Assembly: GCF_039596395.1 (NCBI RefSeq)
Contig: NZ_JBCNJT010000002.1
Span: 124,001 to 188,000 of the forward strand
Direction of reading: 5' to 3'
Length of the DNA: 64,000 bases
Source: Fluviicola sp.
GTDB lineage: Bacteria; Bacteroidota; Bacteroidia; Flavobacteriales_D; Crocinitomicaceae
The notes below the pieces were generated by a model. That model saw nothing but the letters and a program-made list of their open reading frames with translations. It was not told where the DNA came from and did no database searches. Positions 1 through 64,000 of the stretch are shown here, piece after piece. Position 1 is the stretch's first letter, and every line of letters begins with the position of its first letter. The position numbers and the translations under genes are program-made.

Positions 1-459
1 CATGTTGCGCTTCAGCACTTCCCCGATCTTATCTCCGTCTTCCAATCCCTGGATCCCGAACATCATTGCTTCGGTTACGTCTTCAATACGAACGATACGT
101 GTTGCTGTCAAGCCTGCATTCGGAAGTTCATCGCTGAATTGTTTGGCCCAAAAACCATTTTTCAGGTAATCGTGCTCCGTTGACGAATGTTTTTGAACGG
201 CGTCCAACCCGCAGTGGTGGTTCGTCAGTAACAATCCTTTATCCGAAACCAATTCTGCCGTACAACCACCTCCGAAGTGCATAATCGCATCTTTCAGAGA
301 AGCATTGTTTACCGAATAAATATCCGCAGCCGAAAGTTTCATTCCCTTTGCTTTCATGTCCGATTCAAAAGCCTGAAGCAACGAAGGAATAAGCATTCCC
401 TCTTCTGCACGAACTGCAAAACCAAGAAACACGATAAAAGCGATCAAACAATTTTTCAT
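1..459 (-). CDS. S46 family dipeptidyl-peptidase (DPP7/DPP11-like), C-terminal part outside the window
   Basis: Reading the minus strand from the ATG at 459-457 gives 153 codons that run off the left edge. Residues 1-18 form a signal peptide. The segment GGGCTAELVSDKGLLLTNHH (residues 63-82), followed by CG, is the hallmark of S46 serine peptidases: it carries the catalytic His and a Cys pair (about C66 and C83) expected to form a disulfide. Family members are chymotrypsin-fold periplasmic exopeptidases that release dipeptides for amino-acid uptake. Asp and Ser of the triad lie outside the window, so activity and P1 specificity cannot be judged. The gene diverges from the membrane protein that begins near 539. 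Confidence 0.9.
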   Translation of the reverse strand, partial: MKNCLIAFIVFLGFAVRAEEGMLIPSLLQAFESDMKAKGMKLSAADIYSVNNASLKDAIMHFGGGCTAELVSDKGLLLTNHHCGLDAVQKHSSTEHDYLKNGFWAKQFSDELPNAGLTATRIVRIEDVTEAMMFGIQGLEDGDKIGEVLKRNM

Positions 460-538
460 ATTCACAATTTTGCCCAAATATACCAATACCCTGCCAAAAC
501 CAGTTGTTCAATTCAACCCTTTTTCGCATTTTTGCTTT

Positions 539-1198
539 GTGGAATTTATCAGTTTGATTTTTCGACTGGGAGTCATTTTAGCGATTTTCAGTTTTATTTG
601 GGGAATTTTAAAATTCGGGGTTGTATTGCTTCGCGGCGGGGTTCCGATGTCGTACCCGCTAAGCCTTGCTTTTAAAACGGTACAATACCTGCTTATTGCA
701 GATGTGGCGATTATTTTTTGCCAGGCAAACCCGAACGAAACCCTGGCAACATCCATTACCACAGGCCTGATCTTATTGATGTACTTCATCGGGAAAGTCC
801 AGAAAATGCAGTTCAAAACCATGATGTCCATCCAGATTCAGGGAAGAAATCTAACAGATACCGTTAACCCTAAAATGGGCATTGAATTTGGGATTGTTGC
901 TTTGGCCATGGCAGTTTTCGGCTTCCTGCTCTGGAAACCTGAATTTGCAGAAAATGCTATTTCCGGCTGGTTTTACAAGAACATTGTAGACATTGAGAAT
1001 ACGCCTATTTTCGGGTTTATTTTCAAGGTAGTCGGATTCTTTTTCACAATTGGAATGCTGTTGCGCATGTTCAATGCGTTGAGTATTATCTTCTCCGGAA
1101 GGGCTTTCGGCAACAGAGACAACGACAACAACCGTACGAACAGGAATAACGGTCGCCAGGACAACAATCATTTTGATGATTACGAGGAAGTGGAATAG
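539..1198 (+). CDS. Hypothetical integral membrane protein, about 5 TM
   Basis: I do not recognise the family. The open frame extends back to a TTG at 470, but a GTG at 539 directly precedes the first hydrophobic segment and follows a CATTTTTG box at 527-534, one mismatch from the Bacteroidota -7 element; I prefer that start (219 aa). Hydrophobic stretches are visible at the N-terminus, at about 40-60, 70-85, 115-130 and 158-178, followed by a hydrophilic Asn/Asp/Arg-rich tail ending in EEVE. It is divergent from the S46 peptidase gene and convergent with coaE. No catalytic motif is visible; the start codon is uncertain. Confidence 0.6.
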   Translation: MEFISLIFRLGVILAIFSFIWGILKFGVVLLRGGVPMSYPLSLAFKTVQYLLIADVAIIFCQANPNETLATSITTGLILLMYFIGKVQKMQFKTMMSIQIQGRNLTDTVNPKMGIEFGIVALAMAVFGFLLWKPEFAENAISGWFYKNIVDIENTPIFGFIFKVVGFFFTIGMLLRMFNALSIIFSGRAFGNRDNDNNRTNRNNGRQDNNHFDDYEEVE

Positions 1199-1200
1199 CC

Positions 1201-1366
1201 ATAAATGACCACGAAGAACACACCAGAAACACGAAGTTAATTGCAGGATTCTATCTGCGCCTGCGGCACAGCCTTTTTTCTATTTAACCGCAAAGAAAAC
1301 AAGAAAAAGAGGTAAGAGGAAATATAAAACTTTGCGCCCTCCTTCTCTTTGCGGTTTTATTAAAAC
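1201..1366. repeat. Convergent spacer with extended inverted repeat
   Basis: The spacer between the membrane protein stop and the coaE stop contains perfect 11-bp arms AACCGCAAAGA (1286-1296) and TCTTTGCGGTT (1346-1356) enclosing an A/G-rich loop. It could act as a bidirectional terminator or be a dispersed palindromic repeat; nothing here looks coding. Confidence 0.5.
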
Positions 1367-1367
1367 G

Positions 1368-1943
1368 TTATAATCTTTTCAGGAGATCCAGGATCTGTGG
1401 CACCAGCAGCTGGTTTCCATCGTTGTGAATAACCAGGCCGGTCAGTTTCATTTTTTCTTCTTCGGGCATTTGGGCGTTAAAGCGCGACTGCACCTGTTCA
1501 TCCGTCAGTTGATCGCGTTCTTTCACGCGTTCCATGCGGATTTTTTCCGGGGCACTTACCAAAATAACGGCATCAAAGGATTTATAGTTTCCCGTTTCGA
1601 ACAACAGTGCTGATTCCTGGAAAAGAAGGGGAGATTTCTGACTTTCAACCCATTGCCGGAAGTCTTTTCTTACAGCCGGATGAACCAGATTGTTCATAGC
1701 TGTCCGTTTCGAATCATCTTTGAAAATTTGTGCTGCAATGTACGGGCGGTTCAGGTTCGGCCCAACATAAGCTTCTTCACCGAACAATTCTTTCAGTCCG
1801 GCAATTAATGCCTGATCCTCATGCATGATGTCTTTTGCGCGCTGATCGGATGAATAGACCGGATATCCCATCAACTGCAGGATTTTTGACACCAGTGATT
1901 TTCCGGAACCGATTCCCCCTGTTATTCCTATTGTTTTTGACAT
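1368..1943 (-). CDS. coaE: Dephospho-CoA kinase
   Basis: A 191-aa protein that phosphorylates the 3'-hydroxyl of dephospho-CoA with ATP, the last step of CoA synthesis in the cytosol. The N-terminus has the P-loop GGIGSGKS (residues 9-16), and the LID-like region contains the basic VKERD stretch typical of the family. Length is normal. An in-frame TTG lies one codon upstream; I chose the ATG at 1943. A strong intrinsic terminator sits immediately upstream, so coaE is probably transcribed separately or by readthrough from the SiaB/SiaC pair. Confidence 0.93.
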   Translation of the reverse strand: MSKTIGITGGIGSGKSLVSKILQLMGYPVYSSDQRAKDIMHEDQALIAGLKELFGEEAYVGPNLNRPYIAAQIFKDDSKRTAMNNLVHPAVRKDFRQWVESQKSPLLFQESALLFETGNYKSFDAVILVSAPEKIRMERVKERDQLTDEQVQSRFNAQMPEEEKMKLTGLVIHNDGNQLLVPQILDLLKRL

Positions 1944-1946
1944 CAA

Positions 1947-1978
1947 ACAAAAAATCCCTCGGCTAAGCTGAGGGATTC
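1947..1978 (-). terminator. Intrinsic terminator after the SiaC-like gene
   Basis: Read on the minus strand, an AATCCCTC...GAGGGATT hairpin (arms about 1954-1961 and 1969-1976) is followed by a six-T tract, only a few bases after the SiaC-like stop and just before the coaE start. Confidence 0.75.
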
Positions 1979-1982
1979 GAAT

Positions 1983-2366
1983 TTAAATTTCTTCTACTTC
2001 AATGATATTGAAAGGCAAACTGATAATCGCCTGGTAATCCTGGCCGGCCTCTTCCATATCTTCATCATCCTCTTCAAAGAACCAGTTCACAACTACTTTC
2101 GTTTTGGAACCTGAAATGGCTTCCAGTTTTTTGAACAAGTCCAAAATACATTTGGAAGACGAGGTATTAAAATATTCTAACTTCACATCTACAGATGTTT
2201 GTCCGATCGGATCTTTTCCGTAAGCGTCGATCCAATCGTTCAAGGGCTTGTAAAATTCCACTGAGTTTTCAGGAATAGAACGACCTTTCAACTCAAGTTT
2301 TCCAGTAGCGGCATCAAAATGGATCGAAGGTGTTTTTGCTGATCCTTCTAGGTGTAAATTTTCCAT
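1983..2366 (-). CDS. SiaC-family regulatory phosphoprotein (DUF1987)
   Basis: A 127-aa cytosolic protein matching the DUF1987/SiaC family. In Pseudomonas aeruginosa SiaC is phosphorylated by SiaB, dephosphorylated by SiaA and, when unphosphorylated, activates the diguanylate cyclase SiaD. The conserved stretch EYFNTSSSKCILDLFKKLE places a threonine at residue 68, the number I recall for the Pseudomonas phosphosite. The gene starts 8 bp after the SiaB-like gene, so the kinase and its substrate are co-transcribed. No SiaA-type phosphatase or SiaD-type GGDEF gene is in the window, so the output here is unknown. The acidic EEDDEDMEE loop (about 99-107) is a notable feature. Confidence 0.85.
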   Translation of the reverse strand: MENLHLEGSAKTPSIHFDAATGKLELKGRSIPENSVEFYKPLNDWIDAYGKDPIGQTSVDVKLEYFNTSSSKCILDLFKKLEAISGSKTKVVVNWFFEEDDEDMEEAGQDYQAIISLPFNIIEVEEI

Positions 2367-2374
2367 ATTCTTAC

Positions 2375-2932
2375 TTAATCAATTTTTATATTCAAGCAGA
2401 AAAAGCTATTCGTATCGTTTATTGGCAAAAACTGATACTCTAACTTGTTTCCCGATTTTCTTGCAATATCAATCATACCAAGACCTGCTGTTCCTTTATC
2501 GGATAAAGTTCCGTTGCTCAGCACTTCCTGGTAATACTTTTTCAATTCATCCTTGTCCATTCCATTGATCGTATCCAAACGCTTCTCCAAATCGATTGCG
2601 CTTTCTTTATCAATGTAATTTCCTGTTCTAATTACGAAATGATCGTCTTTTTTAGCGATCATGAATAAAGCCGACTTGACTTCAATCCGCGTAAAATTAC
2701 GATCTTGTTCCTCATTTGAATCGATATGGTGATACAAATTTTGAAGACATTCCACTAACACATTGAAAACCTTCTTCTTCAATTTCGGCGATTCGTCCAT
2801 GTAATCCATTTTCGACTCCATAATTGAAAGAACAGATGATAGTAAATCCGACGTAACTACCCCTTTAAACGATAACAGGATGTTTTCCCGCTCCATTGTT
2901 TGGTAAAGTTCGTAGATATCGTTTTTTATCAT
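2375..2932 (-). CDS. SiaB-family protein kinase (DUF6272)
   Basis: A 185-aa protein of the SiaB/DUF6272 family, which phosphorylates SiaC and has a GHKL-type ATP-binding fold. The N-box-like helix is at ECLQN (61-65) and the glycine-rich ATP-lid motif at GTAGLGMIDIA (147-157). No membrane segment or sensor domain is present, so it must receive its signal from another protein. It is first in a two-gene operon with the SiaC-like gene and has a TATATTTG -7 box 20 bp upstream. Confidence 0.85.
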   Translation of the reverse strand: MIKNDIYELYQTMERENILLSFKGVVTSDLLSSVLSIMESKMDYMDESPKLKKKVFNVLVECLQNLYHHIDSNEEQDRNFTRIEVKSALFMIAKKDDHFVIRTGNYIDKESAIDLEKRLDTINGMDKDELKKYYQEVLSNGTLSDKGTAGLGMIDIARKSGNKLEYQFLPINDTNSFFCLNIKID

Positions 2933-2951
2933 TGTAGTTTTCGAAGTGCAA

Positions 2952-2959
2952 CAAATATA
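2952..2959 (-). promoter_or_regulatory. -7 promoter element for siaB-siaC-like operon
   Basis: caaatata on the plus strand reads TATATTTG on the minus strand, a perfect TAnnTTTG, 20 bp before the ATG at 2932. No convincing -33 TTTG is seen. Confidence 0.5.
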
Positions 2960-3091
2960 ATAATCCTATCGAACTAATAGTGGTATTCGACGAAAAAAAT
3001 GAGCAGATGGTAGAATTTCACGTGAGGATTCATTAACTGAGTACTTCCCCAACTTTCAGGCGTAAAATGAAGGTGTTTCCGCAAGTTTTTG

Positions 3092-3099
3092 TACTTTTG
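3092..3099 (+). promoter_or_regulatory. -7 promoter element, nearly leaderless
   Basis: TACTTTTG matches TAnnTTTG and ends only 5 bp before the ATG at 3105. Initiation 5-7 bp downstream would give an mRNA with little or no leader. Confidence 0.55.
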
Positions 3100-3104
3100 C
3101 AACA

Positions 3105-3857
3105 ATGATGCATTTAGACAAGCAAAAGGAATGGTTCTCTACCTGGTTTGATTCTCCGTTCTACCATGTATTGTACGACGAAAGAAACGACAAGGAGGCC
3201 AACGAGTTTCTGGACAACCTCGTGGCGTTACTCGATCCCGAACCGGGATCCACCGCGTTGGATTTGGCCTGTGGTGCCGGAAGACATTCCCGCGCTTTGG
3301 CTTCTCACGGCCTGAAAGTTTCCGGCTGCGACTTGTCTCCGAACAGTATTGAAGAAGCTAAAAAACATTCGGACCCAAGCCTTAAATTCTTTGTCCACGA
3401 CATGCGTGAAAAGCTGGACGATAACTACCAGTACGTTTTCAACCTGTTCACCAGTTTCGGGTATTTTGAAGATGTGTGCGAAAATGCGAAGATTTTAAAA
3501 AGCGTTCACGATGCCCTGGTTGACCCGGGAATCCTGGTAATCGATTTCATGAATGCCCATAAAGTCGTTCAGATTGTCCAAAATCAGCGGTTCCGCCAGG
3601 ATATTCAAAAGTGTGACATCATTTTCCATGTTAAAAAAGAAGTGATAAACGGACGCATCATTAAAACCATTGCTTTCGAACACGACGGAAAATCCTATTT
3701 TTTCCAGGAGAAGGTTCAGGCACTGGAATTAAGTGATTTTGAAAAACTATTGGCCGATGCTCATTTTGAGATTATTCAATTGGCCGGCAACTATAAACTG
3801 GAAGCTTTCGACCTGGAACAATCGGATCGTTTAATTCTTATCTGCAAAAAGAAATGA
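3105..3857 (+). CDS. Class I SAM-dependent methyltransferase
   Basis: A 250-aa Rossmann-fold methyltransferase. Motif I is ALDLACGAGRHSRAL (about 51-65), with the acidic post-I position in SGCDLSPNSI and a motif-II-like FNLFTSFGYF further on. The fold identifies SAM binding, but the acceptor substrate cannot be read from the sequence. ATG 3105 is chosen because of the -7 box just upstream; a second ATG follows at 3108. The gene overlaps the ZIP transporter by 4 bp (ATGA), so the two are translationally coupled. Confidence 0.85.
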   Translation: MMHLDKQKEWFSTWFDSPFYHVLYDERNDKEANEFLDNLVALLDPEPGSTALDLACGAGRHSRALASHGLKVSGCDLSPNSIEEAKKHSDPSLKFFVHDMREKLDDNYQYVFNLFTSFGYFEDVCENAKILKSVHDALVDPGILVIDFMNAHKVVQIVQNQRFRQDIQKCDIIFHVKKEVINGRIIKTIAFEHDGKSYFFQEKVQALELSDFEKLLADAHFEIIQLAGNYKLEAFDLEQSDRLILICKKK

Positions 3858-4591
3858 GCGAAATCATAACTACCATTTTCTTTTTGATCCTCTCCGTAAT
3901 AGTAGGCGGAGTGCTGGTTGTTTTCCTGGAGAAAAAGAACCAGGCCACTTTTATTAAACTTTCCCTGGCATTCAGCGGCGGATTCCTCCTGGCAATAGCC
4001 TTTATTCATTTTTTGCCGGAACTTTATGCCGAACAGCACACTTCCATCGGTGTCTGGGTATTGGTTGGTTTCCTGGTGCAATTATTCCTGGAATATTTCT
4101 CCGGGGGAATTGAACACGGCCACATCCATGCACACGCAAACAAGAAAATCCCTTACGGAATGTTGATTTCTTTGAGCATACACTCTTTTATAGAAGGAAT
4201 TCCGCTGGCAAACAATGCCGTACACGAACACACGCACGAGCATTTGATCGGACAACACCATAATTCGTTATTACTGGGAATTATCCTTCACCAGCTTCCT
4301 GTTGCCATTGCATTGATGACTTTATTGAGACAATCTTTGATCAAATCAACGACTTCCTGGATTTTATTGATTCTCTTCGGTTTAATGACTCCGCTCGGTT
4401 TGATTTTCGGGAAACTGCTTCCGATGGATTCCGCAATTCCGTTTATGGATATCTTACTGGCATTAGTGGTTGGAATGTTCCTGCATATTTCAACGACAAT
4501 CATTTTTGAGACCAATGAAAATCACCGCTTCAACCTGGCGAAACTCACAGCGATCTTGTTGGGAGTGGGATTGAGTGTTGGTTTGATCTAG
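3854..4591 (+). CDS. ZIP-family divalent metal transporter
   Basis: A 245-aa inner-membrane protein of the ZIP family, which carries Zn2+ or related cations toward the cytoplasm. The two signature metal-binding helices are present: HSFIEGIPL (110-118) and HQLPVA (146-151). A His-rich cytoplasmic loop HGHIHAHA (88-95) and a second one (HEHTHEH, about 124-130) are typical of the variable metal-sensing loops. Seven to eight hydrophobic segments fit the fold. Metal specificity is not decidable. Confidence 0.9.
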   Translation: MSEIITTIFFLILSVIVGGVLVVFLEKKNQATFIKLSLAFSGGFLLAIAFIHFLPELYAEQHTSIGVWVLVGFLVQLFLEYFSGGIEHGHIHAHANKKIPYGMLISLSIHSFIEGIPLANNAVHEHTHEHLIGQHHNSLLLGIILHQLPVAIALMTLLRQSLIKSTTSWILLILFGLMTPLGLIFGKLLPMDSAIPFMDILLALVVGMFLHISTTIIFETNENHRFNLAKLTAILLGVGLSVGLI

Positions 4592-4700
4592 TTTCAAAAG
4601 TTCCCGGAGTTCAAGACAATTGAAAAGGTCAGTAACTGAAATTTGAACATTGAATCTGCCACGGCAGAAACATTTGAACATTTGAACATTTCAAGTCCGG
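4592..4700. repeat. GTTCAA/TTTGAAC spacer repeat with CTGCC-GGCAG hairpin
   Basis: Directly after the ZIP stop the spacer contains scattered GTTCAA/TTTGAAC words, then CTGCC-AC-GGCAG (4656-4667) flanked by TTTGAACATTGAAT and AAACATTTGAAC. The same layout with other hairpin arms occurs near 5981, 44081 and 63960. Confidence 0.65.
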
Positions 4701-4731
4701 ATATTTTTTAATTTTACTAAAAAATCAACTC

Positions 4732-5388
4732 ATGAAGATCCTTTTCTTTATCGTACTAATCCTTACAGGTTTCACCATCTTTTCTTTTCAATCGTTCGAA
4801 CTAGGCCTGTTGAATAATGGCTTTTCATGGACAATGTCCAAATTGTTGCCATACATCACGCTGTTTCTAGAAGGAATTCTATTGGCTTATTCTTTTGGAA
4901 AAGGATTCACCTTCAAACCGAAAATTGTCAAAATCCTGGTCGTAATCATTCTTTTAGTCGCACCATTTGCAGAAGGTTTCCGCGAATACCCGATTTACGA
5001 AGGTGATTTCAGTTCGGAAGGAACAGAAGTAAGCGAAACGACCGTAAAAACAAATCCGAAATACGATTTATTGATTGTTACCATTCCGGATTGTCCTTTC
5101 TGCCTGGAGTCCATTTTCCGTCTGAAACAAATCAAAAAACGCAATCCATCCGTAAAAATGCTTTTCTCGGTTTGTTCTTCCGACAAGCAAAAACTGAACC
5201 TGTACAAGCAATTAATTGCCGGAGATTTCGATATCGCCTTGGCTAAAGACCTGGATGCATCCGTTAAATTGGCGGAAGGCCATTTCCCGACATTTGTGCA
5301 ACTGAAAAAGGGAATTCCTGTTTACAGATGGTCGAACGATCAGTTCGGAGCGGGCGCTATGGATGAGTTTGAATCGGGAATTAAGTAA
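4732..5388 (+). CDS. Membrane-anchored thioredoxin-fold protein (CPFC)
   Basis: A 218-aa protein with hydrophobic helices at about 1-20, 37-55 and 65-80, then a hydrophilic linker and a thioredoxin-like domain. That domain carries the redox motif CPFC (121-124) and a cis-Pro-type FPT (185-187), so a disulfide oxidoreductase role at the membrane is plausible. An extra Cys lies at about 148. The neighbours do not reveal a substrate. The last 39 codons are the source of a degenerate tandem duplication immediately downstream. Confidence 0.75.
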   Translation: MKILFFIVLILTGFTIFSFQSFELGLLNNGFSWTMSKLLPYITLFLEGILLAYSFGKGFTFKPKIVKILVVIILLVAPFAEGFREYPIYEGDFSSEGTEVSETTVKTNPKYDLLIVTIPDCPFCLESIFRLKQIKKRNPSVKMLFSVCSSDKQKLNLYKQLIAGDFDIALAKDLDASVKLAEGHFPTFVQLKKGIPVYRWSNDQFGAGAMDEFESGIK

Positions 5389-5902
5389 TCCCCGCTCTGC
5401 TATCCTGATCAACGATTAGGCTTCCAAAACGCGTCAGCATCCGGAAGCCGCTCCCCCACTGGGCAAATCCCGCACGTGCGGGATGCGTATTTTATCGAGG
5501 TAATCTGAGGTTTGAGAGAGGATTAAACTGACAGAAGGCCATTTCCCGACATTCGTGCAACTGAAAAAGGGAATTCCTGTTTACAGATGGTCGAATGATC
5601 AGTTCGGAGCGGGCGCTATGGATGAATTTGAATCGGGAATTAAGTAATCCCCGCTCTGCTATCCTGATCAACGATTAGGATTCCAAAACGCGTCAGCATC
5701 CGGAAGCCGCTACCCCACTGGGCAAATAGACACATGTCTATGCGTATTTTATCAATGTAATTTGAGGTTTAAGAGAGGATTAAACTGACAGAAGGCCATT
5801 TCCCGACATTTGTGCAACTGAAAAAGGGAATTCCGGTTTACAGATAGTCGAATGATCAATTTGGAGCGGGCGCTATGGATGAATTTGAATCGGGAATTAA
5901 GT
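5263..5902. repeat. Tandem triplication of the 3' end of the thioredoxin-fold gene
   Basis: Three direct copies lie at about 5263-5521, 5522-5778 and 5779-5902 (spacing 259 and 257 bp). Copy 1 contains the true end of the gene. Copy 2 still encodes its last 38 or so residues with an intact stop but has no start. Copy 3 has a TAG in place of the Trp codon. The spacers between copies are closely alike except for a short hairpin: ATCCCGCA-CG-TGCGGGAT at 5467-5484 in the first and ATAGACA-CA-TGTCTAT at 5726-5741 in the second. A further 7-bp inverted pair (5419-5425/5443-5449) is intact only in the first spacer. Confidence 0.9.
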
Positions 5903-5910
5903 GACTAAAG

Positions 5911-6005
5911 AAAGGTTCAAAAGGTTCAAAAGGTTCAAAAGGTTCAAAAAGTTTTAAGAATTCAATTTGAACATTTGAATCAGCCTCGACTGAAACATTT
6001 GAACT
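5911..6005. repeat. GGTTCAAAA array plus CAGCC hairpin before the hemH stop
   Basis: Four tandem 9-bp units GGTTCAAAA (about 5914-5950) are followed by ATTTGAACATTTGAAT, the short imperfect inverted repeat CAGCCTCGACTG (5981-5992) and AAACATTTGAAC. It fills the convergent gap up to the hemH stop. Confidence 0.7.
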
Positions 6006-6006
6006 A

Positions 6007-7029
6007 TTATACTTTCCGTATCAAATCTTCCAGGCAATCGATAAACCTTGGGTGATCATTGGAACTTGGCACCAACTGTACTTTTTCGCCGCCGTGTTCT
6101 TCAAAAATTTCCTGGTACTCTCCACCGATCTCGATCAATGTTTCCAAACAATCCGCTACGAAAGCCGGACTAAAAGCCAATACGCGCTTCTTCCCTTCTT
6201 TCCCCCATTGTTCAATCACTTTATCGGAAAAAGGCTGGATCCATTTTTCATCCAAACGCGACTGAAAACTCACAATGTACTGATCTTCCGTCAAACCTAA
6301 TTTGGCAGCGATCAGGCGGGTTGTTTCATAACTTGTTGCTTTGTAACAGAACTTATTTTCTTCCGTGATTTCCTTTTCACAATCGTGATCCTGGCACAAC
6401 CCGGAGTCATAAACTTTATCTACTTGTCTTTCCGGAAGTCCGTGATAAGAAAACATGATCTTGTCATAAGAAGCTATGTCGAATTGTTTTGCTCTTTCCA
6501 CAATCGAATCAATGTACCCTTCGTGGTTGTAGAATTGGGAAATGATCTTTATATCCGGGATTACCCACCATTTTTTGATAATCTCCATGGCTTTGTCCAC
6601 TGCAGAACCCGTGGAGGCACTTGCATACTGGGGAAATAACGGAAGAATGATGATTTGTTCGTAATTTGCCTTGCGCATGCGTTCCAAAACCGATTCCATG
6701 GAAGGATTCTGATAGCGCATCGCCATTTCTATCGTTACATTGTCAGATTCGAAGCGCTTTTGAAGCAAGCGTTTTACTTCTTCCGTATAGGTTAGCAACG
6801 GTGATTTACCGTTTCCAAGTTCCCACAATTGCTTGTAGATCTTAGCCGACTTGGGAGTTCTGAACGGAACGATGATCCCACGCACCAATAACAACCGCGA
6901 AAAGTAAGGAATATCAATGACTCTGGGATCCATTAAGAATTCCTTCAAATAACGTCGTACATCACTATTATTCGGGCTGTCAGGTGTTCCCAACTGGATT
7001 AATAACACTCCAATTTTCTTACTCATCAT
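6007..7029 (-). CDS. hemH: Ferrochelatase
   Basis: A 340-aa ferrochelatase, which inserts a divalent metal, normally Fe2+ into protoporphyrin IX, to make heme. N-terminal GVLLIQLGTPDSP and the metal/porphyrin-binding SYHGLPE (194-200, His196) are diagnostic; the conserved Glu lies in the C-terminal half (VLAFSPAFVADCLETLIEIG). A Cys-containing stretch DSGLCQDHDCEKE (209-221) follows the active-site His, as in many bacterial enzymes. Two consecutive ATGs are possible starts. A TACTTTTG box is 19 bp upstream. Confidence 0.95.
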   Translation of the reverse strand: MMSKKIGVLLIQLGTPDSPNNSDVRRYLKEFLMDPRVIDIPYFSRLLLVRGIIVPFRTPKSAKIYKQLWELGNGKSPLLTYTEEVKRLLQKRFESDNVTIEMAMRYQNPSMESVLERMRKANYEQIIILPLFPQYASASTGSAVDKAMEIIKKWWVIPDIKIISQFYNHEGYIDSIVERAKQFDIASYDKIMFSYHGLPERQVDKVYDSGLCQDHDCEKEITEENKFCYKATSYETTRLIAAKLGLTEDQYIVSFQSRLDEKWIQPFSDKVIEQWGKEGKKRVLAFSPAFVADCLETLIEIGGEYQEIFEEHGGEKVQLVPSSNDHPRFIDCLEDLIRKV

Positions 7030-7047
7030 TCTCGTTTAAAGGTGGTG

Positions 7048-7055
7048 CAAAAGTA
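7048..7055 (-). promoter_or_regulatory. -7 promoter element of hemH
   Basis: caaaagta reads TACTTTTG on the minus strand, 18 bp before the hemH start. Confidence 0.5.
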
Positions 7056-7067
7056 ACACAAAAAGCA

Positions 7068-7137
7068 AACCACACAGAAACATAGCATACATAGTTTTTA
7101 TTAAATCTGCCTCTATTTTCCGTGTAGCTATGTGGTT
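7068..7137. repeat. AACCACA...TGTGGTT imperfect palindrome
   Basis: The lpd-hemH spacer holds an approximately 70-bp imperfect inverted repeat with outer arms AACCACA (7068-7074) and TGTGGTT (7131-7137) and ACATAG/CTATG words inside. A related word set (CACAGAGG, ATAGAAACATAGG) occurs at 22740-22847. Confidence 0.55.
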
Positions 7138-7164
7138 GTACTAATTTTAGGATTGTACCAAAAA

Positions 7165-7197
7165 CAAAAGCCCTCCCGGATAACCGAAAGAGCTTTT
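7165..7197 (-). terminator. Intrinsic terminator of lpd
   Basis: On the minus strand an AAAAGCTCTTTCGG...CCGGGAGGGCTTTT hairpin is followed by a T-rich tail, about 20 bp after the lpd stop. Confidence 0.7.
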
Positions 7198-7218
7198 CTA
7201 TGTTGTTTTGAAATCTTC

Positions 7219-8622
7219 TTAAATATGCAACGCTCTGTTGTCTGTTGCTGCCAAAGCTGCTTCTTTGATTGCCTCTGAGAAAGTCGGGTGTGCGTGACAA
7301 ATGCGTGAGATATCTTCTGCAGAAGCACGGAATTCCATTGCTGTAACGGCTTCCATGATCATATCTGCAGCACGTGCCGCGATCATGTGAACTCCCAGTA
7401 CCTCATCGGTTTTAGCATCTGCCAAAATCTTGACAAACCCGGTGATATCCATGGACGCACGCGCTCTTCCCAATGCTTTCATCGGGAATGAACCTGCTTT
7501 ATACTCGACTCCTGCAGCTTTCAATTCTTCTTCTGTTTTACCAACGGAAGCGATTTCCGGCCAGGTATAAACTACTCCCGGGATCAGGTTGTAATTGATA
7601 TGCGGTTTTTGTCCGGCCAATTGCTCAGCAACTACCACTCCTTCTTCTTCCGCTTTGTGCGCCAACATGGCCCCACGAACTACATCACCGATTGCGTAGA
7701 TATTCGGAACTGCTGTTTGCAAGTGATCGTTCACATCGATCTGACCGCGATTATTTGCCGCCAAACCAACATTTTCAAGGCCTAAACCTTCCGTATATGC
7801 CTTACGTCCAACTGCTACCAAACAGTAATCAGCTTCCAGGGTTACTTCTTCGTCTTTTTTGTTCAAAGCAGTCAATTTAACTCCGTTTCCGGTGTTTTCA
7901 ACTTTCTGAACTTTATGCTCCAAATGGAACTTGAATCCTTCTTTTTTCAGGATTTTAGTTAATTCTTTTCCCAATGAAAGGTCCATTGTAGGAAGGATAG
8001 CCGGTGCAAATTCCACCACTTCTACTTCCGTTCCCAAACGTGCGTAAACAGATCCCAATTCCAAACCAATTACTCCACCTCCGATCACGATCATGCGTTT
8101 CGGAATTTCAGTCATTTTCAATGCTTCCGTGGAAGTAATGATGCGTTTTTTATCCGGTTCCATTCCCGGGAAGAAATTTGGCTTTGATCCCGTTGCAATA
8201 ATGGTGTTTTTCGCTGTGATGTTGGTGCTGTTTCCCTGACCGTCTTTGATTGCGATCGTAGTTTTATCTACAAATGAACCTACTCCCTGGTACACAGTCA
8301 CTTTGTTTTTGTCCATCAGGAATTTGATCCCGTTACAGGTTTGTGTCACCACATCTTCCTTACGCTTGATCATTTGCGTGATGTCCGCTTCTACATTATC
8401 TACTTTGATTCCGTGAGTTGCAAAGTTGTGCTTCGCGTTGAAAAAATGCTCTGAAGAGTCCAATAACGCTTTCGAAGGAATACATCCTACGTTTAAGCAA
8501 GTTCCTCCCAAAGTCGGGTATTTTTCGATCAGGGCAGTATTCAATCCTAATTGTGCACAGCGAAGAGCGGCCACATATCCACCAGGACCAGAACCGATAA
8601 TCGCAACATCAAACGTACTCAT
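7219..8622 (-). CDS. lpdA: Dihydrolipoyl dehydrogenase (E3)
   Basis: A 467-aa FAD-dependent oxidoreductase that reoxidises dihydrolipoamide in 2-oxoacid dehydrogenase and glycine-cleavage complexes. FAD motif GSGPGG (10-15), redox disulfide C42/C47 in GGTCLNVGCIPS, a second Rossmann motif GGGVIGLELGSVYARLG and the C-terminal HAHPT active-site His are all present. I use the ATG at 8622; the longer frame adds an unlikely 20 residues over AT-rich spacer. Its neighbour lipA makes the lipoyl cofactor used by the same complexes. Confidence 0.95.
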   Translation of the reverse strand: MSTFDVAIIGSGPGGYVAALRCAQLGLNTALIEKYPTLGGTCLNVGCIPSKALLDSSEHFFNAKHNFATHGIKVDNVEADITQMIKRKEDVVTQTCNGIKFLMDKNKVTVYQGVGSFVDKTTIAIKDGQGNSTNITAKNTIIATGSKPNFFPGMEPDKKRIITSTEALKMTEIPKRMIVIGGGVIGLELGSVYARLGTEVEVVEFAPAILPTMDLSLGKELTKILKKEGFKFHLEHKVQKVENTGNGVKLTALNKKDEEVTLEADYCLVAVGRKAYTEGLGLENVGLAANNRGQIDVNDHLQTAVPNIYAIGDVVRGAMLAHKAEEEGVVVAEQLAGQKPHINYNLIPGVVYTWPEIASVGKTEEELKAAGVEYKAGSFPMKALGRARASMDITGFVKILADAKTDEVLGVHMIAARAADMIMEAVTAMEFRASAEDISRICHAHPTFSEAIKEAALAATDNRALHI

Positions 8623-8871
8623 AGTTTCAATTTCTAAAATGTGTGGATAAAGGTAAGTATTAATTGAAAATGCAAAATGCAAAATGCAAAAGAATGTGCT
8701 AAATAGGAATAGCTGTAAGAATGTGAGAATCGGGATCAGAATGAGAAACGGAAAGAGAATGAGAGAGGGATTTCCTCTTAGCAGAGAATAAGGAAACCGA
8801 ATGAGAAATGAAAGCAGATAAAAGAATTAAATCCTCATTCTCTCAGCCGCAGCTGACTCATTGTCATTTTC
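8623..8871. other. Non-coding spacer with simple repeats
   Basis: No gene is seen. It starts with a short AAAATGCA tandem (about 8670-8692), then A/G-rich words based on GAATGAGA. Close to the lipA stop is CTCATTCTCTCAGCC followed by GCAGCTGACTCATTGTC, an imperfect CAGC/GCTG hairpin between two CTCATT words that resembles the hairpin-in-repeat layout seen elsewhere. Confidence 0.45.
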
Positions 8872-9753
8872 TTATAAATCAAAAATATGCTTTTCAGCGT
8901 GGTAGGAAGAACGCACCAGCGGACCGCTTTCCACGAAACGGAAGCCCATTTTCAAACCCAATTCGCGGTACTTATCGAAACGTTCCGGAGTTACGAATTC
9001 AACAATCGGCAAATGTTTTGGGGTTGGCTGCAGGTATTGGCCCAAAGTCAGGATATCCACTCCAACTGCTCTCAAATCTTCCATCGTTTCGATCACTTCT
9101 TCGTCTGTTTCGCCCAAACCAAGCATTACTCCGGATTTTGTACGCATTCCGCCTTTTTTCAAACGGAAAAGCACTTCCAGGCTTCGGTCGTATTTTGCCT
9201 GGATACGCACTTGTTTGGTCAAACGGCGCACTGTTTCAAGGTTGTGTGAAACGATTTCAGGAGCTACATCAATGATCTGCTGTAAATTTTCCCATTTCCC
9301 GGCAAAATCAGGAATTAATGTTTCCATCGTTGTTCCCGGGCTTTGGTGACGAACCGCGCGAACGGTCTGAACCCAGATTCCGGCTCCGCCATCCTTCAGG
9401 TCATCACGGTCTACGGAAGTAATTACAGCGTGTTTGATCTGCATGGTCTTGATGGAGTGAGCCACTTTTCCCGGCTCGAATTCATCAACTGCATCCGGGC
9501 GGCCGGTTTGAACCGCACAGAAACCACACGAACGCGTACAGATATTTCCAAGGATCATGAACGTTGCCGTTCCTTCGCCCCAGCACTCGCCCATATTCGG
9601 ACAAGAACCGCTTTCACAAATGGTATGCAATTTATGCTCATCCACCAGCGCACGTACCTTCTTGTAATTCTCACCGATCGGTAATTTTACGCGCAGCCAG
9701 TTTGGCTTTTTGATACGAACGTTGTTTTCTGCTGTTGTAATTTCCTCTGACAT
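8872..9753 (-). CDS. lipA: Lipoyl synthase
   Basis: A 293-aa radical-SAM enzyme that inserts two sulfurs into octanoyl-protein. Auxiliary-cluster cysteines are C46, C51 and C57 ([12 protein letters not shown]) and radical-SAM cysteines are C72, C76 and C79 (CTRSCGFC). Length is standard. A TACTTTTG box lies about 60 bp upstream. The 118-bp spacer after its stop, running to lpd, shows no terminator I can define. Confidence 0.97.
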
Positions 9754-9812
9754 AGTCGTGCCTTTCGCTTTTCAAAAATTCAGTACCTTTGTTGCTGAGA
9801 AATTTGATTCTA

Positions 9813-9820
9813 CAAAAGTA
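9813..9820 (-). promoter_or_regulatory. -7 promoter element of lipA
   Basis: caaaagta reads TACTTTTG on the minus strand, 60 bp before the lipA start; a CAAA (TTTG on the minus strand) lies 22 bp further upstream. Confidence 0.45.
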
Positions 9821-9837
9821 CAAAGAACAAACAAATG

Positions 9838-9990
9838 AAGTTCAAAAAGTTTAAATCGTTCAAAAAGTTCAAATGCGTTAAGAGTTCAATTTAAATCAGA
9901 ATTGAGAACTCCAGCACCAACAGTTTAACTTTTAACCCAATCCGCCACGGCGAATGGAATTTGAACCCTTTGAACCTTTGGAACCATTAA
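9838..9990. repeat. GTTCAAA/TTTGAAC spacer repeat
   Basis: Several GTTCAAA words are followed by TTTGAACC words, with a short CGCC-AC-GGCG inverted repeat (9943-9952) between them. It fills the divergent lipA/OsmC spacer and belongs to the same family as 4592-4700 and 5911-6005. Confidence 0.6.
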
Positions 9991-10002
9991 ACATATATTA
10001 GT

Positions 10003-10407
10003 ATGCCAACATCAACAGTAAAATATCTCGGAGGACTGCGCACGGAATGTACGCACCTTCAATCGGGAACTGTCATTCACACGGATGCGCCGACGGACAA
10101 TCACGGAAAAGGAGAAAAATTCTCACCGACAGACCTGGTTGCAACGGCTTATGCTTCCTGCATGATCAGCATCATTGGTATTTACTGCAATGAGCACGGG
10201 CACAATTATGAGAACGGATCAGCCACAGTAACGAAAGTAATGGCTGCTTCCCCGAGAAGAATCGGTAAATTGGTGATTGACATCGATTTGAGAAATAACG
10301 GCTGGGACGAAGCAACGATTGAAAAGGTAAAACGCGCCGCTTTGGCTTGCCCGGTTGCAAAATCAGTTAGTGAAGATATCGAACTTGAAATCACATTCAA
10401 TGTATAA
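10003..10407 (+). CDS. OsmC-family peroxiredoxin-like protein
   Basis: A 134-aa OsmC/Ohr-fold protein. The two conserved redox cysteines are at about C53 (ASCMISIIG) and C116 (ALACPVAKS), as in OsmC proteins that reduce organic hydroperoxides in the cytosol. Length is typical for the YhfA/OsmC subgroup. The last codons overlap the rlmB start by 8 bp, so the two are one transcript. Confidence 0.88.
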   Translation: MPTSTVKYLGGLRTECTHLQSGTVIHTDAPTDNHGKGEKFSPTDLVATAYASCMISIIGIYCNEHGHNYENGSATVTKVMAASPRRIGKLVIDIDLRNNGWDEATIEKVKRAALACPVAKSVSEDIELEITFNV

Positions 10408-11224
10408 TAAGAAGAACGACCGGGAAGAAAGCCGCGGAGGATTTAACCGTGACAAACGCAATTTCGAGCGCAAACCGAAAGAAGATCCGTCGGACATCAT
10501 TTACGGGATCCGCGTAGTGATCGAAGCGATCAAAAACGAAGTTGAGATCAACAAAATCCTGATCCAAAAAGGAATTGACAAAGAACTGTTTGAAGAACTG
10601 AGAACGGTACTGACCGGTAAGGATTACCAATTGCAGTTTGTTCCCGTTGAAAAATTGAACAAACTAACGGCAAATAATCACCAGGGAGTGATTGCATTTA
10701 CTTCTCCGGTTGAATACAAGAATATCGAAGATTTATGCGATCAATGGCTTTCCGAAGGGAAAGAACCATGTATCCTGGTACTGGACCGCATTACGGATGT
10801 CCGGAATTTCGGTGGAATTGCACGTACGGCAGCTTGTATGGGCGTAGATGCCATTTTGATTCCTTCCAAAGGAAGCGCGCTCGTTTCTGCGGATGCGATT
10901 AAAACTTCGGCGGGAGCTTTGCATACAATTCCGGTTTGTAAGACCGATCTGTTGAAAAACAGCTTATTCTATTTGCAGCAAAGCGGTTTCCAGATCGTTT
11001 CCTGTACCGAGAAATCGAAGGTTTCCGTTGAGAACTATTCGTTCTTTGGCCCGACAGCGATTATCCTCGGATCCGAAGAGGACGGTATTTCACACGACTT
11101 ATTGAAAATGTCGGATGCGCGTTTATCTATCCCGATGGCGGGAGATATTGCTTCCCTGAACGTAGGAGTAGCAACCGGAATGATCTTATACGAACGTTTG
11201 AAACAAGTAAAGGCTGCTAAATAA
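10400..11224 (+). CDS. rlmB: 23S rRNA 2'-O-methyltransferase RlmB (SpoU/TrmH family)
   Basis: A 274-aa SPOUT methyltransferase. After a basic N-terminal tail (1-32) comes the substrate-binding domain, then the trefoil-knot motifs NFGGIARTA (about 136-144), LGSEEDGIS (about 219-227) and IPMAGDIASLNVGVA (about 239-253). RlmB methylates G2251 of 23S rRNA; a tRNA target (TrmH) cannot be strictly excluded. The open frame extends 15 codons further upstream, but ATG 10400 inside the osmC stop region fits family length. It ends inside a strong terminator hairpin. Confidence 0.88.
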   Translation: MYNKKNDREESRGGFNRDKRNFERKPKEDPSDIIYGIRVVIEAIKNEVEINKILIQKGIDKELFEELRTVLTGKDYQLQFVPVEKLNKLTANNHQGVIAFTSPVEYKNIEDLCDQWLSEGKEPCILVLDRITDVRNFGGIARTAACMGVDAILIPSKGSALVSADAIKTSAGALHTIPVCKTDLLKNSLFYLQQSGFQIVSCTEKSKVSVENYSFFGPTAIILGSEEDGISHDLLKMSDARLSIPMAGDIASLNVGVATGMILYERLKQVKAAK

Positions 11225-11241
11225 GCAGCCTTTCTTTCTTT
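11209..11241 (+). terminator. Intrinsic terminator of rlmB
   Basis: AAAGGCTGCT (11209-11218) pairs with AGCAGCCTTT (11224-11233), followed by TCTTTCTTT. The rlmB stop codon is in the loop/right arm, and the convergent T9SS gene ends in the T tract. Confidence 0.85.
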
Positions 11242-12904
11242 AATATTTACTGATCTTTTTCGTAAGGGCGTTCTGATCGTTACTTATCTTCATCACATAT
11301 AAACCGGAAGGCAGGTTACTCATATCAATCTCTGAACTTCCATAAGCTTCCCCTTCTATCAGTTTTTGCCCCATTTCGTTGTGTATTTCCCATTTAAAGA
11401 GGTCCGTACCCTTTGTTTTAAGAGTTAAAACCGTTGAAACGGGATTGGGAAAGACCGCTAAGTTCTCATGTGATAACTCATCCAGACCTACCCCGTTCGG
11501 CCCAAAAGGATCATCCGTAGAATTTCCACCGCCATGCAGTGTTGAATCCGTTGCAAGCACCCCTGTTTCCAGGTCGAATTCCAGTAAGAAAAGAATTCTT
11601 GTCATTGGAATAGTATCTCCATTATTCGCATCGTAGCGAAATTTTTCCCAGGCATCTCCTGCAAAATAGACACTGCAGTCATTCATAATGCGAATTCCGA
11701 CATCCGTCATCCCCGACAAAGAATCACCTTCTCCGAAGGTATGTGCCCAAACAGGAGTACATATAGAGTCGTATCGTGCAATAAAATAAGGATGATAACC
11801 GCTAGCATAATTGGCAGAATCTACCAGCCCGTTAAAATTCACATTTCTTTGGCTTCTTCCGGAAACAATAAATCCTCCATCCGGCAAACAATCAATTCCA
11901 CATATATCAGAAGACATGTCGTTTGGAAGTAAAGAACTAACAATCCGTTCCATTCGGATCAGGTCTCCACTGGGATTATACTCCACATATCCGGAACTTT
12001 TTCTATAGTAACTATAAATAGAATCGGTCCCTACTGACAGATACTCGTCCATATCACAATAAAGTGCTACGTTACCATTGAATGTTTTGCCGGTTGCCAT
12101 TGGCTCTCCATGGAACATCTGTTTAATCCATGCACGGTTTCCCTGTGAATCGTAATAACAAATCATTGAATTCAATTCATGATACCCTCCTTCGTTTGTG
12201 CCCTCGTAGTAAACCCCGAACTCATCCAAAAAAAATTCATCGAAATTAACCACTTCGTATACTCCAAACTCATCGCTTGTTTCCAAACGGTACACCGCTT
12301 CAAAAACAGATCCGTCGTATCGTTGTTTTTTATTCCACTGGGGAACGCCATTTGATGCATTTAATTTAAACAAACACACATAATAACCGGAAGCCGGAGC
12401 GGAATAGGTTTGTCCCTGGAAGATAAAGGTTGGACCGGCTGAAAATCCAACATACAGCCCGTTATTGGAATCAATTGTAATAGCCTTCGGATAAGCATTC
12501 TGGCTCAATTTCACCCATTGCACCTGGAAATCCGTATTTAACTTGGCAACAAATCCACCCGGACCTGCATACGAATATCCGGGACCAAAATAAATGTTGG
12601 CCTGAAAAGTTCCGCAGATATAGATATTGTCTTCCGAATCAATCGTGATGTCGCGCACTTGTGCCCAGGAATTAATATCTCCCATATCCAATTCCTGGAG
12701 GATGTTCCGTGCATCATCGGTCTTCACCAATGTGGTACTGTTCTGAATACGCACCGCAGCAATGACATGATTGCTGTTGTCCGTTTCAAATTCATCAATA
12801 ATCCCATGATAGTTCAAATGGAAATAGCCTGTTTCACCGCACTGACCGAAAGCATTGGATACTATAAGAAGGAGCAGAAATGTTACTAGTTTATCTATTC
12901 GCAT
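11240..12904 (-). CDS. T9SS cargo protein with beta-propeller-like repeats and type A sorting domain
   Basis: A 554-aa secreted protein. Residues 1-20 are a signal peptide ending NAFGQ. The body has recurrent stretches of the SBBP/propeller kind (DSEDNIYICGTFQANIYF, DSNNGLYVGFS, LPDGGFIVSGRSQRNVNFNG, NDCSVYFAGD). The last 80 or so residues (AVFPNPVSTVLTLKT ... GLYVMKISN) are a Por-secretion type A domain, which directs export by T9SS and usually attachment to the surface. Its ATG overlaps the 3' end of the upstream giant T9SS gene by 14 bp, so the two are probably co-expressed. Confidence 0.85.
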   Translation of the reverse strand: MRIDKLVTFLLLLIVSNAFGQCGETGYFHLNYHGIIDEFETDNSNHVIAAVRIQNSTTLVKTDDARNILQELDMGDINSWAQVRDITIDSEDNIYICGTFQANIYFGPGYSYAGPGGFVAKLNTDFQVQWVKLSQNAYPKAITIDSNNGLYVGFSAGPTFIFQGQTYSAPASGYYVCLFKLNASNGVPQWNKKQRYDGSVFEAVYRLETSDEFGVYEVVNFDEFFLDEFGVYYEGTNEGGYHELNSMICYYDSQGNRAWIKQMFHGEPMATGKTFNGNVALYCDMDEYLSVGTDSIYSYYRKSSGYVEYNPSGDLIRMERIVSSLLPNDMSSDICGIDCLPDGGFIVSGRSQRNVNFNGLVDSANYASGYHPYFIARYDSICTPVWAHTFGEGDSLSGMTDVGIRIMNDCSVYFAGDAWEKFRYDANNGDTIPMTRILFLLEFDLETGVLATDSTLHGGGNSTDDPFGPNGVGLDELSHENLAVFPNPVSTVLTLKTKGTDLFKWEIHNEMGQKLIEGEAYGSSEIDMSNLPSGLYVMKISNDQNALTKKISKY

Positions 12905-15900
12905 GGTTGAAGAATTTGATGGATTGTACGTGATCTCCCTTTGTAACGGTTATATAATAGATTCCACTGCTTAGAGAGGATGTATCGATTTTCATCGGGG
13001 AATTTTTGGAAATCGTTTCTGACCGGCGGTATACGATTTGTCCGATTGAGTTTGCAAGGAAAACATCCGTTATTCCCTCGTCTTCCCCTAAATAGTTCAA
13101 TTGAACGTAACCATCCCCGGAGACTAAAAGAAAACGGAGGTCTTCTCCCAATTGTTCCAACCCCAAATCAGTGGAATCCAGGTTAACCCGCACCCAGACA
13201 AAATTATTCGATTCATTGGATTCCGGAACATCACCGGATGCATCGGAAGAAATCAGCAGGTAGTAAGGTGATTGCGCAACAGGATGCGGAAAGTAAACAT
13301 TCCCTGCATTGGTAATGTAGCTCAATCCGGTCAATTCCGGTTCCAGGATAGTATACAACAATGCATCGGAAGCATCTAAAATAGTATCCGGTGACCAGTG
13401 CACCAATATTGTGGAAGAGTCTGCTGTCAGAGAACCGTTGTTCCTGTACTCGAATTCGAAATAAAACGAATTGTAAACCACACTTGTATATACCGGTGAA
13501 ATCAAAGGAACGGAAACCAAATCCACAAACAATGTATCCAAAATCCCGATCTTGATCCATCCCAGGTTGTTGTCTTCGTTTACTTCATTCACTACACTGT
13601 CTGCATCAGTCACATACAAAACATAATATTCATTTAATGTCAACGGAGCCGGATAATAAATATTCTGAGTAAACGTATTCACCGAGTTTGGAAAAAAGAT
13701 CGCTTCGTCTACCTGGTATAGTAATTCATCATTGGCATCCAGGATCGTATCCGTGGACCAATAGAAATTGGTTTTGGAAGCCATTACACTTGAATCACCG
13801 ATATTTGAAATTTCGTAATCGATTTGGAATCCGGGTTGCGTGATTGTATTGATCTCAATCAGCGGATGATCATTCGACGCGACCAAATCCACAAACTTCC
13901 CGTCTATTTTGAAATTATCCAGTCTAAAACCATGCATTGCTGTTGAACTGGACATGGATTTTGAGCGCCAATTGAATCGAAAACGGACGTTCGGCTGACC
14001 TCCAAGGAAAGACAAATTGTATTTTGCATGCACCCAATCTTCCCTGTTTGCCCATCCATATTCATTGTTCAATGCTGTTATTTGATTGTATTGGTACCAG
14101 TTTTCAGCATAAGGATCCTGATCATAACCCAAAACAATCCATGTTAATCCACCATCAATCGAATAAGACAAATTGCCACCCTGAGTCACTCCAAAATTTG
14201 CGGTCGTAGAAACTGCGATGTAATCAAATTCCATCTGAATGGTTGAAAGGTTCGAAAAATCATAAGCCGGTGGTTCTAAATGATGGATAGGATAGTTCAA
14301 AGGATAGGTAGATCCTCCCTGATCCTGAATATCCAGGAACCAAACACCGTCTTCCGGAAAATTAACAGGATCCCTCATCACCAACTCATGTCTGAAACGA
14401 TGCCCGTTATAAGTTCCCGTTGAATCATGCCACCAGGTCCAACCATCAATTTCACTTTCATCAAAATCAAAAAGTACCGGATAAGTATAATTGGAAGAAG
14501 AATCCATTGCCAAATCCAAATACCCGGTATTGTTCAGTTCATTGGATTCCGGATTCACATTCTGCGGATCCAGTTCATAAACCAAATACCGGTATTGGCC
14601 ATAATTGGGCGGTGCAGGCACTTTTACATTCACCAATTGGTTCTGATAAGGCAAAATTTGTCTTAAACTTTGTGTTTGAACTAAATAATCTCCCGCATCC
14701 AGGACACTATCCACACTTAAATACAATTTGATACTGGTGCTGTCGCTTATGAAGTTGTTGTTATTTTTTACGTTAAAGTATGTTTTCAGTTCATAGTCTC
14801 CGGACGCTACCATTAATTTTTTGGTGCTTTGGATAGTCAGGTCAACAGCCTTTTCTTTGATCTCAAAATTATCCATCAGCATTCCCTCAACCGGAGCATT
14901 CTGGTTTCCGTAGACAAACATGAACTGGACTTGCTGTTCATCCTGCAAGAAAGATAAATCAATCACATAATGCGTATTTTCATCGTAATCCCTTCCCTGG
15001 TAAGACCAATTCGTACTGAAATAAGGCATATAACGTCCGTAAAGCACTTCCGAATTAGGAGTAGGAATTACCCGGTTATCGATCCCCGATTGACTGTTGA
15101 ACTGAATACCCGAATACCATCTTTTATACGATTCGTTTTGAGGCTTAAGCACCTTCCAGGAATTCCCGCCATCTACAGAGTACATAATATTCCCCATGTT
15201 GTAAGGCCATGCATTATACCCGTTATTCCCGAAGAAATCAGCAAACAGATCAAACTCCATTACCGGGTTTTGTAAGGTTGATAGATCAAAGACCGGAGTA
15301 TACAAATGTGATCGGGAATGCGGAGATATTGCCCCGTTGGCGTTTGTGATCCAGGCCTTTTGACCGGAAAAAGCAGCATTCAAAACAGTACCTGAAGGAA
15401 TATTCCATGCCCAATCATCAGTACCAAGAGAAGCCCCATGCCTCCAACCGTTAATTTCCGTTTCAAAATCATTGGAATACGGAAGAGCAGCCGCTTGAAC
15501 AATATACGTCTTAAAATATCCGACATTATCGTATTCCCGCATTTCACTCACTAACGCATCTGCGTCCAATTGATAAATGATGTAATACTGTCCGGGAACC
15601 GTAGTCGGTTTCACAAACTGGAATTCACGCATGATAAAAGTCGTATCACCAATCGCGGGTTCCTGCTGGGTTCCCAGCAGAATATCCGAACCGTCCGGCA
15701 AACTGTCATTCGACCAGTAGAATTTGGTAGTTGTGGCAGGCAATAGCTCCAATCCGGAATTAAATAACATGTACGTTAACGTATCACTCACGGAAGCACT
15801 GGAAATAAACCGGTTATCGGTTTCACCTCCCATTCCTGCGTCCGGCTTTGCACTTCCAATATATACATCATCAATCAAAACCTGGTCCAGCGTAGTCGGA

Positions 15901-17288
15901 ATAATGTTACCGGCAGCTGCAAATCCGAATTTGGCAGAAACCTCACCATCGTATTGCGGAACAGATTTACAATGACAATCCCATCCATAATAGCGTGTTT
16001 TCGGAACGCTTTGCGAATAGAACAAATACGGAGTCGTAACCGTAGGCTGGTTATAAGTAGGCAACAGTACACTAAAACTCGGGTTTTGATACGGTTGAGA
16101 TGCTCTGTACCAAAAACAAACTGAGGTATTCACGGAATTCGTGAGGTTCAAATAAGGGCTTTCCAATCTATTATTACTTCCGGAAACCCCTGAAATCCAG
16201 GCAAAAGATCCGGATCTCGGGCGTTCCAGGTGCCAATTATTGCCAGAGCCTTTGGTCCAGCTTGATCCGGAAGCACCTACTAATGAATTCCAGATAAGGG
16301 CAGTTGTATCAAAATCCGTTGCATAATCGGATGAATAAACGCTATCGAGAATCAGGACAGTAAAATTCTGGTTGTCTGTTTCATTGTTTTCGACGAGCAC
16401 ATTCCCTGTATCGTATTGGTAAAAAATATAATAATTACCGGATGAAAGCCCTGTTGGCAAAGGAAATGTATTGCTCCAGTTCGGAATGGTTGACGACACA
16501 TTGTGTGTTACATTCCCCAATAACAGATCTGATCCGTCGAGGACATTGTCCGTGGAGAAATAAAATTTATCCGTGAATGAATAAATTCCGCTCCATTCCA
16601 GATTCAGGGTATAATTCGTCTTTACTGTAAAGTTTGTAAAATACTGATTCACTCCCCGAATAGTATCTCCCTGTGTTGCGACTAAATTATTATACCGTTC
16701 ATTGATTTCGAAATCATCCAATAACCAACCGTAACCGTTCGATGTGCTTGATAAAAATTTGAACCTGAATTGAACACTATCCTGTCCCTGAAGAAAGAAC
16801 AAATCAATTTTAGACTTTATCCACGCGAAGTAGTAGGGAGAGAATCCCGATGTATTTTGCCACAAATCCTTTTGCGCAGAGGCATTATCCAGCAATTGCC
16901 AGATTCCCGCCTGGCCGACTTTGTACTCCATCTTAAATGAAAAAGGCGTACCGCTTGCATTCATTTTATGACGGAAAGAAAGAATATAATGTACCGATGT
17001 ATTGGTAAGGTTAAAGTACGGGGTCATCAATACTCTCTCGGAATTCGCTGCATACGGTCCGGACAAGTTGGTAGCCCAGGCATTGGAAGGAGAAAACGAA
17101 GCATTGAAATATTGCCCTCCGGAAGGCACTCCAATTTCCCAGTCATCAGTTCCACTGATTGCTGCATGTGACCAACCCACAGCATCCGCAGGCAACTGAT
17201 CAAAATCATTTTGATAGGGAACAGATAATTGAGCGAGAAGTCCGGTAGAGACCAAACATAACAGGTGGATTAGAAGGAGTTTTTTCAT
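12891..17288 (-). CDS. Giant T9SS cargo protein with alternating jelly-roll and CARDB-like modules
   Basis: A 1,465-aa surface or secreted protein, start ATG 17288, signal peptide 1-20 (ending GLLAQ). I see four long beta-rich modules opening with a PYQNDFD/PYSNDFE-like strand and containing a DDFEI or DNFKI strand, similar to MAM/immune-inhibitor-A jelly rolls. They alternate with five CARDB-like modules. Each CARDB-like module has an FYWS/YLS-D-LDxxDxLL stretch and ends with an ExNExNN-like stretch. The C-terminal 80 residues (LEDL...SGIYYITVTKGDHV) are a type A sorting domain. Such architecture suggests adhesion or carbohydrate/protein binding; no catalytic motif is seen. A TATATTTG box lies 22 bp upstream. 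Confidence 0.85.
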   Translation of the reverse strand: MKKLLLIHLLCLVSTGLLAQLSVPYQNDFDQLPADAVGWSHAAISGTDDWEIGVPSGGQYFNASFSPSNAWATNLSGPYAANSERVLMTPYFNLTNTSVHYILSFRHKMNASGTPFSFKMEYKVGQAGIWQLLDNASAQKDLWQNTSGFSPYYFAWIKSKIDLFFLQGQDSVQFRFKFLSSTSNGYGWLLDDFEINERYNNLVATQGDTIRGVNQYFTNFTVKTNYTLNLEWSGIYSFTDKFYFSTDNVLDGSDLLLGNVTHNVSSTIPNWSNTFPLPTGLSSGNYYIFYQYDTGNVLVENNETDNQNFTVLILDSVYSSDYATDFDTTALIWNSLVGASGSSWTKGSGNNWHLERPRSGSFAWISGVSGSNNRLESPYLNLTNSVNTSVCFWYRASQPYQNPSFSVLLPTYNQPTVTTPYLFYSQSVPKTRYYGWDCHCKSVPQYDGEVSAKFGFAAAGNIIPTTLDQVLIDDVYIGSAKPDAGMGGETDNRFISSASVSDTLTYMLFNSGLELLPATTTKFYWSNDSLPDGSDILLGTQQEPAIGDTTFIMREFQFVKPTTVPGQYYIIYQLDADALVSEMREYDNVGYFKTYIVQAAALPYSNDFETEINGWRHGASLGTDDWAWNIPSGTVLNAAFSGQKAWITNANGAISPHSRSHLYTPVFDLSTLQNPVMEFDLFADFFGNNGYNAWPYNMGNIMYSVDGGNSWKVLKPQNESYKRWYSGIQFNSQSGIDNRVIPTPNSEVLYGRYMPYFSTNWSYQGRDYDENTHYVIDLSFLQDEQQVQFMFVYGNQNAPVEGMLMDNFEIKEKAVDLTIQSTKKLMVASGDYELKTYFNVKNNNNFISDSTSIKLYLSVDSVLDAGDYLVQTQSLRQILPYQNQLVNVKVPAPPNYGQYRYLVYELDPQNVNPESNELNNTGYLDLAMDSSSNYTYPVLFDFDESEIDGWTWWHDSTGTYNGHRFRHELVMRDPVNFPEDGVWFLDIQDQGGSTYPLNYPIHHLEPPAYDFSNLSTIQMEFDYIAVSTTANFGVTQGGNLSYSIDGGLTWIVLGYDQDPYAENWYQYNQITALNNEYGWANREDWVHAKYNLSFLGGQPNVRFRFNWRSKSMSSSTAMHGFRLDNFKIDGKFVDLVASNDHPLIEINTITQPGFQIDYEISNIGDSSVMASKTNFYWSTDTILDANDELLYQVDEAIFFPNSVNTFTQNIYYPAPLTLNEYYVLYVTDADSVVNEVNEDNNLGWIKIGILDTLFVDLVSVPLISPVYTSVVYNSFYFEFEYRNNGSLTADSSTILVHWSPDTILDASDALLYTILEPELTGLSYITNAGNVYFPHPVAQSPYYLLISSDASGDVPESNESNNFVWVRVNLDSTDLGLEQLGEDLRFLLVSGDGYVQLNYLGEDEGITDVFLANSIGQIVYRRSETISKNSPMKIDTSSLSSGIYYITVTKGDHVQSIKFFNHANR

Positions 17289-17309
17289 TGCAAAAACATA
17301 ATACGGGTA

Positions 17310-17317
17310 CAAATATA
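17310..17317 (-). promoter_or_regulatory. -7 promoter element of the giant T9SS gene
   Basis: caaatata reads TATATTTG on the minus strand, 22 bp before ATG 17288; a CAAA lies 24 bp further upstream as a possible -33 element. Confidence 0.5.
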
Positions 17318-17415
17318 AGAAATCGGATCCTTGAAAGCCTTCAAAATGTGTGACCGGGAAATCAGTCTTTTAAATTATCCCTAATTTAGCAGGACTTTTA
17401 TTTAAACCGCCAATT

Positions 17416-17991
17416 ATGAAAACAATCGAACACCTGAAAATTGAAAAAACCGTCTATAAGAAGCAACGGGACGAAAACGGGAATGTGATTCAGGTTCCTG
17501 AAACAAAAATGGTCGGAAGGCCACCTGAGGTTGTAAGCCAGGGAGTGCGTTTCGGATACTTCATGATCGATGTCGTATTCTTTTACATCATCACTTTTAT
17601 TATCGGAGTTGTTATCGGGATCATCGTAGTAGCAACCGGAAATGTAGAAGAATTGCGACCTGACTCGGGGCTTATCAAATTCCTGGATAAGATGGGATAC
17701 CTGATTTTCTTCCTCTATTATGCCATTTCCGAAGGGCTGGGAGGAACAACTTTAGGAAAGTTGATCTGCGGTTATACCGTAATTGATGAGTATGCCAATA
17801 AAGTTCCTTTTTCGAAAGCTTTGTTGCGCACCGTTTGCAGGTACATTCCGTTTGAAGCCTTTTCCTGCTTTGCAGAACGCGGATGGCACGACACCTTGTC
17901 TAAAACGTATGTGGTTAAAAGATCCGAAAAGGCAGAACTTCAAAAATTGATGGGTTCTTTTGAGGCTAAAGAAGCGGATATTTTAGATTAA
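17416..17991 (+). CDS. RDD-family membrane protein
   Basis: A 191-aa protein with an RDD domain: basic N-terminal region, the conserved RFGYFMIDVVFF segment beginning TM1 (about 49-70), a second TM around 95-112 and the GTTLGKLICGYTVID stretch (112-126) that follows TM2, then a third hydrophobic segment near 140-155. The usual Arg-Asp-Asp is degenerate here (RFG..ID). Some RDD proteins act in ion or osmolyte transport, but the role of this one is unknown. It is a single gene with its own terminator. Confidence 0.82.
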   Translation: MKTIEHLKIEKTVYKKQRDENGNVIQVPETKMVGRPPEVVSQGVRFGYFMIDVVFFYIITFIIGVVIGIIVVATGNVEELRPDSGLIKFLDKMGYLIFFLYYAISEGLGGTTLGKLICGYTVIDEYANKVPFSKALLRTVCRYIPFEAFSCFAERGWHDTLSKTYVVKRSEKAELQKLMGSFEAKEADILD

Positions 17992-18014
17992 AAGCTATAG
18001 AGCATATTCAGCAT

Positions 18015-18049
18015 AAAAACCTTCCGGGTCATTCCGGAAGGTTTTTTTA
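18015..18049. terminator. Bidirectional intrinsic terminator between RDD and SDR genes
   Basis: AAAAACCTTCCGG and CCGGAAGGTTTTTTT flank a 6-nt loop. Both an upstream A run and a downstream T run are present, serving the two convergent genes. Confidence 0.9.
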
Positions 18050-18083
18050 TCATATCATGATATCACGATATTGTAAAGTCGGA

Positions 18084-18845
18084 TTACAAATGTGTTCCCC
18101 CGGAAACCTCGATGCGTTGTCCGTTAATCCAACGGGATTCATTTGTACACAGGAAAGCAACCACATCCCCGATATCGTCCGGCAATCCTGCTCTTCCAAG
18201 GGCTGTAGAATCCGCAACCATTTTATTGTAGTCGGCATTATCGCGCACTGCTCCGCCACCGAAATCTGTTTCAATTGCTCCGGGCGCCACACAGTTTACA
18301 CGGATCTGACGTGGCCCCAATTCCTGAGCCAGGTATCTGGACAGTTGTTCAACCGCAGCTTTCAGTGATCCATAAACAGAATATCCCGGTGCAGTAAATC
18401 GCGCCAAACCACTGGAAATATTTACGATCCCACCTCCATCATTTACAAACGGTACGATCAATTGTGTTAATAAGAATGGTGCTTTGAAATGGATATTCAT
18501 CAAAGAGTCCACCACCGAAACTTCTGTTGCACCCAATGGTGAAGGCAGACCGATTCCGGCGTTGTTTACCAGGAAGTCAATTTTCTCCGTATTGAATTTC
18601 TCTTTTACCTGGTTTCTCAACTCAGCAACAAATGTTTCGAATGTATCCGCTTTGCTCACGTCCAAAGGAAGTGCAATTGCCTCCGCCCCTTTTGCCTGAA
18701 CTTCTGCGATTACTTTATCTGCTTCTGTTTTATTCGTGTGGTAAGTAAAGACCACATTGATTCCTTTTTCTGCCAATTTGTTTGCCATACTTCTGCCTAG
18801 TCCACGGCTTCCTCCTGTAATAAGTGCTATTTTGTTTGTTTTCAT
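18084..18845 (-). CDS. SDR-family NAD(P)-dependent oxidoreductase
   Basis: A 253-aa classical short-chain dehydrogenase. The cofactor motif is TGGSRGLG (10-17), NNAG is near 94-97, the catalytic Ser is about 144-145 in NISSG, and Tyr158/Lys162 form YxxxK (YGSLK). A basic residue after the glycine motif and the THTNK region favour NADPH. Start ATG 18845 is used; a longer frame adds an implausible 11-residue tail. The substrate cannot be inferred. The AraC-type gene lies upstream in the same direction, and a TACCTTTG box sits between them. Confidence 0.9.
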   Translation of the reverse strand: MKTNKIALITGGSRGLGRSMANKLAEKGINVVFTYHTNKTEADKVIAEVQAKGAEAIALPLDVSKADTFETFVAELRNQVKEKFNTEKIDFLVNNAGIGLPSPLGATEVSVVDSLMNIHFKAPFLLTQLIVPFVNDGGGIVNISSGLARFTAPGYSVYGSLKAAVEQLSRYLAQELGPRQIRVNCVAPGAIETDFGGGAVRDNADYNKMVADSTALGRAGLPDDIGDVVAFLCTNESRWINGQRIEVSGGTHL

Positions 18846-18864
18846 GTGTTTTAATTTGATAAAA

Positions 18865-18872
18865 CAAAGGTA
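18865..18872 (-). promoter_or_regulatory. -7 promoter element of the SDR gene
   Basis: caaaggta reads TACCTTTG on the minus strand, 19 bp before ATG 18845. Confidence 0.5.
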
Positions 18873-18927
18873 GAACACAAATCAGGGGAAGTGTTTGCAT
18901 GAAGCAATCCAACTGTTGCGAAAATCA

Positions 18928-19010
18928 ATCATAATTATCAATGAGAAAATTAGCAATTATCAAGTCATGTACGGCTTGATAATTGAGTCATTTATAATTG
19001 ATCATTAATT
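18928..19010. repeat. AATTATCAA palindromic element, copy 1, abutting the AraC stop
   Basis: Inner arms CAATTATCAAG (18954-18964) and CTTGATAATTG (18975-18985) surround a 10-nt loop. Outer arms are made of ATAATTATCAATGA and TCATTTATAATTGATCATT. The element overlaps the stop codon of the minus-strand AraC gene. Copies 2 and 3 are at 19961-20040 and 34861-34951. Confidence 0.75.
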
Positions 19011-19928
19011 CCGGAACGTATTCGGTGTAATTTGAGCGTGCTTGCGGAAGAAATTGGAAAAATGAGCCACTTCTTCAAATCCCAGGCAGTAAGCAATTTC
19101 AGAAACAGTCCAGTTGGTTTGCTTCAGCAGGATCTTTGCTTCCTGTGTAATCCGGTTCCCGATAACCTCCGTAGTGGTTCTTCCGGTATTTTCTTTCAGT
19201 ACTTTATTGAGGTGATTGACATGAACAGACAAGCGGTCCGCATAATCCTTAGCCGTTCTCAAACCGATGCGCTGCTGATTGGATTCAATGGGAAATTGCC
19301 GTTCCAGTAATTCAACAAACAGCGAAGTAACACGCTCGGAAGCAGAATGTTTCGGGTACAAAACAGAAGCCGGCTGCAATTTTTGTCCCAGATGGATGAG
19401 TTCCATCACGTAATTCCGGATCAGATCGTATTTAAATGCATAATCCGAAGTTTGCTCTGCCCGCATCTTTGAAAAAAGTGTTTGCAGGTATTCATACTCA
19501 CTTTCAGATAATTCAAATACCGGAACACTTCCCGGGCTGAAGATCGGAAGTTCATCCAGAATAAAGCCGGTATTCGCTCTGGTAATAAAATCCGGGCTGA
19601 AAACACAAAATACCGCGCTGTGACTGTCATCTTCAGACGTATAGTTGTAAGGAACTTTCGGTGTAGCAAAAAGCAAGGCATACTTCTCAACATCAATGAC
19701 TTTATCTGCGTATTCGGCCGTACTTTTCCCCGAAATCAAACTGATCTTGTAATACAAACGCCGGTTGTAAGGCATTTTGCCTTTCTTGCCATTATTCTGT
19801 GCAAGCAATTCGTTGGTATCAAACACATTGAATTGCCCCAACTCTTTACTGATTCCTTCCGGAACAAGAGCTGAACCGTTGATATTACAGATCGATTGAT
19901 AAAACTCTTCCAGGCTGATGAACTCCAT
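19005..19928 (-). CDS. AraC-family transcriptional regulator
   Basis: A protein of about 307 aa from ATG 19928 (a TTG lies five codons earlier). The C-terminal 100 residues form a double helix-turn-helix of the AraC/XylS type: KDYADRLSVHVNHLNKVLKENTGRTT is the first HTH region and WTVSEIAYCLGFEEVAHFSNFFRKHAQITPNTFR the second, with the usual GF.....FxxxFRK...TP pattern. The N-terminal part is cupin-like and probably senses a ligand. It may control the SDR gene just downstream in the same direction, but no operator is visible. Confidence 0.9.
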   Translation of the reverse strand: MEFISLEEFYQSICNINGSALVPEGISKELGQFNVFDTNELLAQNNGKKGKMPYNRRLYYKISLISGKSTAEYADKVIDVEKYALLFATPKVPYNYTSEDDSHSAVFCVFSPDFITRANTGFILDELPIFSPGSVPVFELSESEYEYLQTLFSKMRAEQTSDYAFKYDLIRNYVMELIHLGQKLQPASVLYPKHSASERVTSLFVELLERQFPIESNQQRIGLRTAKDYADRLSVHVNHLNKVLKENTGRTTTEVIGNRITQEAKILLKQTNWTVSEIAYCLGFEEVAHFSNFFRKHAQITPNTFRN

Positions 19929-19960
19929 AACTGTGAATTGCAAAATTCAAATATACGGAG

Positions 19961-20040
19961 ATTAATTATCAATTATAAATGTTGTAATTATCAGAAAGAT
20001 TTACTCTTGATAATTGATAATTACCTCATTCATCATTCTA
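19961..20040. repeat. AATTATCAA palindromic element, copy 2, abutting the DUF885 stop
   Basis: TTAATTATCAATTATAAATG and GTAATTATCA are answered by TGATAATTGATAATTAC and a CATTCATCATT tail; the element ends on the DUF885 stop codon. Same word order as the copies at 18928 and 34861. Confidence 0.75.
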
Positions 20041-21762
20041 TTTAGCCAGCATCATCGCGCGGATATCTCTCACGGGGGCGCTTCCGTAACCCAGGAATTT
20101 TTCGTGGAAGGCTTTCAGGTTAAATGCTTTCCCTTCTTTTTTCTTCCATTCCTCGCGCAGACTGCAGATTTCCGTAAAACCGGTAAAGTAACTGCATAAT
20201 TGCACCTGGCTTAAAGTTGCCCGTTTCCATTTTCCTTCGGCTTCAGCTTGTTGCTGATAAGCTTCATTGATCAGCAAATTCATCGCTTGTTCTTTACTGA
20301 AATGAAGGTTATGCACCGAATAATCCAAAATCGTGTTGCAGGTTGTTCTTAAATTCCATTTGTAGTACATCAGCCACATTTCCGGACTATTTCCTCCATA
20401 CCCGTTTTCAAGCATCATCAATTCCGTATAGACCGCCCAACCTTCTACCATTGCCCCATTGCCGAAAATGGATTTGATGATACTCGGTGAATTGTTGCTG
20501 TAAATCAACTGCGTGTAATGCCCCGGAACTGCTTCGTGAATATTCAGGATCTGCAGCACATAGTGATTATACTCGCGCAAATAACTTTCCGATTTCTCTG
20601 CCGGCCAACCGTTCATACTTCCAACATTGTAATACGTATTCCCGCCTTTGTCATACGGCCCGGGAGCAGAAATGGAAGCTCCTGCAACTCCCGCCATGTA
20701 ATCCGGTTCGCGGCGAACAACCAGTGGTTTCTTCGGGTCCAGGTAAATGAGGTTTTTGTCTTTTACAAATTTCTCCAGCTGCGGAATCTGCTTTTCAATG
20801 TCTTTCTGGAAATTTTCCGGCGTTGTATGCTGCAGGGAAATCTGGTCGATCAGTTGCCTGACCAATTCATACCCGTTTGCCGGCATCGGCCTATCCCCCA
20901 TGTGCTTATCCCAAATCTGAATAGCAATGTCCATCATTTTCTGATGCAGTTCTTCCTTATGAGCCAGGGCACTTTGGTAGATTTCCTTCGCCGATTTATC
21001 CGACTGGATATCAAACTCAAATTTCTTCGCATACAATTTCGTTCCCAGGCGGAAACTTCGCGGGTTCGGATTCGGCAGTTTTTCGAGCCAGTTGGCGTAG
21101 TCATTGATTGCCTGAATGGCCGCTTCACTGCGATTTAGTAATTCGGCTTTTTCAGCGGAGGTCAATTTACTCTTTTCCAATGCAGCGGGTAAATCCGCAG
21201 AGAAAACCGACAATCCGCCACGATTTTGTTCAATGGCAAGTTGAGTATGTTCTTTTGTCGGGTTTTTGATATTCTTTTTTGCAGCAGCGTAATAAGCCGG
21301 AACATTTTTCAAGCGGATGGAGAAATTGGTTAATCGCTCGTCCAATGGAGCATAATTATTGCCCAGCATTTCGGCAAAACCACCGCAAACATTGTAATTA
21401 GACGGATTCCATTCCCCGGATTTCAACTCTTCACGCTCCCAATTAGCTCCATCCAGGTAATTGCGGATCAATTTCCAATCAATCTGGTTTGCTTCGGAAA
21501 GTTCTCCGGACTGGAATTCATTGAGCTGTTCCAACTCTTTCTGTACAAACCGCCGCTCTTTTTCCTCCCGTGCTTTGTCTGGTATAACCAGCACAGAATC
21601 GTATTTGTGATAACCCGTACTGCTCGCCCATCCGGGATTCATTTCCCACAAACGCAGTACAAATGCTTCTTTGTATTGGTCAAATTCAGCATCTTTGTTC
21701 ACTTTTTCTTCCTGGCACGCAGCCAAAACACCAATCATTGCACAAAAAAACCATTTTTTCAT
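20038..21762 (-). CDS. DUF885 family lipoprotein (putative metallopeptidase)
   Basis: A 574-aa lipoprotein: signal peptide with lipobox LAAC (C16), then a DUF885 domain covering the rest. The family signature NIHEAVPGHYTQ at roughly residue 415 has a metal-ligand HE..xxH arrangement; DUF885 members are thought to be gluzincin-related peptidases but few are characterised. A downstream Glu for a metal site is plausible in MVEGWAVYTELMML. Exported and membrane-anchored. It lies 30 bp after the DUF6265/YCII gene in the same direction, a likely operon. Confidence 0.85.
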   Translation of the reverse strand: MKKWFFCAMIGVLAACQEEKVNKDAEFDQYKEAFVLRLWEMNPGWASSTGYHKYDSVLVIPDKAREEKERRFVQKELEQLNEFQSGELSEANQIDWKLIRNYLDGANWEREELKSGEWNPSNYNVCGGFAEMLGNNYAPLDERLTNFSIRLKNVPAYYAAAKKNIKNPTKEHTQLAIEQNRGGLSVFSADLPAALEKSKLTSAEKAELLNRSEAAIQAINDYANWLEKLPNPNPRSFRLGTKLYAKKFEFDIQSDKSAKEIYQSALAHKEELHQKMMDIAIQIWDKHMGDRPMPANGYELVRQLIDQISLQHTTPENFQKDIEKQIPQLEKFVKDKNLIYLDPKKPLVVRREPDYMAGVAGASISAPGPYDKGGNTYYNVGSMNGWPAEKSESYLREYNHYVLQILNIHEAVPGHYTQLIYSNNSPSIIKSIFGNGAMVEGWAVYTELMMLENGYGGNSPEMWLMYYKWNLRTTCNTILDYSVHNLHFSKEQAMNLLINEAYQQQAEAEGKWKRATLSQVQLCSYFTGFTEICSLREEWKKKEGKAFNLKAFHEKFLGYGSAPVRDIRAMMLAK

Positions 21763-21792
21763 CCCGAAAATTTTAGATAAGAATACGGATTA

Positions 21793-22659
21793 TTAAAATT
21801 TCTTCCGCCAGATTTTATCGGAAGCTTCCAAATATTCAGGCAATGCCGCTGAACCATACCAGGGAATGATGTCGTAAGCAAGAAGCCCCGAGTTAACAGC
21901 AGGATCTGTTTTCAGCAAAGCCTCCGCCTCTTCTGTTGTGGCAACGTTGAAAATGAACAAGCCGCGATAAGTCAGACTATTTTTCCCGAAAGGACCTGCA
22001 ACGATTAATTTCCCTTCATCTACCAGGCGGCCGATATTTCCCATGTGGCCTGTGAAACAGCTATCGATGTATTTTTTATCCGTGGTGGTATTCGATCCGG
22101 TTTTCAAAACAACAAACAGGTAGCTTTTCATACCGTGATCGTCGCCTTTTAGTTTTTCAGCCAATGTTTTGTCGTAATTCGGGTTATCCGTCGTGTTTTC
22201 TTCTTTCACAGTAAAAAGTGCCGGCTTCGTCTTCTTCATTTTAAAACTGAAGCCGGTATTTTTTTCGCCGGAAACCTGTACAAAAATTTCCGTGGAGGAA
22301 ATCATGCGGTAAGAGATCTTTTTCGGAAAATCATGGGCTTTGTTTTCGAACACAAACCCGGAATCCGAAGCTACAAGCTTAAATTCCACCGGCTTTCCGT
22401 TATTCTGGCCTATCACAGTAGGAATATAGAACGTTCCATCTTTTCGCTGCACCAGATCGAGGTATTCGTTCATCTTGATTTCGCCGTTTTTTACTTCGTA
22501 AGAATATCCTTTCAGGGAAGTGGAAGACAATTTATCCCAATGCTCATAGGTCGTTTGATCTTCGGACAACCAGGTTCCGACAAGAAAATCCGGAAATTTA
22601 TTTTGTGTAAAAGCGGTGCCGGATAAACCAAGCAGCCATACGAATAAGAGCTTTTTCAT
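21793..22659 (-). CDS. Exported DUF6265 and YCII-like fusion protein
   Basis: A 288-aa protein with signal peptide 1-18. Residues about 24-145 resemble DUF6265 (FLVGTWLSEDQTTYEHWDKL ... GFVFENKAHDFPKKISYR). Residues about 175-280 resemble a YCII/dimeric alpha-beta barrel domain (KSYLFVVLKTG ... DEGKLIVAGPFG ... LAYDIIPWYGSA). Neither domain has an assigned reaction in this context. The combination in one exported polypeptide is unusual as far as I know. First gene of an operon with the DUF885 lipoprotein; a TATTTTTG box is 20 bp upstream. Confidence 0.75.
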   Translation of the reverse strand: MKKLLFVWLLGLSGTAFTQNKFPDFLVGTWLSEDQTTYEHWDKLSSTSLKGYSYEVKNGEIKMNEYLDLVQRKDGTFYIPTVIGQNNGKPVEFKLVASDSGFVFENKAHDFPKKISYRMISSTEIFVQVSGEKNTGFSFKMKKTKPALFTVKEENTTDNPNYDKTLAEKLKGDDHGMKSYLFVVLKTGSNTTTDKKYIDSCFTGHMGNIGRLVDEGKLIVAGPFGKNSLTYRGLFIFNVATTEEAEALLKTDPAVNSGLLAYDIIPWYGSAALPEYLEASDKIWRKKF

Positions 22660-22678
22660 AAGTAATCGGTCTGTCTTT

Positions 22679-22686
22679 CAAAAATA
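22679..22686 (-). promoter_or_regulatory. -7 promoter element of the DUF6265/YCII operon
   Basis: caaaaata reads TATTTTTG on the minus strand, 20 bp before the ATG at 22659. Confidence 0.45.
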
Positions 22687-22738
22687 AGGAAATAAAGACC
22701 ATAAAACTTACGCGATTCAGATTAAAACTCCCGTAATT

Positions 22739-22847
22739 TCCCGCAGACGAACACAGAGGAACACAGAAGAATAGCTATAAAACCGAATAGGTATATAGTT
22801 TAGAAAATCTTATTGCCTATGTTTCTATGTGACCTATTGTGGTTCCT
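22739..22847. repeat. CACAGAGG/ATAGAAACATAGG imperfect palindrome
   Basis: The spacer between the DUF6265 start and the J-domain gene stop contains ACACAGAGGAACACAGAAG and, inverted further on, CCTATGTTTCTATGTGACC. The word set resembles the element at 7068-7137. Confidence 0.5.
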
Positions 22848-23297
22848 TTAAGCTTCTACCGTTCCCTTACTCGCCATGCGGTAAGTGTGCGTAGTAAAAA
22901 TGTGCCTGCGGGCAAAACGCTCGGGAGTCGGTGATTGCGCTAATTTTTTGTAAGTGTTATTCGGAACACCGAAATACTCGAACACCTGTCCGTTGAGGAA
23001 AGTTACTTTTAAGGTCAGGCCCTTGTAGTGAAAATCAGCAATCATGGAGGTGTTGATCGTTTCCTGGTATTCTTCGAAGTTCTGCTCTAATGTTTCAGGT
23101 GCGATACTGACCAAAAAATGGTACGCATCGATGATCTCCAAACTTCTTTTTTCAGCTTCCGCTCTCAAGGGATCATCTTCCAGGAATTTATCCGGGTGCC
23201 ACTCTTTTACCAGTTTGCGGTAAGTGGTTTTCAATTGAGCCAAAGTAACTTCCTCTTCTACCTGGAAGAGTTTTTTATATGCTGCAATGCGTTTCAT
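22848..23297 (-). CDS. J-domain protein with C-terminal KTSC domain
   Basis: A 149-aa protein from ATG 23297 (an upstream TTG is less likely). Residues about 5-70 form a J domain with the Hsp70-stimulating HPD motif in KEWHPDKF, followed by helix IV. Residues about 85-145 look like a KTSC domain (STMIADFHYKGLTLKVTFLNG then VFEYFGVPNNTYKKLAQSPT). KTSC domains occur in small bacterial proteins and are implicated in nucleic-acid-related contexts. The fusion suggests a DnaK co-chaperone with a dedicated client or location. Downstream of the DEAD helicase in the same direction, 96 bp apart. Confidence 0.8.
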   Translation of the reverse strand: MKRIAAYKKLFQVEEEVTLAQLKTTYRKLVKEWHPDKFLEDDPLRAEAEKRSLEIIDAYHFLVSIAPETLEQNFEEYQETINTSMIADFHYKGLTLKVTFLNGQVFEYFGVPNNTYKKLAQSPTPERFARRHIFTTHTYRMASKGTVEA

Positions 23298-23393
23298 CTT
23301 TTGTGGATTTTTAGACAACAAGATTCCAGGATGTTACAACTGAAATTCCGGTCTGATTGTATTTTAATTTGTCTTTATTGGTTTGGGACAGGA

Positions 23394-24536
23394 TCAATAT
23401 CCGTGAAGATCCAATTGGTCTGTCTCTTCAAACGGAACCTGTTTTCCCATTTTCTTTTGAATAATTTTAAAATGATGTTCATCATCAGGAGACACGAAAG
23501 TCAGGGCTTCACCGCTTGCTTCAGCTCTTCCCGTTCTACCGATCCGGTGCACAAAATCTTTAGGCGAACGCGGTAATTCGTAGTTGATCACAAAAGGTAA
23601 AAACTCAATATCAATTCCACGGGCAATTAAATCCGTAGCAACCATTACTTTTAAATGTCCGGCTTTGAAATTACGCATCACGCGGGTTCTCGCATCCTGA
23701 CTTTTCTTACTGTGAATGGCCTGGGCATCGATGTTGTTTTTACGCAATTTCTCAACAACCTGATCTGCCTTGAAAGTAGAACTGGTAAATACCAGCACTT
23801 GTTTCATGTTGCGCGAACGAATCAAATAGCGAAGCAGAGGTCCTTTTCGATCATCCGAAACACGAAAAGCCGTTTGTTGGATCAAGTCAATGGAATCGGC
23901 TTCTTTTTCAATCTTCAGCACAATCGGATTGTGTAAAACCAGTTGCGTGATTTCAGATACTTTATCATTTAAGGTTGCCGAAAACAATAAGTTCTGACGT
24001 TTCTTCGGTATCCAACCCAAAATGCGTTTCATCTCTTCCTGAAAATCCAGGTTCAGCAATTTATCTGCCTCATCCAGCACCAGCGATTTCAGAGTACCTA
24101 ATTGGATGGCATTGGATTCTGCCAGTTCGATTAACCGGCCGGGAGTTGCAATTAGAATGGAAACGCCCATCATGGCTTTCATTTGCGGATTGATGGAAAC
24201 TCCACCATAAACGGCTTTTACTTTTTGCGGTTCCGGAAAGGAGCGGGCAAATTCTTTGAACACTTCTTCCACCTGGATCGCTAATTCGCGAGTCGGAACC
24301 AGGATTAATGATTGAATGTGACGGTTCTTTGCTTTTTCAGCCTTCGAAAGCATGGTTAAAATCGGGAGTGCATAACTGGCCGTTTTTCCGGAACCTGTCG
24401 GTGCAATTCCCAGAACATCTTTCCCTGTAAGAATCGCCGGAATAGCCTGGTCCTGAATCGGTGTCGGCTTTTCATAGTTCATTTCGGTTAAGGCTTTCAA
24501 TAAAAATGGCGATAAGCCGAAAGAAGAAAATGACAT
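23394..24536 (-). CDS. DEAD-box RNA helicase
   Basis: A 380-aa ATP-dependent RNA helicase core with almost no C-terminal extension. Q motif PTPIQ (24-28), Walker A APTGSGKT (45-52), motif Ia PTRELA, DEAD in VLDEADKLL, SAT in FSATLND, motif V ATDLIARGID and motif VI HRIGRTGRA are all visible. RhlE/DbpA-type enzymes act in ribosome assembly, cold adaptation or RNA decay; the short tail gives no clue to the target. A TACCTTTG box lies 20 bp upstream. Confidence 0.95.
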   Translation of the reverse strand: MSFSSFGLSPFLLKALTEMNYEKPTPIQDQAIPAILTGKDVLGIAPTGSGKTASYALPILTMLSKAEKAKNRHIQSLILVPTRELAIQVEEVFKEFARSFPEPQKVKAVYGGVSINPQMKAMMGVSILIATPGRLIELAESNAIQLGTLKSLVLDEADKLLNLDFQEEMKRILGWIPKKRQNLLFSATLNDKVSEITQLVLHNPIVLKIEKEADSIDLIQQTAFRVSDDRKGPLLRYLIRSRNMKQVLVFTSSTFKADQVVEKLRKNNIDAQAIHSKKSQDARTRVMRNFKAGHLKVMVATDLIARGIDIEFLPFVINYELPRSPKDFVHRIGRTGRAEASGEALTFVSPDDEHHFKIIQKKMGKQVPFEETDQLDLHGY

Positions 24537-24555
24537 CCTGTTTTATTTAAGGATG

Positions 24556-24563
24556 CAAAGGTA
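24556..24563 (-). promoter_or_regulatory. -7 promoter element of the DEAD helicase
   Basis: caaaggta reads TACCTTTG on the minus strand, 19 bp before ATG 24536. Confidence 0.5.
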
Positions 24564-24615
24564 CTGAAATTTTATTGGTGAACACAATCAGGCTCTTACA
24601 GGTAACTTCTTCCGT

Positions 24616-26100
24616 TTACCGGACCAAATGTAAAAAACCCTGTTTGCTGAATTGCTCCGTTTCCAGAACATTGGAATATATCAGGGTGTAAAAATATACA
24701 CCTTCGGCAGCCTGGCTTCCGTTGATTCTTCCATCCCAGTTCGGGTAATCATTGTCTACATAATACACCGGGTTTCCCCACCGGTTGAAAATGGTAAACT
24801 GCTGCACTTTTACCCACTGTTTGGAAGGCATAATCAGGTTGAATAGTTCGTTGTTGTTTCCTGAATCATTGTTCGGAGTAAATATGTTGGGTATGGTCAC
24901 AACCGGGTCACAATACATTTCAACCACCACGGAATCCCTGGATTCACAACCCAGAAGGGGCTCTGTCATGTCAATGAAATACCAGCCCTGCGCACTTAAA
25001 TCGTTCGGCACAGGATAGGTCGGTTGTGTAAGCATGGGCGGCGACCAAAAATTAGTCACAGACGGATCCGGTGATCCCGTGAGGACCAAATCAGCCGTAT
25101 CCGGACAATAATGAATCACTTGTCCTCCATAAGTTATTTCGGGATTCGGAACGATTGTTACAGTCGAAGTAGCACTTAAATCGTGGTTATTGAACGATAC
25201 TTCCAGCGTATAAACTCCGGACTGATCAATCCATATGAGTGTATCATCGAGATTCAGCGGATTGGGAAAATCAATGGTATTCCAGTTTACCAGCGTGTCG
25301 CCGTTCGGAGCAATCCAGCGGTAACTTGTCAGATTATCAGTATAAAAGCTTAAAAAATGTGTGGTATCACCCTCGCAAAACGAAACATCATCCAGTTCAA
25401 GCGATGTTTGCGGAAAACAAATTTGCTGCAGGTTTGTAGAACCTCCGGTAGATGCTGTAAATCCCCATACCACATTCGGATCTCCGCCAAAAATGTCTGT
25501 GACAATATCACCGGTATAAGAAAGTCTCAGAGCTCCGTCAAAGTACATATCCAACTGATGGTCTGTGGAATTCCATACGACACGCGTTTGATGAAAAGTT
25601 CCGTCTTCGACATTCAGTCCGCCGACAGACAAAGGAACCGAAGAAACCAGCGGCGCCGCCTGATTTCCGTTCATATAAAGCCCGGTATGGTCTTCCGGGA
25701 TATCATCCACACCTACGCCGTTATCCCAGGTATCGTACTCAATTGCAATGGAAGGGATAATTCCTACATATCCGATTCCTCCTCCCACACTTCCAAATTG
25801 CACAGTAGCCGGACTTCTCATCACAAAGGCAAACCCATCCGCTCCGTTCGCATCGTGAGTTCCAAGTGTCAGGCAAAAAACGGCATCAAATGAATTGGAA
25901 AGGTCAATGGTATTCAAATCCCAGACCGCTCCGGCCTGATTGGTCACATCGTCCGTAAGCGTAAAACAACTGTCTACGGAAGTGCAAACGGCAGAAGTAA
26001 TCGTCGGTATTCCATAACTATCTCCGACAGTTACGTAATTCTGAGCCTGAGAAACCAGTGTAAGCAGCACGGAAAATGCCAGTAGTATTCGTTTTTTCAT
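24616..26100 (-). CDS. Secreted L-type lectin-like protein with T9SS type B domain
   Basis: A 494-aa protein from ATG 26100; signal peptide about 1-20 (ending VSQAQ). Residues about 25-230 resemble a legume/L-type lectin jelly roll (FDAVFCLTLGTHDANGADGFAFVM ... SIAIEYDTWDNG ... HQTRVVWNSTDHQLDMYFDG), including the Asp-Gly and D-T-W-D-N positions used for metal and sugar contact. An Ig/PKD-like region follows. The last 90 residues (IPNIFTPNNDSGNN ... FNRWGNPVYY ... AEGVYFYTLIYSN) are a gliding-motility-associated (T9SS type B) sorting domain. A glycan-binding surface protein is the likely role. Confidence 0.87.
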   Translation of the reverse strand: MKKRILLAFSVLLTLVSQAQNYVTVGDSYGIPTITSAVCTSVDSCFTLTDDVTNQAGAVWDLNTIDLSNSFDAVFCLTLGTHDANGADGFAFVMRSPATVQFGSVGGGIGYVGIIPSIAIEYDTWDNGVGVDDIPEDHTGLYMNGNQAAPLVSSVPLSVGGLNVEDGTFHQTRVVWNSTDHQLDMYFDGALRLSYTGDIVTDIFGGDPNVVWGFTASTGGSTNLQQICFPQTSLELDDVSFCEGDTTHFLSFYTDNLTSYRWIAPNGDTLVNWNTIDFPNPLNLDDTLIWIDQSGVYTLEVSFNNHDLSATSTVTIVPNPEITYGGQVIHYCPDTADLVLTGSPDPSVTNFWSPPMLTQPTYPVPNDLSAQGWYFIDMTEPLLGCESRDSVVVEMYCDPVVTIPNIFTPNNDSGNNNELFNLIMPSKQWVKVQQFTIFNRWGNPVYYVDNDYPNWDGRINGSQAAEGVYFYTLIYSNVLETEQFSKQGFLHLVR

Positions 26101-26233
26101 AGCAGACAAATATGAGGTGCGAGTTTCGATGTTATAAAGAAATCAAATTATTGTAAAAAGTACAATTAGTTTTGCAAAAAACATCACTTTGTCGTTTTTT
26201 TCTGCCTGAATACTTTTAAAAATGATCTGGTTT

Positions 26234-26950
26234 TTAGTTCGCCACGATCGGCAGGAGGTTTACCAACTCCGGGATTTCAGACAATTCGCGAATACGCGGA
26301 ACGTTTCGTTCTTTCTTGTATTTGTGCTCCGGATCAAAGTGAATGGCTGTCCAGCCTGCATTCAACGCACCGATAATATCGGCTTTAAAATCATCTCCGA
26401 TCATGATAGCATGTTCGGTTTTGCAATTGGTGAGACGAAGGGCTTCCTGGAAAATCTCCCGGTGCGGCTTGGTCACACCGATTTCTTCCGAACACAAAAC
26501 GGTATCAAAAAAATGACTGATCCCGCTTCTTTCCAGTTTGATGTGCTGTACTTCCTTGAAGCCATTCGTTATGATATGCAGTGCATAATCCTGCTGCTTC
26601 AGGGTTTCCAGCATTTGAACTGCTCCCGGAAAAAGGGCTGTCTGGTGCGGAGAAAGCGCAATGTACCCGTCGCTCATTTGTTTTGCAAGCACTTCATCGT
26701 GAATTCCATGATGGGCCAGCGCTTTTTTGAACCGGTTATCGCGCAATTCTTCTTTGGTCAGCTTTCCGTTCCCATATTGGTTCCACAGATCTGCATTGAT
26801 CCGGATATAGGTATGGTGAAAATGCAGAAAATGCTCGATCGAATCTCCCAGTTTCAAATCGTCATACAGGTATTGCAGGGCGAAACGCGAATTGGTTTCA
26901 AAATCCCAAAGGGTTCTGTCGAGGTCAAAAAACAGTTGACGAACTTTCAT
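26234..26950 (-). CDS. HAD-family hydrolase, YjjG-type nucleotidase
   Basis: A 238-aa HAD phosphatase with catalytic DLDRT (9-13), a helical cap (type C1), motif II Thr in HIITNGF, Lys in VTKPHREIF and motif IV GDDFKADIIGALNAG. The NGFKEVQ and ERSGI pattern is characteristic of the YjjG/noncanonical pyrimidine nucleotidase subfamily, which removes phosphate from nucleotides such as dUMP and damaged analogues. ATG 26950 overlaps the stop of the preceding membrane-protein gene by 1 bp (TAATG). upp lies two genes upstream, giving a pyrimidine-salvage theme. Confidence 0.88.
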   Translation of the reverse strand: MKVRQLFFDLDRTLWDFETNSRFALQYLYDDLKLGDSIEHFLHFHHTYIRINADLWNQYGNGKLTKEELRDNRFKKALAHHGIHDEVLAKQMSDGYIALSPHQTALFPGAVQMLETLKQQDYALHIITNGFKEVQHIKLERSGISHFFDTVLCSEEIGVTKPHREIFQEALRLTNCKTEHAIMIGDDFKADIIGALNAGWTAIHFDPEHKYKKERNVPRIRELSEIPELVNLLPIVAN

Positions 26951-27420
26951 TAAAATAAGGCTTTTATTCCGTAGGCCAAACCGGTTGTAATGGCGCCGTT
27001 CATGCAAATTCCAACCAAAATAAGCGGGAATGTGCGTTTCTCTTTTCCGTAAAACTTAGCTGTCACAATTGATCCGATCGGAACAGACAGAAAAAGAGGT
27101 GCATAAAAAGCAATTCCATAAATCCCGAAGCGGCGCTTCAGTTTTACGATGAGTTTGTTGAAACGCGTAAATTTCGGTTTGTGTTTCAAAGGAATTCCTT
27201 TCGCAATCGATTCATGCAGCAAAGCTTTGCGTTTCTTGTGTGCACGGATCATGAAAAACTCACTTGAAAAATAGAAAATAAATGCTGCCATTATTGCCCC
27301 GGAAATACAGGAAATATAAGTCTCCAGGAAATTTAGTTTCATAATTGGTCCGCTAAACGGCGCAAACATGAACTTAATCATGGATAAACCAAAAAGCGAG
27401 AAATAGAGGTGCCAGTGCAT
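26950..27420 (-). CDS. Small membrane protein of unknown function
   Basis: A 156-aa protein, no family recognised. Hydrophobic segments at about 2-25, 38-55, 98-118 and 132-153 surround a strongly basic cytoplasmic-type loop (about 58-93: IRAHKKRK, KHKPKFTRFNK, KLKRRFG). It lies between upp (10 bp upstream) and the YjjG-like gene (1-bp overlap), so it is the middle gene of a three-gene operon. Transport or a membrane scaffold is possible, but the sequence does not say. Confidence 0.7.
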   Translation of the reverse strand: MHWHLYFSLFGLSMIKFMFAPFSGPIMKLNFLETYISCISGAIMAAFIFYFSSEFFMIRAHKKRKALLHESIAKGIPLKHKPKFTRFNKLIVKLKRRFGIYGIAFYAPLFLSVPIGSIVTAKFYGKEKRTFPLILVGICMNGAITTGLAYGIKALF

Positions 27421-27430
27421 AATTATCTTC

Positions 27431-28078
27431 TTAACATTTTACTCCGTAAGCCAAATCTCCGGCATCACCCAATCCCGGAACGATGTATGACTGAGCGGTC
27501 AATTCCTTATCAATAGCACCCACCCAAATACTGATTGTATCCGGAAGGTGTTTTTTCACAAATTCAATAGCTTCCGGTGCTGCAATAGCCGACACAATAT
27601 GCACTTTCGCAGGTTTTCCCTGTTTGAGTAATGCCTTATAAACCATTACCATCGAACTTCCGGTTGCCAGCATCGGATCGGAAATAATCAGTGTTTTCCC
27701 GTCAATGGACGGTGAAGCCAGGTATTCCACATGAATATCAAAATCTTCTGCAGTCGTGTGCTTCCTGTAAGCAGATACAAAGGCACTTTCCGCGCGGTCA
27801 AAATAATTCAGCAATCCCTGGTGCATCGGTAAGCCTGCACGTAAGATTGTTGCCAAAACCGGCTGTTGTTTCAAGGTTTCCACTTCCGCTTCACCCAACG
27901 GCGTTGTTACCATTTCTGTCTGGTAATCCATGTGCTTACTCAATTCATAAGCCAATACTTCGGCAACACGTTCCAAATTACGTCTGAAACGCATCGGATC
28001 TGTTTGGATCGTACAATCTCTAAGCTCTCCAAGAAAAGTGTTGAAGATGGATGTTGACTGACCTAAATTGTAAACCAT
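27431..28078 (-). CDS. upp: Uracil phosphoribosyltransferase
   Basis: A 215-aa PRTase making UMP from uracil and PRPP. The PRPP loop is LIISDPMLATGSSMVMV (about 130-146), the uracil-binding region lies at the C-terminus (SYIVPGLGDAGDLAYG), and ILRAGLPM (about 80-87) is conserved. Normal length. It heads an operon with a membrane protein and a YjjG-like nucleotidase, consistent with pyrimidine salvage. Confidence 0.95.
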   Translation of the reverse strand: MVYNLGQSTSIFNTFLGELRDCTIQTDPMRFRRNLERVAEVLAYELSKHMDYQTEMVTTPLGEAEVETLKQQPVLATILRAGLPMHQGLLNYFDRAESAFVSAYRKHTTAEDFDIHVEYLASPSIDGKTLIISDPMLATGSSMVMVYKALLKQGKPAKVHIVSAIAAPEAIEFVKKHLPDTISIWVGAIDKELTAQSYIVPGLGDAGDLAYGVKC

Positions 28079-28231
28079 AGTATTGAAAATTGGAGGTAAA
28101 TGTTGTGCTTTCTAACCGGGCGTTCTGCCTATTCGCAAAATAAAGGAATAAAAGCAAACAAAGGAAATAAAAATGCGTTTTGTTAGTGAATTTTAGCAGT
28201 TAAAAATAAGTCAAATCCCAATCCTTAGATG

Positions 28232-28239
28232 TAATTTTG
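28232..28239 (+). promoter_or_regulatory. -7 promoter element of the ABC gene, nearly leaderless
   Basis: TAATTTTG matches TAnnTTTG and ends 4 bp before ATG 28244. Confidence 0.5.
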
Positions 28240-28243
28240 TAAC

Positions 28244-30010
28244 ATGGCCAAACAGAGCAAAATTGATTTTCGAATCTTCAGACGTTTATTGAAATTTGCA
28301 AAACCTTACAGAGGGCTTTTAATTTTGGCATTTATCTGCACGGTTTCTCTCTCGGTTCTAGGGCCGCTTCGCCCGATGATCATCGGGGATATGGTGCAAA
28401 AATATGTGGTCGACGAAACAACCCGGAATGCGGATTCGTTCTTAAAATGGACCCTGATTGTAGCCGGAATTTTACTTTTAGAAGCACTGCTTCAATTCTT
28501 AACGGCTTACTTCTCGAATTTGATGGCGCAATCTGTCATCCGTGATATCCGTATCAAGGTATTCAATCACTTGTCTACTTTCCGGATGCAGTTCTTCGAC
28601 CGTTCACCTGTCGGCGGATTGGTAACGCGCGTTGTTTCGGATATTGAAGCAATTTCGGAGGTTTTCTCTTCCGGGCTGATCGATATTTTAGGAGACTTAT
28701 TGATGCTGGTTGTTGTTTTGGCGTTGATGTTCTTTACCAACTGGCAGCTTTCGCTATTGGTACTTATTCCCATTCCGATCCTCATTTTTGCTACACGCGT
28801 ATTTGCCAAAGCCATGCGTAAAAGTTTCCAGCAGGAAGGAACAGCTGTTCACCGGTTGAACTCGTTTGTACAGGAACGTTTGACAGGAATGAACATCGTA
28901 CAGATTTTCGGCCGCGAAAAAATGGAATATGCAGCTTTCCAGGAAGTAAATAAAACGCACCGGCAAGCTCACGTAAATGCAGTTTGGGCATTCTCAATTT
29001 TCTTCCCGGTCGTGGAATTTTTGAGTTCGCTTTCCATGGCTTTGCTGATCGTTTGGTGCGCATTTTACATGACCGGTAACGCGATTGGGGACAAGCAATT
29101 ATTCGGGACCGTTTTCAGCTTTACGCTTTGGGTTCAGATGTTGTTCCGCCCGATACGCATGCTTGCGGATAAATTCAACATTCTGCAGCGCGGAATTGTG
29201 CGTGCCGATAAGGTCTTTGAATTGTTGGATACCAACGAGCACGTTCAGGAATCCGGAACAGTTACCCAACTGGATTTTGAACAGCCACTGAAATTCGAGC
29301 ATGTTTATTTTGCTTACAAGGAAGAAGATTGGGTGTTGAAAGATATCAATCTGACCATTCAGCCGAAAGAAACCATTGCTTTTGTCGGGGCTACCGGAGC
29401 GGGTAAAACATCTATCGTCAATCTGCTGAGCCGCTTTTACGAGTACCAGAAAGGAAGTATTCACATCGGTGAAGTTGAATTGCGTGAAATCCAAATGGAC
29501 ACTTTGCGTAAGAATATTGCCATTGTATTGCAGGATGTTTTCCTGTTTTCGGATACGATTCACAACAACATTACTCTAGGGAATGACGCTATTTCACGTG
29601 AAGAAGTCATTGCTGCGGCAAAAGCTGTGGGCGCCGACAGTTTCATTGAGAAATTACCGAACGGGTACGATTACCAGGTCGGAGAACGCGGAGGAGTGCT
29701 TTCCGTAGGACAACGGCAATTGCTCGCTTTTATTCGTGCTTACGTGTACAATCCGCATATTCTGATCCTGGATGAAGCGACTTCAAGTGTCGATAATGAA
29801 TCGGAATTATTGATTCAGCAAGCGACCGAACAACTCACGAAAGGGCGAACTTCTATCGTTATCGCACACCGATTATCTACCATACAGGCAGCAGACAAAA
29901 TCATTGTCCTGGACAAAGGTGAAATCCAGGAAATGGGATCTCACGAAGAATTATTACGCAAAGATGGAATGTACAAAAAGCTGCACTCCATGCAATTTAC
30001 AAAGAAATGA
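28244..30010 (+). CDS. ABC exporter half-transporter (MsbA/multidrug type)
   Basis: A 588-aa fused permease-ATPase. Six TM helices span about 20-310 (type IV exporter fold). The ATPase has Walker A GATGAGKT (about 382-389), the Q loop VLQDVFLF, signature LSVGQRQ (Val in place of the usual Gly in LSGGQ), Walker B ILILDEATS and the H-loop His in AHRLS. MsbA-like members flip lipids or export drugs or peptides as homodimers. The stop overlaps the next start by 4 bp (ATGA), tying it to a substrate-binding-fold protein, which is odd because exporters do not use such proteins. Confidence 0.92.
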   Translation: MAKQSKIDFRIFRRLLKFAKPYRGLLILAFICTVSLSVLGPLRPMIIGDMVQKYVVDETTRNADSFLKWTLIVAGILLLEALLQFLTAYFSNLMAQSVIRDIRIKVFNHLSTFRMQFFDRSPVGGLVTRVVSDIEAISEVFSSGLIDILGDLLMLVVVLALMFFTNWQLSLLVLIPIPILIFATRVFAKAMRKSFQQEGTAVHRLNSFVQERLTGMNIVQIFGREKMEYAAFQEVNKTHRQAHVNAVWAFSIFFPVVEFLSSLSMALLIVWCAFYMTGNAIGDKQLFGTVFSFTLWVQMLFRPIRMLADKFNILQRGIVRADKVFELLDTNEHVQESGTVTQLDFEQPLKFEHVYFAYKEEDWVLKDINLTIQPKETIAFVGATGAGKTSIVNLLSRFYEYQKGSIHIGEVELREIQMDTLRKNIAIVLQDVFLFSDTIHNNITLGNDAISREEVIAAAKAVGADSFIEKLPNGYDYQVGERGGVLSVGQRQLLAFIRAYVYNPHILILDEATSSVDNESELLIQQATEQLTKGRTSIVIAHRLSTIQAADKIIVLDKGEIQEMGSHEELLRKDGMYKKLHSMQFTKK

Positions 30011-30873
30011 CAAACGAATTAGGCTTAAAGATCGGCGGTGTTCCTGAACATTTTAATTTACCCTGGAGATTGGCAATCGAAGAAGGAAAGTTCCAGGAAA
30101 TCGGGTTAAATCTTCATTGGTCTGACATGAGCGGCGGGACCGGCCAAATGATCCGCGGACTGGAAACAGGTTCAATCGATATTGCCGTGCTTTTGACAGA
30201 AGGGATTACCAAGTCTATTCTTCAAGGATTAGATGCCAAAATACTGGAAGTTTATGTGGTTTCTCCGCTAAGTTGGGGAATTCACGTACCGCACAAAGGT
30301 GCGATCAAAAAACCGGAAGATGTGGAAGACCAAACTTTCGCCATTTCGCGTTATGGATCAGGCTCGCATTTGATGGCATACGTCATGGCTGATCAGCACA
30401 ACTGGAACCTGGACAACCTGAAATTCAATGTGATCGGCGACGTTTATGGTGGATTGTGGGCATTGGAAAATAACGAAGCACAGGCATTCCTTTGGGAAAA
30501 GTATACGACCTTTCCTTTCGTAGAACAGGGAAAATGTGACTATGTGGGCGATGTGGTAACTCCATGGCCTTGTTTCGTGATTGCAGCGCGAAAAGAAATT
30601 GCGGAAAAGTACCCGGAAATGTTAGCCGGCATGTGTGCGGTTGTCAATCAAAAAGCACAGGAGGTGAAAGAGAACCCGGATTCAGCAAACATGATTTCGT
30701 GGCGTTACAACCTTCCGTTGGAACAGGTTCAAAAATGGCTGTCAGAAACAGATTGGAATTACGAAGGAACTGATTACCCGCTTGCTTTCGAGAAGACCAC
30801 CCATTACCTCAAAAAATTGAATTTGCTTTCCGAGGAAGAAGCGGAAGGCTGGGAAGAGAAATTGTTTGTATAG
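30007..30873 (+). CDS. Cytosolic NMT1/Ca3427-like substrate-binding-fold protein
   Basis: A 288-aa protein resembling the NMT1/THI5/SsuA periplasmic-binding fold (GVPEHFNLPWRLAIEEGKF, GLETGSIDIAVLLTEGI, the hinge region AISRYGSGSHLMAYV, WALENNEAQAFLWEKYTT). It starts MTNELGLKIGG with no signal peptide or lipobox, so it should be cytoplasmic. The closest described relatives I recall are Ca3427-type proteins, linked to pyrimidine or small-molecule metabolism; the ligand is unknown. Translationally coupled to the ABC exporter by a 4-bp overlap. Confidence 0.75.
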   Translation: MTNELGLKIGGVPEHFNLPWRLAIEEGKFQEIGLNLHWSDMSGGTGQMIRGLETGSIDIAVLLTEGITKSILQGLDAKILEVYVVSPLSWGIHVPHKGAIKKPEDVEDQTFAISRYGSGSHLMAYVMADQHNWNLDNLKFNVIGDVYGGLWALENNEAQAFLWEKYTTFPFVEQGKCDYVGDVVTPWPCFVIAARKEIAEKYPEMLAGMCAVVNQKAQEVKENPDSANMISWRYNLPLEQVQKWLSETDWNYEGTDYPLAFEKTTHYLKKLNLLSEEEAEGWEEKLFV

Positions 30874-30882
30874 GAAGATCAA

Positions 30883-30959
30883 TGAGTTCAAAATGAGTTC
30901 AAAATGAGTTCAAAATGAGTTCAAAATGAGTTCAAAATGAGTTCAAAATGAGTTCAAAA
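30883..30959. repeat. Seven perfect 11-bp tandem repeats
   Basis: TGAGTTCAAAA is repeated seven times without a mismatch, beginning 10 bp after the preceding stop. It is followed by TTTTTAAACC and TTTTGAACC words. Another member of the GTTCAAA spacer family, in a convergent gap. Confidence 0.9.
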
Positions 30960-30998
30960 TTGGAACTTTTTAAACCTTTTGAACCATTAAACTTTCCA

Positions 30999-31274
30999 TC
31001 ACCATCCATTCGATTGGCGTTTCGCTCTTTTCTGGCGTTTTGCGTTTCGTTTCACGCTTTTCTTCGCTGACTTGGATTGTTTCGCCCAGAATGCTTTCTT
31101 AGCTAATTTGGCTTCTTTTTTCGCTGCTTTAGCTTCTTTTTTTCTGCGTTTGGCAATTGTTTTCTCTGCTTTGGCCACAGATCCGTCCTGACTGTATGAT
31201 GAAGTAACAGATCCCGCACCAAAAATAAACAGTCCGCACAATACAAAGAGTTGTAAAAACGTTCTTAACTTCAT
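30999..31274 (-). CDS. Small exported Lys/Ala/Arg-rich protein
   Basis: A 91-aa protein with an N-terminal signal segment (residues 1-29, FLQLFVLCGLFIFGAGSV then SSYSQD). The rest is very basic: a heptad-like KK.AK. pattern from about 33 to 89 (KRRKKEAKAAKKEAKLAKKA, then KSAKKSVKRNAKRQKRAKR), probably helical. I do not recognise a family. It may bind anionic polymers (LPS, DNA, teichoic-like or capsule) in the envelope. It is divergent from the Rieske-like lipoprotein gene, 25 bp apart. Confidence 0.7.
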   Translation of the reverse strand: MKLRTFLQLFVLCGLFIFGAGSVTSSYSQDGSVAKAEKTIAKRRKKEAKAAKKEAKLAKKAFWAKQSKSAKKSVKRNAKRQKRAKRQSNGW

Positions 31275-31299
31275 AATTTTGTCATTCCAATAAGGTAAA

Positions 31300-31722
31300 G
31301 TGAAAATACGAATCTTTTTATTGATTTTGCTCTTAGCGGGTGTTTCTTGTAAAAAAAACAGGACTCACCCTATTCCAAGTATTGCATTTGATTTCCAGAT
31401 CGATCTCACATTACCCACTTACCAGGAATTGAACAGTGTTGGCGGCTGGGCCTACGTAAACGGCGGAATCAAAGGAATTGTCGTTTACCGGCAATCCACA
31501 GATGTTTTTGTTGCGTGGGAACGCATGTCTCCGGAAGATCCCGATAATGTTTGCGCTACTCCTTTAACGACAGACAGCACCAATTTCCTTCAATTAAACG
31601 ATGCTTGTTCCGGCGCCAAATTCTCTATGTACGACGGCTCTCCAATCTCGGGCTCCGAGTGGGGATTGCGCAAATATCAGACGGAATGGAACGGCAGTAA
31701 CTTGCTGAGGATTTATAATTAG
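31300..31722 (+). CDS. Small lipoprotein, degenerate Rieske-like fold
   Basis: A 140-aa lipoprotein starting at GTG 31300, with lipobox GVSC (Cys about 17). The body (GGIKGIVVYRQSTDVFVAWERMSP ... CSGAKFSMYDGSPISGSEWGLRKYQTEWNGSNLLRIYN) follows the beta-strand pattern of a Rieske [2Fe-2S] domain. However, the canonical CxH...CxxH ligand motif is absent: only single Cys residues at the matching places (about C89 and C107) remain. It is therefore unlikely to hold a Rieske cluster. Function unknown. Confidence 0.65.
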   Translation: MKIRIFLLILLLAGVSCKKNRTHPIPSIAFDFQIDLTLPTYQELNSVGGWAYVNGGIKGIVVYRQSTDVFVAWERMSPEDPDNVCATPLTTDSTNFLQLNDACSGAKFSMYDGSPISGSEWGLRKYQTEWNGSNLLRIYN

Positions 31723-31821
31723 TGGAACAGTTCAATAGTTCCAAAATGAAAACTAGTATTATTGATAAGTACTATTGATCTTCATTTTTTTTGAACTCTT
31801 TTGAACTCTTTGAACTTTCAT
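31723..31821. repeat. GTTCAA/TTTGAACTC repeat invading a coding end
   Basis: After the lipoprotein stop come GTTCAATAGTTC and then TTTTTGAACTCTTTTGAACTC and TTTGAAC words. The latter lie inside the last codons of the minus-strand glycosyltransferase. Confidence 0.6.
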
Positions 31822-33313
31822 TTGCTTCTGTTTTCCAGATTTCTACGTACGAATTTGAGTTCCGCGGGTTGATTCCATGTAAAAATTTATCCACAAATCC
31901 GGGCTCTATCTGAGCTTCCAGGTGCATTTTCGGATAGAATACTTTGAAAGTATCGATGCGCTGATCCAGGTTTTTCTGTCCGAAGAAGAAAATATAATCC
32001 TGTGGCTCCACTGTATAGAAACTCGCCGGATTAATCGTATCCGTACTCCAGCGTTCCAACACTTTGTACTGCCACTTCCCGGAATAGAAAAATGGCATCA
32101 TTTCGGGGTTTGTTTCTCCTGTCGCCTCGATTAAAATATGCTCGTCTCCATGCGTTTTTCCGTACAATGCATACATCGTATTCACACGTGATTTTTTGGA
32201 AGGCATTACCGTTACAATACAAAATAACGGGATGTTCAGGATCCAGAATGCGATCCAGGAAACCTTCCAGAATCCATTCCAGAATTTACGTGTTCTCAGC
32301 TGTTCAATACCCAGGAAAACCAGCACAATTACCAACGGGAAAATCGTTAGGATAAAACGCTCCTGCCTGTTCGGGAAGATCGTATGGAACAACAGGAAAA
32401 CGAAAGTCGGAATGAATAAAACCAGGTATTTTCTCGCAGATTTGAAATAGGCGATCAAAGCCAGAATTCCAAGCGGAAAAAGCAAAAATCCGAATAAGAC
32501 GTAGAAATACATGAAGTAATTCGCGTTTTTCATGTAGCGCGTTCCTTCATTCATGTTATAGACCACATATCCTTTGAACTCCGCAAACGGATAGCCCCAG
32601 ATGAAATAATCGACAACACCCTGGGTAAGCACAAACATAACGAGTGAACCGGCTGTCATCAGGAACAGTTTCCGCCATTCCAGTCTGATGATGTAGTAAA
32701 TCCCCAAACCGACTGCATAAATGGCAATCTGGTAGCGAAACGAAATCGCAACACCAATTAACAAACCTGCGTAAAACAACGCCCATTTACGGTTTTCCTG
32801 CAGTGTCAGCCAAACCGCCCACATCAGGAAAGGAATGCTGACTACTTCCACCAAGTTCCTAACCGACAAGAACGGCATTGCCCACAAAAGAGCCAATACC
32901 CAACCTACATAACTTGCTGTTTTCTTGTTGGAGAGTTTTTCCGTGATTAAATAGCCAAAGCGGATAACAAGCAAGGAGAACACCGCATGAACAAGCCTAT
33001 TTAGCAACATCAGCGTTTTCGGATCTGCAATCCCGATGGATTTTAAACCTGAGAAAAAGAGGTAATTCAGCCCGACATATGTGAAACTATGGCCTTCCGG
33101 CGCTGACCCCGCCGGTTTATTCCATGGAAGCCATGCGTTGTAGTCAAAACCATCTGCCCAGGAACCGGCCGCTTCGATCACCAGGAAATGATCGTCGTGC
33201 ATACTGTAACCTTCTGCAAAAATTGCGGCTATCAATCGAACGATCAATCCAACGAATAAAATGGTTTTAAGCGCTGTCCAATCTATGGTCTTAATTCTTT
33301 CAGAAAGTTGCAT
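31772..33313 (-). CDS. GT-C fold mannosyltransferase-like membrane protein
   Basis: A 513-aa multi-pass membrane protein of the GT22/Alg9-PIG-B type. Acidic residues in the first periplasmic loop (EGYSMHDDHF, about 34-43) sit where the GT-C catalytic Asp/Glu is expected; about ten TM helices follow, with NRQERFILTIFPLV resembling the conserved late loop. It would use a polyprenyl-phosphate sugar donor for glycan assembly. The last 14 or so residues (ESSKSSKEFKKNEDQ) are encoded by the GTTCAA-type repeat, suggesting a recent change of the C-terminus. Confidence 0.8.
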   Translation of the reverse strand: MQLSERIKTIDWTALKTILFVGLIVRLIAAIFAEGYSMHDDHFLVIEAAGSWADGFDYNAWLPWNKPAGSAPEGHSFTYVGLNYLFFSGLKSIGIADPKTLMLLNRLVHAVFSLLVIRFGYLITEKLSNKKTASYVGWVLALLWAMPFLSVRNLVEVVSIPFLMWAVWLTLQENRKWALFYAGLLIGVAISFRYQIAIYAVGLGIYYIIRLEWRKLFLMTAGSLVMFVLTQGVVDYFIWGYPFAEFKGYVVYNMNEGTRYMKNANYFMYFYVLFGFLLFPLGILALIAYFKSARKYLVLFIPTFVFLLFHTIFPNRQERFILTIFPLVIVLVFLGIEQLRTRKFWNGFWKVSWIAFWILNIPLFCIVTVMPSKKSRVNTMYALYGKTHGDEHILIEATGETNPEMMPFFYSGKWQYKVLERWSTDTINPASFYTVEPQDYIFFFGQKNLDQRIDTFKVFYPKMHLEAQIEPGFVDKFLHGINPRNSNSYVEIWKTEANESSKSSKEFKKNEDQ

Positions 33314-33374
33314 GAAACAAAATTAGTGAATCTGGTAAATTATGCAATTAAGTTAGGGTTACTTCTTCGTGTAG

Positions 33375-33423
33375 CGTGCGTGCGCGGGCGCATACGCACG
33401 TTCAAGGGGATTAATCCCCTTGA
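33375..33423. repeat. Adjacent hairpin and 22-bp perfect palindrome
   Basis: CGTGCGT (33375-33381) pairs with ACGCACG (33394-33400), followed directly by a perfect 22-bp palindrome at 33402-33423 whose half is TCAAGGGGATT. It lies in the spacer between the glycosyltransferase start and the ahcY terminator. The GC-rich, CG-repeating composition differs from the surrounding AT-rich spacer. Confidence 0.8.
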
Positions 33424-33436
33424 CCACGAGTGCGGA

Positions 33437-33471
33437 ATAAAAAAAGGAACCCCTTTCGAGATTCCTTTCTT
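33437..33471 (-). terminator. Intrinsic terminator of ahcY
   Basis: On the minus strand AAAGGAATC...GTTCCTTTTTTT forms a hairpin with a long T tract, 18 bp after the ahcY stop. Confidence 0.75.
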
Positions 33472-33488
33472 CTATTTTTTACTATTTC

Positions 33489-34802
33489 CTAGTATCTGTA
33501 AGCGTCTGATTTAAACGGACCTTCTACGGTTACTCCGATATAATCTGCCTGATCCTGTGTCAATGTTTCCAATTCCACACCAATCTTAGCCAAATGCAAA
33601 CGAGCCACTTTCTCATCCAAATGTTTCGGCAACACGTATACATCGTTCTCATAGTTTGCAGAATTTTCCCACAATTCCAATTGAGCCAATGTTTGGTTGG
33701 TAAATGAGTTAGACATTACGAAAGAAGGGTGACCTGTTGCACAACCAAGGTTTACCAAACGACCTTCAGCCAAAATGATGATATCGTTTCCTTTTACGTT
33801 GTAAATATCAACCTGCGGCTTCACAGTAGATTTTGTAGCACCGTAGTTTGCATTCAACCAAGCCATATCGATTTCGTTATCGAAGTGACCGATGTTACAA
33901 ACGATCGTTTTATCTTTCATTTTCTCGAAATGACGACCCATTACGATGTCTTTGTTCCCTGTAGTTGTAACAACGATATCTACATTGTGAACCACAGTAT
34001 CCAATTTTTTAACCTCGAATCCGTCCATTGCAGCCTGCAACGCACAAATCGGGTCGATTTCTGTAACGATTACACGAGCTCCTGCACCACGCAAAGAAGC
34101 TGCTGAACCTTTACCAACGTCTCCGTAACCACAAACAACAGCTACTTTACCAGCCATCATTACGTCAGTTGCGCGACGAATAGAATCTACCAAAGACTCT
34201 TTACATCCGTATTTGTTATCGAATTTGGATTTGGTAACTGAATCGTTAACGTTGATTGCAGGCATTACCAATGTTCCGTTTTTCTTACGCTCGTACAAAC
34301 GGTGAACTCCTGTTGTAGTTTCTTCCGACAATCCGCGGATATCAGCAGTCAATTCAGGGAAACGGTCAAAAACCATATTCGTCAAATCACCTCCGTCATC
34401 CAAAATCATGTTCAATGGTTTTCCACCTTCGAATGCGAACAAAGTTTGCTCAATACACCAGTCAAACTCCTCTTCGTTCATTCCTTTCCAAGCGTAAACA
34501 GGAATTCCTGCAGCAGCAATTGCAGCAGCGGCGTGATCTTGTGTTGAGAAGATGTTACAAGAAGACCAGGTAACTTCAGCTCCCAATTCAACCAATGTTT
34601 CAATTAAAACAGCAGTTTGAATAGTCATGTGTAAACATCCTGCGATACGTGCACCTTTCAAAGGTTTCTTAGCACCGTATTCAGCGCGTAAAGACATTAA
34701 CCCGGGCATTTCAGCTTCAGCCAAAACGATCTCTTTACGACCCCACTCAGCAAGTGAAATGTCTTTTACTTTGTAAGCTAATTTTTCAGTTGTATTGCTC
34801 AT
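33489..34802 (-). CDS. ahcY: Adenosylhomocysteinase
   Basis: A 437-aa SAH hydrolase that splits S-adenosylhomocysteine to adenosine and homocysteine, relieving product inhibition of methyltransferases. The substrate region [13 protein letters not shown], the NAD-binding motif [20 protein letters not shown] and the C-terminal Lys/Tyr end KSDAYRY (from the partner subunit) are all present. A TATCTTTG box lies 30 bp upstream. The neighbouring gene across the spacer is a SAM methyltransferase on the same strand. Confidence 0.97.
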
Positions 34803-34832
34803 AAATGATTGTTTGCTCTTATTTTAAGACTG

Positions 34833-34840
34833 CAAAGATA
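34833..34840 (-). promoter_or_regulatory. -7 promoter element of ahcY
   Basis: caaagata reads TATCTTTG on the minus strand, 30 bp before ATG 34802. Confidence 0.5.
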
Positions 34841-34860
34841 TGATATAGGTTTGTCATTTA

Positions 34861-34951
34861 AAAATTATCAATTATGAATGATACAATTATCAAGTTTTTT
34901 AGGAGGATTGTAAGTCTTTTAACTTGATAACTGATCATTTTGACATTCATT
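34861..34951. repeat. AATTATCAA palindromic element, copy 3, abutting a methyltransferase stop
   Basis: CAATTATCAAGTT (about 34884-34896) is answered by AACTTGATAACTG (34921-34933), with outer AATTATCAATTATGAATGAT and TGATCATTTTGACATTCATTA. It ends at the stop codon of the minus-strand methyltransferase, like copies 1 and 2. Confidence 0.75.
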
Positions 34952-35720
34952 ACTTCGGGCTGCCGATCAAATACAAAATTCCGACAGGACGTGACTGCTG
35001 CTTCCCTACTTTCCATTCGTAATTTTCATGCCCTTCGACGCGTGAGATCAGTTCGTTCATTTCCGGAACTGTATATGTCCGCAAGGCCGATAAAACTCCG
35101 TCGAGCATTACAAATAACGGAACCAGCGGAATGAGGTAAGTAAAAACAATACGTCCTATGGAAAACGGTTTGATGAAAGGAGTCATGAGCAAAACGTTGA
35201 CCGGGGAAAAAAGCATGGCCAAAACACTTGGGACATTTCGTTCCTGGGATTCGAACAGAGCAATCGGGCTTTTGCTGTCAACTGCATTCTGAAGGATACG
35301 CACCACATCTTCTTCCCTGAAATGGTGCAAAGACAAAAACTGGGTGCGAACACCTTTCAAATGAGCCGGAACTTTTCGCGCATCCACAGATTCTTTTTCG
35401 TATGAAAACACCGGAGATTGCTTGCATACATATTCAAAGGCTTTGTGATTCGGATAGTAATCCGTGAGAATGATCTTCAAATTCGGATGTTCTTCCTGCA
35501 AACGCTTCGATAAACGTACCAAGCCGCCACCACCACCGGAAGCCATATCTACGATCGTTTGGTTTCCTTCTTCTTTTACCAGTTCGGATAAAAGCGGCGT
35601 CACATTTTTATAAATATCAAATTGATTGGAAATAAACTGAAGAAAATCCGTTAAATAATTTCTTAGGAAAGCGGGAAACCAGGATTGATCTTCAAATTCG
35701 AATAGCTGTTTACGTTTCAT
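34950..35720 (-). CDS. SAM methyltransferase-like protein with C-terminal hydrophobic segments
   Basis: A 256-aa protein. Residues about 55-140 match a class I methyltransferase: motif I IVDMASGGGGGLVRLSKRL (about 56-74), acidic motif II IILTDYYPNH and a FLSLHHFRE motif-IV-like strand. Residues about 160-215 contain two hydrophobic stretches (VLAMLFSPVNVLLMTPFI and IVFTYLIPLVPLFVML), so the protein is probably membrane-associated, with a hydrophobic acceptor such as a lipid or quinone. Divergent from a TetR gene, with a double operator between them that covers its promoter. Confidence 0.78.
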   Translation of the reverse strand: MKRKQLFEFEDQSWFPAFLRNYLTDFLQFISNQFDIYKNVTPLLSELVKEEGNQTIVDMASGGGGGLVRLSKRLQEEHPNLKIILTDYYPNHKAFEYVCKQSPVFSYEKESVDARKVPAHLKGVRTQFLSLHHFREEDVVRILQNAVDSKSPIALFESQERNVPSVLAMLFSPVNVLLMTPFIKPFSIGRIVFTYLIPLVPLFVMLDGVLSALRTYTVPEMNELISRVEGHENYEWKVGKQQSRPVGILYLIGSPK

Positions 35721-35740
35721 GAGAGATTTTTTTGTATCTT

Positions 35741-35788
35741 TAGGTCAAAGGTACTAAAATTATTTGAATTAGGTCAAGATTACTAAAA
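35741..35788. promoter_or_regulatory. Paired TTAG-N10-CTAA operator in the TetR/methyltransferase divergent region
   Basis: Two near-identical 19-bp sites, TAGGTCAAAGGTACTAAAA (35741-35759) and TAGGTCAAGATTACTAAAA (35770-35788), start 29 bp apart. Each is an inverted repeat TTAG-N10-CTAA. The first contains the minus-strand -7 box TACCTTTG (caaaggta, 35746-35753) of the methyltransferase and overlaps a plus-strand TATCTTTA (35735-35742) that could serve the TetR gene. Binding here would repress both. Confidence 0.65.
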
Positions 35789-35793
35789 AAGAA

Positions 35794-36405
35794 ATGAAAA
35801 CGAGAGATAAAATATTACAAACAGCCTTGAACTTATTCAACAAATATGGAGTTCCAAACGTGACATTGCGCAGAATTGCAGCAGAAATGTTCATCAGTCA
35901 GGGAAACCTGAATTACCATTTCAAGCACCGGGAAGACATCATTGAAGCCTTATATTATCAGTTACTGGAAGTTTTCAATGCTGAAAAAGGGAAATTGGAC
36001 ACGGAAGAAATGACTTTCCAGTTCGTCATGGATTCTACGCGAGCCGGAATGGAAGCTTTGTTCAAATACCGGTTCCTGATGATTGATTTCAACCAGAATA
36101 TGCGGGAGAACCCGAAACTTCATGCCCATTTTATCCAATTGGAAGAAATCCGCAAACAGACTTACCTGCACTCATTCAACCTGGCTATTGATGCCGGAGT
36201 GATGCGTGCACCGGCATTTAAAGGCGAATATGAGGGATTGAATGAACGGATTCGTGTTTACAGTGATTACTGGATTGCTTCTGCCGCAGTGTATAATGAA
36301 CCTGAAGAAACCACGGTGGACAAATACCACAATTTATTGGTGGAAATGTTTTTTCCGTATTTCACCAAAGAGGCACAACGGGAGTTTTTATTGAAACGGT
36401 TGTAG
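35794..36405 (+). CDS. TetR/AcrR-family transcriptional regulator
   Basis: A 203-aa regulator. The N-terminal HTH (MKTRDKILQTALNLFNKYGV, then RRIAAEMFISQGNLNYHFKHREDII) is diagnostic, including the SxGxLxYHF recognition helix. The C-terminal ligand-binding part is all-helical, with YRFLMIDFNQNMRENPKLHAHF conserved in a Bacteroidota subgroup. It probably controls itself and the divergent methyltransferase through the double operator just upstream; the inducer is unknown. Confidence 0.92.
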   Translation: MKTRDKILQTALNLFNKYGVPNVTLRRIAAEMFISQGNLNYHFKHREDIIEALYYQLLEVFNAEKGKLDTEEMTFQFVMDSTRAGMEALFKYRFLMIDFNQNMRENPKLHAHFIQLEEIRKQTYLHSFNLAIDAGVMRAPAFKGEYEGLNERIRVYSDYWIASAAVYNEPEETTVDKYHNLLVEMFFPYFTKEAQREFLLKRL

Positions 36406-36412
36406 TATTTTA

Positions 36413-37351
36413 TCACCGGAACAAATCCAGCATGATCTCGCCCTGGCCGGTGTTCATCGGAAAATGGAGCAGTTCTTTAATGGTCGCAGGAATATCTACC
36501 TGATCATACTCTTTGCTGAACTGCACGTTTGATTTAAAGTCTGGTGACAAAGCCAAAAACTCGATGTGCCTGCATCCTTCACAGTCGTCGCCATGTGTTG
36601 TGTAGCCTCCGGGAATCCAATCGAGATGCCTTCCGTGATCGTTGGTGATGATCAAGGTGGTTTTATCTTTATAAAAAGCAGAGTTTTGGATGTAATTCCA
36701 GATTACGCCCACATATTGATCAGTTTTTTGAATGGCGTCGATGTATCTTAGGGAATCACTTTGATGCGCGAAATAATCCGGGTCTTTAAAAGCGATCAGC
36801 ATCAGTTTCGGCTGATTGGAAGACAAGGTATTCAATGCTTGTTGCAAGGTAACGGAATCTGCCCGGTATCCGCCGGTACCATCTCCATTTACACCACAAT
36901 TGAAAAACGGGCGGTATTGGTTCTGCCAGTCTGGATCCAGGCAATTGGAAAGTACCCGTAATTTATCTTTTGATCCCACAATGGCGCATTGGGTATAAAG
37001 ATCGCCGGTACTTTTGAGGTAGGCCTGGAAAAAGGATGGATAATAGGGCAATTGTGTTCCGTCGTTTGTAATAGATTGATAGTTTCCTGTACAAATTGCC
37101 GTGTGACCGGGAATGGTGAATGTGACTCCCTGGTTTCTGAAATTGGTAAGCAGGACACCATAATCGGATAAACTATCTCTGACCGGAATGTTTGCCCGTA
37201 ACGGATCGCCCCAGGTTTCCGAATAGCGCGGACCGTCAATGACTACTACAATGACATTTTGTGTTTGATATTCCTTTAGCACTGGCGCCTTGTCATGTGT
37301 ACATGCCGTTAAAACCACCAGCAAACTTAAAACTGAAACTACCCGAAACAT
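36413..37351 (-). CDS. Alkaline-phosphatase-superfamily lipoprotein
   Basis: The protein has 312 residues from ATG 37351, where a lipoprotein signal peptide begins (lipobox LTAC, Cys17); the longer frame to 37489 crosses a terminator and repeat and is not credible. The mature part has the superfamily metal sites: VVVIDGPRYSETWG (first metal Asp), the nucleophile Thr region TIPGHTAICTG and ITNDHGRHLDW near the end with Asp-His. Phosphodiesterase, phosphomutase or sulfatase-type activity is possible. Exported and anchored in a membrane. Confidence 0.85.
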   Translation of the reverse strand: MFRVVSVLSLLVVLTACTHDKAPVLKEYQTQNVIVVVIDGPRYSETWGDPLRANIPVRDSLSDYGVLLTNFRNQGVTFTIPGHTAICTGNYQSITNDGTQLPYYPSFFQAYLKSTGDLYTQCAIVGSKDKLRVLSNCLDPDWQNQYRPFFNCGVNGDGTGGYRADSVTLQQALNTLSSNQPKLMLIAFKDPDYFAHQSDSLRYIDAIQKTDQYVGVIWNYIQNSAFYKDKTTLIITNDHGRHLDWIPGGYTTHGDDCEGCRHIEFLALSPDFKSNVQFSKEYDQVDIPATIKELLHFPMNTGQGEIMLDLFR

Positions 37352-37362
37352 GGAACAAGTTA

Positions 37363-37391
37363 CAAAAAATCCCTTCGGATTCACCAAAGGG
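37363..37391 (-). terminator. Terminator-like hairpin just upstream of the phosphatase ATG
   Basis: On the minus strand CCCTTTGG-TGAAT-CCGAAGGG (one G-U pair) is followed by ATTTTTTG, 12 bp before ATG 37351. It would stop a transcript exactly before the coding region, so it may be an attenuator. Confidence 0.65.
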
Positions 37392-37425
37392 GCAAACATT
37401 CTGTCCTCTTCTTGACATTCAAACA

Positions 37426-37461
37426 CCAAAATACGGATAGACATCCATCTATTTGCCCAGT
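37426..37461 (-). repeat. GGGCAAAT-hairpin-CGTATTTT element, third copy
   Basis: Minus-strand ACTGGGCAAATAGATGG followed by ATGTCTATCCGTATTTT has the same frame as the spacer segments at 5461-5494 and 5720-5750. Here the arms are ATAGA and TCTAT. It lies between two minus-strand terminators. Confidence 0.7.
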
Positions 37462-37485
37462 TGTAGCAAGGGATCGAGGCATTCA

Positions 37486-37518
37486 ACAAAAAATCCTCCC
37501 GGCCAGGCCAGGAGGATT
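37486..37518 (-). terminator. Intrinsic terminator of the YqeY gene
   Basis: On the minus strand AATCCTCC and GGAGGATT flank a GC-rich loop, followed by a six-T run. Confidence 0.85.
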
Positions 37519-37566
37519 CTCCAACAATAAAAACAGAGTCTAAGGAAACTCTTGTTTAACAATACA

Positions 37567-38019
37567 CTACAAATTCGCCAAAGCTTCTTTTACGAGCTCG
37601 GAAACGCGTTTCCCGTCAGCCTTTCCAGCCAACTGTCCGTTTACCGGCCCCATCACTTTCCCCATATCCTGGGGTCCGCTAGCACCGATTTCTGCAATCT
37701 TAGCTGCAATCACCTGGCGCACTTCGTCGTCGGACATCATTTTTGGTAAATAGTCCTCTAACACTTTAGCCTGAAACAATTCTTCATCTGCCAAATCGTT
37801 TCTTCCCTGGTCCACATAAATCTGGTACGTTTCCATGCGCTGTTTGTGAAGTTTCAAAACAATCTTGTTTGCCACTTCTTCCGTCAGTTCGCCGGACCCA
37901 CCGGATGTTGCTTCCAGTAATAATTTACTTTTAATATCGCGCAAAACTGCAAGGCGTTCTTTTTCCTTGGCAAGCATGGCGTTCTTTATATCCTGGTTAA
38001 TTTTTTCTGTAAAGTCCAT
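37567..38019 (-). CDS. GatB/YqeY domain protein
   Basis: A 150-aa protein made entirely of a GatB/YqeY domain (AMLAKEKERLAVLRDIKSKLL, then QRMETYQIYVDQGRNDLADEE and the C-terminal GKVMGPVNGQLAGKADGKRVSELVKEAL). The domain binds tRNA in the GatCAB amidotransferase; the free-standing form is of unsettled function. It is the last gene after ftsA-ftsZ, an arrangement I recall as common in Bacteroidota. It has its own terminator downstream. Confidence 0.92.
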   Translation of the reverse strand: MDFTEKINQDIKNAMLAKEKERLAVLRDIKSKLLLEATSGGSGELTEEVANKIVLKLHKQRMETYQIYVDQGRNDLADEELFQAKVLEDYLPKMMSDDEVRQVIAAKIAEIGASGPQDMGKVMGPVNGQLAGKADGKRVSELVKEALANL

Positions 38020-38026
38020 TTTTTCT

Positions 38027-38111
38027 TTTTGGATTTTAAGACTGTAAGATTTTAGGACATTAAGACTTAATCAAAGTCCTTAGGCCTTAACATCCTAAAG
38101 TCCTAATATCT
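38027..38111. repeat. TTAGGAC/GTCCTAA imperfect palindrome between ftsZ and yqeY
   Basis: TTTTAGGACATTAAGACTTA on the left is answered by the reverse complement of AGGCCTTAACATCCTAAAG and GTCCTAATATC on the right, filling the spacer up to the ftsZ stop at 38114. Another stop-abutting palindrome, unrelated in sequence to the others. Confidence 0.6.
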
Positions 38112-38113
38112 AA

Positions 38114-39652
38114 TTAGTCAACGTTATCGTGTAAGAATGAGTTGTTGGTTTTGATCCCGTCATCTGACAATCCGAAACGGCTCACATGGGACTCTTCGCT
38201 TTTCACGACCTGGTCCAAATGAATGTTTCTTCTTACGAATGCAGGCTCATCTTCCAATTCTTTCAACCCTTCTGCTTTCTTCAACTTGTTGTTGTAATTC
38301 TTGATGCGTTCCATGCGCTCCATGTTACGGCGCTGCAATTCTTCCGCGCTTACAGGTGCTTTCTGAACTACATTCTCCAATTCAACTTTTGCCTGAGTTT
38401 CATCTTCTAAAAAGTAACGCTTAGGCTCTTCCTTTTCCTCAACGGAAGGAGTTGACATTGGTGTAACCATCGGTTTAGCTTCTGATTTCACTTCCCAATC
38501 AAACTCAATGGTACCGGAATTGGTCGTTTTTACTTCTTCTGCTTTCGGCTCCGATTTCAAAAACGGCTCTTCTTCCTTCTTCTCAGGAACAACCTGGTGT
38601 GTAGGAGAAGTCAAAGGAGTTTTGATCTCATTTTTCGGTTCGTCTTCCAAAACAGAAACTGTTTTTTCCGGAGCCTTTTCAAAACCCGTGAACGGAGTAG
38701 AATGGAACCCGGTCGCTACCAACGTAACGCTCAACTTGTTTCCTAAGCTCGGATCGTACCCGTGACCCCAGATAACATCTGCAGTAGATCCTGCTTCGTC
38801 CTGGATGTAGTCCGTGATTTCTCCGATCTCGTCCATCGTTACTTCGATATCACCGTAAGTGATGTTCAACAAGATGTATTTAGCACCTTCGATGTTGTTA
38901 TCATTCAACAACGGAGAGTTCAATGCTTCCTGAACGGCAGTAATCGCACGGCCTTCACCTTCAGCAACCGACGATCCCATGATTGCAACTCCGGAATCAC
39001 GCATGACCGTGTTTACGTCGTTGAAATCCACGTTAATCGCACCGGTCGTAGTAATTACATCCGCAATTCCTTTCGCAGCAGTTGCCAATACGTTATCAGC
39101 CATAGCAAAAGCCTGGGCCAATGACATATTCCCACCTACTTCACGCAAACGCTCATTGTTGATCACCAATAAGGTGTCCACGCACTGGCGCATGACGTCC
39201 AATCCTTCTTCTGCCTGCTGGCGACGACGACGTCCTTCAAAAGCGAAAGGAACCGTTACGATACCAACAGTCAATATATTTAATTCTTTAGCAACCTGTG
39301 CAATTACCGGCGCAGCACCTGTTCCGGTTCCACCACCCATTCCGGCAGTTACGAAAACCATTTTGGTACCGCTTGAAAGCAACGTGCGAATATCCTCGAT
39401 ATTCTCAACAGCAGCATTTCTACCAATTTCAGGAATAGCCCCCGCACCACGTCCTTCAGTAAGGCTCGGCCCCAACTGAATTTTATAAGGCACCGGAGAA
39501 ATATCCAAAGCCTGACGGTCTGTATTACAAACGATGAAATCAACACCTTTGATTTCCTGATCGAACATGTGGTTTACAGCATTACTTCCACCACCACCAA
39601 CACCAATTACCTTGATAATTGAAGTTGTTCCTTTTGGCAAATCGAATTCCAT
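38114..39652 (-). CDS. ftsZ: Cell division protein FtsZ
   Basis: A 512-aa tubulin homologue that forms the Z ring. The GTP-binding loop is GGGTGTG (106-112); T7 and the GTPase core end by about 330. The C-terminal linker is long (about 150 residues), rich in Glu/Lys/Pro, and followed by RRNIHLDQVVKSEESHVSRF; the extended tail is usual in Bacteroidota. ftsA lies 108 bp upstream in the same direction and yqeY follows. No ftsZ-specific promoter is clear, but the upstream spacer is AT-rich with a TTGTTGTT simple repeat. Confidence 0.98.
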   Translation of the reverse strand: MEFDLPKGTTSIIKVIGVGGGGSNAVNHMFDQEIKGVDFIVCNTDRQALDISPVPYKIQLGPSLTEGRGAGAIPEIGRNAAVENIEDIRTLLSSGTKMVFVTAGMGGGTGTGAAPVIAQVAKELNILTVGIVTVPFAFEGRRRRQQAEEGLDVMRQCVDTLLVINNERLREVGGNMSLAQAFAMADNVLATAAKGIADVITTTGAINVDFNDVNTVMRDSGVAIMGSSVAEGEGRAITAVQEALNSPLLNDNNIEGAKYILLNITYGDIEVTMDEIGEITDYIQDEAGSTADVIWGHGYDPSLGNKLSVTLVATGFHSTPFTGFEKAPEKTVSVLEDEPKNEIKTPLTSPTHQVVPEKKEEEPFLKSEPKAEEVKTTNSGTIEFDWEVKSEAKPMVTPMSTPSVEEKEEPKRYFLEDETQAKVELENVVQKAPVSAEELQRRNMERMERIKNYNNKLKKAEGLKELEDEPAFVRRNIHLDQVVKSEESHVSRFGLSDDGIKTNNSFLHDNVD

Positions 39653-39760
39653 ATGCTTCTTTTTATTGTTGTTGTTATTGTTGTCTTTTTAATCCTTAAG
39701 CCATCAGGCTTTTCACTCCGTTACCGGTCCATAACGGATTCGATTCCGGCTAATTTACTA

Positions 39761-41050
39761 TTACTCTTCTTCCGCGAAGAAATTTTTACTCTTTGTTAAC
39801 AAAGTATCGAAGAAACTTCCTCGTGTTTTGGTAGAATGCGTTTTTACCTGACCGGTTACAGGCGATTCAACCTGTTTCTGAGTCGTGTCATTTTCAAAAC
39901 CTTTCATCACCAAACCGATACCTGTTGCATACATCGGGGATGTAATCGCTTCGATTGTATTTGTAGATGCCAAATGCTCTGTCGGAAGACCGATGCGTGT
40001 AGTCATTCCGGTCATGTATTCGAACAACTGCGTGATGTGCTTCAATTGCGACCCACCACCTGTTACAACGATACCGGCAATCATTTTCTTCTCGTATCCG
40101 GAGTTTACGATTTCGTAATGAACGTGTTCGATAATCTCTTCCATACGTGCCTGAATGATGCTTGCCAAATTACGCAGTGTAATCTCTTTCGGATCTCTTC
40201 CGCGCAATCCCGGGATGCAAACCACTTCTGTTTCCAGACTTTCAGATGCCAAAGCAGATCCGAACTTCACTTTCAACGCTTCTGCGTGACGGCGAAGAAT
40301 GGTACATCCTTCCTTGATATCATCCGTAATTACATTACCACCGAAAGGAATTACGGCTGTATGACGGATTACTCCTTCGTGGAAAATAGCCACGTCGGTT
40401 GTTCCACCACCGATATCCACCAAAACAACTCCGGCCTCTTTTTCTTCATCGTTCAAAACAGCATCTGCAGAAGCAATCGGCTCCAGGATGATATCTTTCA
40501 CCTGTAAACCTGATTTGTCCACACACACTTTAATATTCTTCGCTGCATTGATCTGACCTGTGATGATGTGGAAATTCGCTTCCAGGCGAACACCCATCAT
40601 ACCAACCGGATCGATGATTCCCTGCTCGTTGTCAACAATGTATTCCTGCGGCAATACATGGATGATTTCTTCACCCGGCGGCATTACCAGCTTGTACATA
40701 TCGTCGATCAATGCATTGATATCCTTTTGAGAAATTTCCGTATCCGGATTGTTCCGGGTGTAAATCCCTCTGTGCTGCAAACTTTTGATGTGCTGACCTG
40801 CAATTCCCACATTCACTACGCGAATGATCAAATCTGCGTCCACACGGTTTTGAGCTTCTTCAACAGCCGCTTTGATGGATTGCACCGTTTTCTCAATATT
40901 GGACACGATTCCTCTGGCAACACCTAACGACTCGCTTTTCCCCATGGAAATAATTTCAATCTTCCCATGATCATTTTTCGTTCCGACCAAACATGCAATT
41001 TTGGTTGTTCCGATATCCAATCCAACTACAATCTTTTTTCCCGCTGACAT
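39761..41050 (-). CDS. ftsA: Cell division protein FtsA
   Basis: A 429-aa actin-fold protein that tethers FtsZ to the membrane. Phosphate-1 loop GLDIGTTKIACLVG, the 1C (SHS2) insertion between about 85 and 165, and phosphate-2 GVVLVDIGGGTTDVAIF are present. The C-terminus (KTRGSFFDTLLTKSKNFFAEEE) is the amphipathic membrane-targeting helix. In most relatives ftsQ lies directly upstream; here a divergent two-component system intervenes, so ftsA needs its own promoter. TAAGTTTG at 41213-41220 on the minus strand is a candidate. Confidence 0.97.
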   Translation of the reverse strand: MSAGKKIVVGLDIGTTKIACLVGTKNDHGKIEIISMGKSESLGVARGIVSNIEKTVQSIKAAVEEAQNRVDADLIIRVVNVGIAGQHIKSLQHRGIYTRNNPDTEISQKDINALIDDMYKLVMPPGEEIIHVLPQEYIVDNEQGIIDPVGMMGVRLEANFHIITGQINAAKNIKVCVDKSGLQVKDIILEPIASADAVLNDEEKEAGVVLVDIGGGTTDVAIFHEGVIRHTAVIPFGGNVITDDIKEGCTILRRHAEALKVKFGSALASESLETEVVCIPGLRGRDPKEITLRNLASIIQARMEEIIEHVHYEIVNSGYEKKMIAGIVVTGGGSQLKHITQLFEYMTGMTTRIGLPTEHLASTNTIEAITSPMYATGIGLVMKGFENDTTQKQVESPVTGQVKTHSTKTRGSFFDTLLTKSKNFFAEEE

Positions 41051-41430
41051 AAACTCTTCTTTTTCTCTTCAACCTACTCCAAGTTTTTAACAAGGAGCCA
41101 AATCAATCCGAACGCTCTTTCCTTAAATGGTTTATCCAATTAATTAGTGCTTTTATCGGGTAAAAACCGGTACATATCGATGCTTTAGTCCTGACCCATA
41201 ATACGGTATCTACAAACTTAAATTTTATTTTGCCGTCTTTTTCGTGAATTTCGAATACTTATTAAACAAGTATTGTTAATAAAAGCAGGCTGATTTTTAG
41301 GCCTGAAACCGACCTTTAACCCAGTAAAACCGATGCCTTTCAACTAGGTTGTTAATTATCAGTTCCTTCATATTCCGGAAACAAAAAATTTATTTAACTT
41401 TAATGACTACGCACGAACCAAATTATTACC
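41051..41430. promoter_or_regulatory. Divergent promoter region between ftsA and the histidine kinase
   Basis: About 380 bp without a gene. A minus-strand TAAGTTTG (caaactta, 41213-41220) is a candidate ftsA -7 box, leaving a leader of about 160 nt. TTATTAAACAAGTATTG with TTAATAA (about 41259-41283) forms a near-perfect palindrome. On the plus strand TAACTTTA (about 41396-41403) lies 28 bp before the kinase ATG. Confidence 0.45.
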
Positions 41431-43398
41431 ATGCCAAAACGATACTTGATCGTACTATTACTATTGTTGGTTTTTAAGCCTGCGAACGCTCAAAAAACTG
41501 ACCTCCAAAAACTTGAAGATTTAAAGCTCCGAATCAAGCAGGCAACCTATTACGACAGCGCAACAGTGTTTTCACTCGGTAAGCAATGCATTCAGCTGGC
41601 TAAAAAGCTCCGGAAAGAAAATGAGATCGGCTATGTTTACCAGTATTACGGAAGCTTTAATTACTACGCCAATAACCTGGATCAAGCCAAAAAGTATTAC
41701 GCCAAAAGTATTTCTGTCGGAGAAAAAACCAAAGATTACAAACTGATCAATTCGACCAAAATCAGGCTCAATTTTTTGACTTTGGACCAGGACGTTCTGG
41801 AAGCAGAAGACGGTTTTAAAGAACTGTTGAAAGACGCCAAAAAAGGCAATTACATTGAAAACCAGCTTGAAATTTACAATGGTTTCGGGATCATGTTCGA
41901 AGCCCGGCTCATGTACGACAAAGCCACCGAAAGTTACCTGCAGGGTTTGCGCATCGCTGAAAAGCATCACCAAAAATTCGCGACCGGTTACCTGCTCAAT
42001 AACCTGGCATTACTCAAACTAAAGGCAAAAAAATACAAGGAAGCCAAAAAAGACCTGGAACGAGCCCTGATCCTGGCAACCGAAACCAATCAATCGCGCC
42101 TGCGCCTGAATGTTCTGAACAATCTTGGACTGGTTACACGCGAAATAAAAGATTTCAAAGGCTCCATTGTCCACTACCAGCAAACCGTTGCGGACGCTAA
42201 GAAAATAGGTTTCCCAGCAGGAATTGTCGCAGCTTATATCAATCTGTCTTCCTCTTACCTGGACAACAAACAATTGACCGAAGCATCCAAAAGCAGTGAT
42301 TCCGCACTTGCTATTGTCAAAACCTACCGCGACCCGCTTTTCCTGATTAATACCTACCTGATCAGGGGATTGGTTTCCACCGAGCAAAAAGATTTTGCCA
42401 CCGCCAAACGTTGTATTGATTCGGTAGACTTATTCCTGAAATCATACAACGACCCGAATTTCCGGAAGGAATTGATCGGATTGCAATCCAAACTGGCATC
42501 TGCTCAAGGAAATTTCAAACAGGCTTATGAACTGGAACGCAAATTCAGCAGTTTATCCGACAGTATTCGCGAAGTCTCGAATGAAAACGAACAGATGCGC
42601 TTACAGACTATCTACGGGAAGGAACGTCTTGAAAATGCACTCACGGATTCCAAACAGCGTAACAAAATTCTTCGTACCAAAAGCGAATTGAAATCGGCCA
42701 ATTACCGTTTCACTTTCCTGGTCATTCTCTCCTTATTTTTGCTCGTCCTGGCAGCGATCTACATTTACAACGTGCAGAAATCCCGGAAAATAAAATCCGT
42801 TTTTTCGCAAAAATTAATTGAACAGATCGATGAAGAACGTTCGCGCATCTCCAAAGACCTGCACGACGATATCGGTCAAAGTCTGGCTGTTGTGAAATCC
42901 AAACTAAACCTGTTTTCCACCGGAAAAATTACGCAATTAGACGGTGTGGACAGCGAGATCGGCGACATCCTGGAACAAACGCGTGTATTGAGCCACCAGC
43001 TTCACCCGACGGCCCTGGAAAAAATAGGCCTGGAACGTGCACTGAATTCCATCATCGAGAAAACTCAGTCCGGAACAGACATGGTTTGTAATTTCGATTT
43101 CAATATTGAAGGAAAAGAGGTTGACCTGGAAACCAGTTCTCAGATTTACCGCATTATTCAGGAATGTATTTCCAACACCATCAAACATGCCCGCGCAAGC
43201 GCCTTGAAAGTAAGCGTGGAACGAAAAAATGGGGAACTGGTCGTACAATACCGCGACAATGGGATCGGCATTTCGGATTCCCAGGATAAATTGGGACTGG
43301 GACTTTTAACGATCCGGGAAAGAACAGCTATTATTGGCGGCAGGCTGGATTTAAAAACGGGCACTAACAAGGGAATTTCTCTCACAATAACTGTATAG
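41431..43398 (+). CDS. TPR-containing sensor histidine kinase (HisKA_3/NarL type)
   Basis: A 655-aa protein: signal peptide 1-20 (ending PANAQ), then about ten TPR-like helical pairs (about 40-370, e.g. YYGSFNYYANNLDQAKKYYAKS, LLNNLALLKLKAKKYKEAKKDLERA), a coiled stretch, one TM helix (about 427-448) and a cytoplasmic HisKA_3 domain with the phosphorylated His478 in SKDLHDDIGQS. The HATPase_c domain has an N box (IIQECISNTIKHA), RDNGIGIS and a GLGLLTIRER box. The periplasmic TPRs would sense protein or peptide ligands. The next gene starts on the base after its stop. Confidence 0.93.
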   Translation: MPKRYLIVLLLLLVFKPANAQKTDLQKLEDLKLRIKQATYYDSATVFSLGKQCIQLAKKLRKENEIGYVYQYYGSFNYYANNLDQAKKYYAKSISVGEKTKDYKLINSTKIRLNFLTLDQDVLEAEDGFKELLKDAKKGNYIENQLEIYNGFGIMFEARLMYDKATESYLQGLRIAEKHHQKFATGYLLNNLALLKLKAKKYKEAKKDLERALILATETNQSRLRLNVLNNLGLVTREIKDFKGSIVHYQQTVADAKKIGFPAGIVAAYINLSSSYLDNKQLTEASKSSDSALAIVKTYRDPLFLINTYLIRGLVSTEQKDFATAKRCIDSVDLFLKSYNDPNFRKELIGLQSKLASAQGNFKQAYELERKFSSLSDSIREVSNENEQMRLQTIYGKERLENALTDSKQRNKILRTKSELKSANYRFTFLVILSLFLLVLAAIYIYNVQKSRKIKSVFSQKLIEQIDEERSRISKDLHDDIGQSLAVVKSKLNLFSTGKITQLDGVDSEIGDILEQTRVLSHQLHPTALEKIGLERALNSIIEKTQSGTDMVCNFDFNIEGKEVDLETSSQIYRIIQECISNTIKHARASALKVSVERKNGELVVQYRDNGIGISDSQDKLGLGLLTIRERTAIIGGRLDLKTGTNKGISLTITV

Positions 43399-44058
43399 AT
43401 GAAAGTAATTTTAGCAGACGATCATCCTATTTTCAGAAGCGGCTTGAAATTCCTGCTGGAGTCTTCATTCGACCACGTGGAAATCCAGGCCTATGAAAAT
43501 GGCGCCCAGGTGATGGAAAATATTCCTTTGTTCAACCCGGATATTGTTTTGCTGGATATCGACATGCCTGTTCAGAACGGATTGGAAACCTGTTCCATCA
43601 TTCAGCAACAATACCCGGAACTTGCCGTGATTATCCTTTCCATTCACAAAACCACCGACATTATCAAACTTGCCTTTTACAACGGCGCGAGGGGATATTT
43701 AATCAAAGACAATACATCGGAAGAAATCGTGGAATGTATCAACTGGGTATTGGCAGGAAAAACGTATTTGCCGCTTGTTCTGAGAAATCAGCACGACAAA
43801 CGCGAAATTGATCCGCGTATGGACCTCATTACAGACGAGATCAATTCACTTACACCCACCGAATTAAAAGTTTTAAAGCTCGTCAGCAAAAAATACTCCA
43901 GCAAAGAAATCGCGAACCTGCTTTTCGTATCCCCGAAATCTGTTGAGAATTACCGCTCCCGGATCTGCAAAAAACTGAACCTGGACGCCCGGAATAACAG
44001 TTTGATATTATGGTGCATGGAAAATAAATTTCTATTGGATTCGGACCAACTTCAATAA
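43399..44058 (+). CDS. NarL/FixJ-family response regulator
   Basis: A 219-aa regulator. The receiver domain has the acidic pair D7/D8, phospho-acceptor Asp53 in LLDIDMP and Lys103 in GYLIKDN. The C-terminal LuxR-type HTH covers about 150-215 (LTPTELKVLKLVSKKYSSKEIANLLFVSPKSVENYRSRICKKL). The start codon directly follows the kinase stop (TAGATG), so the pair forms one operon. Target promoters are not visible; the adjacent structured spacer and the dcw genes are reasonable places to look. Confidence 0.95.
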   Translation: MKVILADDHPIFRSGLKFLLESSFDHVEIQAYENGAQVMENIPLFNPDIVLLDIDMPVQNGLETCSIIQQQYPELAVIILSIHKTTDIIKLAFYNGARGYLIKDNTSEEIVECINWVLAGKTYLPLVLRNQHDKREIDPRMDLITDEINSLTPTELKVLKLVSKKYSSKEIANLLFVSPKSVENYRSRICKKLNLDARNNSLILWCMENKFLLDSDQLQ

Positions 44059-44063
44059 ATTAA

Positions 44064-44210
44064 AAAATGTTCAAATGTTTCAGCCAAGGCTGATTCAAAT
44101 GTTTAAATTCTAATAAATCTCTTTGGCACTTGACCTCTTTGACTCCTTTAAACTTTTTTTGAACTTTCTTTTTGAACTTTCTTTTTGAACTTTCTTGAAC
44201 TTTCTCTAAA
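44064..44210. repeat. TTTTTGAACTTTC array plus CAGCC-AA-GGCTG hairpin
   Basis: Starts 6 bp after the response-regulator stop. AATGTTCAAATGTTT, then CAGCCAAGGCTG (44081-44092), then ATTCAAATGTTT; followed by four CTTTTTGAACTTTC-like tandem units (about 44156-44205). Same family as 4592, 5911 and 63916, in inverted orientation. Confidence 0.75.
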
Positions 44211-44214
44211 CAAC

Positions 44215-44631
44215 AAGAGATCCTGTTTCCTGCAGAATCTCTTAGTTTCGGGGCATAGTTGTGTGACCTAATTTAGTTTGAGCAGTAGCAAGCAGTGGTA
44301 TATAATCGTTTAATCTTTTCTGAATACAGCCGTAAGGGCCTGGTTCTGATACGCAACCTGCTCCCACTGGGAATATCAATCACTTAAGTGTGAATATAAC
44401 CAGTAGGAGCTTTATCGTTGCTTTGCAACAGTTCATGTGGTATCTCTCCATTTTCACCTCTTTAAAGAAGCGTCCACTACCAGGATGAACTGTTTGCAGA
44501 TGATTTAACGTAACATCTTGTTGTGTCACAGAACTAATACACAACGTAGAAAAAAAGTAGTAGTAGATTATTACGTGTCATCTATGCTTTTTAAAAATAT
44601 CCTTTCAGTTAAAGTTTACTTAGCAAATCTA
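44215..44631. ncRNA. Candidate structured non-coding RNA region (strand unresolved)
   Basis: About 400 bp with no gene but four strong hairpins: AAGAGAT/ATCTCTT (44215-44221/44237-44243); GCTCCCACTGG/CCAGTAGGAGC (44360-44370/44400-44410, one mismatch); GCAACAGTTCAT/ATGAACTGTTTGC (44425-44436/44485-44497); GTTGTGT/ACACAAC (44520-44526/44539-44545). Plus strand: TTTG (44277-44280), a 20-bp spacer, then TATAATCG. Minus strand: a perfect -7 box TAGATTTG (44624-44631), with the first hairpin as a possible end. I could not match it to RNase P, tmRNA, SRP or 6S by eye. Confidence 0.4.
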
Positions 44632-44740
44632 GATTTACAAAAGCATATATTTAAGAGGGCTGCCCCCTCAAAAATTAGTTACTAAATTTTAGTACGATTA
44701 ATTTACAACAATATCAGGTGATATTGTTTAAAAACAAACA

Positions 44741-45547
44741 TCAAAGCGTGTCACGCAAATAGGTGCATACCACTTGGTTGCGGTATTTGAGGTTGATAGT
44801 CTTGTATTTATTCCATCCCACATATGGAAGGCCATTCGTGTAGAAAACGACGAGTTTTTTTAATTTTTCGCTCACATCCCGTTCGGAAGGAGCCGGACCT
44901 AAAACGATGCGCTGGGCACCTACCCTCGGAATCAGGATAAAATCTCCCCAACGATCGCGGTGCACCTGGCTGATTTGCGCGCTCAAGAACTGGTTTTCGT
45001 GAATTACTTTTGCAATGTGGAAGATTTCGTCCAAACTGCGCTCATTCTTTAATTTCGGATCAGCTTCGATATCGCTTACAAGTAATGTATCGGATTTATC
45101 TTTGATATTTCCCGTAAAAACAAGAATTCGGGCGGTAAAATTCGGAGTCGGGTCCATGGTAGCTCCTTTGGCATCCACATAAAAACTTTCACCGAATTGA
45201 TTGAAAATACGCGCATACGGCTGTCTTACCTTCAATTTAATTCCCCAGTTCCCTCCCAATTGCTTAAAGACATTGACTTCCTCCACCTCGTGCATTTTGC
45301 GGATGTGTTCTTCAATTGCCTTTGTATTGAGGTTTTTCATTAACTGGTTCGGGTAGAAAAGATTGAGGCGTTTGAGACGGACAAGCAATTCGCTTTCTGT
45401 CAAAAATGCATTTTCATCTACTACGGAAATGGAAATATTGGGCTCCTGAACAATTGCTTCATCCTGGTTTTTACGCGCCAAAAACAGCACCGCAATGATG
45501 GCAACAGCAAACAAGGCCCAAGCTACTATTTTCAGTTTCCCTTTCAA
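44741..45547 (-). CDS. ftsQ: Cell division protein FtsQ
   Basis: A 268-aa bitopic protein: short cytoplasmic end, TM about 6-24, then a periplasmic POTRA domain (ISISVVDENAFLTESELLVRL, then EEHIRKMHEVEEVNVFKQLGGNWGIKLKVRQPYARIF) and a beta domain. It links FtsB/FtsL with the septal synthase. The start appears to be TTG at 45547, just after the murC stop (2-bp spacing); no ATG is available before the TM segment. It is the last gene of the mraZ-to-ftsQ block and is separated from ftsA by 4.2 kb. Confidence 0.9.
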   Translation of the reverse strand: MKGKLKIVAWALFAVAIIAVLFLARKNQDEAIVQEPNISISVVDENAFLTESELLVRLKRLNLFYPNQLMKNLNTKAIEEHIRKMHEVEEVNVFKQLGGNWGIKLKVRQPYARIFNQFGESFYVDAKGATMDPTPNFTARILVFTGNIKDKSDTLLVSDIEADPKLKNERSLDEIFHIAKVIHENQFLSAQISQVHRDRWGDFILIPRVGAQRIVLGPAPSERDVSEKLKKLVVFYTNGLPYVGWNKYKTINLKYRNQVVCTYLRDTL

Positions 45548-45548
45548 T

Positions 45549-46913
45549 TTAATTCTTTTCCAATAGTTGCTTCAATTGCGGAACAATGCGATCAATATCG
45601 CCTGCCCCGATCGTTAAAATAACTCCTTCCCGAATAGAGTTCGCAAATTCGAGAACTTGCTCCGGAGTTTTCAAACTGGCATTTTTCCCGATCTTACGTA
45701 CCAATTCATCACTCGTAACTCCCGGAATAGGTTCTTCACGCGCCGGATAGATCGGCATGATGATCGCTTCATCCAATTTCCCCAATTCTTCTACAAATCC
45801 TTCTTCGAAATCCCGTGTGCGGGAAAACAAATGCGGCTGAAAAATACCAACCACTTTTTTATCCGGGTAAAGTAACCGGATGGAAGAAACAAGTGCCGCA
45901 ATTTCGGTAGGATGATGCGCGTAATCGTCGATATAAACCAACTTCTCCGTTCGTACTTGGTATTCAAAACGTCTTTTGACCCCTTTGAAATCCTGCAGTC
46001 CGGAACGGATTTCCGCTTCCGAAAGCCCCAATTCTTTGCACATTGCTGCAACAGCCAGTGCATTTTCTGCATTGTGAATTCCCGGCAAACCTAAAACCAC
46101 ATCCTTCCACACCTCGTTTTCAAAATGAACATTCATCAAAAAACGGCCATTTTCATAGTGCAATCCGGTTCCGTATACTTGCGCATCCGGCTGATCGATT
46201 CCATAGGAAATTCCCTGAAATCCGGTTTGTTTGAGCGGAAGCCCGTATTTGTAGATCAATAGCTGATTTTCTTTGTGCTTATCGGCGTATTCCTGGAACC
46301 CTTCAATAAACGATTCGGTAGTTCCGTAAATATCCAGATGGTCCGGGTCCATTGCCGTAATAATACTTGCATAGGGTTTCAAACGCAGAAAAGAACGGTC
46401 AAATTCATCCGCTTCGATCACCGAATAGTCGGCAGAAGCATTCACCAAAACATTCGAATTGAAATTGGAAGAAATTCCTCCCAAAAATGCAGAACATTTC
46501 AAATGCGACTGACTCAATACATAAGCTAACATAGTCGAAGTGGTTGTTTTGCCATGTGTACCGGCAACACCCAATCCTTTACTCGTTTGCGTGATCAAAC
46601 CGAGCACCTCGCTGCGTTTTAAAACGGGATGATTTTTCTGAACATATACCAACTCTCCCATATTTTTTGGAATGGCGGGAGTGTAAACAACTAGGGTAGA
46701 ATCCGTGTTTTGGTACTCAGCAGGAATGTTCTCCCCCAAATCTTCGAAATGGATGGCAATGCCTTCCGCCTGCAATTCATCCGTTAAAGGTGAAGGCGTT
46801 TTATCGTAACCGGCCACATCAAAGCCCTTTGCTTTGAAATAACGCGCCAGTGCCGACATCCCGATTCCGCCGATGCCTATGAAATAAAAGCGTTTAATAT
46901 TATCCAATTTCAT
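45549..46913 (-). CDS. murC: UDP-N-acetylmuramate--L-alanine ligase
   Basis: A 454-aa Mur ligase that adds L-Ala to UDP-MurNAc. N-terminal FIGIGGIGMS (about 11-20), ATP loop GTHGKTTT (118-125), EADEFDRSFL and the DDYAHHPTEI motif (conserved in MurC) are present. ATG 46913 is preferred; the longer frame would include the dispersed hairpin element at 46928-46955. Spacing to murG is 38 bp, the loosest junction of the block apart from murE-mraY. Confidence 0.97.
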   Translation of the reverse strand: MKLDNIKRFYFIGIGGIGMSALARYFKAKGFDVAGYDKTPSPLTDELQAEGIAIHFEDLGENIPAEYQNTDSTLVVYTPAIPKNMGELVYVQKNHPVLKRSEVLGLITQTSKGLGVAGTHGKTTTSTMLAYVLSQSHLKCSAFLGGISSNFNSNVLVNASADYSVIEADEFDRSFLRLKPYASIITAMDPDHLDIYGTTESFIEGFQEYADKHKENQLLIYKYGLPLKQTGFQGISYGIDQPDAQVYGTGLHYENGRFLMNVHFENEVWKDVVLGLPGIHNAENALAVAAMCKELGLSEAEIRSGLQDFKGVKRRFEYQVRTEKLVYIDDYAHHPTEIAALVSSIRLLYPDKKVVGIFQPHLFSRTRDFEEGFVEELGKLDEAIIMPIYPAREEPIPGVTSDELVRKIGKNASLKTPEQVLEFANSIREGVILTIGAGDIDRIVPQLKQLLEKN

Positions 46914-46927
46914 TTTATTGTCGTTTT

Positions 46928-46955
46928 GTAGGGACACGATACGTCGCGTCCCTAC
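46928..46955. repeat. GTAGGGAC-GTCCCTAC hairpin at the murG/murC junction
   Basis: Arms GTAGGGAC (46928-46935) and GTCCCTAC (46948-46955) enclose a 12-nt ACGATACGTCGC loop. The murG stop codon lies inside the right arm. I recall similar GTAGGG...CCCTAC hairpins as dispersed repeats in several phyla. Confidence 0.7.
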
Positions 46956-48055
46956 GCCAGATTTTCAATCACATCCACAATATCCGCGGTGGCATTCGGT
47001 TTTGCCATGCGTTTGATTGCAACACGCAATTCATTCATTTTATTGTCGTCATTCAGGACCTGGATTGCTCCTGAAATCAATTGTTCTTTTGCCACATCAT
47101 CCTTGATCAGGATGGCTGCCCGGTTCTTCACCAATGCCATGGCATTTTTTGTCTGATGATCTTCAGACACATTCGGAGACGGAACCAGAATCGTTGGTTT
47201 TCCTACGATGCACAATTCCGAAATGGACAATGCACCCGCACGTGAAACGATCACATCCGCCACTCCGTAAGCCGCATCCATTCGTGCAATGAAATCCGTA
47301 AGGTAAACCGGAGCTTTCTTCCGAATCTCCAATTCCTTTTTCATGTCTTCGAAATAGTATTTTCCGCATTGCCACAACACTTGCACATTTGCTGCTTCCA
47401 GATCAGTCAGTGCGTGAAGAACTCCTTCATTCAGAGTCCGCGCGCCCAAACTTCCCCCCATCACCAAAATGGTCCGTTTGGAAGGGTCCAATGCCGGAAA
47501 TTCGTTGAATGCTTCTTCTTTACTGATCGATGCGCGATTCAACTCTTCGCGAACCGGGTTTCCGGTCAAACGGATCGTTGCCGGAGGAAAAACACCTTCC
47601 AAACCTTCGTAAGCCGTACAAACCGCCTTCACTTTTTTGGAAAGAAGACGATTGGTTTTTCCCGGATAGGAATTCTGCTCCTGGATCAGCGTGGGAATTC
47701 CCAAGCGCTGCGCCATTTTTAAAGTCGGGCCGCTGGCATAACCGCCCACACCGATCACCACTTCCGGCTTGAAGTCTTTTAAAATATTTTTCGCCTGCGA
47801 CAAACTTTTCATCAATTTAAACGGAAGCGCCAGGTTTTTCACCGTCAGTTTTCGCTGTAAACCAACGATCGGTAAACCGACAATTTTGTATCCTGCTGCG
47901 GGAACTTTTTCCATTTCCATTTTTCCTTCCGCTCCCACGAAAAGGATTTCCGCATCCGGATTGCGTTTCTTAATCTCGTTTGCAATGGCTAGTGCAGGAA
48001 AGATATGTCCTCCCGTTCCACCGCCCGATATCACTATTTTCTTCAATTCTTTCAT
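46952..48055 (-). CDS. murG: Undecaprenyl-PP-MurNAc-pentapeptide GlcNAc transferase
   Basis: A 367-aa GT28 enzyme converting lipid I to lipid II on the inner face of the membrane. SGGGTGGHIFPA (10-21) is the first glycine loop; GVGGYASGP, the IQEQNSYPG motif and the UDP-binding SRAGALSISEL stretch are all present. It overlaps ftsW by 4 bp (ATGA). The last codons run into a dispersed hairpin repeat. Confidence 0.97.
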   Translation of the reverse strand: MKELKKIVISGGGTGGHIFPALAIANEIKKRNPDAEILFVGAEGKMEMEKVPAAGYKIVGLPIVGLQRKLTVKNLALPFKLMKSLSQAKNILKDFKPEVVIGVGGYASGPTLKMAQRLGIPTLIQEQNSYPGKTNRLLSKKVKAVCTAYEGLEGVFPPATIRLTGNPVREELNRASISKEEAFNEFPALDPSKRTILVMGGSLGARTLNEGVLHALTDLEAANVQVLWQCGKYYFEDMKKELEIRKKAPVYLTDFIARMDAAYGVADVIVSRAGALSISELCIVGKPTILVPSPNVSEDHQTKNAMALVKNRAAILIKDDVAKEQLISGAIQVLNDDNKMNELRVAIKRMAKPNATADIVDVIENLA

Positions 48056-49227
48056 GCAAAAACAGGTTCAGATTCCACACTATTTTTCTCTTCTTGTTTC
48101 TGGGCAACTCCCTGCACAATCCCGATTCCCACACAAGCCATGATCATCGCAGATCCTCCCATTGCCAGGAATGGCATGTTTTGACCCGTAACCGGGAAAA
48201 TTCCCGTGCACACCATCATATTTACAGCCGCCTGGGAAAGCAATAAAATCCCGATTCCTAAACAGACGTAGGTTTCAAACAGGTTTTCGGCCCGGAGTGC
48301 TATCCGCATGATGCGATAGAGCAAAATGAGGTAAAACAACACGAGTATGATGGCGAAAAACGATCCGAATTCCTCCACAAACGATGCATAGAAAAAATCT
48401 GCATAAGCTTCCGGGATGAACTCTTTTACTTTTCCTTTCCCGATTCCCTGACCGAAGAAACCACCTAGGTAAATCGCCTGTTCAGCGTTATTCGCCTGCA
48501 AGTTTCCTGCCTGATCAATGTCCCCGCTGTTTTCATACCGGTTTGAGATCCGGTTCATCCACGTATCGTATCGCGGAAGAATATTCAATTCCGGCAAGGC
48601 TTTGTGCAAACCAACTGCCATGACGAACAACAGGATTCCGGCAAAAATGACCGAAAACAATTTCGAAAAAGGAACTCTTCCGAGGAAAAGCAAGGTAAAG
48701 CTGATCATAAACAGAATGGCAGCCGTTGAAAAGTTATCCTTAACAATCAACCCACAAATAATAACTATCGGTGCCATTACCGGTAAAAAGCCTTTTTTCC
48801 AATCGTTCATTTCGTCCTTTTTCTTCACCAGCATGCGTGAAACATAAATCAATAAAGCGAGCTTGGCAAAATCGGAAGACTGGAAGGTCAACCCCACAAA
48901 AGGGATCTTCACCCATCGACCCGCCTCGTTTACTTTCGTACCGAAGAAAAGCGTGAAAATCAATAAGGCAATCGAGCCGTAATAAATAATCTTAGACATT
49001 TTGGAAATGTACATCGGGTCGCGCTTATGCACCCAGTACATGGCCAAAACAGCCAACAAAATGTATATAAAATGCTTGAATAAGTATTTAAATGGCGTTC
49101 CACCCTCGATCTTCACAAGGATCGGGACAAAACTGTACACAGAAACCAATGAGAAGCCAAGCAAAATGAGTGTAATTACCCAGATTACCAAGTCTCCTTT
49201 AAAATGCTTTCTTAGAAACTGTACCAT
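48052..49227 (-). CDS. ftsW: Septal peptidoglycan glycosyltransferase FtsW
   Basis: A 391-aa SEDS protein with about ten TM helices. The long periplasmic loop has YLGGFFGQGIGKGKVKEFIPEAYADFFYASFVEEFG, which includes the conserved Asp needed by SEDS transglycosylases. It works with FtsI/PBP on lipid II. The N-terminus (FLRKHFKGDLVIWVITLILLGFSLVSVYS) is typical. It lies between the unknown 155-aa gene (7 bp) and murG (4-bp overlap). Confidence 0.96.
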   Translation of the reverse strand: MVQFLRKHFKGDLVIWVITLILLGFSLVSVYSFVPILVKIEGGTPFKYLFKHFIYILLAVLAMYWVHKRDPMYISKMSKIIYYGSIALLIFTLFFGTKVNEAGRWVKIPFVGLTFQSSDFAKLALLIYVSRMLVKKKDEMNDWKKGFLPVMAPIVIICGLIVKDNFSTAAILFMISFTLLFLGRVPFSKLFSVIFAGILLFVMAVGLHKALPELNILPRYDTWMNRISNRYENSGDIDQAGNLQANNAEQAIYLGGFFGQGIGKGKVKEFIPEAYADFFYASFVEEFGSFFAIILVLFYLILLYRIMRIALRAENLFETYVCLGIGILLLSQAAVNMMVCTGIFPVTGQNMPFLAMGGSAMIMACVGIGIVQGVAQKQEEKNSVESEPVFA

Positions 49228-49234
49228 GTTTTAC

Positions 49235-49702
49235 TTATTGATGTAGCTTAACAAAGTTCTCGAAAACCTCCATTTTTGTTTTCCACTCATTGCCCTGAAC
49301 GGTGAAGAGCAGAATATGTCTTGCCTGCTTCGTCCTCTTTAAAAATTCCAATGCATCTTCCAGCGAATCAGTTCCTGTAACCAAAGGCATTTGGGAAATG
49401 ATATCGGATGGAATGGAAAGCTGTGGATTATCGAACTGTGCGCACCACTGAACGGAACGCAAGGTCTCAGGATCCACCTGGGCCATTTCCTGGATATTAT
49501 ACTCATTCGCCAACCAGAATACCGGAAACGGGAAAGTCGAAATGGTTGCGGAAAGTTCAACAACAGCCGGTTTGTACCAGGTAAATACATCCATTCCCCA
49601 CAATTTACCCAAGGGCCGCAGGGACATGCGCTCCGCCGCATCCAGTGACTCTTTACGGGCCTGGAGCAGTTGAGCCTGCTGATCAACTTTTTTAATTTCC
49701 AT
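49235..49702 (-). CDS. Unknown soluble protein inside the dcw cluster
   Basis: A 155-aa protein I do not recognise. It has no signal peptide or TM helix. Residues 1-28 are helical and charged (QAQLLQARKESLDAAERM); the middle is rich in Trp/Phe/Pro (KLWGMDVFTWYKP, STFPFPVFWLANEY); the end, TGTDSLEDALEFLKRTKQ followed by ARHILLFTVQGNEW, has a helix-strand pattern that faintly recalls the last domain of Mur ligases. It sits 11 bp after murD and 7 bp before ftsW, fully embedded in the operon, so a role in wall precursor synthesis or division is likely by context only. Confidence 0.8.
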   Translation of the reverse strand: MEIKKVDQQAQLLQARKESLDAAERMSLRPLGKLWGMDVFTWYKPAVVELSATISTFPFPVFWLANEYNIQEMAQVDPETLRSVQWCAQFDNPQLSIPSDIISQMPLVTGTDSLEDALEFLKRTKQARHILLFTVQGNEWKTKMEVFENFVKLHQ

Positions 49703-49713
49703 GACGCATTGAT

Positions 49714-51057
49714 TTAAAGTGAACGAACAGCCTCTTTAAATTGATTTCCTCTGTCTTCGTAATTCTCGAACAAATCGAAACTTGCACAAGCCGGAGATAA
49801 CAAAACTGTTTCGTCTTTTTTAGCCAAACGGTAACCGTAAGCAACTGCTTCCATAGCGGAACCTGCCTCTACAATTGTTTCCACATGGCCGGAAAAAGTA
49901 TCGATGATCTTTTGGTTGTCTTTCCCCAGGCAAATGATCGCTTTTACTTTCTCTTTCACCAAATCCAACAATTCGGTGTAATCGTTTCCTTTATCCACAC
50001 CACCAACAATCCAAACCGTTGGCTGCTCCATGCTTTCCAATGCAAACCAGGTTGAGTTTACGTTAGTAGCTTTGGAATCGTTGATAAATTCAATACCGCA
50101 TACTTTGGCAACAAATTCCAGGCGGTGTTCCACATTTACGAAGTCGGACAGACTTTCGCGCACAATCTCCTTGCGAATATCAAGGATTCGACCCGCTAGC
50201 CCGGAAGCCAGGGAGTTTTGGGTATTGTGCTTACCCTTCAATGCTAGTTCATGAATAGACATAGTGAATTGATTGTTAAAGTTTATGATGAGTTGTTTGT
50301 TTGCTACGTATCCTCCTTCTTCAAATTCCTGCGTCAATGAGAAAGGAAGTTTTTTTGCCGGAATAGCCCGTTTCTCTATCTCAGCCAGTATTGTTTTATC
50401 GTCTGCATTGTAGATGAAATAATCTGCTGCAGTCTGGTTGTTCAGGATGCGGAATTTCGAATTCACATACAATTGCATGTTGTATTCGTAACGGTCCAGA
50501 TGATCCGGCGTAATGTTCGTCAGGATGGCTATTTCCGCCTTGAAATCTTCCATGTCGTCCAGCTGGAAAGAACTCAACTCCAGCACATAGATCTCATTCT
50601 CTTCCAGAGCCACCTGCTTCGCAAAACTGTACCCGACATTTCCGGCTAATCCTACTTTCAACCCTGCTTTTTTCAGCATGTGGTGAATCAGCATAGTCGT
50701 GGTCGTTTTCCCGTTACTTCCGGTGATGCAGACTTTCTTCGCCGTTGTAAAGTATCCCGCAAATTCGATCTCCGAAATCACTTTGATCCCTTTCTCCCGA
50801 ATGGCTTTCATGACCGGTGCTTTTTCCGGAATACCCGGAGATTTGATCACCAGATCCGCTTCCAGGATGCGCTCCATCGAATGCGCGCCCTGCTCCCATT
50901 CCAGCTGATACTCATTCAGTTCAGCCTGGAAAGAATCCTTGATCGTGCCGAAATCGGAAATAAAGGTTTTTGCCCCTTTCACTTTCGCAAGGATTGCAGC
51001 ACCGACTCCACTTTCGCCGGCACCCAAAACAACTACTATTTTGTTCTGAATGTTCAT
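49714..51057 (-). CDS. murD: UDP-N-acetylmuramoylalanine--D-glutamate ligase
   Basis: A 447-aa Mur ligase adding D-Glu to UDP-MurNAc-L-Ala. N-terminal VVVLGAGESGVGAAIL, the ATP loop GSNGKTTTT, LELSSFQLDDM, NITPDHLDRY and FINDSKATNVNST are the MurD set. It shares 1 bp with mraY (stop/start overlap). The adjacent unknown gene follows 11 bp downstream. Confidence 0.97.
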   Translation of the reverse strand: MNIQNKIVVVLGAGESGVGAAILAKVKGAKTFISDFGTIKDSFQAELNEYQLEWEQGAHSMERILEADLVIKSPGIPEKAPVMKAIREKGIKVISEIEFAGYFTTAKKVCITGSNGKTTTTMLIHHMLKKAGLKVGLAGNVGYSFAKQVALEENEIYVLELSSFQLDDMEDFKAEIAILTNITPDHLDRYEYNMQLYVNSKFRILNNQTAADYFIYNADDKTILAEIEKRAIPAKKLPFSLTQEFEEGGYVANKQLIINFNNQFTMSIHELALKGKHNTQNSLASGLAGRILDIRKEIVRESLSDFVNVEHRLEFVAKVCGIEFINDSKATNVNSTWFALESMEQPTVWIVGGVDKGNDYTELLDLVKEKVKAIICLGKDNQKIIDTFSGHVETIVEAGSAMEAVAYGYRLAKKDETVLLSPACASFDLFENYEDRGNQFKEAVRSL

Positions 51058-52310
51058 TAACGCAGTTTCAGGGTTACAATGGATACAACAGCCAGCAGGA
51101 TCGCAACGATCCAGAAACGGGATACGATTTTCGCTTCGTGCAGTCCTTTTTTCTGGTAATGGTGATGCAAAGGCGCCATGCGGAAAATCCGGCGGCCTTC
51201 ACCGAATCTGCGCTTGGTGTATTTGAAATACCCCACCTGCATGATCACGGATAAATTTTCGACCAGGAAGATTCCGCACAAAACCGGGATCAATAATTCC
51301 TTGCGAATGGAAATAGCGAATACCGCAATGATTCCACCCAGGGCCAAACTTCCGGTATCTCCCATGAAAACCTGCGCCGGGTAACTGTTGTACCACAGGA
51401 ATCCGATACACGCTCCCACGAATGCCGCGATAAAGATTACAAGCTCCTCCGCATACGGAACGTACATCACATTCAGGTAATCCGCGAAGTGCACATTCGA
51501 TGTTACATACGCCAGCACCGCCAGCGCAATTCCCGCAATGGCACTCGTTCCGGTTGCAAGTCCGTCGAGCCCGTCGGTCATGTTTGCCCCGTTCGAAACG
51601 GCTATCACAATGATAATTACAAACGGAATGAACAAAGCCCAGCCATACGATTTATCGATATCTCCGATCAGCCAGTTGTAATTGAACTCGTTGTTCTTTA
51701 CAAAAGGAATGGTCGTGGTCATATCACGCGTTACGATCCATTTGGAAGGAATCGTGTCCGAAATCACATCTTTGGAATGCTGGTGCGTTACAAAAGATTC
51801 TCCTGCCTGCAATTGGTAATCAGCCGCAACACGTTTGTGCACCTGCACATCCGGGTGGAAATACAAAATCGATCCGACAATGATACCTACACCAATCTGA
51901 CCGACTACTTTGAATTTTCCTTTCAGACCTTCTTTGTTCTTTTTGAAAACTTTGATGTAATCATCCAGGAATCCGATCATTCCCAGCCAAACAGTTGCCA
52001 GAAGCATGGTGAAAACGTACACATTGTGCAGTTTCGCGAAAAGCAAAGTCGGGATCAGGATCGCGGAAAGGATGATAATTCCTCCCATAGTCGGCGTACC
52101 TGCTTTTTCCAGCTGACCCGCCAATCCCAAATCGCGCACCGTTTCACCGATTTGCTGACGACGCAGCAGGTTAATCAAGCGCTTTCCGAAAATAATGGAC
52201 ACGATCAATGAAGTGATCAATGCCATTGCAGCTCTGAATGAAATATAATGGAACAACCCCGCTCCGGGGAAATCCATTTCTGCTAAATAATTAAAGAGGT
52301 ATGTTAACAT
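51057..52310 (-). CDS. mraY: Phospho-MurNAc-pentapeptide transferase
   Basis: A 417-aa polytopic enzyme that transfers phospho-MurNAc-pentapeptide to undecaprenyl phosphate (lipid I). [10 protein letters not shown] (about 70-79), [11 protein letters not shown] with the DD pair, [15 protein letters not shown] and the [21 protein letters not shown] His motif are intact. It is about 50 residues longer than the E. coli enzyme because of a hydrophilic insert between about 160 and 220 ([16 protein letters not shown], then [10 protein letters not shown]), a form seen in other Bacteroidota. Confidence 0.97.
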
Positions 52311-52458
52311 AACTTTTTAGTATTTGATTTATGCTCGCTTTGCTCGGGTTTTGCCACGAATTCACGAATTTTTTGCTCGCTTAACAGGCTCGCTGAATTC
52401 CATGCATATTTGCTTTGCTCGTATGATGTGGTATTCTTATTTTTCACCTGTTTATTCA
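52311..52458. repeat. murE-mraY spacer with GCGAGCAAA/TTCGTGAATTCGTGG repeats
   Basis: The only spacer over 100 bp within the mraZ-to-ftsQ block. On the minus strand it holds CGAGCAAAG, GCGAGC (several), AATTCGTGAATTCGTGG and AATATGCATGG words; the GCTCGCTTTGCTCGG segments form short direct and inverted repeats. It looks like inserted dispersed-repeat DNA; no promoter box is clear. Confidence 0.5.
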
Positions 52459-53919
52459 TTATTTTTTGAGTTTATCGAAGTAATTTTTAACCACGTCGAA
52501 ATCATCGAAAGGATGTTTTACGCCGTTGATTTCCTGGTATTTTTCATGTCCTTTTCCTGCGATCAGGATAATATCTTTTGCCTGCGCCAGGGAAACAGCT
52601 GTTTTAATCGCCTGGTCACGATCCAAAATGGAAAGCACTTTCATCGTTTGATGCGCTCCCACACCCGCTTCCATTTGCCGCAGGATTTCAGCCGGATCTT
52701 CTGTTCGCGGATTATCCGAAGTCAGAATGACTTTATCACTCATTTCACAAGCAATGCGGGCCATTTCGGGTCTTTTCAGCGCATCGCGGTCGCCTCCGCA
52801 ACCGACAACCGTAATCACCTGCTCATTTCTGGTGCGGATATTCTCGATCGTTTTCAATACATTTTCCAATGCATCCGGTGTGTGTGCATAATCCACAATC
52901 GCCGTAATATCCGTAGTACTTTTCGTGAACTGGAAACGTCCGTCAACTGCCTCCAGGCTGCTTAGTACCGTCAACACTTCCGTAGAATCGGAGCCCAGCA
53001 ACTGGCTGATGCCGTATACCGTTGCAATATTATATGCGTTGAAATCACCGATCAGGCGCGTCCACAATTCAATTCCGTTCACAGTCAGCAACAATCCGCT
53101 GAAACTGTTTTCCAGCACCTTCACTTTGAAATCTGCATGGGTCTTGAGCGCGAAAGTGGAAATCTTTGCTTTGGTGTTCTGCACCATCACCATTCCGTTC
53201 TTATCATCCGCATTCACCAGGGCAAAAGCTTCTTTATTCAGCCCATCGAAGAAAGCCTTCTTTGCAGCGATGTACTCTTTGAAGGTTCCGTGGTAATCCA
53301 AATGATCGTGGGTAATATTGGTAAACGCCCCGCCTTTGAATTCCAATCCGGCAATCCGGTTTTGAGATACTGCATGCGAACTCACTTCCATGAAACAATG
53401 CGAACAACCCTGAGCCACCATATCAGCCAGCAAGGCATTCAAAGCAATCTGGTCCGGAGTAGTGTGTGTAGCAGGAATTACTTCTTTCCCGATCAGATTC
53501 ACGACCGTAGAAAGCAAACCTACTTTATAACCCAAACCAGTGTACAAATCGTGCAACAAGGTTGTAGTGGTCGTTTTCCCGTTCGTTCCCGTTATTCCCA
53601 CCAAAAGCAAAGACCGGGAAGGATAATCGTAGAAAGCATGTGCCAATTCTCCCAAAGCCAGAGAAGAATCCGGGACAATCAGCAAAGTAACTGTTGCAGG
53701 AACGTCAACAACGCGTTCCGCAACAATTACCTTACATCCTTTTTCAACAACCTGCGGAATGAAATCGTGCGCATCCACCTGCGTACCTTTCACAGCAACG
53801 AAAAGCGTTCCTGGAGCCGCCTTCCGGGAGTCTGAAACAAGCGCAGAAATCTCCACATCAGCAGGTCCTATCCACTGAGTTACTTTCGTTGCTTTTGCTA
53901 ATTCACTGACTGTTTTCAT
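52459..53919 (-). CDS. murE: UDP-MurNAc-tripeptide ligase, meso-DAP adding
   Basis: A 486-aa Mur ligase from ATG 53919; the longer frame reaches back into ftsI and is rejected. ATP loop GITGTNGKTTTT, FMEVSSHAVSQNRI, the THDHLDYHGT motif and DYAHTPDALENVL are conserved. SDNPRTEDP contains DNPR, the signature for meso-diaminopimelate as third residue, so the peptidoglycan is of the mDAP type. It overlaps ftsI by 4 bp (ATGA). Confidence 0.97.
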   Translation of the reverse strand: MKTVSELAKATKVTQWIGPADVEISALVSDSRKAAPGTLFVAVKGTQVDAHDFIPQVVEKGCKVIVAERVVDVPATVTLLIVPDSSLALGELAHAFYDYPSRSLLLVGITGTNGKTTTTTLLHDLYTGLGYKVGLLSTVVNLIGKEVIPATHTTPDQIALNALLADMVAQGCSHCFMEVSSHAVSQNRIAGLEFKGGAFTNITHDHLDYHGTFKEYIAAKKAFFDGLNKEAFALVNADDKNGMVMVQNTKAKISTFALKTHADFKVKVLENSFSGLLLTVNGIELWTRLIGDFNAYNIATVYGISQLLGSDSTEVLTVLSSLEAVDGRFQFTKSTTDITAIVDYAHTPDALENVLKTIENIRTRNEQVITVVGCGGDRDALKRPEMARIACEMSDKVILTSDNPRTEDPAEILRQMEAGVGAHQTMKVLSILDRDQAIKTAVSLAQAKDIILIAGKGHEKYQEINGVKHPFDDFDVVKNYFDKLKK

Positions 53920-56018
53920 TCCAATATTAATTCCATTAATCCCCCGGCCACTGCTGGCGATCCGGCAGGAATCGTTTGTTTTACTACTTTTCCGCTTCCG
54001 CGTATATACACATGCATTCCCAGGCGCTCGATCAGGTAAACCGCATCCTTGGCAGTTAATCCCGTAACACTCGGAACTGTTGTAGAAGATATTTTCCGTG
54101 GTACAATCGAAATATGCGATTCCGAACCCCGTACCCGCGACCACTCGCTGTAAGCATCCATTTGATAAGGCAAATGCAAGCGTTTCAGAACGACCAGCAA
54201 GTCATTGATATTTCCATCCTTAATCAAAGGCGCTTCTTCCGCACGCTTTTTCTCTTCGTTAATCGCCTTGTGGTAATTCAAAGAGTTCGAATACACCTTA
54301 TTCGCAATAGCAGAGAACACTGTTCCCGAAACGGTTGCCCCGTAAATGTCTTTCGAAGGCGCCGCTACCACCACAATACAGGAGTAAAGCGGTTCATCTG
54401 CCGGGAAATACCCGACAAAAGATGCCTGATAGGTTTTATTTCCATCTTCCCCGTAACGCCCGTCGGCGTTCTGCACTACCGCAGTCCCTGTTTTACCGGC
54501 AATGTCGAACAATGCAGATTTCAGGGCACTACCCGTTCCACGCTTCACAACTCCTTTCAAACATTCCTGCATCAGACGAAGCGTTTTGTCAGAACAGATT
54601 TTCGGGCGAAGAACAATTGGCTTGAAAGACTTCACAATGCGCTGGCCGCGGCGAATGTGCTCTACAAACTGCGGACGAACCAATGTCCCGTTATTTGCAA
54701 CTGCATTGTAGAAAGCCAAAGTCTGCAAAGGCGTTTGCTGCACCTCGTAACCGATCGACATCCATGGAAGTGAAATTCCCGACCATTGTTTGGTTCCCGG
54801 CGCGTACAACGTTGGCCTTGGCTCACCCTGCAAATCAACTCCCAATGAATCTCCGATCCCAAACGAACGCAAACGGTCAATAAACACCTGCGGCTCTCTG
54901 CGATAGGCATTGTTAATGACACGCGCTATCACATTCGACGACAATTCAAAAGCCCTGCGGATCGTGATTCTTCCATATCCGTAAGGATTCGAATCGGTCA
55001 GTTTCAAATTGTAGAACTGGTATTCCCCGTCAGCATTTACCGTATCATCCAGGCTGATCTTCTGATCTTCCAGAGCAGCCATTAAAGATGCCAGTTTGAA
55101 TGTCGACCCCGGAACCTCTTTTGTACCGATCGCATGGTTGTACAATTCGTAGTATTCACCGTCCGAAGCCATCTGCAAATTCGAAACTGCGCGAACAAAG
55201 CCTGTTTTTACATCCATTACGATCACACAACCGCTTTTCGCGCCCTGATTTTTCAACTGGCGGTACAATTCCGAATGTGCCACCTCCTGGATTTCCATGT
55301 CAATGGAAGTAATCAGGTCAGCCCCCTCGATCGGTTCGCGGATCATTTTCCCGGTTTTTTTCCAGCCGGAAGAAATACGCTGTTCCACTTCTTCTCCCGG
55401 TTCACCTGCCAGGATTTCGTTGTAAGCTCCTTCAATTCCTACACGTAATTCTTTCGAATTCCCGTTATTCTGGTAATATCCCAAAGTCCGCTTCAGGATT
55501 TCCCCGTGCGGACGTTTTCTCAAAATCGTTTCGTCGGTATCAATCAAACCACCTTTATTCCTTCCCAGGTTGAAAATCGGGAGTTCTTCCACGCGGTGTC
55601 TTTGTTCATTCGTTGCTTTCAGCTTAATGGTAATATACCTTCTCTGCCTAGCCCTTCCTTTCCGGATGTAATTTTCGAAATCACGCGCCGAAGTTTCCGG
55701 GAATATTTTGCTTAAACCTGCACACAAAGCACCTATTTCCTTATCGAAAACATCCTGATCCACAACAGTTGGATCCATGTGTATGTCAAAGAACGACACC
55801 GATGTAATCAGCGGCGTATAATTTCTATCCAATACTTCTCCGCGACGCGGGTATTTCTTAACCGCCCTTGTCGGGATTTTCTCTTTAGTTGCCGTAAACA
55901 ATGAAGCACTGCCTTCCGACTGGATCATGATCGTTTTCACAACCACAACTATCAAGGCAATGAAAAAACCTATGTAAACCAGGTAAGCCCGCCACATCAA
56001 GTCTTTTTTATCACTCAT
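53916..56018 (-). CDS. ftsI: Division-specific transpeptidase FtsI (PBP3) with PASTA domain
   Basis: A 700-aa class B PBP. N-terminal TM about 12-32, then a pedestal domain, a transpeptidase with SxxK (PGSTFKLAS), SxN (ELSSNVIARV) and KTGT (IAGKTGTAVV). The C-terminal region (about 640-695, PSVTGLTAKDAVYLIERLG) is one PASTA domain. It crosslinks septal wall with FtsW. Overlaps ftsL upstream and murE downstream by 4 bp each. Confidence 0.96.
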   Translation of the reverse strand: MSDKKDLMWRAYLVYIGFFIALIVVVVKTIMIQSEGSASLFTATKEKIPTRAVKKYPRRGEVLDRNYTPLITSVSFFDIHMDPTVVDQDVFDKEIGALCAGLSKIFPETSARDFENYIRKGRARQRRYITIKLKATNEQRHRVEELPIFNLGRNKGGLIDTDETILRKRPHGEILKRTLGYYQNNGNSKELRVGIEGAYNEILAGEPGEEVEQRISSGWKKTGKMIREPIEGADLITSIDMEIQEVAHSELYRQLKNQGAKSGCVIVMDVKTGFVRAVSNLQMASDGEYYELYNHAIGTKEVPGSTFKLASLMAALEDQKISLDDTVNADGEYQFYNLKLTDSNPYGYGRITIRRAFELSSNVIARVINNAYRREPQVFIDRLRSFGIGDSLGVDLQGEPRPTLYAPGTKQWSGISLPWMSIGYEVQQTPLQTLAFYNAVANNGTLVRPQFVEHIRRGQRIVKSFKPIVLRPKICSDKTLRLMQECLKGVVKRGTGSALKSALFDIAGKTGTAVVQNADGRYGEDGNKTYQASFVGYFPADEPLYSCIVVVAAPSKDIYGATVSGTVFSAIANKVYSNSLNYHKAINEEKKRAEEAPLIKDGNINDLLVVLKRLHLPYQMDAYSEWSRVRGSESHISIVPRKISSTTVPSVTGLTAKDAVYLIERLGMHVYIRGSGKVVKQTIPAGSPAVAGGLMELILE

Positions 56019-56518
56019 TCTTTTCGCTTTAATCGTATTACTTTTACCGGGTTAACCGTTTCCTTCAACCCTCGTTTTTCCAATGCCTGAACCAGGCGGT
56101 AACGGGAAGTCGATTCTTCCAATCGCGCTTTGTTCTCAATATATTCAGCAGTTTGTGCATCTACATCCGCCTGCAAATCAGTAATATCTTTCTGCAACTG
56201 CTTCCCGTAATATCCTTTTGCAACCATCAGCATCAACAGCAACAGAATGAAGAAAATGAAAGTCAGGTTGTTCAAAACAAAATCCCTGGTCAAAATCTCC
56301 CCGTTCAACACCTGGATCAACAGGTTCTGACGTTTTGGTTTCACATTGCTTGCAGCAGCAGCTTTCGGTTTCGGACCGGCTTTCGCGGAAGCGGTCTTTT
56401 TCGAGCTTTTCTTTCCCGGATTTTCATTCGGAATTTCCGTGGAGTAAGTTGTGCGGGACGATTTACCCCGTACAGCATCCATTGGATTTTCCTCCCGTTC
56501 TCTGTACTCATTTTCCAT
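56015..56518 (-). CDS. ftsL: FtsL-like division protein
   Basis: A 167-aa bitopic protein assigned mainly by position and layout: cytoplasmic basic/Ala-Pro tail (1-66), TM about 87-107 (LTFIFFILLLLMLMVAKGYY), then a periplasmic coiled coil (LQKDITDLQADVDAQTAEYIENKARLEESTSRY). The tail is much longer than E. coli FtsL, as in other Bacteroidota. It sits between rsmH (11-bp overlap) and ftsI (4-bp overlap). Confidence 0.85.
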   Translation of the reverse strand: MENEYREREENPMDAVRGKSSRTTYSTEIPNENPGKKSSKKTASAKAGPKPKAAAASNVKPKRQNLLIQVLNGEILTRDFVLNNLTFIFFILLLLMLMVAKGYYGKQLQKDITDLQADVDAQTAEYIENKARLEESTSRYRLVQALEKRGLKETVNPVKVIRLKRKE

Positions 56519-57437
56519 CCGCTACCCTTTTTGCAATTCTCAACTTCGCACTTCGCGCACGCGTATTTCTTTGAATCTCTTCTTCCGTCGGAAGGATCGG
56601 TTTGCGATTCACCTCCTCAAAAGGCTTCAACACTTTCCCGAAGAAATCCTTTTCAATCGAACCATCCAGGTTACCACGCTTCATCAGGTTTTTCACCAGG
56701 CGATCTTCCAGGGAATGATAAGACATCACCACCAGGCGACCATCAGGCTTCAACACATCCGCAGTTTGCAACAAGAATTTCTCCAGCACATCCATTTCCT
56801 GGTTCACCTCAATCCGAAGCGCCTGGAATACCTGCGCAAAGAATTTATGATCTTTAAACTTAGGGGCAACCGGCATCAAAGCCTCCATTAATTCACCCGT
56901 AGTTTTGATTTTCGATTTATTGCGCGCTTTTACCAATTCTACCGCTGTCTTGAACGGATGATCCAATTCGCCGTATTTTCTGAAAATTGCAGCCAATTGT
57001 TCTTCGTCGTAAGTCTGAACAATTTTTGCAGCCGTAAAATCACCAGCCTGGTTCATGCGCATGTCCAAAGCCTCATTGGAACGGATGGAAAACCCGCGCT
57101 TCGCATCATCAAACTGATGAGAGGAAACACCCAGATCCGCTAAAATCCCGTCAACCGCCGGAATACCCAAAACACGTAAATGATTTTTCAGAAAAGCAAA
57201 ATTGGCAGCCACGAAATGGAAATTCGGAGCTTCCCATGCATTTGCACGGGCATCCGGATCCTGATCAAAAACGATCAGTTTTCCTTTTGAAGAAAGTTTT
57301 TCGAAGATTGCACGGGAATGACCGCCGCCACCAAAGGTAACGTCCACATAAACTCCATCCGGATTGATATTCAATCCATCCAGACACTCCTGTAGCATGA
57401 CAGGCACGTGGTATGTCGCATCGTTATTCGTCATCAT
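56508..57437 (-). CDS. rsmH: 16S rRNA (cytosine1402-N4)-methyltransferase
   Basis: A 309-aa SAM methyltransferase modifying C1402 in 16S rRNA. HVPVMLQECLDGL near the start, the SAM motif VDVTFGGGGHSRAIFE, DQDPDAR, GILADLGVSSHQFDD and VVMSYHSLEDRLVKN are diagnostic. ATG 57437 or 57434, both inside the mraZ end (overlap 11-14 bp), is preferred to the GTG at 57449. Confidence 0.96.
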   Translation of the reverse strand: MMTNNDATYHVPVMLQECLDGLNINPDGVYVDVTFGGGGHSRAIFEKLSSKGKLIVFDQDPDARANAWEAPNFHFVAANFAFLKNHLRVLGIPAVDGILADLGVSSHQFDDAKRGFSIRSNEALDMRMNQAGDFTAAKIVQTYDEEQLAAIFRKYGELDHPFKTAVELVKARNKSKIKTTGELMEALMPVAPKFKDHKFFAQVFQALRIEVNQEMDVLEKFLLQTADVLKPDGRLVVMSYHSLEDRLVKNLMKRGNLDGSIEKDFFGKVLKPFEEVNRKPILPTEEEIQRNTRARSAKLRIAKRVADGK

Positions 57438-57885
57438 TCCCCAAATCACCCATTACTTCATCTGCCAAATCAGCAAAATCAGCCATGTTTCCATCGATCA
57501 ACTCGAAGTATTTGGACTTGTCCCAGATCTCAATTCGGTCGTTGTATGCGATCAGCATCACATCCTTATCCAAACCAACCCGTTCCATGTGCATCACCGG
57601 GATCAGAATACGACCGGCATTATCCAGCGCAATCTGCTTTGCCCCCTGATGAAACAAGCGGTAGAACATACGGTTCTGTGGTTTGAACAAATTCAGCTTC
57701 GACAATTTCAGTGACAACTTCTCCCATTCGTTCATGGGGTAAAGCGTCAAACATTCCTCGAAACCTTTATTCAACATGAATTGTTCCTGAGCTTCCGGAG
57801 AAAGTTGTTTGCGCAGACCGGCAGGAAAGAGAAATCTCCCTTTTCCGTCCAGCTTCACCTCAAATTCTCCGACAAGTCCAGCCAT
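57424..57885 (-). CDS. mraZ: Transcriptional regulator MraZ
   Basis: A 153-aa protein with two SpoVT-AbrB-like units: KLDGKGRFLFPAGLRKQL (about 11-28) and LDNAGRILIPVMH (about 87-99), each with the conserved DxxGR core. MraZ forms ring-shaped oligomers that bind direct repeats upstream of its own operon and usually repress dcw transcription. Arrays of GTGG-type pentamers spaced 10 bp lie 35 bp and 155 bp upstream, consistent with autoregulation. It is the first gene of the wall/division block. Confidence 0.95.
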   Translation of the reverse strand: MAGLVGEFEVKLDGKGRFLFPAGLRKQLSPEAQEQFMLNKGFEECLTLYPMNEWEKLSLKLSKLNLFKPQNRMFYRLFHQGAKQIALDNAGRILIPVMHMERVGLDKDVMLIAYNDRIEIWDKSKYFELIDGNMADFADLADEVMGDLGNDDE

Positions 57886-57919
57886 AGCTATTAATAATGG
57901 GTAAAATTAGGGAGAATCA

Positions 57920-57944
57920 CCCACTTTTTACCACCAAATTACAC
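57920..57944 (-). promoter_or_regulatory. MraZ box upstream of mraZ (minus orientation)
   Basis: On the minus strand the pentamers GTGTA (57940-57944), GTGGT (57930-57934) and GTGGG (57920-57924) are spaced exactly 10 bp. The known MraZ operator is a set of TGGG-like pentamers separated by 5 nt, with this same pitch. Confidence 0.7.
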
Positions 57945-57948
57945 TTTG

Positions 57949-58460
57949 TTGATAACTTCTAACGTAGTCAACCCACACAAGGTTACAACAATTTGTTCAA
58001 AATAGCTGTTTTTACTGAATTTTTAGGGTTTTGACAATTGGTGGTAAAAAGTGGTAGAAGATGTTGAATTGTGGAAAAATCAGTGAAGGAATTGCGAAAT
58101 AATCAGGAGTCCTCTTCTTTCAAAAAGACATCTATAACAGTGTTTGTGAACCGGTTAAAAACCACATCCTGGAAAAACAGATGACATCCAACCGGATCCA
58201 GTATTTTACACCTAGTCATTGAAAAGAATCCGGGATGTTTAAATCGGTCTGAGCGGTTGAAAAACCGGCCAAACATCAAAAACAGCTGAAAAATTCAGCT
58301 ATTTCAGAAAAAAAATATTTTTTTCACCGCATGAGCAGAATTTGCAACACCCGGAAAATGAGCACGAAAACTTTCGGAAATCCCCACAAAATCGATTTAC
58401 TTGCGGAAAACCACATTTTCATTTTCAGTATTTATACGGTTGCACAAACTGCAGGAAGTC
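57949..58460. other. Long spacer upstream of the MraZ boxes
   Basis: Apart from the plus-oriented box at 58041-58075, this stretch shows no gene. It contains TCAGCTGAAAAATTCAGC-like short inverted words (about 58284-58300: CAGCTGAAAAATTCAGCT) and an A/T tract (58308-58325). I found no perfect TAnnTTTG on the minus strand for mraZ. A 75-codon frame at 58342-58569 lacks codon or family support and overlaps the promoter at 58463. Confidence 0.4.
58041..58075 (+). promoter_or_regulatory. Second MraZ-box-like array (plus orientation)
   Basis: GTGGT (58041), GTGGT (58051) and GTGGA (58071) lie on a 10-bp grid, with a degenerate ATGTT at 58061. TTGGTGGTAAAAAGTGG is nearly identical to the minus-strand array 100 bp away, so the two form a large inverted pair. 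Confidence 0.6.
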
Positions 58461-58462
58461 CC

Positions 58463-58470
58463 TACCTTTG
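58463..58470 (+). promoter_or_regulatory. Promoter of the candidate small RNA
   Basis: TACCTTTG with TTG at 58440-58442, 20 bp apart, fits the Bacteroidota consensus. No convincing protein gene follows on this strand before the terminator at 58739. Confidence 0.6.
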
Positions 58471-58475
58471 TTCCA

Positions 58476-58772
58476 ACACTATTCGCAAGAGAGTCAGAAG
58501 CTGATCAGGCACACCGTTTGTCAAGGAAACAGGAGCGTTGTCTGGGCAGAAATATCAGATGACTTTTAAAAAATTGAATCCGGCTGGGAAATTTCAATTG
58601 AAACGATTAATTTTCCAGTCGATTCACCAAAGAAGGCACTAATTGAAAAAATAAAAAGTGTCTGCTATTCAAACAGCGCAAAATAGCAGGCCTTAAAGAT
58701 ACTCTTACGCAAGAGTTAGTTAGGTTAAGTTGTAGTAGAAAAGCCTCGGCAGCAATGTTGGGGCTTTTTCTT
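58476..58772 (+). ncRNA. Candidate small RNA (about 300 nt) upstream of the dcw cluster
   Basis: Bounded by a promoter (58463-58470) and an intrinsic terminator (58739-58770) on the same strand. Internal hairpins: CTGCTAT/ATAGCAG (58662-58668/58683-58689) and ACTCTT-ACGC-AAGAGT (58701-58716). A possible 27-codon ORF at 58559-58642 encodes a basic peptide (starts MTFKKLNPAGKFQL); whether it is translated cannot be told. Not recognised as a known RNA class. Confidence 0.5.
58739..58770 (+). terminator. Intrinsic terminator of the candidate small RNA
   Basis: AAAAGCC (58739-58745) pairs with GGCTTTT (58762-58768), followed by TTCTTTTG and a further T run near 58782. Confidence 0.75.
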
Positions 58773-58794
58773 TTGATGTTCTTTTTTGGGGATT

Positions 58795-59484
58795 CTATTG
58801 GTGATTATCCAGGAAAACCTTCCAGAAATCCGGTAACGGCTCCTGTAATTCAATCTGTTCTTTCCTAAACGGATGATCAAATTTCAAGCTATGAGCATGC
58901 AGGAACAATTCATGAATGCCCAATTTTTCCTGGAAATAATGATTATGATGACGGTTCCCGTATTTGGGGTCGTTGATGATCGGATGGGAAATTTTATTGG
59001 CATGGATACGCAACTGATGCATTCTTCCGGTAACCGGCATTAGTTCAACTAAACTGTAACGCTGCTTTTCATAGGGCGGGATCACATAATTGCGCTCAAA
59101 ATGCTCCAAACACCGGAACAGGGTTTGTGCTTCTTTGTAATTTCCGCGATCATTCTTTACCGGAGAATCTATTTCCCCTTCAGTTTCCAGATGACCACGC
59201 AGCAATGCCAGGTACTTTTTTTCGATCCCGCCATTCTCGAACAAAACCTGGAAATCGGCTACCCATTCAGCTTTTTTGGCAAAGAGAATCAAACCGGAAG
59301 TCTTCCTGTCAAGGCGATGCACCGGACAAGCTTCTGGCCAGCCTTGTTCGCGAAGCAGATCTGTTAAAGAGATTTCTTCGATATTCCGCGCATAGTAAGA
59401 ATGATGCACAATCAGATTATTCGGCTTGTAAACAACCAAACACCAGTCATCTTCATAAAGCACTTTAATCCTTTCCGTATTCAC
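58795..59484 (-). CDS. RluA-family pseudouridine synthase (TruC-like)
   Basis: A 229-aa enzyme if it begins at GTG 59484. The catalytic motif HRLDRKTSG has Asp59; GRMHQLRIHANKISHPIINDPKYG is the conserved second half. No S4 domain is present, and the size fits TruC (tRNA U65), though an rRNA target is possible. An ATG exists at 59547 but lies inside the upstream gene's terminator and before a TACCTTTG box at 59503-59510, so the GTG start is favoured. Family members usually begin right at the I-LYEDD strand, as here. Confidence 0.88.
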   Translation of the reverse strand: MNTERIKVLYEDDWCLVVYKPNNLIVHHSYYARNIEEISLTDLLREQGWPEACPVHRLDRKTSGLILFAKKAEWVADFQVLFENGGIEKKYLALLRGHLETEGEIDSPVKNDRGNYKEAQTLFRCLEHFERNYVIPPYEKQRYSLVELMPVTGRMHQLRIHANKISHPIINDPKYGNRHHNHYFQEKLGIHELFLHAHSLKFDHPFRKEQIELQEPLPDFWKVFLDNHQ

Positions 59485-59502
59485 AGGTATTATTTGAACC
59501 TG

Positions 59503-59510
59503 CAAAGGTA
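59503..59510 (-). promoter_or_regulatory. -7 promoter element of the pseudouridine synthase
   Basis: caaaggta reads TACCTTTG on the minus strand, 18 bp before GTG 59484; it decides the start codon. Confidence 0.6.
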
Positions 59511-59526
59511 TTCCGAAAATCGGGAA

Positions 59527-59559
59527 CAAAAAAAACGTGGAAGACATCTCCCACGTTCC
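59527..59559 (-). terminator. Intrinsic terminator of the 244-aa lipoprotein gene
   Basis: On the minus strand AACGTGG...CCACGTT (59551-59557 and 59534-59540) is followed by an eight-T run, 20 bp after the stop at 59580. Confidence 0.9.
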
Positions 59560-59579
59560 AGGTTGGTTTTCGGTTTTAA

Positions 59580-60314
59580 TTATTCGATCGTAACAGCCAG
59601 TTGGTTCACGCGCTCTTTACCGAAATAGTAATTCTTGCCGTTAATTGTTGTCTGCATCAATTTATAAGGAACAATCATTGCAACGGAAGTGCCTGCGCTC
59701 AATCCGCTCAACTCCGAAGCAGTAAACGTGCAGGAATTAGAGCTTCCAGCAACCGTTTTAGACACATTCCCGATTACAAACAGCGTAGAATCTGCGTCGG
59801 AAACCGTGGAACAAGTGAGCGTGTATCCATTTGCCTTTGTAACAGTTGCGCCACTTGTAATGGCTGATCCTGTAGGGAACGCCAATGCACTTGCGTCATA
59901 CGTAAATGCTGCATGCCCGCTTCCTCCTGCAACAGACCAATTTGTGGAAGAAGAGAAATCCAATCCGGTTGGCATGGTTTGTCCCGGAGTGAATGTATAT
60001 GCGTTATTGGAAGCTTTTGCCAGGTTTTGAGAATTCACGGAAACAGCGCCCACATCTACCAAATCAGTTGTTCCATTCATAAAAAGTCCGACTGCGGTCC
60101 CGATCTCGATGGTAAAACCCTGCATCGTTGTGGAAGACTTGATTGCCCACATCACACCGTCTGCGTTGGAAGGAACAGGTGTTGTGTTTCCTGCCGGAGT
60201 ACTCACCGGAGCCGGTGTCGGTTCTTCCGGGATGATATTTTCCTTTTTGCAGGACGACATGAAGACGCTCAATGAACAGAGTAAAACAAAGAAGGTTGTT
60301 TTTGAATTTTTCAT
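59580..60314 (-). CDS. Lipoprotein of unknown function, Ser/Thr-rich
   Basis: A 244-aa lipoprotein: signal peptide with lipobox SSC (Cys about 22) followed by KKEN, a Pro/Thr linker (EEPTPAPVSTPAGNTTPVPSN, about 29-50), then a beta-rich domain with little charge (e.g. SGHAAFTYDASALAFPTGSAI) and a C-terminal KRVNQLAVTIE-like end. I recognise no family. It is an outer-membrane or surface lipoprotein; KKE after the Cys resembles surface-export signals of some Bacteroidota lipoproteins. Own terminator. Confidence 0.75.
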   Translation of the reverse strand: MKNSKTTFFVLLCSLSVFMSSCKKENIIPEEPTPAPVSTPAGNTTPVPSNADGVMWAIKSSTTMQGFTIEIGTAVGLFMNGTTDLVDVGAVSVNSQNLAKASNNAYTFTPGQTMPTGLDFSSSTNWSVAGGSGHAAFTYDASALAFPTGSAITSGATVTKANGYTLTCSTVSDADSTLFVIGNVSKTVAGSSNSCTFTASELSGLSAGTSVAMIVPYKLMQTTINGKNYYFGKERVNQLAVTIE

Positions 60315-60448
60315 AGGATATTATTTATTGGTTCCTGCAAACTTATTCCAGTGGCCGGAATCATTCAATACTTCATTTGCCGTATTTTAACTACAGAATG
60401 AGAAACAGAAACAGCACGAGGATTCCGTGACAAGCCGAATTATTCTCG

Positions 60449-60456
60449 TAACTTTG
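60449..60456 (+). promoter_or_regulatory. -7 promoter element of engB
   Basis: TAACTTTG matches TAnnTTTG, 17 bp before ATG 60474. Confidence 0.5.
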
Positions 60457-60473
60457 CAGCAAATTCAGAAACA

Positions 60474-61085
60474 ATGATTATCAAAGAAGCCAAATTCGTT
60501 ATCAGTAATACCGATATTAAATTGTGTCCGACGGACGGAAAACCGGAATATGCATTCATCGGGCGGTCGAACGTGGGGAAATCTTCTTTGATCAATATGT
60601 TGGTGGATAAAAAAGATTTGGCGAAGACTTCCGGGAAACCGGGAAAAACACAGTTAATCAATCATTTTCTGATCAACGACGAATGGTACCTGGTCGATCT
60701 TCCGGGATACGGATACGCAAAAGCTTCCAAGTCGAGCCGGAACCAGTGGGAAAAATTCATTTCGGAATATCTGACCAAGCGGGAAATGCTGATCAATATT
60801 TTCGTTTTGATCGATTCGCGCCTGGAACCTCAGAAAATTGACCTGGAATTTATGACCTGGTGCGCCGAAGAACAACTTCCTTTCTCCATGGTATTTACCA
60901 AAATCGACAAACTTTCCAGTTCTGCACTTCAAAAGAACCTCGCAGCGTATAAAAAAGAAATGCTGAAATATTGGGAAGCGCTTCCGCCGGTGTTTACAAC
61001 CTCCAGCGAATCTCAATTCGGACGTGAAAAACTCCTGAATTACATCGAGCAGATCAATACGGATTTGGCAAAAAGTCAACAGTAA
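60474..61085 (+). CDS. engB: Ribosome-biogenesis GTPase EngB/YihA/YsxC
   Basis: A 203-aa TRAFAC GTPase needed for 50S assembly. G1 GRSNVGKS (30-37), G3 [10 protein letters not shown]4 TKID and G5-like TSSESQFG are intact. The N-terminal strand [14 protein letters not shown] is typical. A single gene, divergent from the lipoprotein gene. Confidence 0.96.
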
Positions 61086-61151
61086 GTATAGGTAAATGTC
61101 AAACTCGCATTCAATTTTATCCTTTTTACATTTACCTTTTTAACCTAAATA

Positions 61152-62165
61152 TCAGTCCATTCTGCCTTTGATCGTCGTTGCGATGGTATCTTCCAGGTCT
61201 GTGAATTCGAAATCCGGAAAATCCCGCAATAGTTTCTCATTGGAGAATTTGGAATTGTTTTGTGAGCTTCTTGCACTTTCACGGGTAATCGTTGGCCTTT
61301 TTCCCCGGATTCTTCCGAGAATTACCGACAAACGCCAGGCCAGTCCTGTCAAGAAGGGCCCCGCCAATTTGGAGGGTGCTTTCACTCCCAGTTGTTTGCA
61401 AATCCGGTCGAACAATTCTTTGAATTTCAGATTGAAACCTGTTACCAGGTAGCGTTCTCCTGTTTTTTCTGTCTCGATCAGTTTCAGGATGAGTTTCGTC
61501 ACATCGCGCACATCTACAAACGCATTGGAACCATTCGTATAGTATTTCAATCCTTTATGGAGCGTGCGGAAAATCTTCAGCGAACTTTCTTCCCACGATC
61601 CCGGGCCAAACATCACACTCGGATTTACGATCGAAACGCGCAATCCTTCTTCATTTGCCCTCCAGACTTCTTTTTCCGCACTGAATTTGGAAAGTGAATA
61701 ACCGCTCACCTCATCATTGGGATTCCACAAGTTACTTTCGCGCTTTAACCCGTCGGCAAACTGAGAATCACTTCCCACAGCTGCTGTAGAAGAAACATGA
61801 ATGAATTGGTTCACTTCCGCAGCCAGGGCAAAATTGACCATATTGGCCGTTCCGCGTCTGTTCACTTTGAAAAGCAAATTAAAATCCCTGCGATGAAAAG
61901 AAACAAGGGCCGCACAATGAACAACTTTGGAAATCCCGATCAGAGAATCTTCTACATCAGCCAAATCCAGAACATCGCCCTGAAACCAATGTAGCTTTTG
62001 AAGCAAGGTTTCTTTTTCGTGCGGATAATAGAAATCCAGTAATTTATAAACCACTTCCTTCCGGGCTTCTTCCCGGAACAGCGCTCTCACCTCATATCCT
62101 TTATGAAGCAATTCGACCACTACGTGTGATCCAAGAAGTCCCGTTGAACCGGTTACCAAAATCAT
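61152..62165 (-). CDS. NAD-dependent epimerase/dehydratase family protein
   Basis: A 337-aa extended SDR. The cofactor motif is TGSTGLLGSH (5-14); HCAALVSF follows the fourth strand, VSSTAAVG includes the catalytic Ser region, and SGYSLSKFSAEKEV has Tyr and Lys in YxxxK. Similar to dihydroflavonol-4-reductase-like or 3-beta-HSD-like SDRs; the substrate is not decidable. A C-terminal basic stretch (LSVILGRIRGKRPTITRES) could touch membrane. Confidence 0.87.
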   Translation of the reverse strand: MILVTGSTGLLGSHVVVELLHKGYEVRALFREEARKEVVYKLLDFYYPHEKETLLQKLHWFQGDVLDLADVEDSLIGISKVVHCAALVSFHRRDFNLLFKVNRRGTANMVNFALAAEVNQFIHVSSTAAVGSDSQFADGLKRESNLWNPNDEVSGYSLSKFSAEKEVWRANEEGLRVSIVNPSVMFGPGSWEESSLKIFRTLHKGLKYYTNGSNAFVDVRDVTKLILKLIETEKTGERYLVTGFNLKFKELFDRICKQLGVKAPSKLAGPFLTGLAWRLSVILGRIRGKRPTITRESARSSQNNSKFSNEKLLRDFPDFEFTDLEDTIATTIKGRMD

Positions 62166-62300
62166 GTCTTACAAATGTAATCAGGATTCTTGAGTGTAAA
62201 ATAGAATACCCAGGTTATTAATTTGAATATTCTATCAGAAAAAATGAATATTTAACGATTCCGGGAAAACAACAGATTTTTTTAATGAATGGTTTGTATG

Positions 62301-62308
62301 TACCTTTG
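62301..62308 (+). promoter_or_regulatory. -7 promoter element, nearly leaderless
   Basis: TACCTTTG ends 4 bp before ATG 62313. Confidence 0.55.
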
Positions 62309-62312
62309 ATTT

Positions 62313-62624
62313 ATGAAATGGAAAAATCTACTACAAGTCCTTTCACTTCTTGCGTTAATGAGTTCATGTCAGTCGGAATATGAGCGCCAGGTTCAGTACG
62401 CGAAAAAATTAGTTGAGAAGGAACGGAGCTTATTAAACCAAATGGGAGAAATGGAAACTGTGTCTTACAGTTACAATGCGCTGGAATCGATTCAAAAGGA
62501 ACTTTCTTTCCGCGCGCACCTTTCCGGAAACGAGGAACTGTTCAATGAACAGATTGCCGACTACCGAAGCGATTGCGAAATCAAGGTAAGCGACGATCAG
62601 CAACTCATTTCAAAATTCCCTTAA
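62313..62624 (+). CDS. Small lipoprotein, unknown
   Basis: A 103-aa lipoprotein with lipobox MSSC (Cys19), then a mostly helical, charged mature part (EYERQVQYAKKLVEKERSLL) and a second Cys near 92. No family recognised. It is convergent with the alkyltransferase-like gene, sharing 4 bp at the stop codons. Confidence 0.7.
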   Translation: MKWKNLLQVLSLLALMSSCQSEYERQVQYAKKLVEKERSLLNQMGEMETVSYSYNALESIQKELSFRAHLSGNEELFNEQIADYRSDCEIKVSDDQQLISKFP

Positions 62625-62977
62625 TCGATTTGTAATTCTGTCATCGGGTCCCAAAAGACTTCTTTCCAATTGACAATTTGGTCGTCCTTCACTTCAATTC
62701 CATCTTTCAGGAGCAATTCCTCCATGGCTGTTGGTGTTTCGAAATGCATTTTACCTGTTAATTGCCCGTTTCGGTTAACCACACGCTGAGCAGGGACATC
62801 TTTCCCATGAGCAGCATTCATGGCCCAACCTACCATCCGGCTCCCGCTTTTTGCTCCCAAATACTTCGCAATCGCACCGTAAGAGGTCGCTCTTCCTTTC
62901 GGGATTAATTTGACGACCTGATATACGCGATCGAAAAAATCGGCATTTGCTTCCGAGAGTTTGATTGGTTTTACCAT
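62621..62977 (-). CDS. Alkyltransferase-like (Atl/MGMT-family) protein without acceptor Cys
   Basis: A 118-aa protein covering the MGMT DNA-binding domain: VYQVVKLIPKGRATSYGAIAKYLG (winged-helix with the arginine finger) and GSRMVGWAMNAA. The active-site motif reads PAQRVV rather than the PCHRVV of true methyltransferases. Atl proteins bind O6-alkylguanine and hand it to nucleotide excision repair instead of repairing it. Length and motif fit the Atl class well. Confidence 0.9.
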   Translation of the reverse strand: MVKPIKLSEANADFFDRVYQVVKLIPKGRATSYGAIAKYLGAKSGSRMVGWAMNAAHGKDVPAQRVVNRNGQLTGKMHFETPTAMEELLLKDGIEVKDDQIVNWKEVFWDPMTELQID

Positions 62978-63142
62978 ACTTAAAAGTAATTGAAAAAGAT
63001 TACTTCAGCTACGCCCAGTAACCTTTTCACAATAGAAAGTCAGTATTCAGGTGACTGAGCGGAGTCTAAGGCACCGAATTAAATTTTCCATTGGTGTAAC
63101 GTTTACTATTCCGCCCGATTATAAGGTTAAATCCAAAATACC

Positions 63143-63463
63143 ATGAAAACCTTCGTTTTACTAGGCGGGCTTCTCCTTTTTTCCAGCTCCCTATCGGCAC
63201 AAACAAGTGATCCTCCGGAAGAAAACCAATTACCTGCGTGGGACCTGAAAGTTTATCCGAATCCGACCAGTGATCTGTTGATGGTTACTTCTTCCCTTGA
63301 AATCAAAGACATTACATTGATAGACCTGAACGGCCGGGTATTGAAAAATCGCGCCATGCCGAATTGGTGCTTTTCATTGCACGACCTTCCCCAAGGCTGG
63401 ATATTTGTGTATATCGAAAGCGCTGACGGACGCATTGAAAAGAAAAACGTTTATAAGAATTAA
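63143..63463 (+). CDS. Minimal T9SS type A sorting-domain protein
   Basis: A 106-aa protein: signal peptide 1-20 (ending SLSAQ), a 13-residue linker (TSDPPEENQLPAW), then a type A sorting domain for the whole remainder (LKVYPNPTSDLLMVTSSLEI, LIDLNGRVLKN, LPQGWIFVYIESADG, KKNVYKN). There is no cargo domain. It could be a remnant, or a free sorting domain with its own role on the T9SS or cell surface. Ends in an exceptional palindromic terminator. Confidence 0.8.
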   Translation: MKTFVLLGGLLLFSSSLSAQTSDPPEENQLPAWDLKVYPNPTSDLLMVTSSLEIKDITLIDLNGRVLKNRAMPNWCFSLHDLPQGWIFVYIESADGRIEKKNVYKN

Positions 63464-63472
63464 ACATATTCC

Positions 63473-63515
63473 ACAGTGGGCGTCCCGTACGTACGGGACG
63501 CCCACTGTTTTTTTT
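63473..63515 (+). terminator. Perfect 36-bp palindrome with T8 tail
   Basis: 63473-63508 is a perfect loopless palindrome with half-site ACAGTGGGCGTCCCGTAC, followed by eight T. It terminates the mini T9SS gene; the -7 box of the next gene begins in its last T. Confidence 0.85.
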
Positions 63516-63522
63516 ACATTTG
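63515..63522 (+). promoter_or_regulatory. -7 promoter element of the DUF486 gene
   Basis: TACATTTG matches TAnnTTTG, 15 bp before ATG 63538; its first T is the last of the upstream terminator's T tract. Confidence 0.5.
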
Positions 63523-63537
63523 CAGGAAAAAAGAATC

Positions 63538-63909
63538 ATGAGAGCACTTCTTACCATTGTATTGCTGCTTATTTCCAATTCCTTCATGACATACGCCTGG
63601 TATGGCCATTTGAGAGATAATCCGGATGCGAAGAAAACCGGTTTTTGGGTATTTGCCACAACCATTTTGATCAGCTGGGGAATTGCCTTGTTCGAGTATA
63701 TTTTTATGGTTCCTGCCAATAAACTGGGATACCAGGGCAACGGCGGACCTTTTTCGCTCATTCAATTAAAAATAATCCAGGAAGTAGCTTCTCTGGTCAT
63801 TTTCATGGTTTTCTCATTGGTCTTTTTCAAGGACGAATCCCTGAAATGGAACCATGCTGTGGCTTTCCTATTGATTTTGATCGCGGTTTACCTGGTGTTT
63901 AAGAAGTAA
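63538..63909 (+). CDS. DUF486/DMT-like small membrane protein
   Basis: A 123-aa protein of the DUF486 family, four TM helices (about 4-20, 33-53, 71-93 and 100-120) with the conserved YGHL, FEYIFMVPANKLGY and QLKIIQEV segments. It is distantly related to drug/metabolite transporters, with no known substrate. ATG 63538 is chosen over an upstream in-frame ATG-like codon in the terminator region, because of the -7 box at 63515. Confidence 0.88.
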   Translation: MRALLTIVLLLISNSFMTYAWYGHLRDNPDAKKTGFWVFATTILISWGIALFEYIFMVPANKLGYQGNGGPFSLIQLKIIQEVASLVIFMVFSLVFFKDESLKWNHAVAFLLILIAVYLVFKK

Positions 63910-63915
63910 CGTTCA

Positions 63916-64000
63916 AAGGAGTTCAAAAAGTTTAAAGAATTCCATTTGAACATTTGAATCTGCCGCGGCAGCGGCATTTGAACATTTGAACATTTATTTT
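63916..64000. repeat. GTTCAA repeat with CTGCC-GC-GGCAG hairpin
   Basis: After the DUF486 stop: GTTCAAAGGAGTTCAAAAAG, then CATTTGAACATTTGAAT, CTGCCGCGGCAG (63960-63971), and CATTTGAACATTTGAAC. Same family as 4592, 5911 and 44064; continues past the window edge. Confidence 0.75.

Follow-up and report, generated by a model that had tools for sequence, protein, structure and literature searches.

REP or palindromic-unit families consist of imperfect hairpins of 20-40 bp that occur in numerous copies and are located mostly between genes that are convergent or run in one direction, and according to Di Nocera et al. the large REP clusters mostly hold units that are tandemly reiterated together with flanking DNA of variable length (PMC3733652). 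In the passages of this work that concern the GTAG families, stems and loops are described in alternative sequence types, some of the loops containing an inner self-complementary region, and the CGTC type is mentioned as known in Bacteroidetes, without a dedicated transposase. Small dispersed palindromes are also represented by the REPINs, which are mobilised by RAYT transposases (PMC3116915), and very short, maybe mobile and tandemly repeated elements have been described as small dispersed repeats in cyanobacteria (Elhai et al., cited in PMC2884548). The palindromes of Fluviicola that are presented here belong with the REP-like extragenic palindromes on general criteria.

The starting point was a window of 64 kb (G000:C2:124001-188000) from a 4.6-Mb genome in five contigs, termed G000. 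The sole array with a period above 27 that TRF reports in this window lies at positions 5264-5902 (period 259, 2.5 copies, 93% matches, score 1103) and agrees with the original prediction of a tandemly triplicated gene 3' end at a spacing of 257-259 bp. The gene in question is an intact forward-strand ORF of 218 aa with a CPFC motif (4732-5388), and the unit of 259 or 257 bp comprises its last 41 codons, rather than the 38 or so initially assumed, plus about 135 bp, close to the predicted 130 bp of downstream DNA. On the forward strand, the array has the architecture R1-S1-R2-S2-R3, in which the end of the gene itself (R1, 5264-5386, 123 bp; TRF and alignment) is followed by a spacer holding a B-type element (S1, 5387-5522, 136 bp; alignment), a first extra gene-end copy with a still open frame (R2, 5523-5645, 123 bp; alignment), a spacer holding an A-type element (S2, 5646-5779, 134 bp; alignment) and a second extra copy that has no spacer after it (R3, 5780-5902, 123 bp; TRF and alignment). 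The three gene ends are 95.1% (R1/R2), 95.9% (R2/R3) and 92.7% (R1/R3) identical, and R3 reads YR*SND, the Trp codon TGG at 5845-5847 being TAG as predicted. An assembly artefact as the source of the array is unlikely, because its copies differ from one another at many sites and because similar arrays exist at another locus of G000 and in another genome. At the expected place of a third spacer, TRF finds a GGTTCAAAA-type short tandem repeat (5911-5965, forward strand); short tandem repeats of the GTTCAAAA type recur in the window (5911-5965, 9838-9879 and 44156-44196).

The two spacers are alike except at one hairpin site, as had been claimed: 80 of 82 positions are identical to the left of the hairpin core (97.6%) and 36 of 40 to its right (90%), whereas the cores are CCCGCACGTGCGGG (14 nt) in S1 and AGACACATGTCT (12 nt) in S2. 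Together with the flanking AT, these cores form the predicted hairpins with 8-bp (5467-5484) and 7-bp arms (5726-5741) and 2-nt loops. The complete B-type element reads CAAAT-CCCGCACGTGCGGG-AT-GCGTATTTT (5464-5493, forward strand), the A-type element CAAATAGACACATGTCTATGCGTATTTT (5723-5750, forward strand), and the frame GGGCAAAT...GCGTATTTT around both occurs twice in the window and in none of 100 shuffles. As DNA, the two hairpins fold modestly (z -2.1, with 9 of 200 shuffles as good, and z -2.2, with 7 of 200). A further A-type element of the same palindromic family lies at 37428-37455 on the reverse strand, and no Rfam family matches the window between 4600 and 7100 at E<=1.

A thioredoxin fold, which had been assigned to the gene, is weakly suggested by its sequence: the CPFC motif stands, accompanied by a Thioredoxin_9 match (E=0.094) under the cut-off of that family and by a PDB thioredoxin chain at E=0.61, and no Pfam family is matched at E<=0.001. 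We retain the short form Trx for the locus. In the collection, the nearest relatives of the gene come from two Fluviicola records as well as two Flavobacteriales assemblies, which places G000 in or next to Fluviicola. For the ancestral locus we propose the order found in the genome G002, namely gene end, one element and a convergent ferrochelatase gene.

Each spacer carries a single representative of a palindromic, REP-like family that is dispersed in Fluviicola and has the core A, CAAATAGAYRSATGTCTATSCGTMTTTT. The exact frame with a free insert is present at 8 places in G000, a reversed control pattern at none, and in an exact-frame search of G000 and its 58 nearest relatives 11 of the 59 genomes gave matches, which by eye were element-like only in G000 and G012. 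A covariance model built from 11 A-type sequences gave at least 85 matches at E<=1 in 10 of 14 genomes of the genus, namely at least 24 in G000, 19 in G003, 16 in G013, 7 each in G007 and G008, 5 in G002, 3 in G012, 2 in G006 and 1 each in G001 and G010, counts for which 150 of the approximately 1,800-3,900 candidates per genome were scored and of which the weakest may represent chance; among the 150 candidates scored in each of G004, G005, G009 and G011 there was no match at E<=1. Profiling 63 distinct A copies of the genus gave ccTGAAATCCCTTGCTACCACTGGG-CAAATAGAYRSATGTCTATSCGTMTTTT-TGAR, with conservation falling outward, and the commonest subtypes are AGAC-AC-ATG (22/63) and AGAT-GG-ATG (15/63). 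Sampled stretches of 1.6 Mb contained five A elements and one true long form (see below), and a further 400 kb one A that was already known; these stretches are non-random, being the first parts of long contigs, and G007:C25 was known beforehand to contain A copies. Since the inner A stem is nearly invariant, it yields no covariation evidence. A longer outer hairpin (AAATA..TATTT with CGGAT/ATCCG) was rejected: 88% of its cells are paired in 11 distinct sequences, but 55 of 500 shuffles reach its covariation score.

In hairpin kind, copy number and placing at gene ends, these palindromes resemble the GTAG and CGTC families as far as those are covered in the passages considered (PMC3733652): they are short and dispersed (at E<=1, the model matches G000 at least 24 times, and 63 distinct A copies were profiled across the genus), and 54 of 66 elements (63 A, 3 B) lie outside called ORFs, the other 12 overlapping an ORF. 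The extragenic 54 are found between convergent (24), unidirectional (26, i.e., 17 and 9) or divergent genes (4). The specific tags of the two families are a different matter. Where the GTAG repeats have their unpaired tag, at the stem foot, the 63-copy profile has GGGCAA and SCGTM instead, and an unpaired CGTC at one stem end with a CCA-like tail at the other, a position for the published tag that is taken from text passages rather than a figure of the source (PMC3733652), is likewise lacking: CGTM is located 3' of the stem at a distance of one base, and the other strand has KACGS before the stem. The stems of A and B do begin with complementary AT (AT...AT at the base), as in the CGTC type. 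Alternative stems and self-complementary loops are, to judge from what is described for the GTAG families, of a known kind (PMC3733652); unlike what those passages report for GTAG and CGTC repeats, two stem types occur in one frame in Fluviicola and are linked by a nested long form. In the parts of the open-licence literature that deal with such repeats, we found no description of two stem types linked by a nested form at orthologous sites, nor any of the Fluviicola family itself in those on Fluviicola repeats, REP/RAYT in Bacteroidetes, Flavobacteriales REP and cyanobacterial small repeats.

With REPINs, as characterised in the passages at hand (PMC3116915), the Fluviicola elements have in common that they are small dispersed palindromes, but close neighbours do not form head-to-head pairs, and of the 23 loci with Y1/RAYT-type transposase genes in the genus 22 are without an element match within ~1.5 kb on each side. 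Mobilisation by a RAYT was rejected on this basis, the one match at the 23 loci being weak (E=0.097). The single Y1-transposase match of G000 has a GTCAAGGGGATTAATCCCCTTGAC palindrome inside an open frame (L023:1480-1510, G000:C2). The cyanobacterial repeats, described as very short, maybe mobile and tandemly repeated, resemble the Fluviicola element in these respects and belong to another phylum (Elhai et al., cited in PMC2884548).

The array of the window is not the only place where an element was copied together with a gene end. All nine pairs of neighbouring elements less than 600 bp apart in G000 and G013 are head-to-tail; they form six clusters. One small gene is flanked by two of these pairs, which have spacings of 455 and 427 bp. 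Locus L181 (G000:C3) has one of its flanking gene ends copied with the element (TRF period 185, 2.7 copies, 92% matches; 0/1000 shuffles), and a weaker trace of a second gene end is found on the other side (2/1000 shuffles). One neighbouring gene there is presumably ArsR-like, and the label "TonB receptor" for the L181 gene was discarded as unsupported, with no Pfam match at E<=1. In G013, the end of a glycosyltransferase-like gene is repeated with two elements between the copies (L147; 0/1000 shuffles on both sides). L148 has a copied downstream flank (0/1000 shuffles, observed 39 vs. a shuffle maximum of 38) and no copied upstream flank (259/1000 shuffles as good), and L149 a weaker upstream copy (3/1000) and no downstream one (126/1000). 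In the same flank alignments against shuffles, L150 and the distant pair L182 were devoid of a copied flank. Four arrays besides that of the window hence show the element copied in tandem with a flanking gene end, of which, among 58 element loci, TRF itself recovers L181 together with the window array, the others resting on flank alignment. In the 1.6 Mb of stretches, TRF arrays with a period of at least 80 amount to 16 after merging of overlapping rows, and as 13 of them lie wholly in ORFs, such arrays are rare outside genes; two of the remaining three are beside tRNA genes and one is in G000. Given that REP clusters are reported to reiterate in tandem with flanking DNA, in the passages cited (PMC3733652), the triplication in the window is best seen as known behaviour of REP-like repeats.

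By their flanking proteins, at least 13 element loci can be matched between species, each in two to five of them (11 tabulated groups plus the Trx and the frr locus; the group of L170, L106 and L120, with weak model matches, is excluded). In 40 between-species pairs from the 11 groups, the 28-nt core has a mean identity of 84%, a value that is inflated, just as hairpin changes at matched loci are under-counted, because resemblance to the A consensus was the criterion by which elements were chosen. The 24 bases to the left of the core are 52% identical in the same pairs, and ungapped flanks further out 30-34%. The palindromic elements are thus old, and their staying in place while the flanks diverge hints at function or homogenisation. 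In several groups, one and the same locus has different A subtypes in different species, positions 9-10 being GG, AC or others. Two side observations concern such loci. One glycosyltransferase-like gene extends with its end into the element in three species (L147:1473-1479, L176 and L185) and uses the TAG within AATAG as its stop codon; and at L160 and L162 in G003, direct repeats of 55-59 bp, common to both loci and spaced by 191 bp, lie on either side of the element, forming a composite dispersed unit.

The matched loci also reveal that hairpins of different type can occupy orthologous positions. The B hairpin, CCCGN6CGGG, was sought by exact patterns and is found in three elements, all in G000: in the window, between recR and mscL (C1:1642646) and on the frr side at C5:21875. 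At the frr locus, G000 has ACTGGTTAAAT-CCCGCACTTTCGGG-ATGCG (B) and G013 ACTGGTTGAAT-AGATACATGTCT-ATGCG (A), with the local frame ACTGGTT common to both. G007 carries a long form there, GCAAATAGACA-CAGCTTGTCCCGCCAATACGGGA-TGTCTATCCG, in which a B-like hairpin is nested in the A stem, and G006 has a half form, GGGCAAAT-CTCACACGTGAAAG-ATGTCTTGTCTAT, recognised by eye from an imperfect stem, that has kept the imperfect inner hairpin and the right arm and lost the left A arm; in the nine other genomes inspected at this locus, all except G005, the element is absent by eye. At the Trx locus of the window, the long form is found in G008 and a plain A in G002; G012 carries a decaying A that is in register, and G000 has both B and A, while inspection by eye of 420-520 nt revealed no element in G001, G003, G006, G007 and G013; G004, G005 and G011 yielded only distant homologues, and G009 and G010 none. 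Downstream of the Trx-like gene of G008 (L043/L060), the element adjoins a gene start; in G007 (L042) this gene continues, whereas in G008 it seems cut where the element begins. Between recR and mscL, the element is present in G000 only (by eye in 330 nt after recR, 14 genomes). Bases bordering the hairpin that are peculiar to one locus, namely GGTT at frr and the S of SCG, remain tied to their locus and are not carried along with the hairpin.

A scan with a profile built on A and a free insert of 0 to 70 nt returned the 63 copies with the 4-nt gap of A and four homologous long copies with a 25-nt insert, AYRRCTTGYCCCRYCAATRMKGGAT, located at frr and a second locus in G007 and at Trx and on contig C15 in G008. 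These four are the sole matches scoring at least 32 outside the A class; of the other free-insert matches, which reach ~31, the best overlap a normal A copy and the rest score below 23, and the maximum in 1.6 Mb of shuffled DNA, one strand, is 18. A gap-25 match at L263 scoring 21.8 is unrelated in sequence and was counted as chance. The inner hairpin of the long copies at G007 frr and G008:C15 has the length (14 nt) and arms of CCCGN6CGGG, and that of a third copy has one mismatch; the inner loops are CACGTG or CACTTT in B versus CCAATR or TCAATA in the long form. The long copy at G007 frr folds better than expected (z -3.0, 1 of 200 shuffles as good), whereas the one at G008 Trx folds no better than shuffled sequence (z -0.5, 59 of 200). 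No long form was seen in the ~0.5 Mb of G000 that were scanned.

For the origin of the hairpin difference, the odds slightly favour, in our estimate, that A and B are alternative deletion derivatives of one nested hairpin and not the result of cassette exchange. The direction (from long to short) and the deletion mechanism are what we infer here from the directly observed family, matched loci, arrays and orthologous occurrences of the long, A, B and half forms. The ancestral element at the Trx and frr loci would have been nested, with an outer A stem (ATAGACA/TGTCTAT) and an inner CCCG/CGGG hairpin in its loop, and in the G000 lineage gene end and element would have been copied in tandem, as at other family loci, probably via replication slippage or unequal exchange at the hairpin. 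Copy 2 would then have lost the inner hairpin (~21 nt) to become A, and copy 1 the outer arms (~13 nt on the left, 6 on the right) to become B, and since either loss would concern one of two nested hairpins, each product would still be a hairpin in the same frame. Two exact frame patterns, applied to the 14 genomes of the genus, gave A, B and one insert variant as recognisable elements, and as that variant is one of the four nested long copies, alternative trimming could explain both A and B. The two commonest A subtypes, each of which can occupy a given locus depending on the species, resemble products of inner-hairpin loss with differing junctions, or may alternatively derive from drift of the two-base loop. 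Against trimming speak the two deletions leaving a stem that B needs, the differing inner loops of B and the long form, the lack of a long form in the scanned part of G000, the detection of B, by exact patterns, in G000 only, the imperfect stem of the half form in G006 and the missing flank copy at L150. In addition, the Trx region seems to be rearranged as well, given that G008 and G002 differ upstream of the element, and the recR-mscL element looks as if it had been inserted already as B, because it is present in G000 only. A possible but rather doubtful alternative is short-tract gene conversion or template switching between family members, whereby copy 1 was A and received a B hairpin with the frame alone as homology. 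Two other B elements in G000 could have served as donors, the family members have the frame in common, and the differences of A subtype between species at one locus, in several groups, would fit; the known donors, however, differ from the window element in the bases that border the hairpin (at C5 GGTT on its left side, at C1 the C in SCG on its right side), so that the tract would have spanned only ~20 bp with few matching bases per side, and the long and half forms are left unexplained.

The original prediction had envisaged a replaceable palindromic cassette with several alternative inserts, in which an active process exchanges hairpins inside a fixed frame. We regard such a cassette as unlikely, even though the hairpin alone differs within intact local frames at two loci: apart from one unplaced candidate, two hairpin types were recognised in the frame by exact patterns in the 14 genomes, the insert variant being the nested long form, and no enzyme was found, the 23 Y1-transposase loci having provided the one weak model match already mentioned. 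The candidate for a third type, outside the window at G000:C4:260697, is a hairpin with 5-bp arms, AGTAGAATCTACT, which 23 of 500 shuffles equal and which is framed exactly by ACTGG..AAT...CCGTATTT. One of the two exact frame patterns gave 46 matches, against 18 for the reversed control; 12 are A or B, and of the 34 others, the 27 inspected with their surroundings all lie inside open frames, the candidate being one of the remaining 7. A frame-only profile over the sampled stretches added no further accepted hairpin type. Exchange is also favoured by a repeat in G008 (L273:2490-2790, G008:C15), where the 3' end of a tRNA-Cys gene and its terminator are repeated twice in a 94-bp unit and where, in both decayed copies, TCCCGCACATGCGGGA replaces ~8 nt of the T arm with both flanks kept. 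Unless due to chance, this occurrence in G008 of a palindrome matching B in an unrelated frame agrees more with a mobile hairpin than with trimming. The same 1.6 Mb contain 70 GC-rich 6-bp hairpins on 44 of 448 possible arms, ~0.16 per arm, so that one further CCCGCA hairpin, and with it the tRNA-Cys case, could be accidental. A reading of the B palindrome as a mobile hairpin of very small size, which replaces resident hairpins as units by an active process and leaves the flanks intact, seems improbable to us; if true, B would have taken the place of a resident hairpin not only in the Fluviicola repeat but also in a decayed copy of tRNA-Cys in G008. On the same contig (L282:10950-11301), the 5' end of a tRNA-Ala gene and its upstream hairpins are repeated three times in a 110-bp unit, with CCACTGGGCG in a hairpin loop. 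Trimming is slightly weakened, and both conversion and cassette exchange are slightly strengthened, by the poor fold of the G008 long copy and by the AGTAGAATCTACT candidate. Ordinary drift or an assembly error, finally, is a very remote explanation of the difference, as the stems differ at nearly every position yet stay paired, the array copies differ from one another and similar arrays exist at another locus and in another genome. That a whole hairpin changed in an intact frame, and not by unpaired substitutions, was part of the first reading of the window and is borne out by the recurrence of A versus B at the orthologous frr locus of G013 and G000.

Overall, the window and the related arrays show that the last codons of genes are copied along with palindromic repeats. 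Across the genus, the palindromes at matched gene-end loci make up a set that permits a comparison of orthologous positions with nested, half-trimmed, outer-only and inner-only forms. By means of these orthologous forms, the question how alternative stems arise in REP-like families while their complementarity is kept becomes testable.
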